From Rhodobiaceae bacterium (GTDB lineage Bacteria; Pseudomonadota; Alphaproteobacteria; RS24): a DNA stretch of 64,000 bases. Each line of letters begins with the position of its first letter. Position 1 is the stretch's first letter. Positions 1-64,000 of this stretch are shown piece after piece. The translations under genes and the position numbers were made by a program. The notes below the pieces were generated by a model. That model was not told where the DNA came from. It made no database searches and saw only the letters and a program-made list of their open reading frames with translations. The stretch covers positions 1 through 64,000 of the forward strand of contig PBLK01000007.1 of NCBI GenBank assembly GCA_002721725.1, in the 5' to 3' direction.

Positions 1-2
1 CC

Positions 3-1160
<1,158 letters not shown>

Positions 1161-1239
1161 GTGACTATGTGGCGCTGAGCAGCGTCATAATGGACATCTC
1201 GGGAGGTTAAACGCCTCAATGGTTGGCAACGACCAGTAA

Positions 1240-2418
1240 TCAGCCTCTACTAAGCTCTCGCATTGCGTTGTCTAATCCTTCGAGGGTAAGCGGATACATG
1301 CGGTCGCTGAAAAGCTGCTTGATGATTTGCAAGCTTGCCGTATGTTCCCAATAGCGTTCTCCCAGCGGATTCAGCCAGACACAATTTTCATATATGTCCG
1401 TTACTCGTTTTAGCCAAAGTGCACCCGGCTCTTCGTTCCAATGTTCCACGCTGCCGCCCTCATATGTGACCTCGTAGGGGCTCATGCTAGCATCGCCGAC
1501 AAAAATCACTTTGTAATCACTTCCATATGTATGCAGCACATCCCATGTGTTCATCTTCTCTGTATGGCGGCGCATATTGTCTTTCCATACGCCTTCATAC
1601 AGGCAATTATGGAAATAGAAATATTCCATATTTTTAAACTCGCTACGCGCTGCGGAAAACAATTCTTCACACAGGCGAATATGCGGATCCATAGAGCCGC
1701 CAATATCAAAAAAAACCAGCACTTTCACTTTATTGCGGCGCTCAGCAATCAGCTTAATATCGAGATATCCAGTATTGGCAGTCGATTTAATTGTGTCTTC
1801 AAGGTCTAGCATATCGGCTTCGCCATCGCGCGCAAATTGGCGCAAGCGGCGCAACGCGACTTTAATGTTGCGTGTACCAAGCTCTACCGAGTCGTCGAGA
1901 TTTTTATATTCGCGCTTGTCCCAAACTTTAACAGCTTTGAAGTTTTTATTTTTTTCTTGGCCGATGCGCACGCCTTCTGGGTTGTAACCATCGGAGCCGA
2001 AAGGCGAGGTGCCGCCCGTACCGATCCATTTATTGCCACCTTCGTGGCGGCCTTCTTGCTCCTCGAGGCGCTTTTTCAGCTCCTCCATGATTTTGTCCCA
2101 GCCGCCAAGTTTCTCGATCTCTGCCTTTTCCTCTTCGGTCAGAAATTTTTCAGTCAGCGTTTGCAGCCAGTCTTCCGGAATTTCAGCGATATCGCCTTCG
2201 CCCAGGCTTTCCAGCCCCTTAAATACATGACCAAATACTTGGTCAAATTTGTCGAGGTTGCGTTCGTCTTTCACCAATGCAGATTTTGACAAATAGTAAA
2301 AATCCTCGACATTATTGTCGATGACTTGGAGATCGAGTGCTTCTAAGAGCGAGAGATATTCGCGCAAGGAAACTGGCACATTGGCCGACTTCAACTCATG
2401 GAAAAAATTTACGAACAT
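1240..2418 (-). CDS. VWA domain-containing (CoxE-like) protein
   Basis: MFVNFFHELKSANVPVSLREYLSLLEAL start; VFFDIGGSMDPHI MIDAS-like motif; next to MoxR ATPase. Confidence 0.88.
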   Translation of the reverse strand: MFVNFFHELKSANVPVSLREYLSLLEALDLQVIDNNVEDFYYLSKSALVKDERNLDKFDQVFGHVFKGLESLGEGDIAEIPEDWLQTLTEKFLTEEEKAEIEKLGGWDKIMEELKKRLEEQEGRHEGGNKWIGTGGTSPFGSDGYNPEGVRIGQEKNKNFKAVKVWDKREYKNLDDSVELGTRNIKVALRRLRQFARDGEADMLDLEDTIKSTANTGYLDIKLIAERRNKVKVLVFFDIGGSMDPHIRLCEELFSAARSEFKNMEYFYFHNCLYEGVWKDNMRRHTEKMNTWDVLHTYGSDYKVIFVGDASMSPYEVTYEGGSVEHWNEEPGALWLKRVTDIYENCVWLNPLGERYWEHTASLQIIKQLFSDRMYPLTLEGLDNAMRELSRG

Positions 2419-2442
2419 ATGGTTCGCTCCCGTTCAACCGCA

Positions 2443-3306
2443 CTAATTGCGCTCGCGACGCGCTAAAAAAGCAAGTCGCTCAAACAAATGCACATCTTGC
2501 TCGTTCTTTATTAGCGCGCCATGCAGCGGCGGAATCATCTTACCTGCATCCTGCTCGCGCAGCGTCTCAGGGTCAATATCTTCGTTCATAAGCAGTTTTA
2601 GCCAATCTAACAATTCAGAGGTTGACGGTTTTTTCTTTAGGCCTGGCACATCGCGCACTTCGTAAAAAGAGCTCAGTGCTTGCTTTACTAGGCGGTCTTT
2701 GATGTCAGGATAATGCACATTGATGATTTGGCTCATCGTGTCGGCATCAGGGAAAGAAATATAATGAAAGAAGCAGCGGCGCAGAAACGCGTCTGGCAAC
2801 TCTTTTTCATTATTCGAGGTTATAATGACCAAGGGCCGTTGCGCCGCTTTAATCGTTTCGCCCGTCTCATAGACATAAAATTCCATTCGGTCGAGTTCTT
2901 GCAGCAAGTCATTGGGGAATTCGATATCTGCCTTGTCAATTTCGTCAATCAATAGCACCACGCGCTTGTCTTGCTCAAAGGCCTCCCAAAGCTTGCCCTT
3001 GTTAATGTAGTTTTTGACTTGTTTCACACGCTCATCGCCGAGCTGACTATCGCGCAGGCGGGTGATTGCGTCATATTCATACAAGCCTTGCTGTGCTTTG
3101 GTGGTCGATTTAATATGCCAGGTGATTAGCTCCATATCCAAGGCTCTAGAAACTTCCTCTGCTAGCACAGTTTTTCCGGTGCCTGGCTCACCCTTTATCA
3201 GCAACGGACGCTCTAACGTTAACGCGGCATTCACCGCGATGCGCAAATCTTCCGTTGCAATATAATTCTCTGTACCCTGAAATTTTTCGGTCATAACTCT
3301 TTCCAT
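2443..3306 (-). CDS. MoxR-family AAA ATPase
   Basis: Walker A GEPGTGKT, Walker B VVLLIDEIDKAD; paired with VWA gene. Confidence 0.9.
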   Translation of the reverse strand: MERVMTEKFQGTENYIATEDLRIAVNAALTLERPLLIKGEPGTGKTVLAEEVSRALDMELITWHIKSTTKAQQGLYEYDAITRLRDSQLGDERVKQVKNYINKGKLWEAFEQDKRVVLLIDEIDKADIEFPNDLLQELDRMEFYVYETGETIKAAQRPLVIITSNNEKELPDAFLRRCFFHYISFPDADTMSQIINVHYPDIKDRLVKQALSSFYEVRDVPGLKKKPSTSELLDWLKLLMNEDIDPETLREQDAGKMIPPLHGALIKNEQDVHLFERLAFLARRERN

Positions 3307-3502
3307 TTTCGGTTTGACGGCAGATCAACTTTATCAAGTGACACATATGGCGGCAGAGATTAAGGGCAAGGGCAAAGCGGCGCAACCCCATATTGCTGCT
3401 ATTAAAGGCTTTATCGATGCTTGATTTTAGGCCTCAGATTGAATATAGACAAAGCGCTTGCTGACTTGCAGGGCATGTATAAGAGACTGTTAAGAGGCTT
3501 AC

Positions 3503-3919
3503 ATGGCGACGCGAATTCCTAAAAACTATGTGCCAAGCGATGATGAACCCTTCATGAATGCCAAGCAGCGCGAGTATTTTCGCCGCAAGTTGGTCGATTG
3601 GAAAGATGATATCATTAAAGGCACCAAGGAAACCGTTATTGGGCTTCAGAATGAAAGCGTACAGCACCCTGACGATATTGACCGCGCTAATTCAGAAGCT
3701 GAAAAACAACTAGAATTACGCACACGCGACCGCCATCGTAAGCTGATTAACAAAATCGATTCGGCGTTGCGCCGCATTGAAGATAAAACTTATGGCTATT
3801 GCGAAGAAACCGGCGAGCCGATCAGCCTAAAACGGCTCGATGCGAGGCCCATCGCCACCTTAGGGCTGGAAGCGCAAGAGCGACATGAGAAACGCGAGCG
3901 CGTTTATCGCGACGACTGA
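3503..3919 (+). CDS. dksA: RNA polymerase-binding transcription factor DksA (alphaproteobacterial type)
   Basis: Coiled-coil region plus YGYCEETGEPISLKRLDARPIATL; only one Cys in the zinc-finger region. Confidence 0.9.
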   Translation: MATRIPKNYVPSDDEPFMNAKQREYFRRKLVDWKDDIIKGTKETVIGLQNESVQHPDDIDRANSEAEKQLELRTRDRHRKLINKIDSALRRIEDKTYGYCEETGEPISLKRLDARPIATLGLEAQERHEKRERVYRDD

Positions 3920-4023
3920 TTCTTCAAACCTTCGGTGTTTGCTCTGTTTCGGCACTTATTCACACTGCTGAAATCCCATAAATTTCAATAAAAACAACAA
4001 CGTAAAATTGTTCTGGACAAATA

Positions 4024-4038
4024 GAACAAAATGAGAAC
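4024..4038 (+). promoter_or_regulatory. LexA/SOS box (alphaproteobacterial type) upstream of recA
   Basis: GAACAAAATGAGAAC = GAAC-N7-GAAC, reverse complement of the GTTC-N7-GTTC alphaproteobacterial LexA box, about 50 bp before recA ATG. Confidence 0.85.
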
Positions 4039-4090
4039 ATAATGTCGTATTGCTCGCTGTGACGAGCTATGAAATAACGGATGAGACATT

Positions 4091-5191
4091 ATGGCTGAAG
4101 TGGTGAACCTCATGGAAAAGAGTGAAGAGAAGAAAAAGGCGCTGGAAGCAGCCCTTTCTCAAATTGAAAAAAATTACGGTAAAGGCTCGGTGATGAAACT
4201 GGGTGATCCTGAAAATGTGGTGGAAATTGAAGCCATCTCAACCGGTTCGCTGGGCCTGGATGTTGCGCTGGGCATTGGTGGACTGCCAAAAGGCCGGATT
4301 ATTGAAATTTACGGGCCAGAAAGTTCGGGCAAAACGACGCTGGCGTTGCACACGGTGGCCGAAGCGCAAAAAACCGGAGGCATTTGCGGCTTTATCGATG
4401 CCGAGCATGCGCTCGATCCGGCCTATGCCAATAAGCTGGGCGTTAATATTGAGGAATTGCTGATATCACAACCCGATAATGGTGAACAGGCCTTGGAAAT
4501 TGCCGACACGCTGGTGCGCTCAGGCGCGGTTGATGTGCTGGTTATTGACTCGGTGGCAGCATTGACCCCGCGAGCGGAATTGGAGGGCGATATGGGCGAC
4601 AGCCTGCCGGGTCTGCAGGCGCGTCTGATGAGCCAAGCGCTGAGAAAACTTACCGGTTCAATCTCGCGTTCAAATACAATGGTGATTTTCATCAACCAAA
4701 TTCGTATGAAAATTGGTGTCATGTTCGGTTCGCCCGAGACCACGACTGGCGGTAATGCGCTGAAATTTTATTCGTCTTGCCGTTTGGACATTCGACGTAT
4801 CGGCGCGATCAAAGATCGCGATGAAGTTATTGGAAACCAGACCCGTGTAAAAGTAGTGAAAAACAAGGTGGCGCCGCCTTTCCGCGTCGTCGAATTTGAT
4901 ATTCTCTATGGCGAAGGTATTTCCAAAATGGGCGAATTGATTGACCTCGGTGTTAAAGCAAATGTGGTTGAGAAATCAGGTAGCTGGTACAGCTATGGGC
5001 CTCAGCGCATCGGACAGGGCAAAGAAAATACCCGTAAATTCCTTATCGAAAACCCTGATATTGCGGCGGAGATTGAAGAAAAAATCCGCGCCGATGCAGG
5101 GCTCATCGATGTTGAGGCTTTGACGCAGGAAGAAGCGCACATGGCAGAAGGTCAGGACGACGAACCAAGCATTGAGGAAGCGGCTGGATAA
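4091..5191 (+). CDS. recA: Recombinase RecA
   Basis: [49 protein letters not shown]. Confidence 0.99.
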
Positions 5192-5210
5192 TTCCGACCC
5201 TATCGGACAG

Positions 5211-5241
5211 AAAAGGCTCGGCATTTGCCGGGCCTTTTTTC
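5211..5241 (+). terminator. Rho-independent terminator after recA
   Basis: AAAAGGCTCGGCATTTGCCGGGCCTTTTTT hairpin plus T tract. Confidence 0.75.
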
Positions 5242-5357
5242 TGGTATAGAGGTTTTCGTGCGCAGCATTTTATGTCTGTTTTGAGCCGCTTTGAAGCGCC
5301 GCTAATGCTTGTCGCTGCGGCCCATAGCGGTTACAACAACGTAGGAGCAAGAGAAAC

Positions 5358-8027
5358 ATGTCAACCGGCTTGGCGGATATCCGCAGCGCATTTCTAGACT
5401 TTTTCGGCGAAAGAGAGCATGAGGTCGTCGCCTCAAGCCCCCTTGTGCCGCTTAATGATCCGACGCTTTTGTTTACCAATGCGGGCATGGTGCCGTTCAA
5501 AAATTATTTTACGGGTCAAGACGTGCCACCCTATCAGCGTGCTACCTCTTCGCAGAAATGTGTGCGTGCCGGTGGCAAGCATAATGATCTCGACAATGTC
5601 GGCTATACCGCGCGTCATCACACATTTTTCGAAATGCTCGGCAATTTTTCCTTTGGCGATTATTTTAAGGAAGAGGCGATTGACTATGCATGGCAGTTTC
5701 TGACCAAAGAGTTGCAGATTTCGAGCGATAAATTATTGGTCACGGTCTATGCTGAAGATGATGAAGCGTTTAATTTATGGGGCAAAATTGCTGGTTTGTC
5801 GGAAGAAAAAATCATCCGCATCACCACATCGGATAATTTTTGGTCAATGGGCGATACAGGCCCGTGTGGCCCGTGTTCGGAGATTTTCTTCGACCACGGC
5901 GAAGGTATTGCCGGTGGCCCGCCGGGTAGCCCTGATGAAGATGGTGACCGCTTCATTGAGATTTGGAACCTCGTTTTCATGCAATTTGAGCAACAGGCGG
6001 ACGGCACGCGCATTGACTTGCCCAAGCCCAGCATTGATACCGGCATGGGGCTGGAGCGCATCAGCGCTTTGCTGCAGGGCAAGCATGATAATTACGATAC
6101 CGACCTTTTCTATCATTTGATTGAGGCATCGGCCGACCATTCGGGCCAAGGCATAAGGGGTGCGCATGCCATCAGTCACCGCGTCATTGCCGATCATTTG
6201 CGCTCTTCAGCTTTTTTGATTGCCGATGGGGTGCTGCCGTCCAATGAGGGGCGCGGGTATGTACTGCGCCGCATTATGCGCCGCGCCATGCGCCACGCGC
6301 ATATGCTGGGCGCGAAAGAAACGCTTTTATGGCAGCTTGTGCCGGCGCTGAAAACGCAAATGGCGGCGGCCTATCCTGAACTGGAGCGGGCAAACGCGTT
6401 GATTGTCGAGACGTTACGTCATGAGGAAGAACGCTTTCGCGATATGCTGAGCCGCGGGTTGAAATTGCTCGACGATGAGGTCGGCAAATTATCGGGCGAT
6501 ACATTACCTGGTGAGGTTGCTTTCAAACTTTACGACACTTACGGCTTTCCGCTTGATTTGACGCAAGACGCGCTGCGCGAGCGCGGCTTGGCAGTCGATA
6601 CGCACGGCTTTGACGCGGCGATGGAAAAACAACGCGCCGAAGCCCGTGCCAATTGGAGCGGTTCGGGCCAAGAAGAAACAGAAGCGGTATGGTTCGATTT
6701 ACGCAATGAGCACGGTGCCAGCGAATTTGTCGGCTATCAATCGACTTTCGCGGAAGGGCAAATTTTGGCCATTGTCAAAGACGGAAAGCCTGTTGCCAAA
6801 GCTAAAAAGGGCGACGACATTGCCCTGATGCTCAATCAAACCCCGTTTTACGCTGAAAGCGGTGGCCAGGTCGGTGATACGGGTTTGGTGTCCGATGGGG
6901 ACGGGCTGACGGTTGACATTTTCGATACGCAAAAAATGCTCGGCGACGTGCATTTGCTGCGTGGCAAGGTGCGCGCAGGTCATATTGAGACGGGTGCTTT
7001 GGTGCACCAGCAGATCGATGGCCATCGTCGCGATGCCATTCGCGCCAATCACTCGGCGACGCATTTGCTGCACGAGGCCCTGCGCCGCGTTTTGGGCGAC
7101 CATGTGACGCAAAAAGGCTCGCTGGTCAATGAGCATCATTTGCGTTTCGATTTTTCTCATCCGCGCGCCATGAATGACAATGAAATCGATGAAGTGGAAG
7201 CCTTGGTCAATAATATCATCCGCCAAAATGAAGAAGTGGCGACGCGGTTGATGACGCCAGAAGAAGCCATTGAAGCGGGCGCGCTGGCACTGTTTGGTGA
7301 AAAATACGGGGACGAAGTGCGCGTTTTATCAATGGGCTTGGGGAAGAATGATGATGATACTGCATCCTATTCGGTTGAATTGTGCGGTGGCACACATGTC
7401 AGCCGCCTCGGCGATATCGGATTGTTAAAAATCTCGCAAGAAGGAGCGGTCGCTTCCGGCGTGCGGCGCATTGAAGCGCTTACAGGCGAGGGCGCATTGG
7501 CACAAATCTCAGCGCATGAGCATCTGCTGCATGCCGCGACAAGTGAATTGAAAGTGGCCGTCGAAGACTTGCCGGCCCGTGTCGCTAAATTGGTTGAGGA
7601 ACGCAAAAGCCTCGACCGCCAATTGGCGGAGGCCAAAAAACAATTGGCACTTGCCGGGCCAAGCGGCCCGGTGGGTCAAAGCGGCGGCGAAGAAACGGCC
7701 AGCCGTGATGTCAATGGTACAGTATTTATGGCGCGCTGTTTGCAAGGCCTACCGGCCAAGCAATTGCGCGGTCTTGTTGATGAAGGCAAAAGGCAAATCG
7801 GCAGTGGCGTGGTGGTGTTTGTCGGCATTGATGGCGACAAGGCGGGTATTGCTGTTGGTGTCACCGATGATTTGACGGATAAATTCAATGCGGTTGAACT
7901 CGTGCAGGCCGGTTCCGAAGCGCTAGGCGGCAAAGGAGGCGGCGGGCGTTCCGATATGGCGCAAGCCGGCGGCCCCGATACGGGCGCAGCCGACGCAGCT
8001 ATCGCGGCAATTGAGAAATTGCTCTAG
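5358..8027 (+). CDS. alaS: Alanine--tRNA ligase
   Basis: 889 aa; [34 protein letters not shown] motifs. Confidence 0.99.
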
Positions 8028-8030
8028 TGC

Positions 8031-9248
8031 TTAGGCCGACAGCGCCTTTTCAAGATTTTCATTGAGCTTGTCGAGGAAGCCCTCCGTACTCAGCCATTCT
8101 TGACCTTCACCGACCAGTAAAGCTAAATCTTTGGTCATCGAACCGCGCTCGACAGTTTTAACGCAGGTTTTTTCCAGCGTCGTTGAAAAATTGGCCAATG
8201 CTTCATTTTTATCCAATTCAGCGCGCTTGGTGAGGCCGCGCGTCCACGCGAAAATGGAGGCAATGGAATTGGTAGAGGTCTCTTCACCGCGCTGATGGGC
8301 GCGGTAATGACGTGTTACCGTACCATGTGCCGCTTCGGCTTCCATTGTTTTGCCATCGGGCGTCAACAGCACGGATGTCATCAGGCCGAGTGAGCCAAAG
8401 CCTTGCGCTACCGTATCGGACTGCACGTCGCCGTCATAATTTTTGCAGGCCCAGACAAATTTTCCGTTCCATTTCAGCGCGGCGGCTACCATATCGTCAA
8501 TTAGCCGATGCTCATAATCGATGCCTAAACTATTGAATTTTTCCTTAAACTCGGTATCAAAGACTTCCTGAAATAAATCCTTAAAACGCCCGTCATAGGC
8601 TTTCATAATGGTGTTTTTTGTTGACAGGTATAGTGGCCAGCCGCGGTCAACGGCATAGAGCATGCATGCACGAGCAAAGTCGCGAATGCTGCTATCCAGA
8701 TTATACATGGCCATTGAAACCCCACCGCCGGGGAAGTCGAACACGTCAAATTCTTTAACTTCGCTGCCATCCTCAGCTTCCCATTTAAGCGTCAGTTTGC
8801 CTTTTCCAGGCACAACAAAATCAGTAGCACGATATTGGTCGCCATAGGCGTGGCGACCGATAACAATCGGATCGGTCCAGCCCGGCACAAGGCGCGGCAC
8901 ATTGCGGCAAATAATCGGCTCGCGGAAAACCGTACCACCCAAAATATTACGAATAGTGCCATTGGGCGAACGCCACATTTTCTTCAGGCCAAATTCCTCA
9001 ACGCGGGCTTCATCAGGCGTTATAGTCGCGCATTTTACGCCAACGCCGATTTCCTTAATGGCTTCCGCCGAATCGATGGTGATTTGGTCATTCGTGTCGT
9101 CGCGCGCTTCAATGCCAAGATCGTAATATTTCAAATCAATATCAAGGTAAGGGTTGATGAGCTTGTCCTTAATCATCTGCCAGATGATGCGGGTCATTTC
9201 ATCACCATCAAGTTCAACGATCGGATTCTCAACTTTGATTTTCGACAT
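8031..9248 (-). CDS. icd: NADP-dependent isocitrate dehydrogenase
   Basis: [14 protein letters not shown] start, [34 protein letters not shown]. Confidence 0.97.
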
Positions 9249-9329
9249 TTTCGTCCCTCACTCAAATTGCATGTCATATAGCAAAATGCCCGCATTGATA
9301 AAAGCCCGTCTTTGGCTTATTTCACGGAG

Positions 9330-10181
9330 ATGGAAAGAAAAACCGCATTGTCTCCGGCAATTATTCTTGTTGGCGCCCAATTGGGTGAAAATATCGGCAC
9401 GGTGGCGCGCGCTATGCTCAATTTTGGCCTCACCGACTTGCGCTTGGTCAGCCCGCGCCCGGGTTGGCAAATGGAGCGCGCCATAAAAGCCTCAGCCGGT
9501 GCTGAGGCGTTGATTGAAAACCATCTTCTGTTTGAAACGGTCGGGGAGGCGACGGCCGATTTAGGTTATTTGGTCGCAACGACAGCGCGCCAGCGCGATA
9601 TGGTGAAGCCGGTGGTGACACCGGCGGCAATGGCTAGGGCTATGCGGACGCGGCAGTCGGAAAGTCATCCTCAAAGCGGCATTTTATTCGGCTGCGAGCG
9701 GACCGGGCTTAATAATGACGACATTTCACTGGCCGATGCGATTTGTTCCGTTCCGCTCAATCCGGACTTTTCGTCACTCAATTTGGCACAAGCCGTGTTG
9801 TTGATGGGATATGAGTGGTTCCAAACTGCCGACGCGACGCCCAGCGAGCAACTCGAGCTGCATGATGCGCGTCCAGCCACACGCGGTGAAATAAACGCGA
9901 TGTTTACCCATTTAGAATCAGCACTAGATGCAGCGGGATTTTTGGCGCCTACCGAAAAAAAACCCGCTATGGCGCGCAATATCAGAAACATCTTCAATCG
10001 CAGCGCCCTGACCGAGCAAGATGTGCAGACATTGCGCGGCATGGTTAATGCGCTGCTGCGATGGCCGCGTGGCGCGCGGGACAAAGCATTAAAGCCGCGC
10101 GTGGCGGCTATTTCGCGCGGTTTGCCCGACCCAGAGACGGCATCGGAAAAAGCGCAAGAAAAGGACGAAAATCCTGTTTGA
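9330..10181 (+). CDS. SpoU/TrmH-family RNA methyltransferase (TrmJ-like)
   Basis: IILVGAQLGENIGTVARAMLNFGLTDLRLVSPRPGW; FGCERTGLNNDDI; PLNPDFSSLNLAQAVLLMGYEW; ATG at 9330 preferred over TTG at 9312. Confidence 0.88.
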   Translation: MERKTALSPAIILVGAQLGENIGTVARAMLNFGLTDLRLVSPRPGWQMERAIKASAGAEALIENHLLFETVGEATADLGYLVATTARQRDMVKPVVTPAAMARAMRTRQSESHPQSGILFGCERTGLNNDDISLADAICSVPLNPDFSSLNLAQAVLLMGYEWFQTADATPSEQLELHDARPATRGEINAMFTHLESALDAAGFLAPTEKKPAMARNIRNIFNRSALTEQDVQTLRGMVNALLRWPRGARDKALKPRVAAISRGLPDPETASEKAQEKDENPV

Positions 10182-10205
10182 CATTGCGCGTGCCATGCGT
10201 ATATT
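10178..10205 (+). promoter_or_regulatory. Putative sigma70 promoter for rpsD
   Basis: TTGACA (10178-10183), 16-bp spacer, TATATT (10200-10205); -35 overlaps the stop codon of the upstream gene. Confidence 0.6.
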
Positions 10206-10267
10206 ACGCGCCAATCGCGGGAAACATCTCGCGCTTTTTATTTGAGCTAAGGTAAGGATAGCGCCGC

Positions 10268-10888
10268 ATGAGCAAGCGCCTTTCGACAAAGTATAAAATT
10301 GATCGTCGCATGGGCGAAAACATTTGGGGTCGTCCGAAAAGTCCGGTCAATCGCCGTGATTACGGCCCTGGCCAACATGGCCAGCGCCGTCGAGGAAAAT
10401 TGTCAGATTTCGGCACGCAATTGCGCGCCAAGCAGAAGCTGAAGGGCTACTATGGCAACATTTCTGAGAAGCAGTTTAAGGGCATTTATGCAGAAGCTGT
10501 TCGGGTGAAGGGAGACACCAGTGAAAATCTCGTTGGTTTGCTTGAAAGCCGCTTGGATGCAGTAGTCTATCGAGCCAAATTCGTTGCAACTGTTTTCGCA
10601 GCACGGCAATTCGTTAATCATGGTCATGTGATGGTCAATGGCCGCCGTTGTAATATTCCTAGTCGTCGTTTGAAAATTGGTGATGTGGTTGAGGTGCGTG
10701 AAAAATCACGCAACCTCAATTTTGTTTTGGAAGCAATTCAGAGCGCAGAGCGCGACGTGCCGGAATATATGGTAGTCGATCATAGCAAAATGTCGGCATC
10801 GCTGTCGCAAGTGCCGCAATTAGCCGATATTCCTTATCCGGTTCAAATGGAACCGAATCTGGTGGTCGAGTTTTACTCGCGCAATTAG
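10268..10888 (+). CDS. rpsD: 30S ribosomal protein S4
   Basis: [50 protein letters not shown]4 domain. Confidence 0.99.
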
Positions 10889-10921
10889 ACTTTTGATTTT
10901 GAGTTTTGACTCATATCGACA

Positions 10922-10953
10922 AAAAAGCCCGCCGAATATTGGCGGGCTTTTCT
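10922..10953 (+). terminator. Rho-independent terminator after rpsD
   Basis: AAAAGCCCGCC-GAATATT-GGCGGGCTTTT perfect stem; possibly bidirectional with grxD. Confidence 0.85.
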
Positions 10954-10969
10954 TTTGCATCGTTAATAT

Positions 10970-11296
10970 TCAGGCCGCTTCAATGCCTTTTTCGTCGAAA
11001 TAGGGGCGCAATTCGCCTTCCTCAAACATCTCGCGGATTATATCGCAGCCGCCGACAAACTCACCCTTCACATAAAGCTGAGGAATGGTCGGCCAATTGG
11101 AAAAGGTTTTAATGCCTTCACGCAAATTGCCGTTTTCCAGCACATTGACGCCCTTAAAAGGAACTCCGATATGCGACAGTATTTGTACCACTTGGCCGGA
11201 AAAGCCGCATTGCGGGAAAACTGGTGTGCCCTTCATGAAAAGTACCACATCGGCGCTGTCAATTTCGCCTTGAATAATGTTGTTTATATCGCTCAT
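10970..11296 (-). CDS. grxD: Monothiol glutaredoxin, Grx4 family
   Basis: [24 protein letters not shown] (CGFS active site), [19 protein letters not shown]. Confidence 0.96.
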
Positions 11297-11314
11297 TTGC
11301 TTTTCCTTCTTTGA

Positions 11315-11554
11315 CTATGCGTCGTCCGGAACGCCGGTTTGCAAAGCCAATGCGTGTAATTCATCGCCCATGCCGCCATCGATTGCGTCATAGACCATTT
11401 TATGTTGCTGCACGCGGGTTTTGCCTTTGAAAGATGCCGATACGACGCGCGCCGCATAATGGTCGCCATCTCCGCGCAAATCGGTGATTTCTACCGCTGC
11501 GTCGGGCAAGGCAACGCGTATCATGTGTTCCAGTTCACCGGCGCTCATCGGCAT
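11315..11554 (-). CDS. BolA family protein
   Basis: 79 aa; DGDHYAARVVSASFKGKTRVQQHKMVYDAI; adjacent to grxD. Confidence 0.92.
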   Translation of the reverse strand: MPMSAGELEHMIRVALPDAAVEITDLRGDGDHYAARVVSASFKGKTRVQQHKMVYDAIDGGMGDELHALALQTGVPDDA

Positions 11555-11563
11555 GGTTGACCT

Positions 11564-13756
11564 CTATCCTTGCATCAGGGCCGGAAACCAGCCCTCATTC
11601 AGTTCATGCAGTTGCTCAACTGATATGGTGACTGTATCACCGAATTTCAATTCTGTGCCAGTGGTTATGCCGATTTTGCTGAGTGGCAAGCCATCGGCCA
11701 ATGCTTCCAAATCTGCCGCCTTATCGGCGGTGACGGCTAGCACATAGCGCGCTTGATCTTCGCCGAACCAAAAGCCGATATCACCTTCAGCAATGATTTC
11801 TGCACCGATATTATGGCCGATGCACATTTCCGCAAGTGCTACTGCCAGCCCGCCATCAGAAATATCGTGTGCGGCGCTTAAGAGGCCTTTATCGACGGCT
11901 CGGCGCACCAATGCGCCGTGCGCGGCTTCGCTTTCAAGGTTTACCGGCGGCGGCGCAAACACCTCGTCATTGGCCAGCACATCGCGCTGATAAAGCGACG
12001 CGCCCAAATGGCCATTGCTGTTGCCCAAAAGATAAATCTCCAAACCGTTTTCGGTGAAACGATTGCCGATCGCCTTATCAAGTTGTTTCAGCAAACCCAC
12101 ACCGCCAATTGCCGGAGTCGGGAAAATGCCGGTGCCATTGGTTTCATTGTAAAGTGATACATTGCCTGACACGACGGGGAAGTTAAGCGCTCGGCCCGCC
12201 TCGCCCATGCCTTCCAAGCAGCCGACAAATTGCCCCATAATTTCGGGGCGTTCGGGATTGCCGAAATTGAGGCAATTGGTAATCGCCAAAGGTGTAGCGC
12301 CGGTTGCGCATATATTGCGATAGGATTCGGCAACGGCTTGCTTGCCACCTTCTATAGGGTCGGCAAAGCAATAGCGCGGCGTAACATCGGTGGAAATGGC
12401 CAATGCCTTTTGGGTTCCGTGCACGCGTACCAGAGCGGCATCGCCACCCGGTCCGGCCAGCGTGTCGCCCATCACCATTGAGTCATATTGCTCAAAAACC
12501 CAGCGGCGCGAGGCAATCTCGGATGAAGCCATTAGTGTTGCCAGCGCAGCGGCCATATCGGGCGCGCCGCTCAATAAGCCGGCATCGAATTCAGAGGCTT
12601 TTGGTGTTGCCTGATACGGGCGGTCATATTCCGGCGCGCCATCGGCCAGCGGCCCCAGCGGCATATCTGCAATGGTCTGCCCCTCATGGGTCACGACCAT
12701 ACGACCCGTATCGGTCAACTCACCAATCACCGCAAAATCCAACCCCCAACGGGCGAAAATCGCTTCCGCTTCCGGTTCGCGCCCCGGCTTCAGCACCATC
12801 AACATGCGCTCCTGGCTTTCCGACAGCAGCATTTCGTAACCAGTCATATGGGTTTCGCGGCACGGTACTTCATCTAGGTCGAGCAAAATGCCGACCCCGC
12901 CTTTATCGGCCATTTCAACCGAAGATGAGGTAAGACCGGCGGCCCCCATATCTTGAATGCCGATAATCGCGTCAGACGCCATGAGTTCCTGACACGCTTC
13001 CAGTAGCAGTTTTTCCGTAAATGGGTCACCAACCTGCACGGTCGGGCGTTTTTCTTCTGAGGCATCGTCAAATTCAGCCGAGGCCATTGTCGCGCCGTGA
13101 ATGCCATCACGGCCGGTTTTGGAGCCGACGTAAACAACAGGCGAACCGATGCCGGTTGCGGCTGCATAGAAAATCTTATCGGTGCGAGCCACTCCGACAC
13201 ACATGGCATTGACAAGAATATTGCCATTGTAGCTTTTGTCGAAATTAATCTCGCCGCCAACCGTCGGCACGCCAATGCAATTGCCGTAACCACCAATGCC
13301 CGACACCACACCGGCCACGAGGTGGCGGGTTTTGGGGTGATCGGGATGGCCGAAGCGCAGCGCGTTAAGATTGGCGACCGGGCGCGCGCCCATTGTGAAG
13401 ACATCCCGCATAATGCCGCCGACACCGGTGGCTGCACCCTGATAGGGTTCGATAAAAGAAGGGTGATTATGGCTTTCCATTTTGAATACGGCCGCATAGC
13501 CATCGCCGATATCAATGACACCGGCATTCTCGCCAGGCCCTTGAATAACTTGCGGCCCATCGACCGGCAGCTTCTTCAGCCATTTACGCGATGATTTATA
13601 TGAGCAATGCTCAGACCACATGACCGAGAAAACGCCCAATTCGGTATAATTGGGGGTGCGGCCCATGTGGTCGCAAACCATTTGATACTCGTCCGGCGTT
13701 AGCCCATGTTCGGCGACGACCGCGTCGGTGATTTCCGTGTCGTTAATATGGCTCAC
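11564..13756 (-). CDS. purL: Phosphoribosylformylglycinamidine synthase subunit PurL
   Basis: [33 protein letters not shown] start ([11 protein letters not shown]) overlapping purQ stop (GTGA); ORF-track start at 13894 is over-extended. Confidence 0.97.
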
Positions 13757-14421
13757 GATAATGCCTCCACAATACCTGAGAACATTCGTTTGCCGTCTTC
13801 GCCACCCAACGCCGCTTCGGCGCGTCGTTCGGGATGCGGCATCATGCCCACAATCCGGCCAGACGGGTCGCAAATACCAGCAATATCGAGGCACGCGCCA
13901 TTGGGATTGTCGCCCTCGGCATAGGTAAAGGCGATGCGATCTTCGTCTTGCAAACGTTTCAGCGTGTTATCATCGGCGAAATAATTACCTTCATTGTGCG
14001 CGACCGGCACGGTGATTTCTTCACCAGCGTCATATTGTGCGGTGAAAGCGGTTTTATTATTTGTGACGGTGAGGCGGGTATCGCGGCAAACAAAGTTCAG
14101 CCCTTTATTTTGCATTAACACGCCCGGCAGGAGGCCGCACTCGGTCAGCACTTGAAAGCCATTACAAATACCCAGAACGGCGGCGCCCTTTTTGGCTTGC
14201 GCCACCACTTCGCGCATGATCGGGCTATTAGCGGCCATAGAGCCACAGCGCAAATAATCGCCATAAGAAAATCCACCGGGGAGAATAATCAAGTCGCTTT
14301 TGGGTAGGTCGCTATCGCCGTGCCACGCCATAAGCGGTGCCTTACGCATCGCCGCTTCAATGCATACGGCGACATCGCGGTCGCAATTTGACCCGGGAAA
14401 TACAATCACCGAAGCCTGCAT
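13753..14421 (-). CDS. purQ: Phosphoribosylformylglycinamidine synthase subunit PurQ
   Basis: [23 protein letters not shown] glutaminase motif, MMPHPER. Confidence 0.97.
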
Positions 14422-14422
14422 A

Positions 14423-14671
14423 TCAAGCCTCGCCATCAAGATGGATTTGGTAATTCTCAATCACCGTATTAGCGAGCAGCTTTTCGCACATATCGGTCAG
14501 TGCCGCCTCGGCTTTTTCAGGGTCACTTTCGGAAAGATTGATCTCAATCAGCTTGCCTTGCCGCACTTCATCAATGCCGCCAAAACCCAACTGACCAAGC
14601 GCATTCTCAATGGCCTTGCCCTGTGGGTCCAGCACCCCGTTTTTCAAAGTAATGTGAATGGTCGCTTTCAT
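14423..14671 (-). CDS. purS: Phosphoribosylformylglycinamidine synthase subunit PurS
   Basis: 82 aa; TLKNGVLDPQGKAIENAL; position in pur operon. Confidence 0.95.
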   Translation of the reverse strand: MKATIHITLKNGVLDPQGKAIENALGQLGFGGIDEVRQGKLIEINLSESDPEKAEAALTDMCEKLLANTVIENYQIHLDGEA

Positions 14672-14677
14672 AATGTC

Positions 14678-15427
14678 TTAGGCCTCTTCAATATTGCTCA
14701 TCAAACCCAGCCGCTCGGCGACCTGCTGATAGGCATCTACCATTCCGCCCAGATTTTGTCTGAAGCGATCTTTATCCATTTTCTCATTCGACACGACATC
14801 CCATAGCCGACAGCTATCGGGGCTAATCTCATCGGCCAGCAAAATGCGCATGCCGTCATCGCCTTTTACGCGCCCAAATTCCAGTTTGAAATCGACAAGG
14901 CGAATTCCGACATCGGCAAAAACCTCGATCATGCGCCGATTTATTTGCTTGGCGAGAGCGACGATTTCTGTCAGCTCCTCGGCGCTGCATAAGTTAAACA
15001 CGGCAATATGGTCTTCGCTGATGAGCGGGTCCCCAAGCGCGTCATCTTTATAATAAAACTCGACCAGTGGGCGCGGCAGGACATCACCCTCGTTCATTCC
15101 CAGCCGCTTGACCAGCGAACCGGCAGCGACATTGCGTATCACAACTTCCAGCGGAATAATTTCGGCGGCGCGAATAAGTTGCTGACGTGGGTTAATCGTT
15201 TTGATGAAATGGGTTGGTACGCCTATTTTCTCAAGCTCCGAGAAAATAAATTCGGAGATGCGCAGATTGAGAATGCCTTTGCCGGCCATGATTTCATGCT
15301 TTTCGGCATTGAAGGCCGTGGTGTCATCTTTGAAATATTGAACCAACGTGCCGTCTTCAGGGCCTTCAAAAAGCACCTTGGCCTTACCCTCATAAATGCG
15401 ACGACCCGTGGGCATATCATGCGACAT
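14678..15427 (-). CDS. purC: Phosphoribosylaminoimidazole-succinocarboxamide synthase
   Basis: [33 protein letters not shown]. Confidence 0.98.
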
Positions 15428-15481
15428 AAATTGTCTCCGTCAGATGTTCGGTAAATTAGTTAATACGGCTGATTCGAGCAA

Positions 15482-16774
15482 TTAAGATTCACCGAAAACG
15501 CGGTTAAAAATAGTATCGACATGTCTGAAGTGATAGCCGAGATCAAACAGCGCTTCCAAATCCGCATCGCTCAGCACCACTTCCTCATCGGCTTTCAGCA
15601 GGTCAAGAAATTGCCCTTCGCCGCGCCATACCGGCATGGCATTGCGTTGCACCAGCCGATAAGCGTCCTCGCGGCTAACACCGGCTTGCGTCAAAGCCAA
15701 AAGAACGCGCTGCGAATGCACCAAACCGCCTAGCTTGTCGAGATTGGCCTGCATGCGCTCGGGATAGACGACAAGGTTCTCAACAACATTGGTCAGCCGA
15801 ACCAAGGCAAAATCCAGGGTGATAGTGGCATCTGGGCCAATCATGCGTTCAACGGAAGAGTGCGAAATATCGCGTTCGTGCCACAGCGCGACATTTTCCA
15901 TGGCTGGCACCGCCATGCCGCGCACCAGCCGCGCCAGACCAGTGAGATTTTCGGTCAGAACCGGGTTGCGCTTATGCGGCATGGCCGAAGACCCTTTTTG
16001 GCCTTCCGAGAAATATTCTTCCGCTTCCAAAACTTCGGTGCGCTGTAAATGACGCACTTCAGTAGCCAGCCTTTCCATTGAAGATGCGACGACGCCTAAA
16101 GTGGCAAAGAACATGGCGTGACGGTCCCGGGGAATGACTTGCGTCGAGACCGGTTCAACCTCCAAGCCCATAGCATCGGCAACATGCGCTTCTACGGATG
16201 GGTCAATATTGGCGAATGTCCCGACTGCGCCGGAAATGGCACAGGTGGCTATCTCTTTGCGTGCTGCCAGCAAACGGTTGCGGCAGCGGTCAAATTCGGC
16301 ATAGGCTTGCGCCAGTTTCAGGCCAAAAGTCGTCGGCTCGGCGTGAATGCCGTGGCTGCGCCCGATTGTAGCGCTCATTTTATGTTCCATTGCGCGTTTT
16401 TTTAAGGCCGCAAGCAGCGCCTCCATATTGTCGAGCAAAATATCGCTGGCGCGCACAAGTTGTACATTGAAACAGGTATCCAGCACATCTGATGAGGTCA
16501 TGCCCTGATGCACAAAGCGCGCTTCCGGCCCGACATGTTCCGACAGGCTGGTCAGAAAGGCGATAACATCATGTTTGACTTCGCGCTCAATCTCATCGAT
16601 GCGTTCAACATCAAACCCGCCTTTTTCGCGCACCGCTCTAGCCGCAGCCTCTGGCACAATGCCCAGTTTCACCATCGCATCGAGGGCGTGGGTTTCAATT
16701 TCCAGCCATATAGAGAAGCGGCTTTTGGCCTCCCAAAGGGCGGTCATATCAGGGCGGGCATAGCGTGGAATCAT
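15482..16774 (-). CDS. purB: Adenylosuccinate lyase
   Basis: GMTSSDVLDT, GRSHGIHAEPTTFG, GSSAMPHKRNP signature. Confidence 0.98.
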   Translation of the reverse strand: MIPRYARPDMTALWEAKSRFSIWLEIETHALDAMVKLGIVPEAAARAVREKGGFDVERIDEIEREVKHDVIAFLTSLSEHVGPEARFVHQGMTSSDVLDTCFNVQLVRASDILLDNMEALLAALKKRAMEHKMSATIGRSHGIHAEPTTFGLKLAQAYAEFDRCRNRLLAARKEIATCAISGAVGTFANIDPSVEAHVADAMGLEVEPVSTQVIPRDRHAMFFATLGVVASSMERLATEVRHLQRTEVLEAEEYFSEGQKGSSAMPHKRNPVLTENLTGLARLVRGMAVPAMENVALWHERDISHSSVERMIGPDATITLDFALVRLTNVVENLVVYPERMQANLDKLGGLVHSQRVLLALTQAGVSREDAYRLVQRNAMPVWRGEGQFLDLLKADEEVVLSDADLEALFDLGYHFRHVDTIFNRVFGES

Positions 16775-16878
16775 GAGACGTCTCCTTGTCGTACCGACTT
16801 ACCAGAGTCGGACGAGTGGTGAAAGACGGGCTCAGGCTTTTAGCAGTGGAACAATTGTTTTTCCTGCATATCGGCCTC

Positions 16879-17709
16879 CTAGCCGGACGAGTTTTTATGT
16901 GGTGTGTCGCTGCCATTTAGCGATTTGGTGAAAATCTCGCAGCCGCTGGCGGTAATGCCGACGGAATGCTCATATTGCGCCGATAAAGTGCGGTCGCGGG
17001 TGACGGCTGTCCAACCGTCTCCAAGAATTTTGACGGCCGGTTTGCCGAGATTGAGCATCGGCTCAATGGTGAAGAACATGCCCTCGCGCAAGGTCATCCC
17101 TTCGCCAGAGCGGCCATAATGCAGAATATTCGGCGTGTCGTGGAATATGCGCCCCAAGCCATGCCCGCAAAAATCGCGCACCACAGCTAAGCGCTGCACT
17201 TCTGCGTAAGATTGAATGGCGTGGCCGATATCGCCCAACGTTGCGCCCGGGCGCGCTGCCTCAATGCCTTGCATCATCGCGTCATAGGTCACATCCATCA
17301 GTTTTTGTGCTTTCACAGAGGTTTTACCGAGCGCATACATGCGGCTATGGTCGCCATGCCAGCCCTCATGGTAAAGCGTTACATCGACATTCATAATATC
17401 CCCGTCGCGCAGCACTTTGTCACCTGGTATTCCGTGGCAAACGACATGATTGATCGAGGTGCAAATGGATTTCAAAAAGCCGCGATAATTAAGCGGGGCA
17501 GGTACTGCGCCCAAATCGCAGATAATTTCAACCGCTTTATCGTCAAGAAAACCGGTTGTCACGCCCGGTTTGACAAATTCACTCAGCAAATCCAAAGTTT
17601 GCGCTGCCAGGCGGCCAACCGCCCGCATGCCTTCAAAATCCGCTTCTGTGTGGATTTTGATTTGGCCCGTATTCTTCAACGGCGCGAGGCTGGCTTCGAT
17701 AAAGTTCAC
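16879..17709 (-). CDS. map: Methionine aminopeptidase type I
   Basis: EGMRAVGRLAAQTLD, ICTSINHVVCHGIPG, DFCGHGLGRIFHDTPNI, GMFFTIEPM. Confidence 0.97.
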   Translation of the reverse strand: MNFIEASLAPLKNTGQIKIHTEADFEGMRAVGRLAAQTLDLLSEFVKPGVTTGFLDDKAVEIICDLGAVPAPLNYRGFLKSICTSINHVVCHGIPGDKVLRDGDIMNVDVTLYHEGWHGDHSRMYALGKTSVKAQKLMDVTYDAMMQGIEAARPGATLGDIGHAIQSYAEVQRLAVVRDFCGHGLGRIFHDTPNILHYGRSGEGMTLREGMFFTIEPMLNLGKPAVKILGDGWTAVTRDRTLSAQYEHSVGITASGCEIFTKSLNGSDTPHKNSSG

Positions 17710-17826
17710 TCTTGTTCTCCAAACCGTTCAATACCACATTGGCGCGCTGCCTGTCGACAAGACTGCCTTATGTGGCTTGTCATAAGGCGTCTAGAAGCTA
17801 AATTGCGCCGAAGAAGGAAAATTTCA

Positions 17827-18609
17827 ATGAAAGATAAGAAACAAATTACTGCTGCAATGCTGATTATAGGCAATGAAGTGCTGTCGGGGCGCACGCAAGA
17901 CAAAAACCTCGCCTTTGTCGGCAATGCGTTAGGCGAGATTGGTATTGATATGAAAGAAGTGCGTATTGTACCCGATGAGCAAGACGAGATTGTCGATGCG
18001 GTCAATACGCTGCGCGCAAAATATACTTATGTCTTCACCTCGGGCGGCATTGGCCCGACGCATGACGATATTACCGCCGAATGCATTGCAGCGGCTTTTG
18101 GGGTGGCGCTGGATATGCACCCTCTGGCTACGCAATTATTGGAAGCGCATTATGAGGCGCAGGGTATTGAGTTTAATGCTGCGCGCGCCCGCATGGCGCG
18201 CATTCCCGATGGTGCCAGCCTAATTGATAATCCGGTCTCGACCGCGCCCGGCTTTCGCATCGGTAATGTGTATGTGATGGCCGGTGTGCCGAAAATCATG
18301 CAAGCGATGATGGAAAATATTTTGCCGACTTTGGAAGGGGGCGAAAAACTCTCTTCCGTCACCATTACCGCGCAAGTGCCGGAGGGCTCGATTGCCAAAG
18401 CGATGGAAGAACTGCAAGGCGAACATCCGGAGGTCAGTATCGGCCTCTATCCGTTTTACGGCGCTGATGGCGCAGGCGTCAGCGTGGTGGCGCGTGGCCG
18501 CGATGTGGTGGCGCTGGCCGAAGTCGAGGCGGCGGTGAAGAAGCAATTCAACGATATGGGTATGGCTTTGATTGAGCGCCCGTCACCGGCCGAGTTTTTA
18601 AGGGGTTAA
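17827..18609 (+). CDS. CinA N-terminal-type competence/damage-inducible protein A (molybdopterin-binding fold)
   Basis: AAMLIIGNEVLSGRTQDKN, FTSGGIGPTHDDIT; start reassigned from 17212 to ATG 17827 (upstream part is antisense to map). Confidence 0.9.
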   Translation: MKDKKQITAAMLIIGNEVLSGRTQDKNLAFVGNALGEIGIDMKEVRIVPDEQDEIVDAVNTLRAKYTYVFTSGGIGPTHDDITAECIAAAFGVALDMHPLATQLLEAHYEAQGIEFNAARARMARIPDGASLIDNPVSTAPGFRIGNVYVMAGVPKIMQAMMENILPTLEGGEKLSSVTITAQVPEGSIAKAMEELQGEHPEVSIGLYPFYGADGAGVSVVARGRDVVALAEVEAAVKKQFNDMGMALIERPSPAEFLRG

Positions 18610-18688
18610 AAGCAAAACCTAACAAAAAATTTAATTTTTTTTTGCGGTGAAAATGCGCAGAGTATGAATACCAATTAGGGAGGTTCAT

Positions 18689-18934
18689 ATGAATAAGACT
18701 GTTTCTGCTCTGGCCGTAGCCGCCATGTTCGCTCTGCCGAATGCCGCTGTAGCCTTGAATTCAAGCTTTGATGCCATGTCACAATCGGGCAACCATAAAT
18801 TCTATGTGTGGTGCACGGGTAAAGACGACTACACAGCCACGCAAGCCGGCGATAATGCAAAAGCCGCGCAAGCTGCTGTTGCTTCAAAAGCCGGCAGCAA
18901 GTGCTGGCCGGTATGGCAAGGTATGGAAAACTAG
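18689..18934 (+). CDS. Small exported protein of unknown function (about 81 aa precursor, 2 Cys in mature part)
   Basis: Signal peptide-like MNKTVSALAVAAMFALPNAAVA; AGGGAGG-like SD (ttagggaggttcat) before ATG; own downstream terminator. Confidence 0.7.
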   Translation: MNKTVSALAVAAMFALPNAAVALNSSFDAMSQSGNHKFYVWCTGKDDYTATQAGDNAKAAQAAVASKAGSKCWPVWQGMEN

Positions 18935-18957
18935 GCTTTTCGACCTATAATATTTAG

Positions 18958-18983
18958 CGGCGGTCTTTCGGGCCGCCGTTTTT
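18958..18983 (+). terminator. Rho-independent terminator
   Basis: CGGCGGTCTTTCGGGCCGCCG followed by TTTTT. Confidence 0.8.
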
Positions 18984-19008
18984 CTATGTGTTGACTAAAG
19001 AGGCGGAA

Positions 19009-20097
19009 ATGAAAATGTCGGTACTGTCGGGGCTCGCACTGATATTCGGTTTAGGGATCTTGCTGTCAGCCTGTGGCAGTAATGTCGGACGTCCGCTGGG
19101 TGGCGATGCGCCTTACCATCATTTGGAAAACGGATTTCGCAACCCGCCTGGCAGCCCCAAGCGCACGATTCCATTCACGCGGCGCATGAAGTTTTTCAGC
19201 CAAGCTGTATGGCGCAATGCAGTCAGTGAGGGGCCCAGCATTCCGCGCGACCATGGGATACAGCGCGACGCGGCAAAAGCGCAATTGGCGGCGATGGGCG
19301 ATGACGATTTCGTTAGCTGGATCGGCCATGCAACTTTTCTGGTACGCCTCGACGGGGTCAATGTGTTGACCGATCCTGTGTTTTCGCGCCGCGCAAGTCC
19401 AATGTCTTTTGCCGGGCCTGAGCGTCTTTTGCCGCCCGGTTTGTTTGTGGAAGATTTGCCGCCGATTGATGTGGTCGTAATCAGCCACGCCCATTATGAT
19501 CATCTCGATACGTTGACGCTGGATAAGCTGCCCAATAAGGAGCGCATTACCGCCGTGGTGCCGCTGGGGCTGGGGAAATATTTCGAGGGATATGGAAATG
19601 TGCGCGAGGTTGATTGGTATGATGAGGTGAGCTTGCCGTCGTATAATGGCGAGTTCAAATTGACCGCTTATCCGGCCGTGCATTGGTCGAACCGCTCTCT
19701 ATTCGACATAAACCGCACTTTATGGATGTCCTATGGCTTCTCAGCTGGTGGCCGTTCCGTTTTCCATACCGGCGATACCGAAACTCATCCTAGCTTGTTC
19801 AGCGAAATTGGTCGCCATATGCGTGACAATCATGGCGGATGCGACCTTGGGCTGATGAGTGTTGGCGCTTATGCGCCGCGAGACTTCATGCGCGGTGCGC
19901 ATATGGATCCGGAAGGTGGCGTTGATATGGGTCGCGAGGTCGGCTGCAAGCGCATGGTGCCGATGCATTGGGGCACTTTTATTCTGTCTTTCGAGCCGTT
20001 TGACGAACCGCGCCAACGTTTTGTCGAAGCGGCGGGCAACCAGGCGCTGGTGATGAAAATCGGCGAAACCCTCAAAATGCAAGATATTTACAACTGA
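19009..20097 (+). CDS. MBL-fold metallo-hydrolase, lipoprotein (NAPE-PLD/UlaG-like)
   Basis: Lipobox LLSAC; HATFLVRLDGVNVLTDPVFS; VVISHAHYDHLD; HTGDTETH. Confidence 0.87.
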   Translation: MKMSVLSGLALIFGLGILLSACGSNVGRPLGGDAPYHHLENGFRNPPGSPKRTIPFTRRMKFFSQAVWRNAVSEGPSIPRDHGIQRDAAKAQLAAMGDDDFVSWIGHATFLVRLDGVNVLTDPVFSRRASPMSFAGPERLLPPGLFVEDLPPIDVVVISHAHYDHLDTLTLDKLPNKERITAVVPLGLGKYFEGYGNVREVDWYDEVSLPSYNGEFKLTAYPAVHWSNRSLFDINRTLWMSYGFSAGGRSVFHTGDTETHPSLFSEIGRHMRDNHGGCDLGLMSVGAYAPRDFMRGAHMDPEGGVDMGREVGCKRMVPMHWGTFILSFEPFDEPRQRFVEAAGNQALVMKIGETLKMQDIYN

Positions 20098-20137
20098 CGG
20101 CGCTGCAATTCATGCTATAGAAAGCGCGTTCCGGCGC

Positions 20138-20225
20138 GGCCTCGTGGTGGAATTGGTAGACACAGCAGACTTAAAATCTGCGGCTCGAATAGAGCGTGAC
20201 GGTTCGAGTCCGTCCGAGGCCACCA
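20138..20225 (+). tRNA. tRNA-Leu (TAA), CCA encoded
   Basis: GGCCTCG/CGAGGCC acceptor stem, anticodon loop CTTAAAA, long variable arm, GGTTCGAGTCC T arm. Confidence 0.95.
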
Positions 20226-20284
20226 TCTTTCTCGAGACCATTGAGTTTTTTTGAGACGTTATGACACAGCGCTTTGAACCGCTT

Positions 20285-21301
20285 TTACTCAGTGTAAAGC
20301 GCGCGGTCGAGAAAGGCGCGAATGTCGGCAGCGGTTTGTTCGGGCATTTCTTCATGCGCCAAATGGCCCGCTTGCGGGTAGAGCTTCAACAGGCTGCCGA
20401 TGATGAGTGTGTTCATGGCAATACCGTATTTCGGGTCAATCAGCCTGTCTTGCGAGCCCCAAATCAGCAGCGTGGCAGGATCGACAGCGCGCAAAAGCGG
20501 TTCCAGCGAAGGCTCCAAATTCGCTTCCGAAAAACGTTTAATGCTGGCATCGCGTGAGCCGGCCATACGCAGCAATTCCCAATAGCGGGTGATCATTTCA
20601 TCCGTAACGAAACTATCAGGATCGGCGACGACGCCCTCCAATGTATTGGCTACCAAAAAGCGCGGCGTAAAATAGCGCATCAGCCGCAAGGCGATATCAG
20701 AACCGACAAGCGCGAATGCCCCCACAGATGGAACATCTTCATCACGCTCCATGCCACCCGAAGACACCAGTACTAGCGCGTCCACCTCGCGAGGGTACAT
20801 GAGCGCATAACGTAGAGCCACGCCGCCACCCATACTGTTGCCGACCAAAGTGACCGATTTGAAATCATAAAGCTCAATCACCTCCCGGGTGAAATTGGCC
20901 ATGGCGATATTGGAATAATCTTCTTGCGACGTGGCGCCGGTCAGCCCATGGCCGGGCAGATCAAAACTGATGAGCCGATAATCATCTTTCAATTGCGCGA
21001 CCAGCGGCTCCCACGTATGCAGCGATGCATTGGAGCCGTGCAACAAAAAAACTGGTGGCTTGTCTTTATTGCCTTGGTCGCGAATATGCACTTCTGCGCC
21101 GGATGGCAGAAAATAAAAGAAAGATTTCTCATTTATGTATTTGCCAATCAGCTCTTGCTTGGTCAAATCTGTGGCAATCATGAGGCTGGAAAAAAGCAAC
21201 AGCACGACGAATAAGCCAATCATGGCTAGCGCCCCATATCCTAATGCCTTAAGAATTCTCCCCATAACGGGTAAAGTGCGTCTGTTCGAGACACATCGCA
21301 A
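20285..21301 (-). CDS. Alpha/beta hydrolase
   Basis: PVFLLHGSNASLHTWEPL, LVGNSMGGGVALRYAL nucleophile elbow, N-terminal TM. Confidence 0.88.
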   Translation of the reverse strand: MRCVSNRRTLPVMGRILKALGYGALAMIGLFVVLLLFSSLMIATDLTKQELIGKYINEKSFFYFLPSGAEVHIRDQGNKDKPPVFLLHGSNASLHTWEPLVAQLKDDYRLISFDLPGHGLTGATSQEDYSNIAMANFTREVIELYDFKSVTLVGNSMGGGVALRYALMYPREVDALVLVSSGGMERDEDVPSVGAFALVGSDIALRLMRYFTPRFLVANTLEGVVADPDSFVTDEMITRYWELLRMAGSRDASIKRFSEANLEPSLEPLLRAVDPATLLIWGSQDRLIDPKYGIAMNTLIIGSLLKLYPQAGHLAHEEMPEQTAADIRAFLDRALYTE

Positions 21302-21323
21302 GAAAATTTAGTTTTATCGGAAT

Positions 21324-21512
21324 CTAGCTTTTGAAGCGAAAACGGGTCGAGCAATAGGGGCAAACGATTTCATCTTCGCTACCCATATCGAGATAAATAT
21401 GCGGATGATCGTAAGGCGGCTCGGCACCGATACACTCAAACTCTTTGACCGCCACAAAAACTTCCTGTGCGCCATCATTATTGCTGATTTTTGGGGTCGC
21501 GGACTGCGCCAT
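21324..21512 (-). CDS. Zinc-finger domain protein (zf-CHCC / NDUFS6-like)
   Basis: 62 aa; C..DHPHIYLDMGSEDEIVCPYCSTRF. Confidence 0.85.
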   Translation of the reverse strand: MAQSATPKISNNDGAQEVFVAVKEFECIGAEPPYDHPHIYLDMGSEDEIVCPYCSTRFRFKS

Positions 21513-21585
21513 TTTTTACCTCGTCTGGCTAGTGGCGTTTATAGCTGTTCGCCAAAGCCAGAGCAAGAACAGAGCCTTCAGGTTT

Positions 21586-22851
21586 TCAGCAGCAACCGCA
21601 GCCGCCTAGCGCCGCATCGCCGTTTTCATGTCCACCTTCGCCGTGCCAGGCTTGTGCAATGGATTGCGCGGAAAATTCGGCCGTGGCGGCGAAGTCTTCT
21701 TTCGCTTGGAGCATCATTTTCCTGTCGGTCAGCACATCAATCGCCGTCATGGCTAGCGATTTGGCACCGTCAATGACCGCTTTGTCGCCGCGTTCCGAAC
21801 CAGCCCATTTGGCAAATTCAGGATTGTGGATCACCACACTGGGCGGCGCACAGGCAATCATCGGGTGAATTGACGGCACGCGATGGCTGATATTGCCCAT
21901 ATCGGTTGAACCGGCACCGCTGCTAGGCATTTTTTCAAGCGGGAAAAAATCGCGCCCCAAGCTTTCTGCGTTTTGCTTATAGCGCTCGGCAATCGCCCAG
22001 CTTTCCTTAATTTCCAGATAGTCGCCCAACGCCCAGTCAATCTGCACATCGCAACCGGCGGCCAATGCGCCCGCTTCAAAGCAATTTTGCACGCGCGATT
22101 TCAACTCGGCCAAAGCGAGACCGTTTTCAGCGCGCACATAAAATGTACCCACCGCATGGTCGGGCACAATATTGGGGGCCAATCCGGCCTCATTGAAAAT
22201 GCCGTGAATGCGCTCGCTTTGTTTAATGTGTTGGCGCAATTGGGCAATCGATTGATAAGCGGTCACCAATGCGTCCAGCGCGTTGACACCGGCAAACGGC
22301 ATGGCCGAGGCATGCGCCGCTTTGCCAGTATAGGTGACGCGAACCTCATTGACCGCCAAGCTCGGCATGGTGATGAGGTCAATGCCCGCTGGGTGCACCA
22401 TCATGGCCGCATCTAGCCCGTCAAACGCGCCTTGCCGCGCCATTAATTCCTTGCCATTGCCGCTTTCTTCGGCAGGCGTGCCGAGATATCGCACCTTGCC
22501 GGGCAGTTCGCCGTTCAGTTTGGCCAACGCTAGCGACGCGCCAAGGCCGGTTGTGGCAATAATATTGTGACCGCAAGCATGGCCAAGGCCGGGCAGGGCA
22601 TCATATTCCGACAAAATGCCGACTTCCGTGTCGCCTTCGCCAAATGTGGAAATAAAGGCCGTATCCAAACCGCATGCATGGCGCTCAACCGCCAGACCCG
22701 CCGCTTCCACCTTATCGGTCAGCAGGCCATGGGCAAATTTTTCTTCAAAAGCGATTTCCGGCTTGGCGTGAATGGCGTGGCTGGCTTCGACCAGCTCATC
22801 GGCCATGCCGTCAATAATATCGCAAACTTGTTTTTTCAGTTCGGCACTCAT
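21586..22851 (-). CDS. M20-family metallopeptidase/amidohydrolase
   Basis: HAKPEIAFEE, LSEYDALPGLGHACGHN, STDMGNISHRVPSIHP. Confidence 0.9.
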   Translation of the reverse strand: MSAELKKQVCDIIDGMADELVEASHAIHAKPEIAFEEKFAHGLLTDKVEAAGLAVERHACGLDTAFISTFGEGDTEVGILSEYDALPGLGHACGHNIIATTGLGASLALAKLNGELPGKVRYLGTPAEESGNGKELMARQGAFDGLDAAMMVHPAGIDLITMPSLAVNEVRVTYTGKAAHASAMPFAGVNALDALVTAYQSIAQLRQHIKQSERIHGIFNEAGLAPNIVPDHAVGTFYVRAENGLALAELKSRVQNCFEAGALAAGCDVQIDWALGDYLEIKESWAIAERYKQNAESLGRDFFPLEKMPSSGAGSTDMGNISHRVPSIHPMIACAPPSVVIHNPEFAKWAGSERGDKAVIDGAKSLAMTAIDVLTDRKMMLQAKEDFAATAEFSAQSIAQAWHGEGGHENGDAALGGCGCC

Positions 22852-22861
22852 GATGACGCTC

Positions 22862-23656
22862 CTATCCAATTTTAAACGGCATGCCCAGCAGCATACCTGC
22901 ATCGACAACTAGCAATTGCCCCGTCACATGAGCGCTGGCGCGACTGGCAAAAAATAGTATCGGCCCTTTCGTATCCTCGGGGCTTCCGGCACGCCCCATT
23001 GGCGTGCTGTTGCGTTGACCTTCGGCAATTTGTTCGAACACTTCATCTCCAAAGGCATTACGAAACCAATCCGTACCGACAAAACCCGGGCACACCGCAT
23101 TCACGCGAATGTTTTCTGGCCCCAATGAGCGCGCGAGCGCCATTGTTGTTGAATTGAGCGCGCCTTTGGAGGCAACATAAGCGATCGATGAGCCAATGCC
23201 GCGCACACCGGCGACGGATGAAATATTGACCACGGACGGCGCCTCAGACTTCGCCAAATGCGGCCGCGCATGTTTAATCATTTGATAAGGACCTATAAGA
23301 TTGAGGGCGTAAATCTGCTCGAAATCTTCGGCCTTCAGCCCTTCTAAATCGTCATGGTTCATGAATTTTGTCGTACCGGCATTATTGACCAGAATGTCCA
23401 AGCGGCCCCAGTTATCCATTGCCGCCTCGATCAGTGTCTTGCCTTCGGCATCGTCAGAAACATCTGCCTGCACGGCAATTGCCTCACCGCCTGCAGCCTT
23501 GCAGGCAGCAACAACTTTGTCGGCAGCTTTTACATTTTTGGAGTAATTGATAACTAACTTTGCGCCGCCCTCGGCCATGCCAATGGCGGCCGCTTCGCCA
23601 ATACCAGCAGAAGAGCCCGTAATAATTGCAACCTGGTCCGAAAAATCCATTCTCAA
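22862..23656 (-). CDS. SDR family oxidoreductase
   Basis: AIITGSSAGIGEA, LVNNAGTT, YVASKGAL. Confidence 0.92.
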   Translation of the reverse strand: MRMDFSDQVAIITGSSAGIGEAAAIGMAEGGAKLVINYSKNVKAADKVVAACKAAGGEAIAVQADVSDDAEGKTLIEAAMDNWGRLDILVNNAGTTKFMNHDDLEGLKAEDFEQIYALNLIGPYQMIKHARPHLAKSEAPSVVNISSVAGVRGIGSSIAYVASKGALNSTTMALARSLGPENIRVNAVCPGFVGTDWFRNAFGDEVFEQIAEGQRNSTPMGRAGSPEDTKGPILFFASRASAHVTGQLLVVDAGMLLGMPFKIG

Positions 23657-24474
23657 CTCCCTCTGAATTGCGGTTTGCGCTTGTCTGCAAAGGCGCGGCG
23701 GCCTTCTTTATAATCGGCACTGGCCAAGCAATCTGCAAGGCGTTTTTTAGTCTCGGCGCTGTCGGCTTGTGGGTTGTCGAGAATAAATTTACTCGCCTGC
23801 AGGCTCATCGGCGCATTTGCCGAAATTTGTGCTACCAATTCGGTGAGGGCGGGTTCGAAATCTTCAATTGTTGCGGCTAGCGTAATCAGGCCGTTATTCA
23901 GCGCCTCATCGACGTTCAAATTGGCGGCAGTGAAAATAATCCGTTTGGCTTCTGACACGCCGACCAGTTGGGCCAGCTGATGCGTTGCATTGGCTGGATA
24001 AGCCAGACCCAACTTACCGGCAGGAATGCCGAAACGGCTATCGGCGCGTGCCAGGCGCAAATCGCAAGCGGCAGCAAGGCCTAAGCCGCCACCAATGCAA
24101 TAGCCTTCAATGGCTGCCAAAGTGGGTATTGGGCAAGCAGCAATAGCATCAAAGGCGGCAATGGTGGCGTGGTCGAAATCAGTGCCCTCAGGGCCGCTTA
24201 GCACTTCTTCGAATTGCGTGACATCGGCTCCGGCAACAAAGGCCTTGCCGCCGACCCCGCGAAAGACAAGCAGACGGATATTCTCAATCTCGGCAAATTT
24301 CTGCATGAGTGGGGCGATGGCCTGCCAGCCCTCAAGGTCGATGACATTATGCTTTTCGGGCAGGTTGAAAAGCACATGGCCGATGATGCCATTATCGATT
24401 TTTTGCGTACCGGCAATCAGCCGCTTGGCTCCGCTATCTATTGCTTGCGTGTAGGGCGGTAACAAATCGCTCAT
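23653..24474 (-). CDS. Enoyl-CoA hydratase/isomerase family protein
   Basis: GKAFVAGADVTQFEE, AIEGYCIGGGLGLAAACDLRLA; overlaps SDR gene by 4 nt. Confidence 0.92.
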   Translation of the reverse strand: MSDLLPPYTQAIDSGAKRLIAGTQKIDNGIIGHVLFNLPEKHNVIDLEGWQAIAPLMQKFAEIENIRLLVFRGVGGKAFVAGADVTQFEEVLSGPEGTDFDHATIAAFDAIAACPIPTLAAIEGYCIGGGLGLAAACDLRLARADSRFGIPAGKLGLAYPANATHQLAQLVGVSEAKRIIFTAANLNVDEALNNGLITLAATIEDFEPALTELVAQISANAPMSLQASKFILDNPQADSAETKKRLADCLASADYKEGRRAFADKRKPQFRGS

Positions 24475-25277
24475 GTCTTTGCCTCATTGAAAAAAGCCAC
24501 TAAGTCGGGAAACGCCTTCCCGTCTTGTAGCATAAATAAATGTCCCCCTTCATACAGGGTCAGCTTTGCATTGGGAATTTTACTTTCCAACGCCTGCATG
24601 GCTGAGGGCTTGGCAATGCCGTCATATTGACCGCCTCCAAGAAACACTGGACAGGCAATTTGACCTAGCCTTTCATAGCAATCATGTTGCGCGCGCGCCT
24701 CCAATTGCGCAGCGCGGCCTTCGGCAAAGTGTGGTTCATGTTCGAACTCAGACATATCCAGCTTTTGCAGTGCCGCTTCCACTGCTTCAGGATTGGCGGC
24801 CAGCCAATCATCATCGATGCGAGTGTCATTCAGCTTCATGCTGGCGAGCGCGCGCGCATCCAAATCAAGCCCCTCCAATTCGTGCAACGGGTAAGAAGTT
24901 CCGCCCGCGCCGCCCGGCGAGGTGCACCAGAGTGCCAGTCGTGACAGGCGCGCACCGTGCCGGATGGTAAACTCCTGCGCAACCATGCCGCCAAAGCTGA
25001 TGCCCAACATCATCGCCTTATCAATGCCCATTGCGTCCATCACGGCGGCGGCATCATCGGCATAATCGCGCATGCTATACGGGCCTTCGGGCTTGTCGCT
25101 TTGGCCAAGCCCGCGTTGGTCATAGGCGGTAACGCAAAAATGCGAAGTCAGCGGGCTGTCCATAATACTTGGTTTGCGGCGCAAATCATTGCCCGTGCCG
25201 TTAATGACGAGCACATGCGGGCCGTCGCCCGCTTGCTCGACATAAAATTTCAGCCCGTTTGGTGTCAAAAATCGCAT
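24471..25277 (-). CDS. Alpha/beta hydrolase (enol-lactonase-like)
   Basis: YDQRGLGQSDKPEGPYSMRDYADDAAAVMDAMG, LGISFGGMVAQEF; overlaps ECH gene by 4 nt. Confidence 0.88.
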   Translation of the reverse strand: MRFLTPNGLKFYVEQAGDGPHVLVINGTGNDLRRKPSIMDSPLTSHFCVTAYDQRGLGQSDKPEGPYSMRDYADDAAAVMDAMGIDKAMMLGISFGGMVAQEFTIRHGARLSRLALWCTSPGGAGGTSYPLHELEGLDLDARALASMKLNDTRIDDDWLAANPEAVEAALQKLDMSEFEHEPHFAEGRAAQLEARAQHDCYERLGQIACPVFLGGGQYDGIAKPSAMQALESKIPNAKLTLYEGGHLFMLQDGKAFPDLVAFFNEAKT

Positions 25278-25357
25278 GATGAAAGGTTGCTTGCCAGTGA
25301 ATTCGCCAAAATGGTAGCTTGAAGTGCAACTGGGCGAAAGCCAAGATGGAAGTAAAT

Positions 25358-26176
25358 ATGGCGGAAACTGAAAAAAAACTCGCGGCAGTCGATCCCGTAT
25401 GGTCGCAAATTCGCGAAGACGCTGCGAAAATGGCCGAAAATGAACCGACTTTGTCGGGATTTATGCACGCCACAATTTTGAATTTTGAGCGGCTGGAAAT
25501 GGCGATTGCATCACATTTGTCAGAAAAACTGGCGAATTCTGAAATCGGCGCGCGCTCTCTTTGTGAGGTGTTTGAAGAAGCCTTTAGCGATAATAAAGAG
25601 GTCAGTGAAACCATACGTGCCGATATTGTCGCGCATTTTGACCGCGATCCGGCCTGCCGCAGCTATCTCGATCCAGTGCTTTACTTCAAAGGGTTTCTTG
25701 CTTTACAGACCTATCGGGCGGCCAATTGGCTTATAAATGCCGGCCGTCGCGGCATGGCGCTATATCTACAGAATCGCGCCTCAGAGGTGTTTCAGGCCGA
25801 TATTCATCCGGCCGCCAATATCGGCAAGGGTGTTTTCATCGATCATGCCACCGGGGTGGTGATTGGGGAAACGGCTGTTGTCGGCGATGATGTTTCCATG
25901 TTGCACGGCGTGACGCTGGGCGGCAGCGGTAAAGACGGTGGCGACCGTCACCCTAAAATTGGTGATGGCGTTTTGATTTCCGTCGGAGCCAAAGTGCTCG
26001 GCAATATTCGTGTTGGCGACTGCGCGAAAATTGGCGGTGGCTCGGTGGTGTTGACCGATGTACCAGCTTACACAACGGCGGTCGGCGTGCCGGCCAAAAT
26101 TGTCGGCAAAGTAACATCGCCGGAACCATCGCGCCAAATGGACCATTCGGTTGGGCAAGATGGTGATGCAATTTAA
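25358..26176 (+). CDS. cysE: Serine O-acetyltransferase
   Basis: DPVWSQIREDA; IGKGVFIDHATGVVIGETAVVGDDVSMLHGVTLGG hexapeptide repeats. Confidence 0.94.
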   Translation: MAETEKKLAAVDPVWSQIREDAAKMAENEPTLSGFMHATILNFERLEMAIASHLSEKLANSEIGARSLCEVFEEAFSDNKEVSETIRADIVAHFDRDPACRSYLDPVLYFKGFLALQTYRAANWLINAGRRGMALYLQNRASEVFQADIHPAANIGKGVFIDHATGVVIGETAVVGDDVSMLHGVTLGGSGKDGGDRHPKIGDGVLISVGAKVLGNIRVGDCAKIGGGSVVLTDVPAYTTAVGVPAKIVGKVTSPEPSRQMDHSVGQDGDAI

Positions 26177-26206
26177 CTGTTAATTAGCCAGTAAGGGGGG
26201 GTTGAT

Positions 26207-26983
26207 ATGGGTAGACTGTCAGGAAAAACCGGATTTGTATCGGGCGGCGCAAAAGGGCTGGGTGCGGAAATGGCATGCACGATGCACGAAGAAGGGGCCA
26301 GCGTCATGGTCACTGATTTGCTGGAAGAAGAGGGCATCATGCTGGCCGATGCACATGAAAATATGCAATTCATGCGGCACGACGTGACCGATGAGGCGCA
26401 ATGGCAGGCAGCTATTGACGCAACGATCTCGGCTTTTGGCGGGCTTGATGTGCTAGTCAATAATGCTGGCATTGCCCATGACTCGACACCGCTTGAAGAA
26501 ACCACATTAGAACAATGGCGGCATGTTTTAGCAATTGACCTTGATGGTGTTTTCCTTGGCGCAAAATACGCCGTGCGCGCTATGAAAGAAAAAGGCGGCA
26601 GCATTATTAATGTATCTTCTATTTACGGCATTGTTGGCTCATCGGCGCAAGCGCCGTATCACGCAGCAAAAGGCGGTGTGCGGCTGCTGACCAAAGCAAT
26701 GGCGGTAGAAATGGGTGCTCTTGGTTATAAAATCCGAGTCAATTCCATTCACCCTGGTTTTGTCGGCACCGATATTTTGCGTGATGGCATTAAGCGCGCT
26801 GTTGAAATGGGTGCGATGGATGGTGAGAATGAGGCGATAGAAACTTTGACTCTCGGCACACCAGCAGGGCGCTTGGGCGTGCCGCGCGACATTGCCAATG
26901 GTATTGTGTTTTTGGCGTCTGACGAGTCGGAATGGATGACCGGCGCTGAGCTTGTTATTGACGGCGGTTTCACGGCCCAGTAG
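26207..26983 (+). CDS. SDR family oxidoreductase
   Basis: FVSGGAKGLGAEM, LVNNAGIA, YHAAKGGVRLLTKAMA, VRVNSIHPG. Confidence 0.93.
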   Translation: MGRLSGKTGFVSGGAKGLGAEMACTMHEEGASVMVTDLLEEEGIMLADAHENMQFMRHDVTDEAQWQAAIDATISAFGGLDVLVNNAGIAHDSTPLEETTLEQWRHVLAIDLDGVFLGAKYAVRAMKEKGGSIINVSSIYGIVGSSAQAPYHAAKGGVRLLTKAMAVEMGALGYKIRVNSIHPGFVGTDILRDGIKRAVEMGAMDGENEAIETLTLGTPAGRLGVPRDIANGIVFLASDESEWMTGAELVIDGGFTAQ

Positions 26984-27012
26984 CTTGCAAAAAGTATTTT
27001 CAGAGGTTTTCT

Positions 27013-27225
27013 ATGAACAATGATGAAATCATTCGTGTGCAGACTTATTTGCGGCTAAAATTTCAAAACGATGTGCTGACGCTTAAACGCGGCGCGAAAG
27101 ACGATATGGTCGAAGTGTTTATGGAGGATGAGTTTATAGGCACATTGTTTCGCGATGATGAGGAAGGCGAAATTTCCTACGCCTTCAATATGGCAATATT
27201 GGAATTTGACTTGCCGACGCTATAA
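27013..27225 (+). CDS. DUF3126 family protein
   Basis: 70 aa; EIIRVQTYLRLKFQNDVLTLKRGAKDDMVEVFMEDEFIGTLFRDDEEGE pattern. Confidence 0.75.
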   Translation: MNNDEIIRVQTYLRLKFQNDVLTLKRGAKDDMVEVFMEDEFIGTLFRDDEEGEISYAFNMAILEFDLPTL

Positions 27226-27975
27226 TCAGTTCTGTCGCCGAGCGGCGGCTCGGAAATTACGGATTATTTCGCGCATATTGCGGTCGATGGATTCCCATTG
27301 CGCCAAATGAACGCGCTTGAAGTTATAGCTGACTTGCGCCGATGTACCGAGATTGAAGCGGCTTTCGCAAGTCGGGTTTTCATGTTTAACAATATCGCAA
27401 ATAAATAGGGGCGGGCGCTGACGCTCAGCTGCACTGCCGGTTTTCAGTCCCCGAAAGATTTGCTTTTTGCCGTAAGGCGAGTCAGCGCGAAAGGCGAAGC
27501 TCTGCAATCCTTCATCGGTCACGTCGCCCGACCCATCGATATAAGGGCGGTAAATGGCATTAAAAACCCTTTCTTCGGGCATTTCGCTGGCCGTTGCGCG
27601 AATATTTATGGTCAGCAATTTTGACAAAATGCCAGTATCGAGAAACGCCTCAGCGCGGTCTTCGCGCCAAGGACTGAAATCTGGCAGCAAAACGTGTAGG
27701 CTGGCATGATCAAGTTGGCCACTGCGGCGGGTGCGGCCATTACGCGTATAATGGGCAGGCACTGAGAACAATGTGCCGCCAATCTCAACACGCACTCGAT
27801 CATCATCATCGGTCGGCGCATAGGCCATGCCTTGTAGGTCGCGAATGCCCGGACCGAAATAAAATAGGTAAAACAGAAACCCGCTGAGCAGAAACCCGCC
27901 GATGATGACAGACGGTAAGGCCCATACCGGCCATTCTTCCTCCGGCACAGCCCGCGACAATAAGCGCTTTATCAT
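27226..27975 (-). CDS. Conserved hypothetical, single N-terminal TM anchor
   Basis: 249 aa ORF, one TM (LPSVIIGGFLLSGFLFYLFYF), rest likely periplasmic; convergent with DUF3126 gene. Confidence 0.7.
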   Translation of the reverse strand: MIKRLLSRAVPEEEWPVWALPSVIIGGFLLSGFLFYLFYFGPGIRDLQGMAYAPTDDDDRVRVEIGGTLFSVPAHYTRNGRTRRSGQLDHASLHVLLPDFSPWREDRAEAFLDTGILSKLLTINIRATASEMPEERVFNAIYRPYIDGSGDVTDEGLQSFAFRADSPYGKKQIFRGLKTGSAAERQRPPLFICDIVKHENPTCESRFNLGTSAQVSYNFKRVHLAQWESIDRNMREIIRNFRAAARRQN

Positions 27976-28052
27976 GGTTTCCTCTTTCGCAGTTTGTAAT
28001 CTGTGTTTACCATAAATTCAGCGATTGATAACAACATCTATGGGAGGCATGC

Positions 28053-28583
28053 ATGACCGTCTACGCTTTAGGTGATTGCACACCTACATTCCCCGAAAGT
28101 GGCCACTATTGGATCGCGCCTGATGCGCAGGTTATGGGCGCAATTATTCTCGAAGAAAATGCCAGTGTTTGGTTTGGTGCAGTGCTGCGCGGCGATAATG
28201 AGCCGATCACCATTGGTGTCAACTCTAATGTGCAAGACGGTGCGGTGATGCATACCGATATCGGTTTTCCGCTGATGCTCGGGAGAAATGTGACGATTGG
28301 TCATCAGGCCATGCTGCATGGTTGCACGGTGGGCGATAATTCGCTTATCGGCATAGGCGCGACTATTTTGAATGGTGCGAGGATCGGCAAGAATTGCTTG
28401 ATTGGCGCGCATGCTCTGGTCGGGGAAGGCAAGGAAATTCCTGATAATTCAATGGTATTGGGCATGCCTGGCAAAATCGTCCGTGAACTTGACGAGAATA
28501 ATGAGAAAATCATGATTGCTTCGGCAGAACATTATGTTGAGAACTGGAAGCGCTATCAGCGCGATTTGAAAGAGGTTGGATAA
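28053..28583 (+). CDS. Gamma carbonic anhydrase family protein
   Basis: Left-handed beta-helix hexapeptides: [50 protein letters not shown]. Confidence 0.92.
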
Positions 28584-30223
28584 TGATTGAGACGGTTGAT
28601 TTTATTATTGTCGGCGCCGGCAGCGCCGGCTGTGTGCTGGCGGCGCGATTGAGCGAAGATGAAAATGCTTCGGTTATGCTTTTGGAAGCCGGTGGCAAAG
28701 ATAAAAACGTGTTCATTCACATGCCAGCAGGATATTCGCAGCTCGTACCGGAGCGAAATGATCAAAATTATGGTTTTGAAACCGAGGCCGAGCCCAATCT
28801 CGGCGGGCGGCAAATGTATTGGCCGCGCGGGCGCGGCTGGGGCGGCTCATCGTCGATCAATGCAATGGTTTATATTCGCGGCAATGCTTACGACTACGAC
28901 CATTGGAGCCAGCTTGGCAATCAGGGTTGGTCGTATGAGAGCGTCTTGCCATATTTCAAACGGGCCGAAGACTTTTCAGGCGAAGGTGATGATGAATATC
29001 ATGGCACGGGCGGCCCGCTAAGCGTGCAGAAATCCAGTCGCGAAAATGATGAATTGCTCGATGTGTTTGTCGAAGCCGGCCAGCAAGCGGGCATTCCTTT
29101 CACCAGAGATTTCAACGGCAAAAGCCAAGAGGGTGTGTCGCGCTATGAGCATACTATACGCGGCTCCAAGCGGTGTAGCGCCGCGCGCGGTTATTTGCAT
29201 CCGGCGCTCGGCCGCAAAAACCTCCAAACGGAGACCGATGTAACGGTTGACCGCGTTGAATTTGATGGCAAAAAGGCGGTCGGTGTCAGTTTCAGAAAAA
29301 AAGGTAAAAGGTTCACCGTGCGCGCTAATAAAGAGGTTATTTTGTCAGCCGGTGCGCTCAATTCGCCGCAAATTTTGCTGCGCAGTGGTGTCGGCCCGGC
29401 CGACGAAATCAGGCCGCATGGGTTGGAGATGGTGCATGAACTGGCCGGTGTTGGACAAAACCTGCAAGACCATCTCGGCGTTGTCAGCCAGTTTGAATGC
29501 ACCCAGCCTGTGACCTTGCACCGTTCTGCTGTTTGGTGGCGCACCCAATTGGCCGGAATTCAGTATTTGTTTTTTGGCAAGGGTGATGCTTCTTTCCCGC
29601 CGACAGCGGCAGGCGCATTTTTCAAATCGAGCGCTGAAAAGGCAGTTTGCGATATGCAAATCCACTATGTTTCGGTTGCCGTGCCTGACGTGCATGGCCG
29701 TGCCGATATTCCGACCTCGCACGGCTTTTCGTCGATCGTTTATGGTTGTCGACCCGAAAGTCGCGGCTATTTGACCTTAAAAACGGCAAGCCCTGACGAT
29801 CCACCGGCGATTTATCCGAATTATCTCTCTGCCGAGCAAGATATTGTTGATATTCGTAATGGCTATCGCATCACCCGTGATATTTTTATGCAAAAAGCCT
29901 TTGACCCTTATCGCGGCGCGCAGATGAAGCCTTCACCTGACGTTAATGTCGATAATGATGACGAGTTGGATGCATGGATACGCGCAACGGGTGAAACACT
30001 TTATCACCCTGTCGGCACCTGCAAAATGGGCAGCGACGATCTGGCAGTGACCAATGAGCATGGCCAAGTGCACGGGCTTGAAGGCTTGCGTGTTGTCGAT
30101 GCCTCGCTAATGCCGACGCTGATAAGTGGTAATACCAATGCGCCGACCATTATGATGGCCGAGAAAATTTCCGACCATATTCGCGGTAAGAGCTTCCTGC
30201 CGGCGCAGCAAGTGAGCTCATAA
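28583..30223 (+). CDS. GMC family oxidoreductase (choline dehydrogenase-like)
   Basis: FIIVGAGSAGCVLAARLSED; WPRGRGWGGSSSINAMVYIRG; HPVGTCKMG. Confidence 0.95.
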   Translation: MIETVDFIIVGAGSAGCVLAARLSEDENASVMLLEAGGKDKNVFIHMPAGYSQLVPERNDQNYGFETEAEPNLGGRQMYWPRGRGWGGSSSINAMVYIRGNAYDYDHWSQLGNQGWSYESVLPYFKRAEDFSGEGDDEYHGTGGPLSVQKSSRENDELLDVFVEAGQQAGIPFTRDFNGKSQEGVSRYEHTIRGSKRCSAARGYLHPALGRKNLQTETDVTVDRVEFDGKKAVGVSFRKKGKRFTVRANKEVILSAGALNSPQILLRSGVGPADEIRPHGLEMVHELAGVGQNLQDHLGVVSQFECTQPVTLHRSAVWWRTQLAGIQYLFFGKGDASFPPTAAGAFFKSSAEKAVCDMQIHYVSVAVPDVHGRADIPTSHGFSSIVYGCRPESRGYLTLKTASPDDPPAIYPNYLSAEQDIVDIRNGYRITRDIFMQKAFDPYRGAQMKPSPDVNVDNDDELDAWIRATGETLYHPVGTCKMGSDDLAVTNEHGQVHGLEGLRVVDASLMPTLISGNTNAPTIMMAEKISDHIRGKSFLPAQQVSS

Positions 30224-30829
30224 ATGGCCAAATTCGAATTTTTCTTCGATATTTCCTCGCCCTGGACCTATCTTGCTTTTTCCCGGGTGGAAGAGGTGGC
30301 CGATCGGTGCGGCGTCGATATTGATTTCAAGCCGATATTGGTCGGCGGCGTGTTCAATGCGGTGAATGAAACCGTTTATGAGGCGCGTGCTAATCCTCAT
30401 CCGGTGAAAGGGCGTTATTACGTTAAGGATATGCGCGATTGGGCCAAATTTTGCAATGTCGAAATAGGCCAGCCGCCGGTATTTCCGCTGCCCGCCGCGG
30501 GCATTATGCGGGTTGCGCTATTGGCGCAAGATGAGGGCAAGCTGGTGGCATTTTCCAAAGCGGCTTTCCACGCCTATTGGGGTGAATTGAAAGACATCAG
30601 CCAACCGGATGAAATAACTGCTCTTTGCGAAACTGTGGGCATGGAGGGTGCTGCCGTTTTGGCAGCCATGCAAACCGATGACGTGAAAGCGCGGCTGCGC
30701 GATAACACGCAAGAGCTTATCGAGCGCGGCGGTTTTGGCTCGCCGACAATGTTTGTCAATGAAACCGATATGTATTTCGGCAATGACCGTTTTGAATTGG
30801 TCGAAGCGGCCTTGAAAGCAGCAGGTTAG
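30224..30829 (+). CDS. 2-hydroxychromene-2-carboxylate isomerase (DsbA/kappa-GST-like)
   Basis: FFFDISSPWTYLAFSRVEEVA; FGSPTMFVNETDMYFGNDR. Confidence 0.92.
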   Translation: MAKFEFFFDISSPWTYLAFSRVEEVADRCGVDIDFKPILVGGVFNAVNETVYEARANPHPVKGRYYVKDMRDWAKFCNVEIGQPPVFPLPAAGIMRVALLAQDEGKLVAFSKAAFHAYWGELKDISQPDEITALCETVGMEGAAVLAAMQTDDVKARLRDNTQELIERGGFGSPTMFVNETDMYFGNDRFELVEAALKAAG

Positions 30830-30842
30830 GGCGGCAGGCTAG

Positions 30843-31625
30843 GTGAAAAAACTAGAACAGAGCGAAAATCAGCCCATATTGCGCGCCCCGCCCGTGGTAC
30901 TGATTTTGCTCGCTTTCATGCTGGGCTTTCATCTCTTGTCCGTATTTGGCGGCGCGGCTTTGCGCGTTGAATTGATTGTCGCACTGGGACTGTTTCCGGC
31001 GCGATTTTTTGCCGAAGGTTTGGGTGGCTTGCCCGGCGGCTGGGTTCAGGGTGTGGTCAATCTTTTCAGCCACTCCTTGTTGCACGGCAGTTGGACCCAT
31101 TTGATTTTGAACGGCGTTTGGTTGCTGGCTTTCGGCTCGCCGGTAGCCAAACGGCTGGGCCCGCGGAAATTCATGTTTCTGTTTATGGTCTGCGTTATGT
31201 TTGGAGGCTTCTGGCAGATTTTCGTTGCTGATGTGAGCGGCTATCTCGTTCCGATTATCGGCGCTTCGGGCGGCGTTGCTGGTTTGATGGGCGCAGCCTC
31301 GCGCTTTGCCTTTTCCGATGTAAGTTGGCTTGACCCCAATGCCCAACAGCTGGGGCGGCGACTGCTGCGCTTGAGTGACGTGCCGCGCCGCCGACCGGTT
31401 ATGCTGTTTATCGCCATTTGGCTAATTATGAATCTGACCTTCGGCCTGCTTGGCCCCTATGGCATGGCCGACCCAGGTGGGTCGGCGGTCAATATTGCTT
31501 GGTTAGCCCATTTGGGTGGCTTTTTGGCCGGTATTTTGCTTATCGGCCTATTGGAAAAGCCGCCGCTTTCTGCCTCTGGCGGGCCCGGCCATGTTGATTA
31601 TGGCGACTGGAAAAACCGCAAGTAA
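30843..31625 (+). CDS. Rhomboid family intramembrane serine protease
   Basis: SLLHGSWTHLILN, IIGASGGVAGLMG (catalytic GASG), AHLGGFLAGILL; GTG start. Confidence 0.88.
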   Translation: MKKLEQSENQPILRAPPVVLILLAFMLGFHLLSVFGGAALRVELIVALGLFPARFFAEGLGGLPGGWVQGVVNLFSHSLLHGSWTHLILNGVWLLAFGSPVAKRLGPRKFMFLFMVCVMFGGFWQIFVADVSGYLVPIIGASGGVAGLMGAASRFAFSDVSWLDPNAQQLGRRLLRLSDVPRRRPVMLFIAIWLIMNLTFGLLGPYGMADPGGSAVNIAWLAHLGGFLAGILLIGLLEKPPLSASGGPGHVDYGDWKNRK

Positions 31626-31695
31626 CCAACATCTTTAGCGCGTAACTTGCAAACTGCGTCATTCTGCCGCATTCTATATGCGAAAGGACGGGGCA

Positions 31696-32127
31696 ATGAC
31701 AATTCAAGCCATTTTGAAAAATAAAGGCGCCGAGGTTGTCGCTATAGACGCCGCGCATCAAGTCGCCGAAGCCGTGCGCACTATGGATAAACGGCAAATC
31801 GGAGCACTGGTGGTCACGGGGCAGGGTGAAGATTGCTCTGGCATTTTCACCGAGCGCGACGTGATGCGCGCGCTGGCCCGCAATGGCACGCACATTTTGG
31901 AAGATTCGGTGGGTAAATATATGACCGATCGACCGCAAAGCATTTTGCCCAAGACATCAGTTGAAGAGGCCATGGAAATCATGACCGAGCTTCGTTTCCG
32001 CCATTTGCCGGTGATTTCTGGCAACACGCTTTGCGGCATTGTTTCCATCGGCGATTTAGTAAATTACCGCATCCATCAAAGCGAAAGGGAAGCCAGCGCG
32101 CTGAAGGAATATATTGCGACGGGGTGA
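31696..32127 (+). CDS. CBS domain-containing protein
   Basis: Two CBS motifs: GIFTERDVMRAL, RHLPVISGNTLCGIVSIGDLV. Confidence 0.92.
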   Translation: MTIQAILKNKGAEVVAIDAAHQVAEAVRTMDKRQIGALVVTGQGEDCSGIFTERDVMRALARNGTHILEDSVGKYMTDRPQSILPKTSVEEAMEIMTELRFRHLPVISGNTLCGIVSIGDLVNYRIHQSEREASALKEYIATG

Positions 32128-32132
32128 ACAGA

Positions 32133-32609
32133 CTAGAGCTTGGTCGGATTAGGCGCGTCGCCATAAACGTCGAGTGGGTCAAAGATTTTTTTGTCCTCTT
32201 CATAGGCCAGTTCGACCGGCGTATCGGGCAGGTCACCCGTGGGCAAAGAGCGATAAAAGCATGACCGATAGCCGACATGGCAGCTCGCACCATTGCCCCC
32301 GACATTGACGCGCAGCCACACACAATCTTGGTCATCATCAATTCGCATTTCGGCAATTTCTTGCACCAAACCGCTGGTTGCGCCCTTGTGCCAAATCGCT
32401 TGCCGCGAGCGCGACCAGTAATGCGCCTCGCCGCTGGCAATAGTTTTTTTCAGAGCTACTTCATTCATATAGCCGTGCATAAGCAATTCACCGCTGGTAA
32501 AATCAGTGGTGACAACGGGAATAAGGCCATTAGCGTCGAATTTCGGCGCCAGCACATGGCCTTCTTCAACCTGTTTTACGGTTTCGCGCGCTGCAAAAGG
32601 ACCTGACAT
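32133..32609 (-). CDS. hisI: Phosphoribosyl-AMP cyclohydrolase
   Basis: LLMHGYMNEVALKKTIASGEAHYWSRSRQAIWHKGATSG; CHVGYRSCFYR. Confidence 0.96.
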   Translation of the reverse strand: MSGPFAARETVKQVEEGHVLAPKFDANGLIPVVTTDFTSGELLMHGYMNEVALKKTIASGEAHYWSRSRQAIWHKGATSGLVQEIAEMRIDDDQDCVWLRVNVGGNGASCHVGYRSCFYRSLPTGDLPDTPVELAYEEDKKIFDPLDVYGDAPNPTKL

Positions 32610-32644
32610 AGATAAACCCTCTCAATGTTGAGGGTCTTATAGAC

Positions 32645-33271
32645 CTAGCTGTTAATCATGGCAAGGAAGCGTGCTTCCATTTTCGGGTCTTCGGCAAACA
32701 CACCAGTAAATTGCGTTGTGATGGTTGCCACATCTGGCTTTCTAATGCCACGTGTTGTCATGCATTGGTGCTTGGCATCGACCAAAATGGCAATACCGGC
32801 TGGTTCCATAACGCGCTGAATGCAATCGACGATTTGCGCCGTCATAGTTTCCTGCGTTTGCAGGCGTTTGGCGAAAATCTCAATAACCCGTGCCAATTTT
32901 GAAATGCCGACAACTTTGTCGACCGGCATATAGGCGATGTGCACCTTGCCCAGGATCGCCACCATATGGTGCTCGCAATGGCTTTCCAATGAAATGTCAC
33001 GAAGCATGACCATGTCGTCATAGCCTTCGACATCCTCAAAAGTGCGTCCCAAAACTTCTTCCGGATCTTCGTCATACCCGGCAAAAAATTCCTGATAGGC
33101 TTTGACCACACGCTTTGGCGTGTCGATCAGTCCTTCGCGGTCCGGATTGTCCCCGGCCCAAGAAATAAGCGTGCGAACCGCTGCTTCAGCTTCCTCACGT
33201 GAAGGTTTTTCCACTTTTACGTCCCGTTCCCTAACCACCGGCGTTTTACTGCCGTCAACTCTTGCGTCCAT
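32645..33271 (-). CDS. folE: GTP cyclohydrolase I
   Basis: [45 protein letters not shown]. Confidence 0.97.
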
Positions 33272-33614
33272 TTTAGCCTCACCCTACGGGGAATACGCCC
33301 CGGTATTCGTCAGGCACGCTGAATGCCCAATAAATTCATGGCCCCAGCAGTCATGGCCTTATGCCATGATACGATGGATACGCCGCCACATAAAAAACGC
33401 ACAAGGATTTGCATTGATGCAAACACGCTTTTGCTAATTCCTCAGAATTTTCAAAGCGGCAAATGTTACCTCGCGCGACAGGGCCAGTTAACATCCGGTC
33501 GCAGCCACATGTTCTACGATACTGATATTAGGCCAGATTGAAAAAATTACCAGTTAAACTGAGAATTCCGCAAAAGCGCTTGCTGGCTTTGGGGCACGGC
33601 AGTATTGTGCGCGC

Positions 33615-34976
33615 ATGAACAGCCAACTGGTTTTATACAATAGCCAATCGCGGCAGAAAGAGGTTTTTGTGCCGCAAAACCCTGCCCGACTGACGATTTA
33701 TGTATGCGGGCCAACGGTTTATGGCGCCTGCCATATCGGCAATTTTCGCCCCGCTGTGGTGTTTGATGTGTTGGTGCGGCTGTTGCGCACGCTTTACCCG
33801 CAAGTGGTCTATGCGCGCAATATTACCGATATTGACGATAAAATTAATGCAAAAGCAGCCGAAGAGGGCGTTGATATTGCTGATATTTCCGCTCGTTTTC
33901 ACAAGAAATATCTCGAAGATGTTGCCCAGATCGGCGTTTTGCCTCCCGATATTGAGCCTTTCGCCACCGGCCATATGGGTGAGATGCAGGCTATGATTGG
34001 CGGTCTGATTGCCAGCAATCATGCTTATGAGGCAGAAGGCCATGTGCTGTTTGACGTGACGCAAGATGGAGAATACGGCGGCCTGTCGGGGCGCTCGCAA
34101 GAGGATATGCTAGCCGGTGCGCGCGTTGAAGTGGCGCCCTATAAGAAAAATCCCGCCGATTTTGTGTTGTGGAAGCCGTCAACCCACGCGCAGCCGGGCT
34201 GGGACAGCGTCTGGGGGCGCGGCCGCCCGGGCTGGCATATTGAATGCTCGGCGATGATTAAAAAACATCTCGGTGAAACCATTGATATTCATGGCGGCGG
34301 GGCGGATTTGCAATTTCCCCATCATGAAAATGAGGCGGCGCAAAGCCGCTGCGCCCATGCCGCTCCGCTTGCGCGCTATTGGCTGCATAATGGCATGCTG
34401 AATATTGGCGGTGAGAAAATGTCGAAATCGCTCGGCAATATAATCGTGATGGATGATTTGCTGGCGCAAGCACCGGGTGAAGCGGTTCGGCTGGCTCTGC
34501 TGCAAGGACAATATCGCCAAAGGCTTGATTTCACGCCCGATTTGCTGACGCAATCGACGAAAAATCTCAACCGCTTATATGGGGCATTGCGCGATGCAGC
34601 GTCTATTGAGCCGGCGGAGATGGACGCGCCTGAAGGTTTCATGGCTGCGTTATGCGATGATTTGAACACGCCGAAAGCTTTGGCCGAATTGTTTGCGCTG
34701 GCAAAGCGCGCTGATACGCCTGAAGGCAAAGGCGCATTGCTGGCAGCAGGCAGGCTGATGGGCCTACTCGAGAAAAGCCCGGAAGCGTGGTTTGCCGCGC
34801 AAACCGATGATGCCGATATTGATGAGGCGGCGGTGGAAGCGCTGATTGCCGAGCGTGCGCAAGCGCGGGCCGATAAGGATTACGCGGCGGCCGATGCGGC
34901 GCGTGACAAGCTGACCGCCATGGGCGTTGCGATTGAAGATACGGTCGACGGACCGATTTGGAAGCCCGCAAAATGA
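33615..34976 (+). CDS. cysS: Cysteine--tRNA ligase
   Basis: YVCGPTVYGACHIGNFRPAVVFD; WHIECSAMIKKHLGETIDIHGGGADLQFPHHENE; KMSKSLGN. Confidence 0.99.
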   Translation: MNSQLVLYNSQSRQKEVFVPQNPARLTIYVCGPTVYGACHIGNFRPAVVFDVLVRLLRTLYPQVVYARNITDIDDKINAKAAEEGVDIADISARFHKKYLEDVAQIGVLPPDIEPFATGHMGEMQAMIGGLIASNHAYEAEGHVLFDVTQDGEYGGLSGRSQEDMLAGARVEVAPYKKNPADFVLWKPSTHAQPGWDSVWGRGRPGWHIECSAMIKKHLGETIDIHGGGADLQFPHHENEAAQSRCAHAAPLARYWLHNGMLNIGGEKMSKSLGNIIVMDDLLAQAPGEAVRLALLQGQYRQRLDFTPDLLTQSTKNLNRLYGALRDAASIEPAEMDAPEGFMAALCDDLNTPKALAELFALAKRADTPEGKGALLAAGRLMGLLEKSPEAWFAAQTDDADIDEAAVEALIAERAQARADKDYAAADAARDKLTAMGVAIEDTVDGPIWKPAK

Positions 34977-34986
34977 TGCCAAAACC

Positions 34987-35427
34987 ATGATGAATGAACT
35001 ATATAATCAGCGCATTTTGAAACTGGCGGCGGAAATTCCGCATATCGGCACGCTCGATGCGCCGCAAGCGGCAGCTGACGCGCAATCGCGGCTCTGCGGT
35101 TCCAAAGTTCATGTCGAGTTGAGCTTGGCTGACGATGGCACGGGCAATGTGGTGGTTGCCGCTTTCGCGCATGAGGTCGAAGCCTGCGCGCTGGGGCAGG
35201 CCTCCAGCTCGGTCATGGCACGCGAGATTATCGGGTCCAGTCCGAAAGAATTGCGCCAAGTCGGCGCGACCATGCGCGCCATGCTGAAAGAAGAAGGCGC
35301 GCCGCCGACCGGACGCTGGGCCGACCTCGAAGTGTTGGAACCGGTGCGCGACTATAAAAACCGCCATGCCTCAACCTTGCTGACGTTCGACGCGGTGGAA
35401 GACTGTTTGCAGCAATTGGGGATTTAA
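34987..35427 (+). CDS. Iron-sulfur cluster scaffold-like protein (NifU/IscU N-terminal domain-like)
   Basis: LYNQRILKLAAEIPHIGTL; CALGQASSSVMAREIIG; ADLEVLEPVRDYKNRHASTLLTFDAV. Confidence 0.85.
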   Translation: MMNELYNQRILKLAAEIPHIGTLDAPQAAADAQSRLCGSKVHVELSLADDGTGNVVVAAFAHEVEACALGQASSSVMAREIIGSSPKELRQVGATMRAMLKEEGAPPTGRWADLEVLEPVRDYKNRHASTLLTFDAVEDCLQQLGI

Positions 35428-35732
35428 AGCCCCAGCACCGTCACTTTTACTCTCTTGGCTTTACCGACTTCCACGCCCTCGGCGTCGCGAATGGCTTTTT
35501 TGATGGGCAAGAGATAGCTCTTGCGTTCTTTCGACGGAAACATAGATGTTTGCCATTCGCTGCTGCCGATGCGCGCATTCACTTTCAGCGATTTGAAGCC
35601 GCGCCGCACATGTTTGGTGAAATGCTGGGCATGGTCGCTCATATCTTGCGGCATGGTGATGAACCACCAGTCGGTCTTTTTACCCGACCAGAGCCACACC
35701 TCGCCCTCAAACTCATATTCCAGCGTGTCCAT
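35424..35732 (-). CDS. DUF1905 domain-containing protein
   Basis: YEFEGEVWLWSGKKTDWWFITMP...KVNARIGSSEWQTSMFPSKERKSYLLPIKKAIRDAEGV. Confidence 0.85.
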   Translation of the reverse strand: MDTLEYEFEGEVWLWSGKKTDWWFITMPQDMSDHAQHFTKHVRRGFKSLKVNARIGSSEWQTSMFPSKERKSYLLPIKKAIRDAEGVEVGKAKRVKVTVLGL

Positions 35733-35771
35733 TTTTACCCCTATACGTGATATTTTGTTACTATAAGCGCC

Positions 35772-36074
35772 ATGATGGGGCGTGTCTTTGAATTCTTGGT
35801 TTTGGTGCCGGTGCATGTTTACCGACTGTTTATCTCGCCCGTGATAGGGTCACGTTGTCGCTTTCAACCGACATGTTCTGAATATGCGGTGGCAGCGGTG
35901 CGCGAGCACGGTGCTTGGGCCGGTTTGTGGCTCAGCTTGAGGCGCTTGTCGCAGTGCCACCCGATTGAAGCGCTAGGGGCGGGGCATGGTTTTGACCCCG
36001 TGCCTGTTGAGATTTCGCGCGCAGCTTGGTATGCACCTTGGAAGATAAAAGCCAGAGACGATCCTGACAGATGA
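35772..36074 (+). CDS. yidD: Membrane protein insertion efficiency factor YidD
   Basis: [49 protein letters not shown]. Confidence 0.93.
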
Positions 36075-38032
36075 TTACACTGACCTTACCCGATGGCTCG
36101 ACCCGCCAATTTGACGGCCCGATTGACGGGCTTGCTTTCGCCGAAAGCATTTCCAAATCGCTGGCCAAAAAGGCTTTGGCGTGGAAAGTCGATGGCGAGG
36201 TGATTGACTTGGCGCGCCGCGTTGAGGTCGATGCCGAAGTGGCGGTGATTACTGCCGCCGATGAAGACGGCATCGATTTGATGCGCCATGACTGCGCGCA
36301 TGTTTTGGCCGAAGCTGTGCAGGAGCTTTTCCCCGGCACGCAAGTGACCATCGGACCGGTGATTGAAAAAGGCTTTTATTATGATTTCGCGCGCGAAACG
36401 CCGTTCAGCCTTGACGACCTTGAGGCGATTGAAAAGCGCATGAAGGAAATCGTCGACCGCGATGAAGAGATTGTCCGCGAAGAATGGGAGCGCGATGAAG
36501 CGGTGGAGCATTTCCGCGAGATTGGCGAGGAATATAAGGCGGAGATTATTGCCGCCATACCGGCCGACCAGGCGATTACGGTTTACCGTCAGGGTGCTTG
36601 GAAAGATTTGTGCCGTGGCCCGCATTTGCCGTCTACCGGCAAGCTAGGCAAAGCCTTCAAGCTGACCAAGCTGGCCGGTGCCTATTGGCGCGGCGACAGT
36701 GATAATGAAATGTTGCAGCGCATTTACGGCACGTGCTGGGGCAATGAAAAAGATTTGAAAGCTTACTTGCACATGGTCGAGGAAGCAGAAAAGCGCGACC
36801 ACCGTAAGTTGGGCCGCGAAATGGATTTGTTCCATTTGCAGGAAGAGGCGCAAGGCAGTGTTTTCTGGCACGCCAAAGGCTACATAATTTGGCAGCAGCT
36901 TGAGCAATATATTCGCCGCCGCCTGACAGCGCATCATTATGAAGAAGTGAAGACGCCGCAGCTTTTGGATAAGCGCTTTTGGGAGCAATCGGGCCATTGG
37001 GATAAGTTTCGCGAAAGCATGTTTGTCGTGCCCGATGAAGTGCCGTCAATCGAAGAAGGTGCGGCGGTGATTTCCGCCGATGCCGATTTGATGGCAATTA
37101 AGCCGATGAATTGTCCGGCGCATGTGCAAATTTTCAAACAGGGCATTAAATCTTATCGCGACTTGCCCATTCGTATGGCCGAGTTTGGTTGTTGCCATCG
37201 TAATGAGGCGCATGGCGCCTTGCATGGGCTGATGCGGGTGCGGCAAATGACACAAGATGATGCGCATATTTTCTGCCGCGAAGACCAAATCATCTCAGAG
37301 GCAGTCGATTTTTGCGGATTGGTGACGCAGGTTTATACCGATCTCGGTTTTGAAGATGTCTCGGTCAAGTTGGCGCTGCGACCTGATATGCGCGCCGGTG
37401 ACGATGATGTTTGGGACCGCGCCGAGCAGGGCTTGCGCGATGCGCTGACCGAAGTCGGACTTGAGTGGGAAGAATTGCCCAACGAAGGCGCGTTTTACGG
37501 CCCGAAAATTGAATATCATTTGCGCGACGCGATCGGCCGCACCTGGCAATGCGGCACGCTCCAACTCGACTTTGTGCTACCCGAGCGGCTTGATGCCGCC
37601 TATATCGGCGAAGACGGCAATAAGCATCGTCCGGTTATGTTGCACCGCGCGGTTTTGGGCACGCTCGAGCGCTTTATCGGCATTATGCTGGAGAGCTATG
37701 CCGGTAAAATGCCGCTTTGGCTCGCGCCGGAACAAGTAGTGGTATGCTCCATTACCTCAGATACCGATGATTATGCGCATCAGGTCGTTGCCGCCTTGCA
37801 AGCGCAAGGCCTGCGCGCGCGTGCCGATATCCGTAACGAAAAGATTAATTACAAAGTGCGCGAACATTCAGTCGCCAAAGTGCCGGTGATTTTGGCAGTC
37901 GGCATGCGCGAGGCGGATGAGGGCACAGTGTCCATGCGCCGCCTTGGTTCAAAAGAGCAAAGCGTGACGGGTCTGGATGAGGCGGTAGAGGCATTGGCGG
38001 CAGAGGCGACGCCGCCCGATTTGCGTATTTAG
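36071..38032 (+). CDS. thrS: Threonine--tRNA ligase
   Basis: TGS domain; [59 protein letters not shown]. Confidence 0.99.
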
Positions 38033-38058
38033 AACTGTCACTCGATTTTCGGCACAGC

Positions 38059-38211
38059 TTAATCATTTTTCTGAACACCGGCATTGCCGAGTAGGGCGCG
38101 GCTCTTCCCATCTTTCAATCGAAATTTCAATGAGCGCCCTGTTGGTGACCATTCGGCGTAATAGCTATCGGTGAGTGCGGCATAGGGTGAGCTATGATCA
38201 ACATAGTTCAA
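38059..38211 (-). other. Unassigned coding-like frame (TTG or upstream start; possible small gene or gene remnant)
   Basis: Manual translation: LNYVDHSSPYAALTDSYYAEWSPTGRSLKFRLKDGKSRALLGNAGVQKND*; no ATG; not in supplied ORF track. Confidence 0.35.
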
Positions 38212-38275
38212 CGCTATTTGACTTTGATGGGGCGCAGTTATATGGCAGGTAACGCCTTAAGGAGAATAACACAGC

Positions 38276-38818
38276 ATGGTCGAAACCAGAGAGTTTTTGA
38301 AAAAGCGTCGTTCGGTTCTTGCGCGCAATATGACCGCGCCGGGGCCTGATGATGCGCAGCTGCGCGAATTGCTGAGCATTGCCGCGCGCGTGCCTGACCA
38401 CGGCAAGCTCGCGCCTTGGCGCTTTGTGGTTCTGCAGGGCGTTGATCGTGCAAAATTGGGCCATATTGCCGCCACCGCTTTGGGTGATGACAGCGTGGCT
38501 GAGCATTATGAACGCGCGCCGTGCGTCGTCGCTGTTTTGGCCTGCCCGAAAGAGCATCCGAAAATTCCGCGCAGTGAAATGATTTTGTCAGCCGGCGCGG
38601 CCTGCATGAATTTGCTGACGGGGGCCCAATCTATGGGCTTTGCCGCGCAATGGCTGACGGGCGCTGCCGCCTATGAAGAAGCTGTGTTGCGCGCGCTTGG
38701 CGGGGCGCAGGGCGATGAGATAGCGGGTTTTATTTATATCGGCACAGCAGCTGAAGCGCCGAGTGAGAGGGCGCGCCCCGAATTGGACGATGTTGTCAGA
38801 TTCGGCTTGGCGGATTAG
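38276..38818 (+). CDS. Nitroreductase family protein (YdjA-like)
   Basis: LKKRRSVLARNMTAPGPDDAQLRELLSIAARVPDHGKLAPWRFVVL. Confidence 0.92.
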   Translation: MVETREFLKKRRSVLARNMTAPGPDDAQLRELLSIAARVPDHGKLAPWRFVVLQGVDRAKLGHIAATALGDDSVAEHYERAPCVVAVLACPKEHPKIPRSEMILSAGAACMNLLTGAQSMGFAAQWLTGAAAYEEAVLRALGGAQGDEIAGFIYIGTAAEAPSERARPELDDVVRFGLAD

Positions 38819-38826
38819 GCGCTCCC

Positions 38827-40167
38827 ATGAACAGTCTGACCCAAGATATCAGGACATTGCTCAATCTCGCCTGGCCGGTGGTGATTTCGCGCGTCGGTAT
38901 CTTGACACTTGGCATTACAGACACGGTAATGGTCGGGCGCTATGCGTCAGAGCATCTCGCCTATCTCGGCATCGGCATGGTGCCGAGCAATATTTATATT
39001 CTTATTATGATTGGCTTGCTCATGGGCACATCGGTTTTGGTGTCCAACCGCTTTGGCGCAGGCCAATATGAAAAAACCGGCGAAGTGTTGTGGCACGCGC
39101 TGCCCTGGGGTTTTACCATCGGACTCATCGGTTTTTTGTTTTGCTATTTCGGCGAGTTTTGGCTGCTCTTGACCGGCCAAGATGCTGAACTGGCAAAAAA
39201 AGGCGGACATATTTCAATCATTGCTGGATTGAGCCTGCCGCTTGCCGCCGTGCATATGACGACGGGTTTTTTCCTCGAAGGCATTCGCAATCCGCGCCCC
39301 GGCATGGTGATTATGATTGCCGCCAATATCATTAATATCTTCGCCAATTATTTTCTCGTCTATGGCGTTTACGGCTTTCCTGAATTGGGAGCGGAAGGCT
39401 CAATCTGGGCGACCTTTATCGTGCGTTGCATGCAAGTGGCGGCCATTTTGTCTTATGTCTGGTTTTTCATCGACCATGAGAAATTTGGCTTGCGGAAGCC
39501 GAAAATCACCTGGCGTGGCGGCACGGAATTGCGCCGCATCGGTTATGCTTCGGGCATTTCAATGGGGCTGGAAAACGGCGCGTTTAATGCGTTGGTGCTG
39601 TTTGCTGGTTTCCTCGGTACGGCCGTTGTCGCGGCGCATGTCATTATGATTAACGTGTTTGCGGTCTTCTTCATGATGGGGCTAGGCTTTGGCGTCGCGA
39701 CCGCGGTCAGTGTCGGCAATGCCAATGGCGCGGGCGATATGGAGCAAGTATCTCGTTGGGCTTGGCTCGGCCTGTCATTGCAGAGCATTATCATGATTAT
39801 TGCCGGGTTGCTGATGTGGCTGACCGCGCAAAGCACAGGCGAATTTTTCTCAAATGATCCTGCCGTTTACAATCTTGCGACGGCGATGATTGCATGGGTT
39901 TCCGTGTCGCTTGTGTTTGATACCGGCCAGTCGCTCATGGCCATGGCTTTGCGCGCACGAGGCGATACATGGGCACCGACTTTCATTCACTTTCTTGCTT
40001 ACGGAGTGGTGATGATACCGCTTGCCTATCTGCTGATTTTCCCCCTAGGGCGCGGCGCAATGGGGTTGGCCGATAGCGTTATTCTGGGCACTTTCGTGCC
40101 GTTCATGCTGGTCATAATGCGCTATCTCCAGCTTGACCGGCGCGCCTTAAAAACCCAAACAGCCTAG
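38827..40167 (+). CDS. MATE family efflux transporter
   Basis: LLNLAWPVVISRVGILTLGITDTVMVGRYASEHLAYLGIG; about 12 TM. Confidence 0.93.
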   Translation: MNSLTQDIRTLLNLAWPVVISRVGILTLGITDTVMVGRYASEHLAYLGIGMVPSNIYILIMIGLLMGTSVLVSNRFGAGQYEKTGEVLWHALPWGFTIGLIGFLFCYFGEFWLLLTGQDAELAKKGGHISIIAGLSLPLAAVHMTTGFFLEGIRNPRPGMVIMIAANIINIFANYFLVYGVYGFPELGAEGSIWATFIVRCMQVAAILSYVWFFIDHEKFGLRKPKITWRGGTELRRIGYASGISMGLENGAFNALVLFAGFLGTAVVAAHVIMINVFAVFFMMGLGFGVATAVSVGNANGAGDMEQVSRWAWLGLSLQSIIMIIAGLLMWLTAQSTGEFFSNDPAVYNLATAMIAWVSVSLVFDTGQSLMAMALRARGDTWAPTFIHFLAYGVVMIPLAYLLIFPLGRGAMGLADSVILGTFVPFMLVIMRYLQLDRRALKTQTA

Positions 40168-41372
40168 TCTTTGTGCTGGCCGATAATACCGGCTTCGAGA
40201 TATTTTTTGCACGTCTCTTCATCGATGCCGAATTGTTCCAGCACTTCCATTGTATGCTGACCGATTTCCGGCAGCGGCCCTTTCGGGTCGGTGCTTTCAC
40301 CGCCAAAGCGAATGGGTGAGGCAATGTTTTTATAGCTTGTCCCGTCGGCTTTCGGCATATCGACATAAACACCAGCGGCGTGCATTTGCGGGTCTTCAAA
40401 AGATTGCTCGAAGGTTTGCACCGGCGACCAGATAAGCCCGGCCTCGTCTAGAATTGGTGTCCATTCTGCAAGTGTTTTTTTGGCAAATGCCTCGTCCATT
40501 ATGGCAATCAAATCGACACCATTCCGGCGGCGGTCGCGCAAGCTACCGAAACGTTCATCTTCCAATAAATCCTCGCGGTCAATGGCGCGCGCAACATCGG
40601 GCCAATCCGGCTCATTGGGCCGGCCATTGATGAACAGCCAATACTCATCTTTGGTCATGTAGAAATTATTAATTGCGACAATCGCTTCGTTGCGTGGGCG
40701 CGACCGGGCAATGCGGCCATAACGCAACCAGGTCCCGTAATCGCAGCCGACTGTATAGGCGGCGGAACGAACAAGCGAACTTTCTACCAAAGTGCCTTTG
40801 CCAGTGTCGCGGGCTTTTAACAGCGCAGCCAAAATACCGCTGGCCGTGGCGATTCCGGTAATATGATCACCCGCCGCCGTGCGCAGTGGGGCAGGGGCTG
40901 CGCCTTTCGGCGTCATAATCCAGCCGAAGCCTGACTTGGCGTTAAAAGCCGCCGTGTCAAAGCCCGGCTTATCGGCTTCTTCGCCCTGAAGCCCGAAGCC
41001 TGTGACGCTGGCGTAAACCAGCTTCGGATTCATTTTGGACAGCGTGTCGAAATCCAAACCTTGTTGCTTTAATTGGCCGGGGCGGACATTGGTCAAAAAT
41101 ACATCAGCGTCTGCCACCAGCTTGCGGACAATCTCGCGTCCCTCATCTGTACCGGTATTGACAGCAATGGCCCGCTTGCCGCGATTGTCGAGGGCGGAGA
41201 CCGGATTGTCAGGATAATCATCGGTCATGGCGCTGGCATAAAATTTGCGCATGGGACAGCCGCTCAGTGGCTCAATCTTAATCACATCGGCACCCCAATC
41301 GGCCATAATGCCACCAGCTGAGGGGGCCGCGATATAGGTTGCCATTTCAATAATTTTAATGCCTTCAAGCAT
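40164..41372 (-). CDS. CaiB/BaiF family CoA-transferase
   Basis: MLEGIKIIEMATYIAAPSAGGIMADWGADVIKIEPL; NVRPGQLKQQGLDFDTL; start reassigned to 41372. Confidence 0.92.
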   Translation of the reverse strand: MLEGIKIIEMATYIAAPSAGGIMADWGADVIKIEPLSGCPMRKFYASAMTDDYPDNPVSALDNRGKRAIAVNTGTDEGREIVRKLVADADVFLTNVRPGQLKQQGLDFDTLSKMNPKLVYASVTGFGLQGEEADKPGFDTAAFNAKSGFGWIMTPKGAAPAPLRTAAGDHITGIATASGILAALLKARDTGKGTLVESSLVRSAAYTVGCDYGTWLRYGRIARSRPRNEAIVAINNFYMTKDEYWLFINGRPNEPDWPDVARAIDREDLLEDERFGSLRDRRRNGVDLIAIMDEAFAKKTLAEWTPILDEAGLIWSPVQTFEQSFEDPQMHAAGVYVDMPKADGTSYKNIASPIRFGGESTDPKGPLPEIGQHTMEVLEQFGIDEETCKKYLEAGIIGQHKD

Positions 41373-41424
41373 GGCCAGATCTCCCGTTTGCCGATAACTT
41401 AAAGCGAGGGAGCACGAAAAGGCA

Positions 41425-41751
41425 ATGACCGAAAAACAGATAAGAACAATACTTTTGGCCAAGCGCCAGGAATTGGCCGATTTGCTTGATGTAAGTGCCG
41501 ATGATGCCGCGCCTGTTGAATTGGACCAGACCCAGCAGGGGCGCTTGTCGCGCATGGATGCGTTACAACAACAAGCCATGGCGGCCGAAACGCAACGCCG
41601 CCGTCATCGGCAAGTGCTATTGCTCGATGCGGCTTTGCAACGTTTGGATGATGGGGAATACGGACATTGCGTGAATTGCGGTGAGGAAATTGAAGCCAAC
41701 CGGCTGGCGCTCGACCCGGCTACGCCGTTTTGCATTGCACACGCAAAATAA
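41425..41751 (+). CDS. TraR/DksA-type zinc finger protein
   Basis: DDGEYGHCVNCGEEIEANRLALDPATPFCIAHAK (CxxC..CxxH). Confidence 0.88.
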   Translation: MTEKQIRTILLAKRQELADLLDVSADDAAPVELDQTQQGRLSRMDALQQQAMAAETQRRRHRQVLLLDAALQRLDDGEYGHCVNCGEEIEANRLALDPATPFCIAHAK

Positions 41752-41803
41752 TATGCACAAATAAGCCATTGCCCGTATGGCGCGTGCCGTTTAACACAAC
41801 GCC

Positions 41804-43036
41804 ATGAATTATTTCGCTTTCATGCGCGCGCATTACCTCTTTTTGCTGTTCGGTTTCTTGATGATGGGGTTGTCAAATTTCGGGCAGACTTTTTTCATCG
41901 CGCTCTACAGCAATGAAATTCGGGCGCTGTTCAACCTTTCCAATGCCGGATTTGGTGGCCTTTACTCAACCATGACGCTGCTCAGCGCGGCGGTGATGCT
42001 TTATTCGGGACGCTTTATCGATGCTTGGCCGCTCCGTCGTTTCACCTTGTTTGTTTTGGGTGGGCTGGCCTTGGGCTGTCTGATCATGGCCTCGGCGCAG
42101 CATATAATTTCCCTTGCTGCTGCGCTGTTTCTGCTGCGCCATTTCGGACAGGGGCTGTCCAGCCATACCGGCATGACGACGGCGGGGCGCAGCTTTGCTG
42201 CCAATCGTGGGCAAGCGGTCTCTTTGGTGCAGTTGGGTTATGCCAGCTTTGAAGGTTTTTTTCCGCTCATGGCGGTGGCATTGATGGCCTATATTGGGTG
42301 GCAAGCAAGCTGGTTGGTATTTGCCGCTGCTTTGGTGCTATTGGCCGTGCCTTTGCAACTTTTTCTAAGCACTGCTGAGCCGAAACATGCGAATGATGAT
42401 TTACACAGCGATAATCAAGAGGCCTCAGCAGAGCGCGGCGAGGTGCTGCGTGACCGGCGTTTTTATATGGTGATGCCGCTCTATCTCGCGCCACCGTTTT
42501 TCCTGACAGGTCTGTTTTTCCACCAGGTGCAATTGGCCGAAAGCCGCGACTGGCCGATTGATGCTTTGGCGGCGGCCTTTTCGCTCTATGCTTTTGCCAA
42601 AGTTACCGTTTCATTATTGACCGGCCCGAGCATTGATCGGCTGTCGGCTTTGCGTCTTATGCCATTAAGTGCTGCACCGCTCATTCTGGCCTTGAGCCTG
42701 CTGCTCATTCCCAATGATTTATTCGGCGCTTGGACGCCGTTTGTTTATATGGGGCTTATCGGCATCAATCTTGGCATGGCAGGGCCGATCAGTGGCGGCT
42801 TGTGGCCAGAGCTTTTCGGCACGGTGCATTTGGGCGCGATACGTTCATTGACTTCGCCCATTGTCGTCAGCGCCACGGCGGCTGCACCCGTCTTGTTCGG
42901 CGCGGCGATTGATATGGGCGTCGGCTTTAACACGCTGGCAAGTGGAGCCGTTGTCTCCATATTTGTCGCCGCCTTGCTTGCCTTTTCGGTACCAGCCGAT
43001 AAACTCGCCACCAAAAGGGGAGAGCATAATGAATAA
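41804..43036 (+). CDS. MFS transporter
   Basis: About 12 TM, LFNLSNAGFGGLYSTMTLLSAAVMLYSGRFIDAWPLR. Confidence 0.88.
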   Translation: MNYFAFMRAHYLFLLFGFLMMGLSNFGQTFFIALYSNEIRALFNLSNAGFGGLYSTMTLLSAAVMLYSGRFIDAWPLRRFTLFVLGGLALGCLIMASAQHIISLAAALFLLRHFGQGLSSHTGMTTAGRSFAANRGQAVSLVQLGYASFEGFFPLMAVALMAYIGWQASWLVFAAALVLLAVPLQLFLSTAEPKHANDDLHSDNQEASAERGEVLRDRRFYMVMPLYLAPPFFLTGLFFHQVQLAESRDWPIDALAAAFSLYAFAKVTVSLLTGPSIDRLSALRLMPLSAAPLILALSLLLIPNDLFGAWTPFVYMGLIGINLGMAGPISGGLWPELFGTVHLGAIRSLTSPIVVSATAAAPVLFGAAIDMGVGFNTLASGAVVSIFVAALLAFSVPADKLATKRGEHNE

Positions 43037-43808
43037 TGAGGCGTTGATTCCAGCTGCAACCGTGATGATGTTGCGCGACACGGCTGATGGCCCTGAAGTG
43101 TTCATGGTGGTGCGTCATCATGAAATTGACTTTGCTTCCGGCGCGCTTGTTTTCCCCGGGGGTAAAGTTGATTCGACTGATTTCGACCCAAGCTTGCGCG
43201 CGCATTGTGGCAGTGCCGATGTTTATGACGATAAGGAATTGGCGTTGCGCATTGCCTCCATTCGCGAGAGCTTCGAAGAATGCGGCATATTGCTGGCCCG
43301 CGAAAAAGGCGAAAGCGATTTCATATCGGCCGCGCGGTTGCAGGAATTGGAAGGCTGGCGCGACCGTTTCAACAATGGCGATGCGACCATGCTCGAATTT
43401 GCTGAATCTGAAAATCTTGAATTTGCTGTCGATGCGCTCGGCTTTTTCGCCCATTGGATTACCCCGGAAATGATGCCGAAGCGCTTCGATACTTATTTTT
43501 ACATGGCGCGCGCGCCGCAAGACCATATTGGCGAGCATGATGGCAGCGAGAGCGTGGACAGCATTTGGATTACCGCCAAACAAGCTTTGGCCGATGCCGA
43601 TGCCAAAAAGCGCACGGTGATTTTCCCGACTCGAATGAATATCGAAAAATTCGCCAAACTCGAAAGTGTCGATGATGCGCTGTCGCAATGCGGCGATGTG
43701 GTGACGGTCACTCCCTTTATCGAAAAAGAGGGCGAAAAATCGTTTTTGCGAATTCAAGCCAATGCCGGTTATGGCGATCCGAAGGAAGACGTCACGCGCG
43801 GCTTTTAA
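43029..43808 (+). CDS. NUDIX hydrolase
   Basis: ATVMMLRDTADGPEVFMVVRHHEIDFASGALVFPGGKVD; Nudix-box-like AIRESFEECGILLARE; overlaps MFS gene. Confidence 0.87.
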   Translation: MNNEALIPAATVMMLRDTADGPEVFMVVRHHEIDFASGALVFPGGKVDSTDFDPSLRAHCGSADVYDDKELALRIASIRESFEECGILLAREKGESDFISAARLQELEGWRDRFNNGDATMLEFAESENLEFAVDALGFFAHWITPEMMPKRFDTYFYMARAPQDHIGEHDGSESVDSIWITAKQALADADAKKRTVIFPTRMNIEKFAKLESVDDALSQCGDVVTVTPFIEKEGEKSFLRIQANAGYGDPKEDVTRGF

Positions 43809-43813
43809 GCGTT

Positions 43814-44614
43814 TTATGGCACAAATTGCTCGGCCAAAATGCGTTCATCAAGGCCATGGTCCTTGTCAAACAGCATCAGCAAATTATGCGCTTTTGACTG
43901 GCGCACATTGACCTCAACAACATTACGAAACTCGCTATGGTCAGCGACCGCGCTAATCGGGCGCTTATCGGCCTCCAGAGCACGGAAGGTCACTTTGGCA
44001 TTTTCCGGCAAAAGCGCACCGCGCCAGCGCCGTGGACGGAAAGCCGAGATAGGGGTGAGTGCCAGCAATTTGGCATCAATGGGCAAAATCGGTCCATGGG
44101 CTGACAGATTATAGGCGGTGCTGCCCGCCGGTGTGGCCAGCAAAGCGCCGTCGCAAATCAATTCGTCCATGCGTGTTTTGCCATCGATTGAAATTTCTAA
44201 TTTGGCCGCCTGGGCAGTCATGCGCAGCAACGACACTTCATTGATGGCTAATGCTTTATGGCTTTTGCCGTCGGCATCGGTGGCGTCCATTTCAAGCGGG
44301 TGCAGCAGGGTCATTTTGGCGTCGGCAATACGCTCTACGAGGTTCTCTTCATCAAAACGGTTCATCAAAAACCCGACCGAGCCGTGATTCATACCGAATA
44401 TCGGCTTGCCTTGGTCCATAAAACCATGCAGCGAAGACAGCATCAGCCCATCGCCGCCAAGCGCGACAATTACATCGGCGTCTTCCGGTGATACGCCGGC
44501 ATAGCGTGCATGCAAAGCGTCGCGCGCCGCCTCGGCCGCCGCTTCAGGGCTGGCAACAAAGCCCAGTTTTTTGCGTTTTGCTTCACTCACATCGCGTCCA
44601 ATCACAACTTGCAT
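43814..44614 (-). CDS. nadK: NAD kinase
   Basis: [46 protein letters not shown]; start reassigned to 44614. Confidence 0.95.
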
Positions 44615-44674
44615 CAGCGACCATAAATCGCCACAGTCGATATGTAGCATGATAAAATAAGAAAGGAAGACGCC

Positions 44675-44871
44675 ATGCCACAGACAACACAATACCAAGG
44701 TGCGCGGATCATCCCTTGTTTGGTCTATCACGATGCTGATGAAGCGATTATTTGGTTCGACCGCACCTTGGGTTTTTTACCGTTTTGCTGCAGGTCGAAG
44801 GCGAGGGCTTTACGGTGCGCGATCCGGAAGGGCATATTTAGAGCTTCGGAGATTACAGCCCATGGGTTTAA
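44675..44871 (+). pseudogene. Decayed VOC/glyoxalase-like gene (internal deletion, frameshift, internal TAG)
   Basis: Frame 2 gives [26 protein letters not shown]; frame 1 gives LLQVEGEGFTVRDPEGHI*SFGDYSPWV*; these match the two ends of a VOC protein with the middle missing. Confidence 0.75.
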
Positions 44872-44903
44872 TGGGAGCGCAATAGAGAATTAAGGTAAGC
44901 GTT

Positions 44904-46403
44904 ATGTGTGAACAATTTATTTTGAGTGTTGACCAAGGAACAACGTCATCGCGGGCCCTGGCCTTTGACAAAGCCGGTCAGGTGAGGGCGGTGGCGCAAC
45001 GCGAGTTCCGACAAATTTTTCCCGATGATGGCTGGGTAGAGCATGATGCGCTGGAAATTTGGGATACCACGCTGGCCTGCTGCAAAGACGTGCTGGCGGA
45101 ATTGGGGACCAAGAATTTTGCTGCTATCGCCATCACCAATCAGCGCGAAACAGCCGTCATATGGGAACGCGCGACCGGCAAACCGATTGCCAATGCGATT
45201 GTTTGGCAAGATCGCCGCACGGCTGAAATTTGCAGTAGGTTAAAAGAGGCCGGTCATGAGGCGGCCATTATCGCCAAGACTGGCTTACTGCTCGACCCTT
45301 ATTTTTCCGCCAGTAAGGTCGGCTGGCTACTTGATAATGTCGAAGGCGCGCGTGCTAAAGCCGAGGCCGGAGAGTTGGCCTTTGGCACTATTGACAGTTG
45401 GTTGGTCTGGCAATTAACCGAGGCGGCGAGTCATGTAACCGATGCTAGCAATGCCGCACGAACTAGCTTGTTCAATATTTATAACAATCAATGGGATTCT
45501 GACTTGCTTGCGCTGTTTGGCGTGACGGCAAATATGATGCCCGAGGTAAAAGATAATGCTGCCGATTTCGGCACATCGAGCGAAAGGACGCTCGGCGTTG
45601 CTTTGCCGATTTTGGGTATGGCCGGTGACCAGCAAGCAGCAACAATCGGGCAGGCCTGTTTTAAGCCGGGCATGATTAAATCAACCTATGGCACGGGCTG
45701 TTTTGTTTTGGCCAACACGGGTGACAAGGCGGCGGTCTCATCGAACCGCTTGCTGACAACAATCGGCTATCGGCTTAAAGGCAAGACCACTTATGCTCTG
45801 GAAGGCAGTATTTTTATGGCCGGTGCGATTGTGCAATGGCTGCGCGACGGTTTGCAATTGGTGGAGCATGCCTCTGATACGCAGGCTTTGGCGGAGGCCG
45901 CCAATCCTGACAGCGCGGTAATTATGGTGCCGGCCTTTACCGGCTTGGGGGCGCCGCATTGGGCGCCCGATGCGCGCGGCGCCATTTTTAATATGACGCG
46001 CGACAGCAACAAGGCCGATATTGCGCGTGCTGCGCTGGAGAGCGTGTCTTTGCAGACGGCTGATTTGATGCGCGCCATTGCGGATGATATGGCTGCGGCG
46101 GGTATGGACGTGCCGCCGCGGTTGCGGGTCGATGGCGGCATGGTGGCTAATAACTGGTTGTGCCAGAGTCTTGCCAATTTATGCGACTGCCCGATTGACC
46201 GTCCGGCCATTACCGAAACCACAGCCTTGGGCGCAGCCATGCTGGCCATGTTACAATTGGACTGGTTTGACAGCCTTGATGCTCTGGGCGAAAATTGGGC
46301 GCTGGAAGCACAATTTGAACCGGAAATGGCGAGCGAAAAACGCGATGAGAAGCGCGCGCTTTGGCAGGCGGCTTTGCAACAGGTTTTGAGCAGTGCCAAT
46401 TGA
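44904..46403 (+). CDS. glpK: Glycerol kinase
   Basis: ILSVDQGTTSSRALAFD; AITNQRETAVIWERATGKPIANAIVWQDRRT; GLGAPHW. Confidence 0.98.
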   Translation: MCEQFILSVDQGTTSSRALAFDKAGQVRAVAQREFRQIFPDDGWVEHDALEIWDTTLACCKDVLAELGTKNFAAIAITNQRETAVIWERATGKPIANAIVWQDRRTAEICSRLKEAGHEAAIIAKTGLLLDPYFSASKVGWLLDNVEGARAKAEAGELAFGTIDSWLVWQLTEAASHVTDASNAARTSLFNIYNNQWDSDLLALFGVTANMMPEVKDNAADFGTSSERTLGVALPILGMAGDQQAATIGQACFKPGMIKSTYGTGCFVLANTGDKAAVSSNRLLTTIGYRLKGKTTYALEGSIFMAGAIVQWLRDGLQLVEHASDTQALAEAANPDSAVIMVPAFTGLGAPHWAPDARGAIFNMTRDSNKADIARAALESVSLQTADLMRAIADDMAAAGMDVPPRLRVDGGMVANNWLCQSLANLCDCPIDRPAITETTALGAAMLAMLQLDWFDSLDALGENWALEAQFEPEMASEKRDEKRALWQAALQQVLSSAN

Positions 46404-46454
46404 CAAATAACAAGTTTAATAGCACGCTAATTCGAATCTTGAGGGAGACCCGTT

Positions 46455-47219
46455 ATGTCAGCAGCAGAAGAGATTAAAAGCGTCAAAGATTTGGTCAGCG
46501 CCGAAGAATGGCAGTTGCGAATAGATTTGGCGGCAACCTATCGCTTGGTCGCCATGTATGGCTGGGACGATATGATTTTTACCCATATTTCCGTTCGCGT
46601 GCCGGGGCCAGAGCACCACTTCCTTATCAATCCGTATGGCATGTTATTCGAGGAAATCACCGCATCGAGCCTGGTGAAAGTCGACCTAGAGGGTAATATC
46701 GTCATGGACAGCCCGTATTTCGTCAATCCGGCCGGCTTTACCATTCATTCGGCCGTGCATATGGCACGGGAAGATGCGCAATGCGTTCTGCATTTGCACA
46801 CGGATGATGGTGTTGCCGTATCAGCGCAAGATGATGGCCTGTTGCCCTTGTCGCAATTCTCCATGTTGGTGCGTCCGCATTTGACCTATCATGGTTATGA
46901 GGGTGTCGCGCTGAACCACGATGAACGCGAGCGTATTGTGGCGGATTTGGGTGACAAGAATCTGATGCTTCTCCGAAATCACGGCACATTGGCGGTAGGC
47001 GAGAATTGTGGTCTGGCCTTTATCGCGATTTATTTCTTGGAGCGTGCTTGCGCAACGCAAGTGCGCGCCCTGACATCCAAACCGCATATGCCGAGCCAAG
47101 AAGCCATTGATACGGTTGACGAGCAATCGCAATCATTGTTCCAGCCGGGTGTTGACGCGCTGGCATGGCCAGCTTTGCTGCGCAAGCTCGACCGCCTCGA
47201 CCCGTCATTTCGCGACTAG
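46455..47219 (+). CDS. Class II aldolase/adducin family protein
   Basis: ATYRLVAMYGWDDMIFTHISVRVPGPEHHFLINPYGMLFEEITASSLVKVD; metal-binding histidines. Confidence 0.92.
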   Translation: MSAAEEIKSVKDLVSAEEWQLRIDLAATYRLVAMYGWDDMIFTHISVRVPGPEHHFLINPYGMLFEEITASSLVKVDLEGNIVMDSPYFVNPAGFTIHSAVHMAREDAQCVLHLHTDDGVAVSAQDDGLLPLSQFSMLVRPHLTYHGYEGVALNHDERERIVADLGDKNLMLLRNHGTLAVGENCGLAFIAIYFLERACATQVRALTSKPHMPSQEAIDTVDEQSQSLFQPGVDALAWPALLRKLDRLDPSFRD

Positions 47220-47222
47220 ATT

Positions 47223-47675
47223 ATGCGTAAGCCATTTCTAAGCCTCATTTTGAGCGCGGCATTGGTCGTTCCCGTAACAGCGGTATTGGCGCATGAGCCG
47301 GGCACTTACGAAAGCCCGATTGTTGAGCAGCGGGTGAAGCGCTTCAAGCAAAGCGGTGCCGATATTCAAGCGATTTTCAAAAAGCATATGGGCGCCGGTA
47401 ATTTCACTGCCATTGAAAAGGCGGCCGGGATGATGGCGGCTTGGGGAGAAGAAATACCAGATGCTTTTCCGGCAGGCAGTAACAGTGTCGGCGCGGATCC
47501 GACCATATGGGAAAATTTCTCTGACTTTGAAAGCAAAGCTAATGCCTTTGCCAAAGCTGCCACAGAGTTGGAAGCGGCTGCCGCTTCAGGCAATGCCGGT
47601 GCGGTTAAAAAAGCCGCTCAAGCGGTTGGCGGCACTTGCAAGAGCTGTCATCAAAGCTATCGCATTAAACATTAA
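47223..47675 (+). CDS. Cytochrome c (class II, cytochrome c'-like)
   Basis: Signal peptide; C-terminal GGTCKSCHQSYRIKH heme-binding CxxCH. Confidence 0.9.
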   Translation: MRKPFLSLILSAALVVPVTAVLAHEPGTYESPIVEQRVKRFKQSGADIQAIFKKHMGAGNFTAIEKAAGMMAAWGEEIPDAFPAGSNSVGADPTIWENFSDFESKANAFAKAATELEAAAASGNAGAVKKAAQAVGGTCKSCHQSYRIKH

Positions 47676-48310
47676 TAAGACGGGGTGAGTAGTGACAGGC
47701 TGAGCCCCCCACCGACGCATAAGACAAGGAGGGCCAGCCCTGCTTGCGTGCGTTTGGCCGAAGGTTGAGTACCATGTTCCGATGTGCCGCCCGTCACCAT
47801 GCGGGTGACAAGTTTTTCATTGAGCCATAGCCGATGGGCCAATAGCGCCAGTATATGTAATGCAACCAGCGGTATGACCAGCACATGCAAGCGCTGATGC
47901 CATGCGCCCATGGGTGCGGCAAGCTCAGGGGCAAATGGCGTCAGCGGCGCCTCATAGAGAATATCATCGCCGGTCCACAGGCCGGTTACCGACATCGCTC
48001 CCATGAGGCATAGAAGCGTAATGACCGATAAAGCACCAAGCGGATTATGGCCGGGCTGCAAGCTGGCGGTGCGAGCGAGAAAAGCTTTGAGATAGGTCAG
48101 AATGATTTTCGGCCCGCGCAGAAAATTTTTGAATCGAGCGGTTTCATGCCCAACCATCCCCCAAATCAGGCGAAAGACCAACAGACCACAAGCGGCCAGT
48201 CCGAATAATTCATGCGCTTCCAGCGCCCCGCGCTCGCCGCTAATGTAAGAGCCGACAATGCTGATGACAAAGCCCCAATGGAACAGGCGGGTTGGCAAAT
48301 CCCAGACCAT
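47672..48310 (-). CDS. Cytochrome b561-type (cytochrome b/b6 domain) membrane protein
   Basis: VWDLPTRLFHWGFV; RLIWGMVGHETARF; LHVLVIPLVALHILALLAHR. Confidence 0.9.
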   Translation of the reverse strand: MVWDLPTRLFHWGFVISIVGSYISGERGALEAHELFGLAACGLLVFRLIWGMVGHETARFKNFLRGPKIILTYLKAFLARTASLQPGHNPLGALSVITLLCLMGAMSVTGLWTGDDILYEAPLTPFAPELAAPMGAWHQRLHVLVIPLVALHILALLAHRLWLNEKLVTRMVTGGTSEHGTQPSAKRTQAGLALLVLCVGGGLSLSLLTPSY

Positions 48311-49215
48311 TAGGCCGCCTCATTCTGACGGAAGATTTTTTCCAGTGCAGTAGCGTCGGGCATTTGCGGTTTACCGATAAGCACAAAGTGGCCTGAGGCC
48401 ACTCCCTCATGCGGCTCGGTCGAAATACGACCTCCGGCCAAATGCAGCACATAGGCACCTTCATCATCTTGCAGCACGGCTTTGGCGCGCAAAACATGCG
48501 GGCGCAGGTTTTCCAATTTGGCAATCAACGTGGCGCGCGGTTGCGGCGGCAAATGCGTTGCCCATTGCATAAAGCCATGCTCAATCACGTCGTGCGGTTG
48601 CCGAATTTCTTCCGCGGCATTGAGCCCCAAAACCAAGTCAATCGGTAACATACCATGGGTCATTTGCGCTATCGGCACATTGGGTTTTTGCGCCGCCAAT
48701 TCATTTTGTAAGTTTTCCAATGTCGCGGCATCGGCCAGATCGGGCTTGGAGATGAGTAGCAAATGCGCCGCCTCAATCTGTTTGGCATAATTGTCGGCTA
48801 AATAAGGGTCGTTCGAATGAACATTATGGGCGCCGGCATCGACCAGCGTGACAATGCCGTCAAGACGCAGTTGCCGGTCAACCGATGCGAAACCGGCAAT
48901 GCGGCTCGGCTCGGCGACGCCACTTGCTTCAATGATAATATGGTCGGGCAGGGGGCTTTGTTGCATCACCTCCATAAAACTGCGCATCAAATCATCTCCA
49001 ATGGAGCAGCAGACACAGCCATTCGCTAGCGTAATTTGATTACCGTGTTTGGCGGCAATCAATTCGGCATCAATATTCAGCGCCCCGAAATCATTGACCA
49101 TGGCGGTGATCCGACGTCCCGCGCTTTGCGTCAGCAGATGATTGAGCAGGCTGGTTTTTCCACTGCCGAGAAAGCCGCTGATAATGGTCAGAGGAACTAT
49201 GTCGATATGTGTCAA
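48310..49215 (-). CDS. CobW/COG0523 family GTP-binding protein
   Basis: ISGFLGSGKTSLLNHLL, GCVCCSIGDDL, IEASGVAEPSRI. Confidence 0.93.
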   Translation of the reverse strand: MTHIDIVPLTIISGFLGSGKTSLLNHLLTQSAGRRITAMVNDFGALNIDAELIAAKHGNQITLANGCVCCSIGDDLMRSFMEVMQQSPLPDHIIIEASGVAEPSRIAGFASVDRQLRLDGIVTLVDAGAHNVHSNDPYLADNYAKQIEAAHLLLISKPDLADAATLENLQNELAAQKPNVPIAQMTHGMLPIDLVLGLNAAEEIRQPHDVIEHGFMQWATHLPPQPRATLIAKLENLRPHVLRAKAVLQDDEGAYVLHLAGGRISTEPHEGVASGHFVLIGKPQMPDATALEKIFRQNEAA

Positions 49216-50876
49216 GCGCTGCGCCCCTGATTGATATGCACTTGGCCGCCGACCATTGTACCGATAACGATGATGTCCTTCAGCTTCTCCGCCCCAACTT
49301 CAATCGGGTCATCGGCCAATATGGCAATATCTGCGCGCTTGCCGGCTTCCAGACTGCCAATCTCACTTTCCATTTTTAGAGAATAGGCGGCCCCCATGGT
49401 GATGGCATAAAGGGCTTCTTCGACACTGATATTTTGCGTGCCATTGCCCAATGTTATGCCGCTCGAGGACAGCCGATTGACGGCGCACCACGCGGTGAAG
49501 AGCGGGGCCAGCGCGGTGACCGGCGCGTCTGAGTGAATGGCCAAAGGCACGCCTTCAGCCAGCGCGCCACCCGCATCATCCAGCCGCGCTGCCCGCTCCG
49601 GCCCCATGGTAATGTTGATATGCGCATCACCCCAATAATAAAGATGATTGGAAAACAGATTAACCCCGACGCCGAGCGCTTTCATGCGCTTGAAATGCGC
49701 GCGCGTCGCCATTTGGCAATGTTGCAGCGTATGGCGGTGGTCTGGCCACGGATGCGCGCGCAGCGCCTCTTCAATTTTATCAAGCGTGACTTCCGTGCAT
49801 TCATCACCATTTGTGTGCACATGCACTTGAATGCCGGCCTCAGTAAAAGCTTTGAGATAGTCGCCCAGCCGCTCCGGTTCAATATACCAAAGCCCGTTCG
49901 GCGCGCCGTTAAAATAATGCGGCCATTTCAACCTCGCGCTGAAGCCCTGAATAGAGCCGTCAGCGACCATTTTGACCAAAGAAAAACGTAGCTTGTCGCT
50001 ATTGCTGGTCTGTAATTCCTGCATGCGCGCAACGCCTTCTGCGGGTTCCATACTATTTCCCTGAAAGGCCACGACAAGGCGCATGGGAAAATCATCGGCA
50101 TCGACCGCTTGACGCATGGCGTTTTCACTGCCTGCCGGCATTGGATTGACCAAATCGGTTGCCGTGGTGACGCCGGTTTGGCGCGCCACATTGGCGAAAT
50201 TAACTAATGTTTCCGGCGAGGAGGCAATGGCCAGCAAATTAATGCCGGTGGTGCGCATGGCCATATAATAACCGAGCTGGCCGAGAAATTCGCCGGTCGC
50301 TTGGCCGCTTTCATCGCGGCGAATAAATTCACTATTATCCGCGCCCTTCACATCGGCCGCTTCCATAACGAAATTATTGGCATTGAGAATATGCAGCGAG
50401 GCGTGCAACACAATAACCGAGCAATCGGTCGCCACGCTGTCGAGGTCAGCCGCATTCATGCGACGGTCGGTGAAAAAAATCGGGTCAAAGCCCCAAGCGA
50501 TGAGCGGCATGTCTTTATCTTTGCGGTTGGCTTGAATTTCTTTAAGCTTGTCGACCACTTCATCAATGCTTTTGAGCCCCGGCCAGACCGTGCCGTCTGG
50601 CCCTTCGCGGTCATAATAGCCGACATAGTGATAGTCCCAGAACATGCCTTCCATCATATGGCTATGACCTTCAATGAAGCCGGGCAGAAGGGTTTTGTCG
50701 GCAAAATCCCTATTCAGGGCGAGCGGCCCCCAAGCTTTCTGCCAGCCATCAATATTTTCGGCCGTGCCGACGCCGAGAATATGCCCATCGCGCACCGCAA
50801 TATGGGTGGCATGCGGCAAATGCGGATTCATTGTCCGAATACTCTTCGCTTGATAAATGATATTCACTTTTCCCAC
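49212..50876 (-). CDS. Amidohydrolase (YtcJ-like, metal-dependent)
   Basis: LLPGFIEGHSHMMEG; VHVHTNGDECTEVTLDKIEEAL; IHSDAPVTALAPL; LEAGKRADIAILADDP. Confidence 0.9.
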   Translation of the reverse strand: MGKVNIIYQAKSIRTMNPHLPHATHIAVRDGHILGVGTAENIDGWQKAWGPLALNRDFADKTLLPGFIEGHSHMMEGMFWDYHYVGYYDREGPDGTVWPGLKSIDEVVDKLKEIQANRKDKDMPLIAWGFDPIFFTDRRMNAADLDSVATDCSVIVLHASLHILNANNFVMEAADVKGADNSEFIRRDESGQATGEFLGQLGYYMAMRTTGINLLAIASSPETLVNFANVARQTGVTTATDLVNPMPAGSENAMRQAVDADDFPMRLVVAFQGNSMEPAEGVARMQELQTSNSDKLRFSLVKMVADGSIQGFSARLKWPHYFNGAPNGLWYIEPERLGDYLKAFTEAGIQVHVHTNGDECTEVTLDKIEEALRAHPWPDHRHTLQHCQMATRAHFKRMKALGVGVNLFSNHLYYWGDAHINITMGPERAARLDDAGGALAEGVPLAIHSDAPVTALAPLFTAWCAVNRLSSSGITLGNGTQNISVEEALYAITMGAAYSLKMESEIGSLEAGKRADIAILADDPIEVGAEKLKDIIVIGTMVGGQVHINQGRSA

Positions 50877-50960
50877 CTATTTGTAAGAGAGCCTAGCATT
50901 GCTTTACCGCATGGCCTAGTCCACACTTGCGTCAATTCTTGACGATATAAAAAGGAGAAC

Positions 50961-51647
50961 ATGATGAGACTCTTCGGTGCCCCCTTATCCCCTTTTGTCC
51001 GGAAAGCGGTGGTCATCGCCGCCGAGAAGGGCATTGAATATGAATATGATCCGCGCCCCAGTCCGCTCGGATGGACGGATGAATTTGAACAAATCAATCC
51101 GCTGAAGCGGATACCGGCGCTTCTGCCCAACCCGTCCAATCTTGATTATGCAATCAATGACAGTTCGGCGATTTGTGCTTATTTCGAAAAATTGCAGCCT
51201 GAGCCGGCACTTTATCCGACAGACCCTGAAGCTTATGGCCGCGCCCTATGGATTGAAGAAGCTGCCGATACGGATTTGGCCAATCGCGTCGGCATGGGTG
51301 TCTTTCGGCCGGTATTCTTCAACCTTGCATCGGGCAAGCCGGCAGATACGGAAACGGCCAGTGAAGGTTTTGAAGCATTGGGCAAGGTTTTGTTGCCCTA
51401 TCTCGAAAATCAATTGGGTGGGCGCGCGTGGTTTGCCGGTGATATGTTCTCCATTGCCGATATTGCGGTCATGACGCAGATGATGAGCCTTGATCTTGTT
51501 GGTTTCGGTTTGCCGCAGGATCGTTTCCCTGCTCTGCGCGCCCATTTTGATCGGTGTATGGCGCGGCCCTCCATCGCCTCTTGCCGTGAGCAGAACAATA
51601 AATTTGTCGAAAAGGCCGGGTTCCAAATAGAGCGTGTTTCCGGATAG
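50961..51647 (+). CDS. Glutathione S-transferase family protein
   Basis: MRLFGAPLSPFVRKAVVIAAEKGIEYEY; NDSSAICAYFEK; FSIADIAV. Confidence 0.9.
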   Translation: MMRLFGAPLSPFVRKAVVIAAEKGIEYEYDPRPSPLGWTDEFEQINPLKRIPALLPNPSNLDYAINDSSAICAYFEKLQPEPALYPTDPEAYGRALWIEEAADTDLANRVGMGVFRPVFFNLASGKPADTETASEGFEALGKVLLPYLENQLGGRAWFAGDMFSIADIAVMTQMMSLDLVGFGLPQDRFPALRAHFDRCMARPSIASCREQNNKFVEKAGFQIERVSG

Positions 51648-51712
51648 TCATTTGAAACCGGCCTAAATTATGCTCTAAACTTAGGATCGGCATCGATTCG
51701 AAGGAGAAGCTT

Positions 51713-53446
51713 ATGTTGCGTTATTCGTCAGTGCTGCGCTCAAATGCCGTGCGGCATCGCGAAATCAGTTACAATAAGCTGACACCGAAACCTGTGCGGG
51801 GCAAAAAGGACAGCCTCAAACCGCAGCGCTTACGTCTCGGTTTTGAGCAAACCATGGCGCTACTGATGCCTTATTCCGGTGTCCGAGTGCTGGATCAAAT
51901 GAAAGCGGTGATACCGCTGGCGCTTTATCTGGTGCTTTTCCAATTGATTATTTTACGCCAGCCCGTCGAGGCCGCCTTTTTGCTGGTTGGTGGTCTGACG
52001 GCGGTAATTGTCGGTTTGGCCTTGTTTATGGAAGGTCTGAATGTCGGTCTCATGCCGTTTGGCACGCTGATTGGTGATAAGCTGCCGCGCAAAGCCAGCA
52101 TGCCTGTCATGCTGGCCATTATTGCCGTTCTTGGTGTCGGTGTGACTTTTGCCGAACCGGCAATCGGGGCGCTACAAGCATTTGGTGCATCGGTTGATGT
52201 CACCCGCGCGCCATATCTTTATGAAATATTGAATAATTGGACCTTACCGCTTGTCTTGCTGGTCGGGGCAGGGGTCGGTCTCGCCGCCGTGCTCGGCACA
52301 TTGCGTTTTGTTTATGGCTGGTCGTTAAAGCCGATGATTTATATCGCGGTCGGTTTGACTCTGAGTCTCACCTTGGTGGTTTATGGTAATAATGATTTGC
52401 GTGCCATTTTAGGGTTGGCATGGGATTGCGGTGCGGTAACTACAGGGCCGGTAACCGTGCCTCTGGTCTTGTCACTTGGTATTGGCATTGCCAATTCAGC
52501 GGGTCAAAACAGCGATAATTCGCTATCCGGCTTTGGCGTGGTGACGCTGGCCTCACTGTTTCCGATTATTGCCGTTCTTCTGCTATCGCTTTATGTCAGC
52601 ACGCAAGTGAGTGCCGAACAGATTGTTGTTGCTGCCGCTACGGTGGGCAGCGCTACCGCCGACGCGCAGCAAAGCATTTGGGCGCAATCGCCGCTGCAAG
52701 AAGTTGTGCTGGGCGTGCGTGCTATTGCCCCGCTGGTCTTGTTCTTGATGTTTGTGCTGTTCATTGTGCTTCGTGAAGGGCTGGCCAATAAGCTGTTCAC
52801 CGCCTATGGGCTGGTTTTATCGATTGTCGGCATGTGTGTGTTTAATGTCGGTCTGACCTATGGGCTGGGCGCCATTGGCGCGCAAACCGGTGCGGTTTTG
52901 CCTGCCGCCTTTATGGAAATCGCGATTAGCGAAATTTCACCGATTTACACCGCAGCTTTGGGGCTGGTCTTGGTTATCCTTTTTGCTTGGTTTATGGGCT
53001 TTGGCGCGACACTGGCCGAACCGGCTTTGAACGCGCTGGGCTTGACCGTGCAAAATCTGACCAATGGTGCGTTTCGCAAATCCATGTTGATGTATTCCGT
53101 CGCCACCGGCGTGGCTTTCGGCATTGCTTTGGGTATTGCAAAAATCTTGTTTGAGATTGACCTCGCCATGTTGCTGATACCGCTCTATCTCATCGCGCTG
53201 GTTTTGACCTTTTTCTCAACCGAGGAATTCGTGAATGTCGCTTGGGACAGCGCCGGGGTCACTACCGGCCCGGTCACCGTGCCGCTGGTACTCGCTATGG
53301 GGCTGGGGCTGGGCAATGCCGTATCGGCGGTTGAAGGCTTCGGCATTTTGAGCATGGCCAGCATTGGGCCGATTATCGCCGTTTTGGGCATGGGACAATA
53401 TATTCGTTTCAAACAATCGCGCGCATTGACGGCGGAAGCCAAGTAG
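51713..53446 (+). CDS. DUF1538 domain-containing integral membrane protein (duplicated domain)
   Basis: LAWDCGAVTTGPVTVPLVLSLGIGIANS and VAWDSAGVTTGPVTVPLVLAMGLGLGNA repeats; many TM. Confidence 0.85.
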   Translation: MLRYSSVLRSNAVRHREISYNKLTPKPVRGKKDSLKPQRLRLGFEQTMALLMPYSGVRVLDQMKAVIPLALYLVLFQLIILRQPVEAAFLLVGGLTAVIVGLALFMEGLNVGLMPFGTLIGDKLPRKASMPVMLAIIAVLGVGVTFAEPAIGALQAFGASVDVTRAPYLYEILNNWTLPLVLLVGAGVGLAAVLGTLRFVYGWSLKPMIYIAVGLTLSLTLVVYGNNDLRAILGLAWDCGAVTTGPVTVPLVLSLGIGIANSAGQNSDNSLSGFGVVTLASLFPIIAVLLLSLYVSTQVSAEQIVVAAATVGSATADAQQSIWAQSPLQEVVLGVRAIAPLVLFLMFVLFIVLREGLANKLFTAYGLVLSIVGMCVFNVGLTYGLGAIGAQTGAVLPAAFMEIAISEISPIYTAALGLVLVILFAWFMGFGATLAEPALNALGLTVQNLTNGAFRKSMLMYSVATGVAFGIALGIAKILFEIDLAMLLIPLYLIALVLTFFSTEEFVNVAWDSAGVTTGPVTVPLVLAMGLGLGNAVSAVEGFGILSMASIGPIIAVLGMGQYIRFKQSRALTAEAK

Positions 53447-53456
53447 AGGAGGCGTT

Positions 53457-53879
53457 ATGGCCGATAGACAAATTACTTATCTCACCGATGCATTAATCAT
53501 TACCTGTATCGTGCAAGCAAGCCGCGCCGATACGATTGTTAAAGCGGCGCAAAATGTCGGCGCGCAAGGCGCGACGGTGACCTATGCGCGCGGCACAGGG
53601 GTGCGCGAGCGCATGGGGTTGATGGGTGTGACCATTGATGAGCAAAAAGAAATGGTGCGCATCATCGTATCTGAAGAGCAAGCTGACCGCGTATTTGAGG
53701 CAATGTATTTGGCCGGTGATTTGGACAAACCGGGCATGGGAATTATGTTTATGAATAAACTTGATCGCATTGCCACCTATATTCCCGATGAGGTTTTGGC
53801 CGAGGCCAATAAGCCTGCTGCCAAGCTGAAGAAACGCAAAACGGCGACCCGTCGCCCGACCAAAAAGGCGAAAAAATGA
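53457..53879 (+). CDS. PII-like (P-II family nitrogen regulator-like) protein with basic C-terminal tail
   Basis: LIITCIVQASRADTIVKAAQNVGAQGATVTYARGTGVRER T-loop-like region; tail KLKKRKTATRRPTKKAKK. Confidence 0.8.
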   Translation: MADRQITYLTDALIITCIVQASRADTIVKAAQNVGAQGATVTYARGTGVRERMGLMGVTIDEQKEMVRIIVSEEQADRVFEAMYLAGDLDKPGMGIMFMNKLDRIATYIPDEVLAEANKPAAKLKKRKTATRRPTKKAKK

Positions 53880-54163
53880 TTACCGAAATCGGGGCATTTA
53901 TGGTTAAGGGCGCGGGCCAAGAGCTGGTGCATGAATTGCATGATGACAAAAACATTCTGGGCATTTTCGTCGAAGCGGGGCGCACAGAAGATTTGTTCGC
54001 CTTTCGCGAATTCGGCTCGGCTTCGGAGAATGACATTGTCACCATATTGGTCGAGAACCGTCACGCCACCCGCATATTTGATTTGATGTGCAGCAAAATC
54101 GGCCTCGACAAACCGCAACGTGGCATGGTTTTCCAAATGCCGCTGCACAAACAACCGAAATAA
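53876..54163 (+). CDS. Short divergent PII-like protein
   Basis: 95 aa, overlaps previous gene by 4 nt (ATGA); IVTILVENRHATRIFDLMCSKIGLDKPQRGMVFQMPL resembles the previous gene's C-terminal half. Confidence 0.6.
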   Translation: MITEIGAFMVKGAGQELVHELHDDKNILGIFVEAGRTEDLFAFREFGSASENDIVTILVENRHATRIFDLMCSKIGLDKPQRGMVFQMPLHKQPK

Positions 54164-54247
54164 GCAGCCTCCTAAGACATTTATGGCGGCCATTTGCCTG
54201 ACATTTCCGGCTTTTGTCCTATATCCCGTCACAAATAGGAGTTATGC

Positions 54248-55657
54248 GTGACTGAAATTGAAACCGATTATCTGATAGTCGGCAGCGGTGCTATGGGCAT
54301 GGCGTTTGCCGATACTTTGTTGACCGAAAGCCAAGCCGATATGGTGATTGTCGATCGCCATGCCAAACCTGGCGGGCATTGGAATGTGGCTTATCCGTTT
54401 GTGCATTTGCACCAACCATCGAGTTTTTTCGGTGTTGCCTCGCGCGAATTGAGCCGATTTGAAAAAGACAAGGTCGGTTTCAATAAGGGGCTTTATGATT
54501 TGGCATCGGGGGCGGAAGTCAGCGCCTATTTTGATGATGTGATGCAGCAAACATTATTGCCGAGCGGGCGGGTGCGGTATTTCCCCATGTCGGATTATCA
54601 GGGTGACGGCGTATTCACTTCGCTGACCGGCGGACAAGAGACAAGAGTGAAATATAAAAAGCTGGTCGATGCGACCCGGTTGACGGTCGATGTGCCGATC
54701 GAGCACGACCCGGCGTTCACTATTGCCGATGGCGTTCAATTCATGCCGCTCAACAATTTGCCGACACTGAAAACCGCTCCGCAGGGCTATGTCATTATCG
54801 GCTCGGGCAAGACCGGCATGGATGCGTGTTTATGGCTGTTGCAAAACGGCGTTAGTGCCGATGCCATTCGCTGGATTATGCCGCGCGATGCTTGGATGCT
54901 GCCGCGCGAATTTGCCCAAAATTCAGAAGAATTTTTTGCCGATACATTCGGCAATCAGGCCAAGCAGTTTGAGGCTATGGCAGCGGCGGAAAATATCGAT
55001 GATATGTATGACCGTCTGGAAGCCGCCGGGTGTATGGTGCGGCTCGACCCTGAAGTGCGCCCGACCATGTTCCATGCCGCCACCATCAGTCACCCTGAAT
55101 TGGAAGCATTGCGTCGGATAAAAAACATTATTCGCATGGGGCGCGTGTCGGCTTTAGAGGTTGATAAAATCATTCTTGATGATGGCACCATGCCGACCGG
55201 CCCTGATATTGTGCATGTCGATTGTTCGGCTAGTCTGTCGCGCACCATGCCAAAAATGTCGCCAAAGCCGGTATTTGACGGCGATGTCATCACCCCGCAA
55301 ACTGTGCGCAGCTTCATGCCGGTTTTCAGCGGGTCGATGATTGCCTATGTCGAAGCGCGTTATGATGATGCGGCAGAAAAAAACCGATTGTGCAATGTTG
55401 TGCCGCTGCCCAATCGGGCTGAGGATTTTGTGCCCATGACGTTGGCTGCAATGATGAACCAGTTTAATTGGTCGCAAGACAAGCCTTTGCGCCAATGGGT
55501 GCGTGACAATCGGCTCGATGGTTTCACCAAGCTGACCAATAATGTTGATCCTGATGACAAAGAAAAAATGGATATTATGCTGCGAATTCGCGACAATGCG
55601 CCCAAAGCGGTTGGCAATTTGATGAAGCTGGCTGAGACAATCGACGCACCCGCATAG
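54248..55657 (+). CDS. NAD(P)/FAD-dependent oxidoreductase (flavin monooxygenase-like)
   Basis: DYLIVGSGAMGMAFADTLL Rossmann; GGHWNVAYPFVHLHQPSSFFGV; GYVIIGSGKTGMDACLWLL. Confidence 0.8.
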   Translation: MTEIETDYLIVGSGAMGMAFADTLLTESQADMVIVDRHAKPGGHWNVAYPFVHLHQPSSFFGVASRELSRFEKDKVGFNKGLYDLASGAEVSAYFDDVMQQTLLPSGRVRYFPMSDYQGDGVFTSLTGGQETRVKYKKLVDATRLTVDVPIEHDPAFTIADGVQFMPLNNLPTLKTAPQGYVIIGSGKTGMDACLWLLQNGVSADAIRWIMPRDAWMLPREFAQNSEEFFADTFGNQAKQFEAMAAAENIDDMYDRLEAAGCMVRLDPEVRPTMFHAATISHPELEALRRIKNIIRMGRVSALEVDKIILDDGTMPTGPDIVHVDCSASLSRTMPKMSPKPVFDGDVITPQTVRSFMPVFSGSMIAYVEARYDDAAEKNRLCNVVPLPNRAEDFVPMTLAAMMNQFNWSQDKPLRQWVRDNRLDGFTKLTNNVDPDDKEKMDIMLRIRDNAPKAVGNLMKLAETIDAPA

Positions 55658-55666
55658 GAGGAGTTT

Positions 55667-56773
55667 ATGGCTGAATTTCAAACCCACAAAAACGATATTA
55701 CCAAAACCCGTTTGGCAGATGTCGGCAATCAAGTTGACGATTTCATACTGGCAGATGGCGAAATTTTGGTGAAAGTCGAACGCTTCTCATTCACCGCCAA
55801 TAATGTGACTTATGGCGCGGTTGGTGAACAAATCGGCTATTGGCAATTTTTTCCGCCGCATCTGACCGATGGCGATGATGCCGATTGGGGCATTGTGCCG
55901 GTTTGGGGGTTTGCTGAAATTGTCGCCAGCAATAATCCCGATATGAAAATCGGTGAGCGTAGCTATGGTTATTTCCCAATGGCCAATTATTTGAAAATGT
56001 TGCCGGTGCGCGTGTCCGATGACCGCTTTGTCGATGGTGCGCCGCACCGTGCCGAATTGCCTGCCGTTTATAATAGCTATGACCGTCTTGGCACGGGGCA
56101 GTCGCAAAATGACAATTTGCGCGCTTTGCTAAACCCGCTTTACGGCACTTCTTATTGCTTGTGCGATGCCTTGCAGGAAGAAAATTATCGTGATGCTGAG
56201 CAAGTGGTGATTTTATCGGCATCGTCAAAAACCGCCATCGGTTTGGCCTTTGGCCTGTCGCAAATTGACGGTGCGCGCCCGGCCATTATCGGTCTCACAT
56301 CGCCGGGCAATGTTGGTTTTGTCGAGAAGACCGGCAGCTATGATATGATTATCGGCTATGATGATTTAAGCCCCTTGCCGAATAAACCTTCCGTGCTGGT
56401 TGATATGTCGGGCAATCGCGCCGTGTTGGGCGCGGTGCATGGGGCGCTGGGCGATAATATGTATTGGTGCCATAATGTCGGCTTGACGCATTGGGATGAC
56501 AGCGAAACCAAAAACGCTCCGGCGGCGGCGCAATTGATTGGCGCGCGCAGCGCCATGTTCTTCGCGCCGGGTCATATTGCGCGGCGTGCCGAAGAATGGG
56601 GCGCGATGGATTTCAATCAAAAAGTTGCCGCTTTTCTGGCCGATGGCATGGCTCATGCGGACACTTGGCTTGATGTTCACGAAACGCATGGCCTCCAAGC
56701 TTTCGAGCCCATTTATAGTCGCGTCGTTATTGGTGATTTGCGCGCCGAAGAGGGCATTATCATCGCCCTGTAA
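55667..56773 (+). CDS. DUF2855 family protein
   Basis: ILVKVERFSFTANNVTYGAVGEQIGYWQFFP; VVILSASSKTAIGLAFGL; MDR-like organisation. Confidence 0.8.
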   Translation: MAEFQTHKNDITKTRLADVGNQVDDFILADGEILVKVERFSFTANNVTYGAVGEQIGYWQFFPPHLTDGDDADWGIVPVWGFAEIVASNNPDMKIGERSYGYFPMANYLKMLPVRVSDDRFVDGAPHRAELPAVYNSYDRLGTGQSQNDNLRALLNPLYGTSYCLCDALQEENYRDAEQVVILSASSKTAIGLAFGLSQIDGARPAIIGLTSPGNVGFVEKTGSYDMIIGYDDLSPLPNKPSVLVDMSGNRAVLGAVHGALGDNMYWCHNVGLTHWDDSETKNAPAAAQLIGARSAMFFAPGHIARRAEEWGAMDFNQKVAAFLADGMAHADTWLDVHETHGLQAFEPIYSRVVIGDLRAEEGIIIAL

Positions 56774-56791
56774 AGACCACTGCTTAGCTCT

Positions 56792-56821
56792 TGCAATGGC
56801 GAAAAAGACAAGCTAGTTAAA
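56792..56821. repeat. Left copy of imperfect 30-bp direct repeat
   Basis: TGCAATGGCGAAAAAGACAAGCTAGTTAAA; 25/30 identity with 57672-57701. Confidence 0.7.
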
Positions 56822-56829
56822 GCGCAAGT

Positions 56830-56905
56830 GCCGGTATAGCTCAGTTGGTAGAGCATCTGATTTGTAATCAGAGGGTCGGGAGTTCAAGTCTCTCTGCCGG
56901 CACCA
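56830..56905 (+). tRNA. tRNA-Thr (TGT), CCA encoded
   Basis: GCCGGTA/TGCCGGC acceptor, TAGCTCAGTTGGTAGAGCA D arm, anticodon loop TTTGTAA, AGTTCAAGTCT T arm. Confidence 0.95.
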
Positions 56906-56999
56906 CTTTTTAGATTCTACTGTTTTTTGCCCTTAAAAAATTAAATTTTTAGTCTCAAACAATGGCATAAATGATGGAATGACCTTTCTGGATGTGTAA

Positions 57000-57635
57000 A
57001 TGACGGATCAGCTATTAACAAATTTGAAAAAAAGTTATGTAGTCCCCCTGGTTCAAGCGGAAGCACCTGATGAGGCGGTTAGTGTTTCAAGAGCTCTGGT
57101 CGAAGGTGGGCTAGAAGTCTTGGAAGTGGTTTTGCGCACTGATAATGCTTTCGATTGCCTTGAAGCAGTGTCCTCAGCGTTTCCTAACCTTAGTGTTGGT
57201 GCAGGTACTGTTCTTTCGCCCTCGCATGCTGAAAAAGCCATTGCCCGCGGAGCTAAGTTTCTGGTGTCACCCGGGCTGTATGATAGCGTCGTGACAGTTG
57301 CCCAAGAAAGTGAAACTCCAATTTTGCCCGGCATTGCAACAGCTTCTGAATTGCAACACGCTTGGAACTTGGGCTTGCGCACCGTAAAATTTTTTCCTGC
57401 CAGTAGTGCAGGTGGACCGAGCATGCTTAATGCCCTATCTGCAGCATTTCGTGATGTGCAGTTCATGCCCACAGGTGGAGTAAGTCCTTCCAATCTGAAC
57501 GATTATCTAGCTGTCCCGTCAGTTATTGCCTGCGGTGGTAGCTGGTTAACTCCCGCAGCAGAAATTGCTAACGGTAACTTCGGTGCCATTACAAATCTCG
57601 CGCGACAAGCCCGCGCACTTGCCGAAAAATTATAA
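57000..57635 (+). CDS. eda: Bifunctional 4-hydroxy-2-oxoglutarate / 2-dehydro-3-deoxy-6-phosphogluconate aldolase
   Basis: VVPLVQAEAPDEAVSVSRALVEGGLEVLEVVLRTDNA; VGAGTVL; FLVSPG; KFFPAS; FMPTGGVS. Confidence 0.93.
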   Translation: MTDQLLTNLKKSYVVPLVQAEAPDEAVSVSRALVEGGLEVLEVVLRTDNAFDCLEAVSSAFPNLSVGAGTVLSPSHAEKAIARGAKFLVSPGLYDSVVTVAQESETPILPGIATASELQHAWNLGLRTVKFFPASSAGGPSMLNALSAAFRDVQFMPTGGVSPSNLNDYLAVPSVIACGGSWLTPAAEIANGNFGAITNLARQARALAEKL

Positions 57636-57671
57636 AGGCAACAGGGCCGGTGAACCGCTATTGGATCTAAG

Positions 57672-57701
57672 TGCAATGGCGGAGAAGACAAGCTCGCTCA
57701 A
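57672..57701. repeat. Right copy of imperfect 30-bp direct repeat
   Basis: TGCAATGGCGGAGAAGACAAGCTCGCTCAA; 880 bp from left copy. Confidence 0.7.
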
Positions 57702-57741
57702 AATAACTATGCTCAGAAATCAAGATTTAAGTGAGCGTGCA

Positions 57742-58401
57742 ATGAGTGACAGCAAAATCGAAATTTGGGGTGCCGAAACGGCGCGCACATTTCGACCGAT
57801 ATGGATGGCGGAAGAATTGGGGCTTGTTTATCGGCATCAGCCGATTGAGCCACGCACGGGCGAGACCCAGACGGCAAGCTATACCGCGTTGAACCGCAAG
57901 CAAAAAGTGCCGTTTCTTGTCGATGGGGAGGTGCGTGTCTCAGAAAGTCTCGCCATCTGCCGCTATCTGGCGCAACGTTATCCGAGTGCGGCTGTGCATG
58001 TGCCGAAAACTCTGCTCGAGCAAACCAAAGAAGATGAATGGTGCTGTTATATTTATGGCGAGATTGACGAAACCGCGCTTTACGTGATGCGCCGTCATGG
58101 CGATTTGGCCGAAATTTACGGTGCTGCGCCGAATGTCATTGAAGCCACAAAGGCCTATTTGGCACGCCATATGGATATTTTGGCCAATCATCTCGAAGGC
58201 CGAAAATCAGTCTTGGATGTCGGTTTTGGTGTCGCTGACATTATGCTGGTATCGTGCATTGATTGGGCGGTATTTTATCAAGTTGATGTGCCGCCATCGG
58301 TCATTGCTTATCGCGACCATATTGCTGAGCGTCCAGCCTATCAAAAAGCCATGGCCTTTAATTATCCGAAGCTGTTTGGCGGCTTGGCTGCTGCCAATTA
58401 G
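57742..58401 (+). CDS. Glutathione S-transferase family protein
   Basis: KIEIWGAETARTFRPIWMAEELGLVYRHQPIEPRTGETQT; VPFLVDGEVRVSESLAICRYLA; start reassigned from 57565. Confidence 0.9.
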   Translation: MSDSKIEIWGAETARTFRPIWMAEELGLVYRHQPIEPRTGETQTASYTALNRKQKVPFLVDGEVRVSESLAICRYLAQRYPSAAVHVPKTLLEQTKEDEWCCYIYGEIDETALYVMRRHGDLAEIYGAAPNVIEATKAYLARHMDILANHLEGRKSVLDVGFGVADIMLVSCIDWAVFYQVDVPPSVIAYRDHIAERPAYQKAMAFNYPKLFGGLAAAN

Positions 58402-58416
58402 GCAAGGGAGGAAGCA

Positions 58417-59604
58417 ATGGGACCACTTGCAGGAATTAAAGTGCTTGATTTGACCAGCATGGTTTCGGGCCCAATGGGGGCCATGATGCTGGCCGACCAG
58501 GGGGCCGAAGTTATTAAAGTTGAGCCGCTCTACGGCGAACAATTGCGCCATATGGCAGCGCCGCATAATGGCGTGAATCCGGTATTTTACTCATGTAATC
58601 GTGGCAAGAAATCGCTGGCGCTGGATTTGAAATCCGATGAAGGCAAAGAAATTCTCAAAAAGCTGGTTAGCGAGGCGGATGTCTTTATGCAAAATTTTCG
58701 CCCCGGCGCAATTGAGCGCATGGGTTTTGGCGAACCGGAGATGCGCAAGCTGAATGAAAAATTGATTTATCTGTCGATTAGCGGCTTTGGTGAAAAAGGC
58801 CCTTATGCGCAGAGCCGGGTCTATGATCCGGTCATTCAGGCGCTTTCCGGCGCGACTGATATTCAGGCAGACCGCCAATCGGGTCGCCCGCAAATGTTTC
58901 GCATCATCATTGCCGATAAGGTGACGTCTGTCACCGCCGCGCAAGCCGTTTCATCTGCGCTGTTTGCCCGTGAGCGACATGGTAAAGGCCAGCATATTCA
59001 ATTGTCCATGCTCGACACCATGCTGTCTTTTTTTTGGGCAGAGGGCATGGCCGGCCTGGTCTATGGCGAAAAAGAGTTTGACGTGCGCAAATTACAAGGT
59101 ACGCAAGATCTCATCTATAAGGCGAAAGACCGGTATATCACTGCCGGGGCGGTTTCCGATGCGGAATGGGCTGGTATGTGCCGCGCCCTTAATCAGGAAA
59201 AATGGCTTGAAGATGAGCGTTTCAGTAATTCTGCTGCGCGCGTGGCCAATGCCGAAGAACGAAAGAAAATGACCGGCGCAGAAATTGAAAAATGGGACAG
59301 TGAGGAAATTCTGGCACGCTTCCAAGAAGAGGGGGTACCAAGCGCACCTTTGCTCGACCGCATGGAATTAATGGCGCATCCGCAAATCCTTGCTAACGAG
59401 TCGATAGAGCGCATTGTGCATAAAGGGTTTGGCGAGGTGCGCCAAGCGCGTCCGGCGGCGCAATTTTCTGAGACGCCAAGCGGCATTGACGCGCCTGCGC
59501 CGCGGCTTGGTCAGCATGGGCGTGAGATTTTGAGTGGTCTCGGTTATGATGATGGTGCGATTGAAGCGTTGATTGTGAACGGCGAATTGGTCGTTAGTGA
59601 ATAG
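58417..59604 (+). CDS. CaiB/BaiF family CoA-transferase
   Basis: GPLAGIKVLDLTSMVSGPMGAMMLADQGAEVIKVEPL; QNFRPGAIERMGFG. Confidence 0.94.
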   Translation: MGPLAGIKVLDLTSMVSGPMGAMMLADQGAEVIKVEPLYGEQLRHMAAPHNGVNPVFYSCNRGKKSLALDLKSDEGKEILKKLVSEADVFMQNFRPGAIERMGFGEPEMRKLNEKLIYLSISGFGEKGPYAQSRVYDPVIQALSGATDIQADRQSGRPQMFRIIIADKVTSVTAAQAVSSALFARERHGKGQHIQLSMLDTMLSFFWAEGMAGLVYGEKEFDVRKLQGTQDLIYKAKDRYITAGAVSDAEWAGMCRALNQEKWLEDERFSNSAARVANAEERKKMTGAEIEKWDSEEILARFQEEGVPSAPLLDRMELMAHPQILANESIERIVHKGFGEVRQARPAAQFSETPSGIDAPAPRLGQHGREILSGLGYDDGAIEALIVNGELVVSE

Positions 59605-59612
59605 GTGGTAAG

Positions 59613-60383
59613 ATGAGCAAGAAACCGGTATTTTTGGTTTTGGGGGCAGGCGCAGGTATTGGCGGCAACGTTGCCAAAAAATTTGCCAAAGAGGGCTATC
59701 ACGCCGTTTTGGCTCGGCGCAGCGATGAAGACGGCCTCAATAAGTTAGTCGGTGATATCAAACAGGGCGGTGACGAAGCGACGGGGCGCTTGGTTAATGC
59801 CATTGAAGATGGCGCAATTGAAGATTTAATTGCCGATGTTGAAAAGAATATCGGACCGATTGAAGTGTTTCTGTTCAATCTCGGAGCGCAATTTGGTGAC
59901 AGGACGCTGGAAGAGACGCCGCTCAAATTATTTGAAATGGGCTGGCGCTTGACCAGTCTTGCGCTGTTTCGCGTCGCCAAAACATTGGCCCCAATCATGG
60001 AAGCGCGCGGCGGCGGTAAAATCCTTGTGACCTCTGCAACTTCGGCCATGCGCGGCAATGCGGGGCAGCATGCTCATGCGGCGGCGATTGGCGGTCGCCG
60101 CCTATTATGCCAGTCGCTCAATGCCGAATTGTCGGTCAAAGGCATTCATATTTGCCATATTTACATTGATGCGCCGATTGAAGCGCCTGACACCATCGGC
60201 AAATTGCTGGGGCCGGAACTTTATCAGAAGCTATTGGAGGAACGCGGCAATGGAAAAGATATGCTGGTCATTCCTGAAAAAGTGGCAGAGACTTATTATC
60301 ACATAGCGCATCAGCATCGTTCTGCTTGGACTAGCGAAGTCGATATTCGACCCTATTCGGAACAACCTTGGTGGAATAATTAA
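59613..60383 (+). CDS. SDR family oxidoreductase (atypical)
   Basis: VFLVLGAGAGIGGNVAKKFAKEGYHAVLARRSDE; active site Tyr not obvious (HAHAAAIGGRRLL in place of YxxxK). Confidence 0.82.
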   Translation: MSKKPVFLVLGAGAGIGGNVAKKFAKEGYHAVLARRSDEDGLNKLVGDIKQGGDEATGRLVNAIEDGAIEDLIADVEKNIGPIEVFLFNLGAQFGDRTLEETPLKLFEMGWRLTSLALFRVAKTLAPIMEARGGGKILVTSATSAMRGNAGQHAHAAAIGGRRLLCQSLNAELSVKGIHICHIYIDAPIEAPDTIGKLLGPELYQKLLEERGNGKDMLVIPEKVAETYYHIAHQHRSAWTSEVDIRPYSEQPWWNN

Positions 60384-60396
60384 AGAGGAGGAAGCT

Positions 60397-61245
60397 ATGC
60401 CGATAGAAGTTGAAAAAACCGGAGCAGCTTGCGGGGCATTCGTGACCGGTATTGATTTGACACAAGATATTTCTGCCGATTTGGCCGGAGAATTGCGTGC
60501 CATTTGGCTTGAAAATAAGGTCATTGCTTTCCCCCATCAAAATCTCAGCGATGACGATTTGGAGCGCTTTACGCTGGCTTTTGGCGAGTTTGGAGAAGAT
60601 CCGTTTTTTGGTCATATCGACGGTCATGAAAACATTGCCGCTATTCAGCGCGATGCCGATGAGAAAACCCCAATATTTGCCGAGTTTTTCCATTCCGATT
60701 GGAGCTTTTTAGAAGTGCCGCCGGCTGGCACTTGCCTTTTCGGTATCACCATTCCGCCTACAGGGGGCAACACTCTATTTGCCGATCAAGTGGCCGCCTA
60801 TGAACGTTTGCCTGATGCGATGCGAGACAAAGCCGAAAATCTGACTGCAGTTCACTCGGCTGAATTGGGTTATGCTCCCTATGGCGCTTATGGCGATGAC
60901 GATAAAGATAGCGGTCGGTCGATGAATATTATACCGAGTGAACGCGCATGCGAGAAGCGCGAGCATCCTTTTGTCCGCATGCATCATGAAACAGGAAAAA
61001 AAGCGCTGTTTTCATCGCCCGCTTATATTCAGGCTTTTGCTGGGTATGAAAAGGAGGAGAGCGACGCGCTTCTCATTGAATTTTACGGCCTGCAAAGCCA
61101 GGACGAATTAGTCTATTCCCACAAATGGGAAAAGAATATGCTTGTAATGTGGGACAATCGTTCTTTGTTGCATGCGGCAACTGGCGGTTATGACGGATAT
61201 GACCGTTTGCTGCACCGCACAACCATCGCTGACACAAAGTTTTAG
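60397..61245 (+). CDS. TauD/TfdA family dioxygenase
   Basis: GAFVTGIDLTQDISADLAGELRAIWLENKVIAFPHQNL; FHSDWSF (HxD); MWDNRSLLHAATGGYDGYDRLLHRTTI. Confidence 0.93.
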   Translation: MPIEVEKTGAACGAFVTGIDLTQDISADLAGELRAIWLENKVIAFPHQNLSDDDLERFTLAFGEFGEDPFFGHIDGHENIAAIQRDADEKTPIFAEFFHSDWSFLEVPPAGTCLFGITIPPTGGNTLFADQVAAYERLPDAMRDKAENLTAVHSAELGYAPYGAYGDDDKDSGRSMNIIPSERACEKREHPFVRMHHETGKKALFSSPAYIQAFAGYEKEESDALLIEFYGLQSQDELVYSHKWEKNMLVMWDNRSLLHAATGGYDGYDRLLHRTTIADTKF

Positions 61246-61257
61246 CCTGAAGCAAAA

Positions 61258-61280
61258 CGGGCGCGTGAAGCACGCGCCCG
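61258..61280. terminator. Bidirectional hairpin terminator between convergent genes
   Basis: CGGGCGCGTG-AAG-CACGCGCCCG perfect 10-bp stem with T-rich flank. Confidence 0.75.
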
Positions 61281-61299
61281 CTATATTTTTAGCTAAGAT

Positions 61300-62022
61300 T
61301 TAGCGAACGCTGTTCAAATCCAGAGAGCCATAACTGCCCGCAGTTGTTGTCCATGTGGCTCCTAGCAAGGTGCGTACCTTTGCCATACCAGCAATAGCGG
61401 CGCGGAAATCTGCATTTTTACCTAATTCAGCGCGATAACTTTCCAATTCCGACCAGCTATTACCGCCGAATACGACAATATGGCTGACGCCAGGTGTGCC
61501 ACCGGCAGTTACCCGCCATACGTCAATTGAACCCGGAAAGTCTTGCATGATGTTAGAATTCATCAGGCGAGTTAGGCGACTGACGTAGTTGGCTGGATCG
61601 CTTACCCTGGCTGCCGCGCCTTCCCAAGAAAAACGTTCATTATTGATTTCACCCCAACCGGCAACATGGGTGTAAACTGTTTCGCTGACCAGTGTGCCAC
61701 TTGCGGACAAGGCTTTGCGGAAACGATCCCAATCAGCGGTACCGTTTAGGTTTGCTTGAGTTGCTTCCCAAGTCGCCAGATCTTCATAGACAACTGCAAA
61801 AGAAAAGTTTTGCGGCGCAGTTCCATTGGCAGCATGTGCGTTAATTAGCATACGGCCTTCAAAGGTTTTGAAGACGTCTGAATTAGTAAATTTATCAACC
61901 GCCGCAAAGAAACGATTTTCTTGGGCCGGTTCAACCGACCACGCATAATCTACCCAAACAGCTTGCGCGCGGGCAAAGCCCGTCATAGCAAGCAAAACAA
62001 TCATCACTCTCAATAACATCAT
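61300..62022 (-). CDS. Exported protein of unknown function with internal duplication
   Basis: Signal peptide MMLLRVMIVLLAMTGFARAQA; two similar halves (NSDVFKTFEGRMLIN.. and NSNIMQDFPGSIDVW..). Confidence 0.75.
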   Translation of the reverse strand: MMLLRVMIVLLAMTGFARAQAVWVDYAWSVEPAQENRFFAAVDKFTNSDVFKTFEGRMLINAHAANGTAPQNFSFAVVYEDLATWEATQANLNGTADWDRFRKALSASGTLVSETVYTHVAGWGEINNERFSWEGAAARVSDPANYVSRLTRLMNSNIMQDFPGSIDVWRVTAGGTPGVSHIVVFGGNSWSELESYRAELGKNADFRAAIAGMAKVRTLLGATWTTTAGSYGSLDLNSVR

Positions 62023-62040
62023 TTTTACTCCTAATTTTAA

Positions 62041-62460
62041 TTAAGCTTTTTTGCCGTCCCAGTCTGCCAAAACAAACAGGTAAACCGATAAAGCGGCATG
62101 AGCCAACATTGCGAGAGGCCCAAGTGCCTGCCAAGCGGGCGGTGTCATAGCTTGACCAACGGTCAGTCCATTATTTTCCATAAATGCTTGCATTAATGGA
62201 GCATTACCTTCTGCCGCAAGGCTACTTAGGGTGCTGGCAAGGCCGAAGAAAGCGGCTTGACTGCCAGTAAACAGCGTGAACGTGTTGAAAATAAAGAATA
62301 CGGAGATGGCAGCAGAAATGCAACGAAACCACGTCGGTTGATGCCGCACCAAATAAGCTATTATTATAATGACCAAGCTAAGCATGCCATAGCCGAGATT
62401 ATAAAGGCCGTAAACCTGACGGTTTTCGACAGCCAGATTCCAAAGATCGATTTCTGTCAC
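62041..62460 (-). CDS. Small integral membrane protein (about 4 TM), unknown
   Basis: 139 aa with TM segments LGYGMLSLVIIIIAYLV, CISAAISVFFIFNTFTLF, ALGPLAMLAHAALSVYLFVL. Confidence 0.72.
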   Translation of the reverse strand: MTEIDLWNLAVENRQVYGLYNLGYGMLSLVIIIIAYLVRHQPTWFRCISAAISVFFIFNTFTLFTGSQAAFFGLASTLSSLAAEGNAPLMQAFMENNGLTVGQAMTPPAWQALGPLAMLAHAALSVYLFVLADWDGKKA

Positions 62461-62584
62461 AATTTCCCTCCTAATTTGAACTATCTATTTTTTCTAAGTT
62501 CAGCAAAAAAGCTCAACCCAAAAAAACTGTATCATTTACTTGCTAACCTTACCATGATGGGATTTCATGTCCGTGAGGGGATCT

Positions 62585-63358
62585 GAAATGATTTTTTGTT
62601 CAGACAGTGTAAAGAAAATTCTAGCTTGCGACCAAATCGCAGATGATTTGGTATTTGATAAGCGCCCCAGCAACCAAGAACTTATTTTCGGGCACATATT
62701 GCTCAGTTATGAAGAAGGTCAACCCGCGACGCCGGGTGATTTAGTGAACCTTATAGGCTGCAGTCCTGAAAGCCTTCGTTTAATGATTCGTAAAGCCGAA
62801 AAAGGTAAATATTTGTTTTCAGGTGGTCGGCCTAAGTATGAAATCTTACCCGGTTCAAAATTGCTGTGGCTTACGCATAAAATTAGCCAAGAATGGTTAG
62901 TTAGGAACCAGAGGCGATTATTGCCATTTAGGCCTACTGTTCGCGAGGTGTACACTGTCACACAGGCTTTCGACATTCACTCTCGGACCAGCAATCGCCT
63001 TAGCTTTGTTTTTAAATCCCCTGTTAAAAGAGGCATTGTTTTCTTTTTGCTAGACCGTATGAATTATGGTTATTTTAAACTCAAGCGCCTGAAGCATAAT
63101 TTTCCAATTGATCCCGAAAGCTTGCGACAATTTATCAATATCATGCAAGACGCCGGTTATTTTGAGAAAATGCGCAAGGGCAATCAAACCTTGATACGCG
63201 CCTCACAGTCCTTGCAGACCCTAGCAGATGAAGAAGTGACGAAAGTATGCTTGGACTTAAATAAAGGCAGCAATAGCTTCCGGCCGTATAGTGACTTTGT
63301 TGCCCGCCTCAAGGGAAAGTCTAATAATCTTAAAGAATTGGCGACCGCTGCTCAATGA
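62585..63358 (+). CDS. Unknown protein with two winged-helix-like repeats, putative regulator
   Basis: Internal similarity: SPESLRLMIRKAEKGKYLF and DPESLRQFINIMQDAGYFE; divergent from the 62041 gene; upstream in-frame ATGs allow a slightly longer N-terminus (62567). Confidence 0.65.
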   Translation, partial: EMIFCSDSVKKILACDQIADDLVFDKRPSNQELIFGHILLSYEEGQPATPGDLVNLIGCSPESLRLMIRKAEKGKYLFSGGRPKYEILPGSKLLWLTHKISQEWLVRNQRRLLPFRPTVREVYTVTQAFDIHSRTSNRLSFVFKSPVKRGIVFFLLDRMNYGYFKLKRLKHNFPIDPESLRQFINIMQDAGYFEKMRKGNQTLIRASQSLQTLADEEVTKVCLDLNKGSNSFRPYSDFVARLKGKSNNLKELATAAQ

Positions 63359-63509
63359 TCTTTCTCTTTCCGAACGATTTTCTGTTGCACTCTTCAAATT
63401 TCCTTGTCTTTTCTGCTATTGTCGTTTGCGCATCCGGGCTGCTTGAGTTCGGATGCGATTTCGATTAAGGCAGAAATCGGGATTTGCCTCGGGGGGATAT
63501 GGGAGCATC

Positions 63510-64000
63510 ATGGCAGAATTTTTTCAGCTGCTAATCATCGGTTTGTCGCAAGGTTGCGTCTATGGCCTCATCGCAATGGGCTTTGTCATGATTTATAAGG
63601 CCACAGAAATGGTCAATTTTGCGCAAGGCGATATTATGATGATTGGCTCGTTTATGGCCTTTACGCTTATTGTCACTTGGGGTTTTAATTTTTGGCTCGG
63701 ATTGCTGCTGGCAATGCTGCTTATGGCGCTATTTGGATTTTTTGTTGATGCCTTGGTGGTACGTCGCATTATCGGCCAGCCGCAATTTTCAATCGTTATT
63801 TTGACCATTAGCCTCGGATTTATTTTCCGCGCCGCCGCGGGCATGATTTGGGGACAAGCGCCACTCAGCCTAGACACACCGTTTGTAGGCACGTCAAATT
63901 TCGGCGGTGCTGTTATCGGCCGTGACCGCCTTTCCATTATGGGCGGTACGGTCATTATGGTTACGCTTATCTTTTTGTTTCTGCGCTATAGCCGCTGGGG
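63510..64000 (+). CDS. livH: Branched-chain amino acid ABC transporter permease LivH-like, 3' truncated by window edge
   Basis: Manual translation MAEFFQLLIIGLSQGCVYGLIAMGFVMIYKATEMVNFAQGDIMMIGSF, open to the window end. Confidence 0.9.
   Translation, partial: MAEFFQLLIIGLSQGCVYGLIAMGFVMIYKATEMVNFAQGDIMMIGSFMAFTLIVTWGFNFWLGLLLAMLLMALFGFFVDALVVRRIIGQPQFSIVILTISLGFIFRAAAGMIWGQAPLSLDTPFVGTSNFGGAVIGRDRLSIMGGTVIMVTLIFLFLRYSRW

Follow-up and report, generated by a model that had tools for sequence, protein, structure and literature searches.

What does a duplicated membrane protein do when its gene is followed directly by two different PII-like genes? The locus that raises this question lies in a 64,000-nucleotide stretch of a Rhodobiaceae contig (PBLK01000007.1), which is referred to here as the window. 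Its three open reading frames, all on the forward strand, encode proteins of 577, 140, and 95 amino acids, and we call the products of the second and third PIIa and PIIb (Table 1). The membrane protein gene is separated from that of PIIa by 10 nt, and the PIIa and PIIb genes overlap by 4 nt (ATGA), such that the PIIb start sits within the PIIa stop; when the frames were re-read, these distances and the coordinates given in an earlier, sequence-only reading proved exact. A promoter and terminator scan returned matches no more numerous than in shuffles. The best explanation of this layout is a translationally coupled three-gene cassette. Reasoning from sequence and analogy, we propose, with a probability of roughly 0.58, that the fused membrane protein exchanges monovalent cations for H+ and that a PIIa-PIIb assembly gates this antiporter.

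Table 1. Features of the cassette, in window positions
Feature	Position	Strand	Basis
Membrane protein with two DUF1538 domains, UmpA-like half joined to UmpB-like half; putative antiporter of monovalent cations and H+	51713..53446	+	PF07556, two matches
ISYNKLTP within the N-terminal tail, which is variable and modeled with low confidence; candidate docking site for a regulator	51764..51787	+	Inferred
Motif copy 1, WDCGAVTTGPVTVPLVLSLGIGIAN, with invariant D238	52421..52495	+	Sequence; 80-half alignment
Motif copy 2, WDSAGVTTGPVTVPLVLAMGLGLGN, with invariant D512	53243..53317	+	Sequence; 80-half alignment
AGGAGG ribosome-binding site of PIIa	53447..53452	+	Sequence, 4 nt 5' of ATG
PIIa, P-II family protein	53457..53879	+	PF00543, 42.3 bits
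Shortened T-loop of PIIa, ARGTGVRERMGLMGVTIDEQK	53586..53648	+	Alignment with the genome's own GlnB-type protein
C-terminal tail of PIIa, rich in Lys and Arg; lineage-specific	53814..53876	+	Restricted to the window's genus
PIIb, second, divergent PII-like protein	53876..54163	+	hhalign to PIIa family, fold search, dN/dS

The membrane protein is built from two related halves. PF07556 (DUF1538) matches it twice (whole-protein E 2.7e-103; 344.2 bits against a gathering cut-off of 22.6), and the halves are 32% identical to each other (E 3e-25), as the earlier suggestion of a duplicated membrane fold had it. Each half carries one copy of the motif VTTGPVTVPLVLxxGxGxxN, at W237-N261 and W511-N535. 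Across 80 aligned DUF1538 halves, taken from both split and fused forms, the D, TT, TVP, and GxG of this motif occur in all 80, and a GFG is likewise invariant. Every one of these halves also has a second acid, the Glu of AEPA/AEPAL (E148 and E436 in the window's protein). These glutamates, with D238 and D512, are natural and likely candidates for ion and proton binding.

Function has been measured for one DUF1538 pair. UmpAB of Halomonas zhaodongensis is a heterodimer of two DUF1538 proteins that, between pH 6.5 and 9.5, exchanges H+ for Na+, Li+, or K+; it was found by screening in E. coli devoid of its main Na+/H+ antiporters (PMC5484666). Because a DUF1538 pair has measured cation/H+ antiport, a transporter is to be preferred over a channel, the other option that had been raised at the outset, and the statement made then that the substrate is unknown is outdated for the family, although it still stands for the fused member. 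The cloned fragment active in E. coli contained, of the system's genes, umpA and umpB alone, and the paper makes no mention of PII (PMC5484666). A PII protein is therefore dispensable for activity, which permits regulation but does not demonstrate it. Within the fused protein, the best stretch for the NCBIfam UmpA model spans residues 59-293 (206.9 bits against an equivalog cut-off of 490) and that for UmpB residues 335-571 (167.4 bits against 500). We distinguish type II loci, with fused DUF1538-PIIa-PIIb, from type I loci, with split UmpA/UmpB or a shorter fused protein and one PII. Nine UmpA and one UmpB proteins from type I loci fall below the same cut-offs (320-391 bits), so the models are narrow. 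A sequence search for a solved DUF1538 structure found none, and a medium-confidence model of the window's protein gave no usable match in the PDB (best E 0.015, TM 0.15).

Named GTDB genomes were scanned with the fused protein as query, and the best 80 loci were kept. PIIa lies directly 3' of the fused gene in all 80, and a second PII-like gene comes next in 78, the other two loci stopping at a contig edge; in 4 of the 78 this second gene scores higher with the PIIa profile than with our narrow first PIIb profile. Most of the 80 loci are from Alpha- and Gammaproteobacteria, with others on contigs labeled Nitrospinota, Nitrospirales, Planctomycetota, Zetaproteobacteria, and Desulfobulbaceae; many source contigs are metagenome bins, for which single taxon labels may be wrong. 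The gene order that the sequence-only reading wished to see elsewhere is thus conserved in several phyla. Intergenic gaps are mostly −4 to +30 nt. Genes outside the cassette are not conserved (46 families downstream, 44 upstream), and the cassette is therefore self-contained. A GST gene (50961) and an oxidoreductase/DUF2855 pair (54248-56773) were considered as parts of the unit and rejected, both being conserved in near relatives only; the latter pair, encoding an FAD/NAD-type oxidoreductase and a DUF2855 protein, adjoins the cassette only within the window's genus (L103, L105-L109).

So that the survey did not depend on DUF1538 as its sole entry point, 399 Pseudomonadota genomes were searched for PIIa and, independently, for the fused protein. 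Fused DUF1538 genes number 40 in these genomes, as do places with a strong PIIa match (E < 1e-30), and the two sets pair up except that two pairs are split over contig ends (G275, G147) and one PIIa is partly masked (G199). In two genomes (G299, G045) PIIa lies beside a broken or divergent DUF1538. The pairing is near-exclusive in these 399 genomes.

Some cassettes have neighbors that place them in an ion-transport context. A CPA1 Na+/H+ exchanger gene adjoins 6 of the 80 cassettes (L150, L173, L175, L180, L181, L182; Nitrospinota and Gammaproteobacteria), and five of the six exchangers end C-terminally in a cyclic-nucleotide-binding domain; trkA follows one cassette (L094). In about a dozen marine alphaproteobacterial loci (L110-L147), genes for one or two small proteins (145-158 aa) with a cyclic-nucleotide-binding domain lie 38-94 nt upstream of the cassette, in the same orientation. 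Several of the loci with such neighbors come from related genomes and do not count as independent. The fused protein might instead carry a different cargo, such as an organic anion, ammonium, or a divalent metal, with the PII pair sensing the substrate or its product. UmpAB is the sole DUF1538 pair assayed (PMC5484666), the window's fused form is ∼33% identical to the other fused DUF1538 lineage and scores below the UmpA/UmpB cut-offs, and PII-like genes also adjoin heavy-metal/proton antiporters (PMC7726332). Against this, the acidic and TTGPVTVP residues are identical in all halves compared, Na+/H+ exchanger genes adjoin 6 of the 80 cassettes and trkA one, and a machine-learning study places DUF1538 among pH-adaptation families (PMC13255231). 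We regard a different cargo as improbable, while taking it as the most serious of the alternatives.

PIIa is a recognizable PII protein, as its first description implied: it matches PF00543 with an E of 9.8e-11 (42.3 bits against a cut-off of 25). Its T-loop is ∼5 residues shorter than that of the genome's own GlnB-type protein and carries R-E-R, with no Tyr51. Residues G46, G48, R50, R52, G54, and K64 are conserved in at least 73 of the 80 loci, and PIIa thereby retains the T-loop base glycines as well as a Lys equivalent to K58 (K64, 79/80). The classical ATP/2-oxoglutarate residues of GlnB and GlnK are K90, R101, and R103, which hold the ATP phosphates. Aligned with the genome's canonical PII, PIIa has neither these three nor the T-loop Tyr51: the R101 position is Thr in 78/80 loci, and K90 and R103 are substituted in the representatives. 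Because these equivalents are missing, the ligand of PIIa probably differs from the classical MgATP/2-oxoglutarate set. The very basic C-terminal tail noted earlier is real but confined to the window's genus, being absent from same-family genomes (L063-L065) and from distant relatives, and is not to be read as mechanism; a role as membrane or RNA anchor was rejected as a general feature. In L067 (8076-8543) the tail is a KPAK repeat, and its length varies between genomes, resembling a rapidly evolving segment of low complexity.

The targets of many PII proteins are enzymes or regulators. PIIa and PIIb could likewise form a cytosolic signaling unit that targets transcription or another enzyme, sharing expression with the transporter but never touching it. 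Type I-like PII genes without DUF1538 neighbors do exist (L193, L194, L195), and in L194 and L195 such a gene precedes dusB-like and nitrogen-type sensor-kinase-like genes, as judged by eye. What makes this reading quite unlikely is that pairing with DUF1538 is near-exclusive in the 399 genomes, that no other neighbor is conserved, and that pairing with a transporter is the commonest mode of PII genes in operons, as in GlnK-AmtB and SbtB-SbtA (PMC3831643, PMC8352866).

PIIb has no match in Pfam or NCBIfam, PF00543 included, and the PIIb proteins of distant relatives reach PF00543 with values of 0.0017-0.063, below the cut-off. Compared with the PIIa family by hhalign, it aligns at 98.3% (E 1.5e-14). 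Its AlphaFold model (pLDDT 79) has the β-α-β-β-α-β order of strands and helices of PII, and the 20 best PDB matches to that model are all PII/GlnK proteins, although weak (E 0.003-0.01; none at E ≤ 0.001). Judged by profile alignment and predicted fold, PIIb belongs to the PII superfamily, and its original designation as PII-like holds. It is the most divergent of the three gene products (26% identity to its counterpart in L094). In a PII tree all sampled PIIb proteins form one clade apart from PIIa (SH-aLRT 100); the tree has few columns and mostly weak deep forks and is used for the broad split between PIIa, PIIb, and Clostridia only. For all three genes, dN/dS against near relatives is mostly 0.03-0.17 (PIIb mostly 0.04-0.17), with dS saturated in several comparisons, and all three are under purifying selection.

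The commoner arrangement has UmpA and UmpB either as separate genes or fused into a shorter protein, and after them a single PII of a different subfamily; it is found in 26 of 28 Pseudomonadota loci picked across genera, and two type I loci from one family (L082, L096) have no neighboring PII. In ∼18 of the one-PII loci, a CBS-pair gene directly follows the PII gene (four checked by Pfam). In four plasmid records from Clostridia whose downstream frame is readable (Paraclostridium, Peptoclostridium, Vescimonas, Acetoanaerobium), DUF1538 is followed by a protein of 217-224 aa, which NCBI names P-II in the first three. Except in Vescimonas, where the C-terminal half alone scores as PII, both halves of this protein match PII profiles (E 1e-12 to 1e-15 for the N-terminal half; hhalign 96.4%). 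On these domain assignments, a putative antiporter with two sensor modules recurs as PII+PII, as fused PII-PII, and as PII+CBS. The Clostridia PII halves fall outside the PIIb clade in a small tree, and there are hints that separate duplications gave PIIb and the Clostridia PII-PII protein. We consider it an even bet that these are cross-phylum cation/H+ antiporters, each with two dedicated nucleotide or metabolite sensors (PIIa+PIIb, PII-PII, or PII+CBS), in which double PII arose at least twice. That PIIb is instead a decaying PIIa duplicate with no role of its own is scarcely credible: it is the most divergent gene and has no Pfam match, but it is kept in all 78 loci that run far enough, shows low dN/dS, forms its own clade, and has a parallel in Clostridia, which keep a second PII domain as a fusion.

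Three further loci deserve mention. One genome (G092) carries both kinds of cassette consecutively, UmpA-UmpB-PII in split form and DUF1538-PIIa-PIIb in fused form (L200, 1741-6752). In another (G163), the DUF1538 genes are split and accompanied by one PII whose sequence, GSGVREKLG, is intermediate (L192, 2337-4097); this locus may connect the forms with one and with two PII genes. In Peptoclostridium acidaminophilum, a ClC-type H+/Cl− exchanger gene is convergent to the DUF1538/PII-PII pair (L208, 4599-7130).

The reading we prefer, a PII-gated antiporter, would work as follows. The membrane protein would be a single-chain UmpAB-type antiporter that swaps monovalent cations (Na+, K+) for protons, with the invariant Glu of AEPA and the invariant Asp of WDxxxVTTGPVTVP in each half as likely ion and proton sites. 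PIIa and PIIb would be its dedicated cytoplasmic regulators, probably combined in one oligomer of PII type that would dock on the membrane protein. The natural PII-PII fusions beside DUF1538 in Clostridia lend some indirect support to the heteromeric gating that the sequence-only reading suggested. A possible docking element is found at the N terminus: type II membrane proteins have a 50-residue tail, predicted to be disordered, with a conserved ISYNxLxP (S19 in 75, Y20 in 67, and N21 in 72 of 80 loci), and residues 1-29 of the model have pLDDT < 50. The separate UmpA proteins inspected begin at the first membrane helix, without this tail. We infer that a short conserved segment in a variable tail may be a docking site, which it resembles. 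Binding of a small ligand would then open or close the antiporter, as SbtB does on SbtA and GlnK on AmtB.

PII proteins are sensors of nitrogen, carbon, and energy. If the proposal is correct, two metabolic signals would meet on Na+/K+ and pH homeostasis, direct PII gating would also cover the balance of salt and pH, and would do so in many marine and sediment bacteria not yet in culture, and the DUF1538 family would gain a function and a partner. With its three small genes, the cassette would also be a simple natural example of cooperation between two different PII proteins. PII control of transporters is already known (GlnK-AmtB, SbtB-SbtA), as is a PII gene beside a proton/cation antiporter (PII-NG/CzcABC), the only case of a PII-like protein with an antiporter that we found in the open-access literature. 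The pairing of a DUF1538 protein with two PII proteins suggests that metabolic signals directly gate salt and pH balance in a manner that this literature does not describe: it yielded no tie of DUF1538 or UmpAB to PII and no double-PII transporter.

Among the closest known systems, UmpAB shares the Pfam family, the two related halves, the invariant acids, and TTGPVTVP (PMC5484666; NCBIfam NF041627/NF041628). In contrast, the window's halves are joined in one chain that has an extra N-terminal tail, scores below the equivalog cut-offs, and is followed by two PII genes. The SbtA-SbtB system, for which there is a structure of the bicarbonate transporter with its PII-like protein, also has, within one operon, a transporter gene and after it a dedicated PII-like gene, and the transporter is built from two structural repeats, but family and substrate are different, there is one PII-like protein rather than two, and SbtB binds cAMP/AMP (PMC8352866). 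PII-NG genes adjoin CzcABC proton/cation antiporters and so also place a PII-family gene beside a proton-driven cation antiporter, although there it is a single PII with an RND metal pump of another transporter family (PMC7726332). In GlnK-AmtB, too, a dedicated PII is encoded beside a membrane transport protein; AmtB, however, is an ammonium channel, and GlnK has the full-length T-loop and the classical ATP/2-oxoglutarate residues that PIIa lacks. NifI1 and NifI2 are two different PII proteins that act as a pair on nitrogenase, and their genes are adjacent, as here, although their target is an enzyme rather than a transporter. As in SbtA-SbtB and GlnK-AmtB, a dedicated PII gene is conserved beside the transporter gene throughout the family of cassettes to which the window's belongs.
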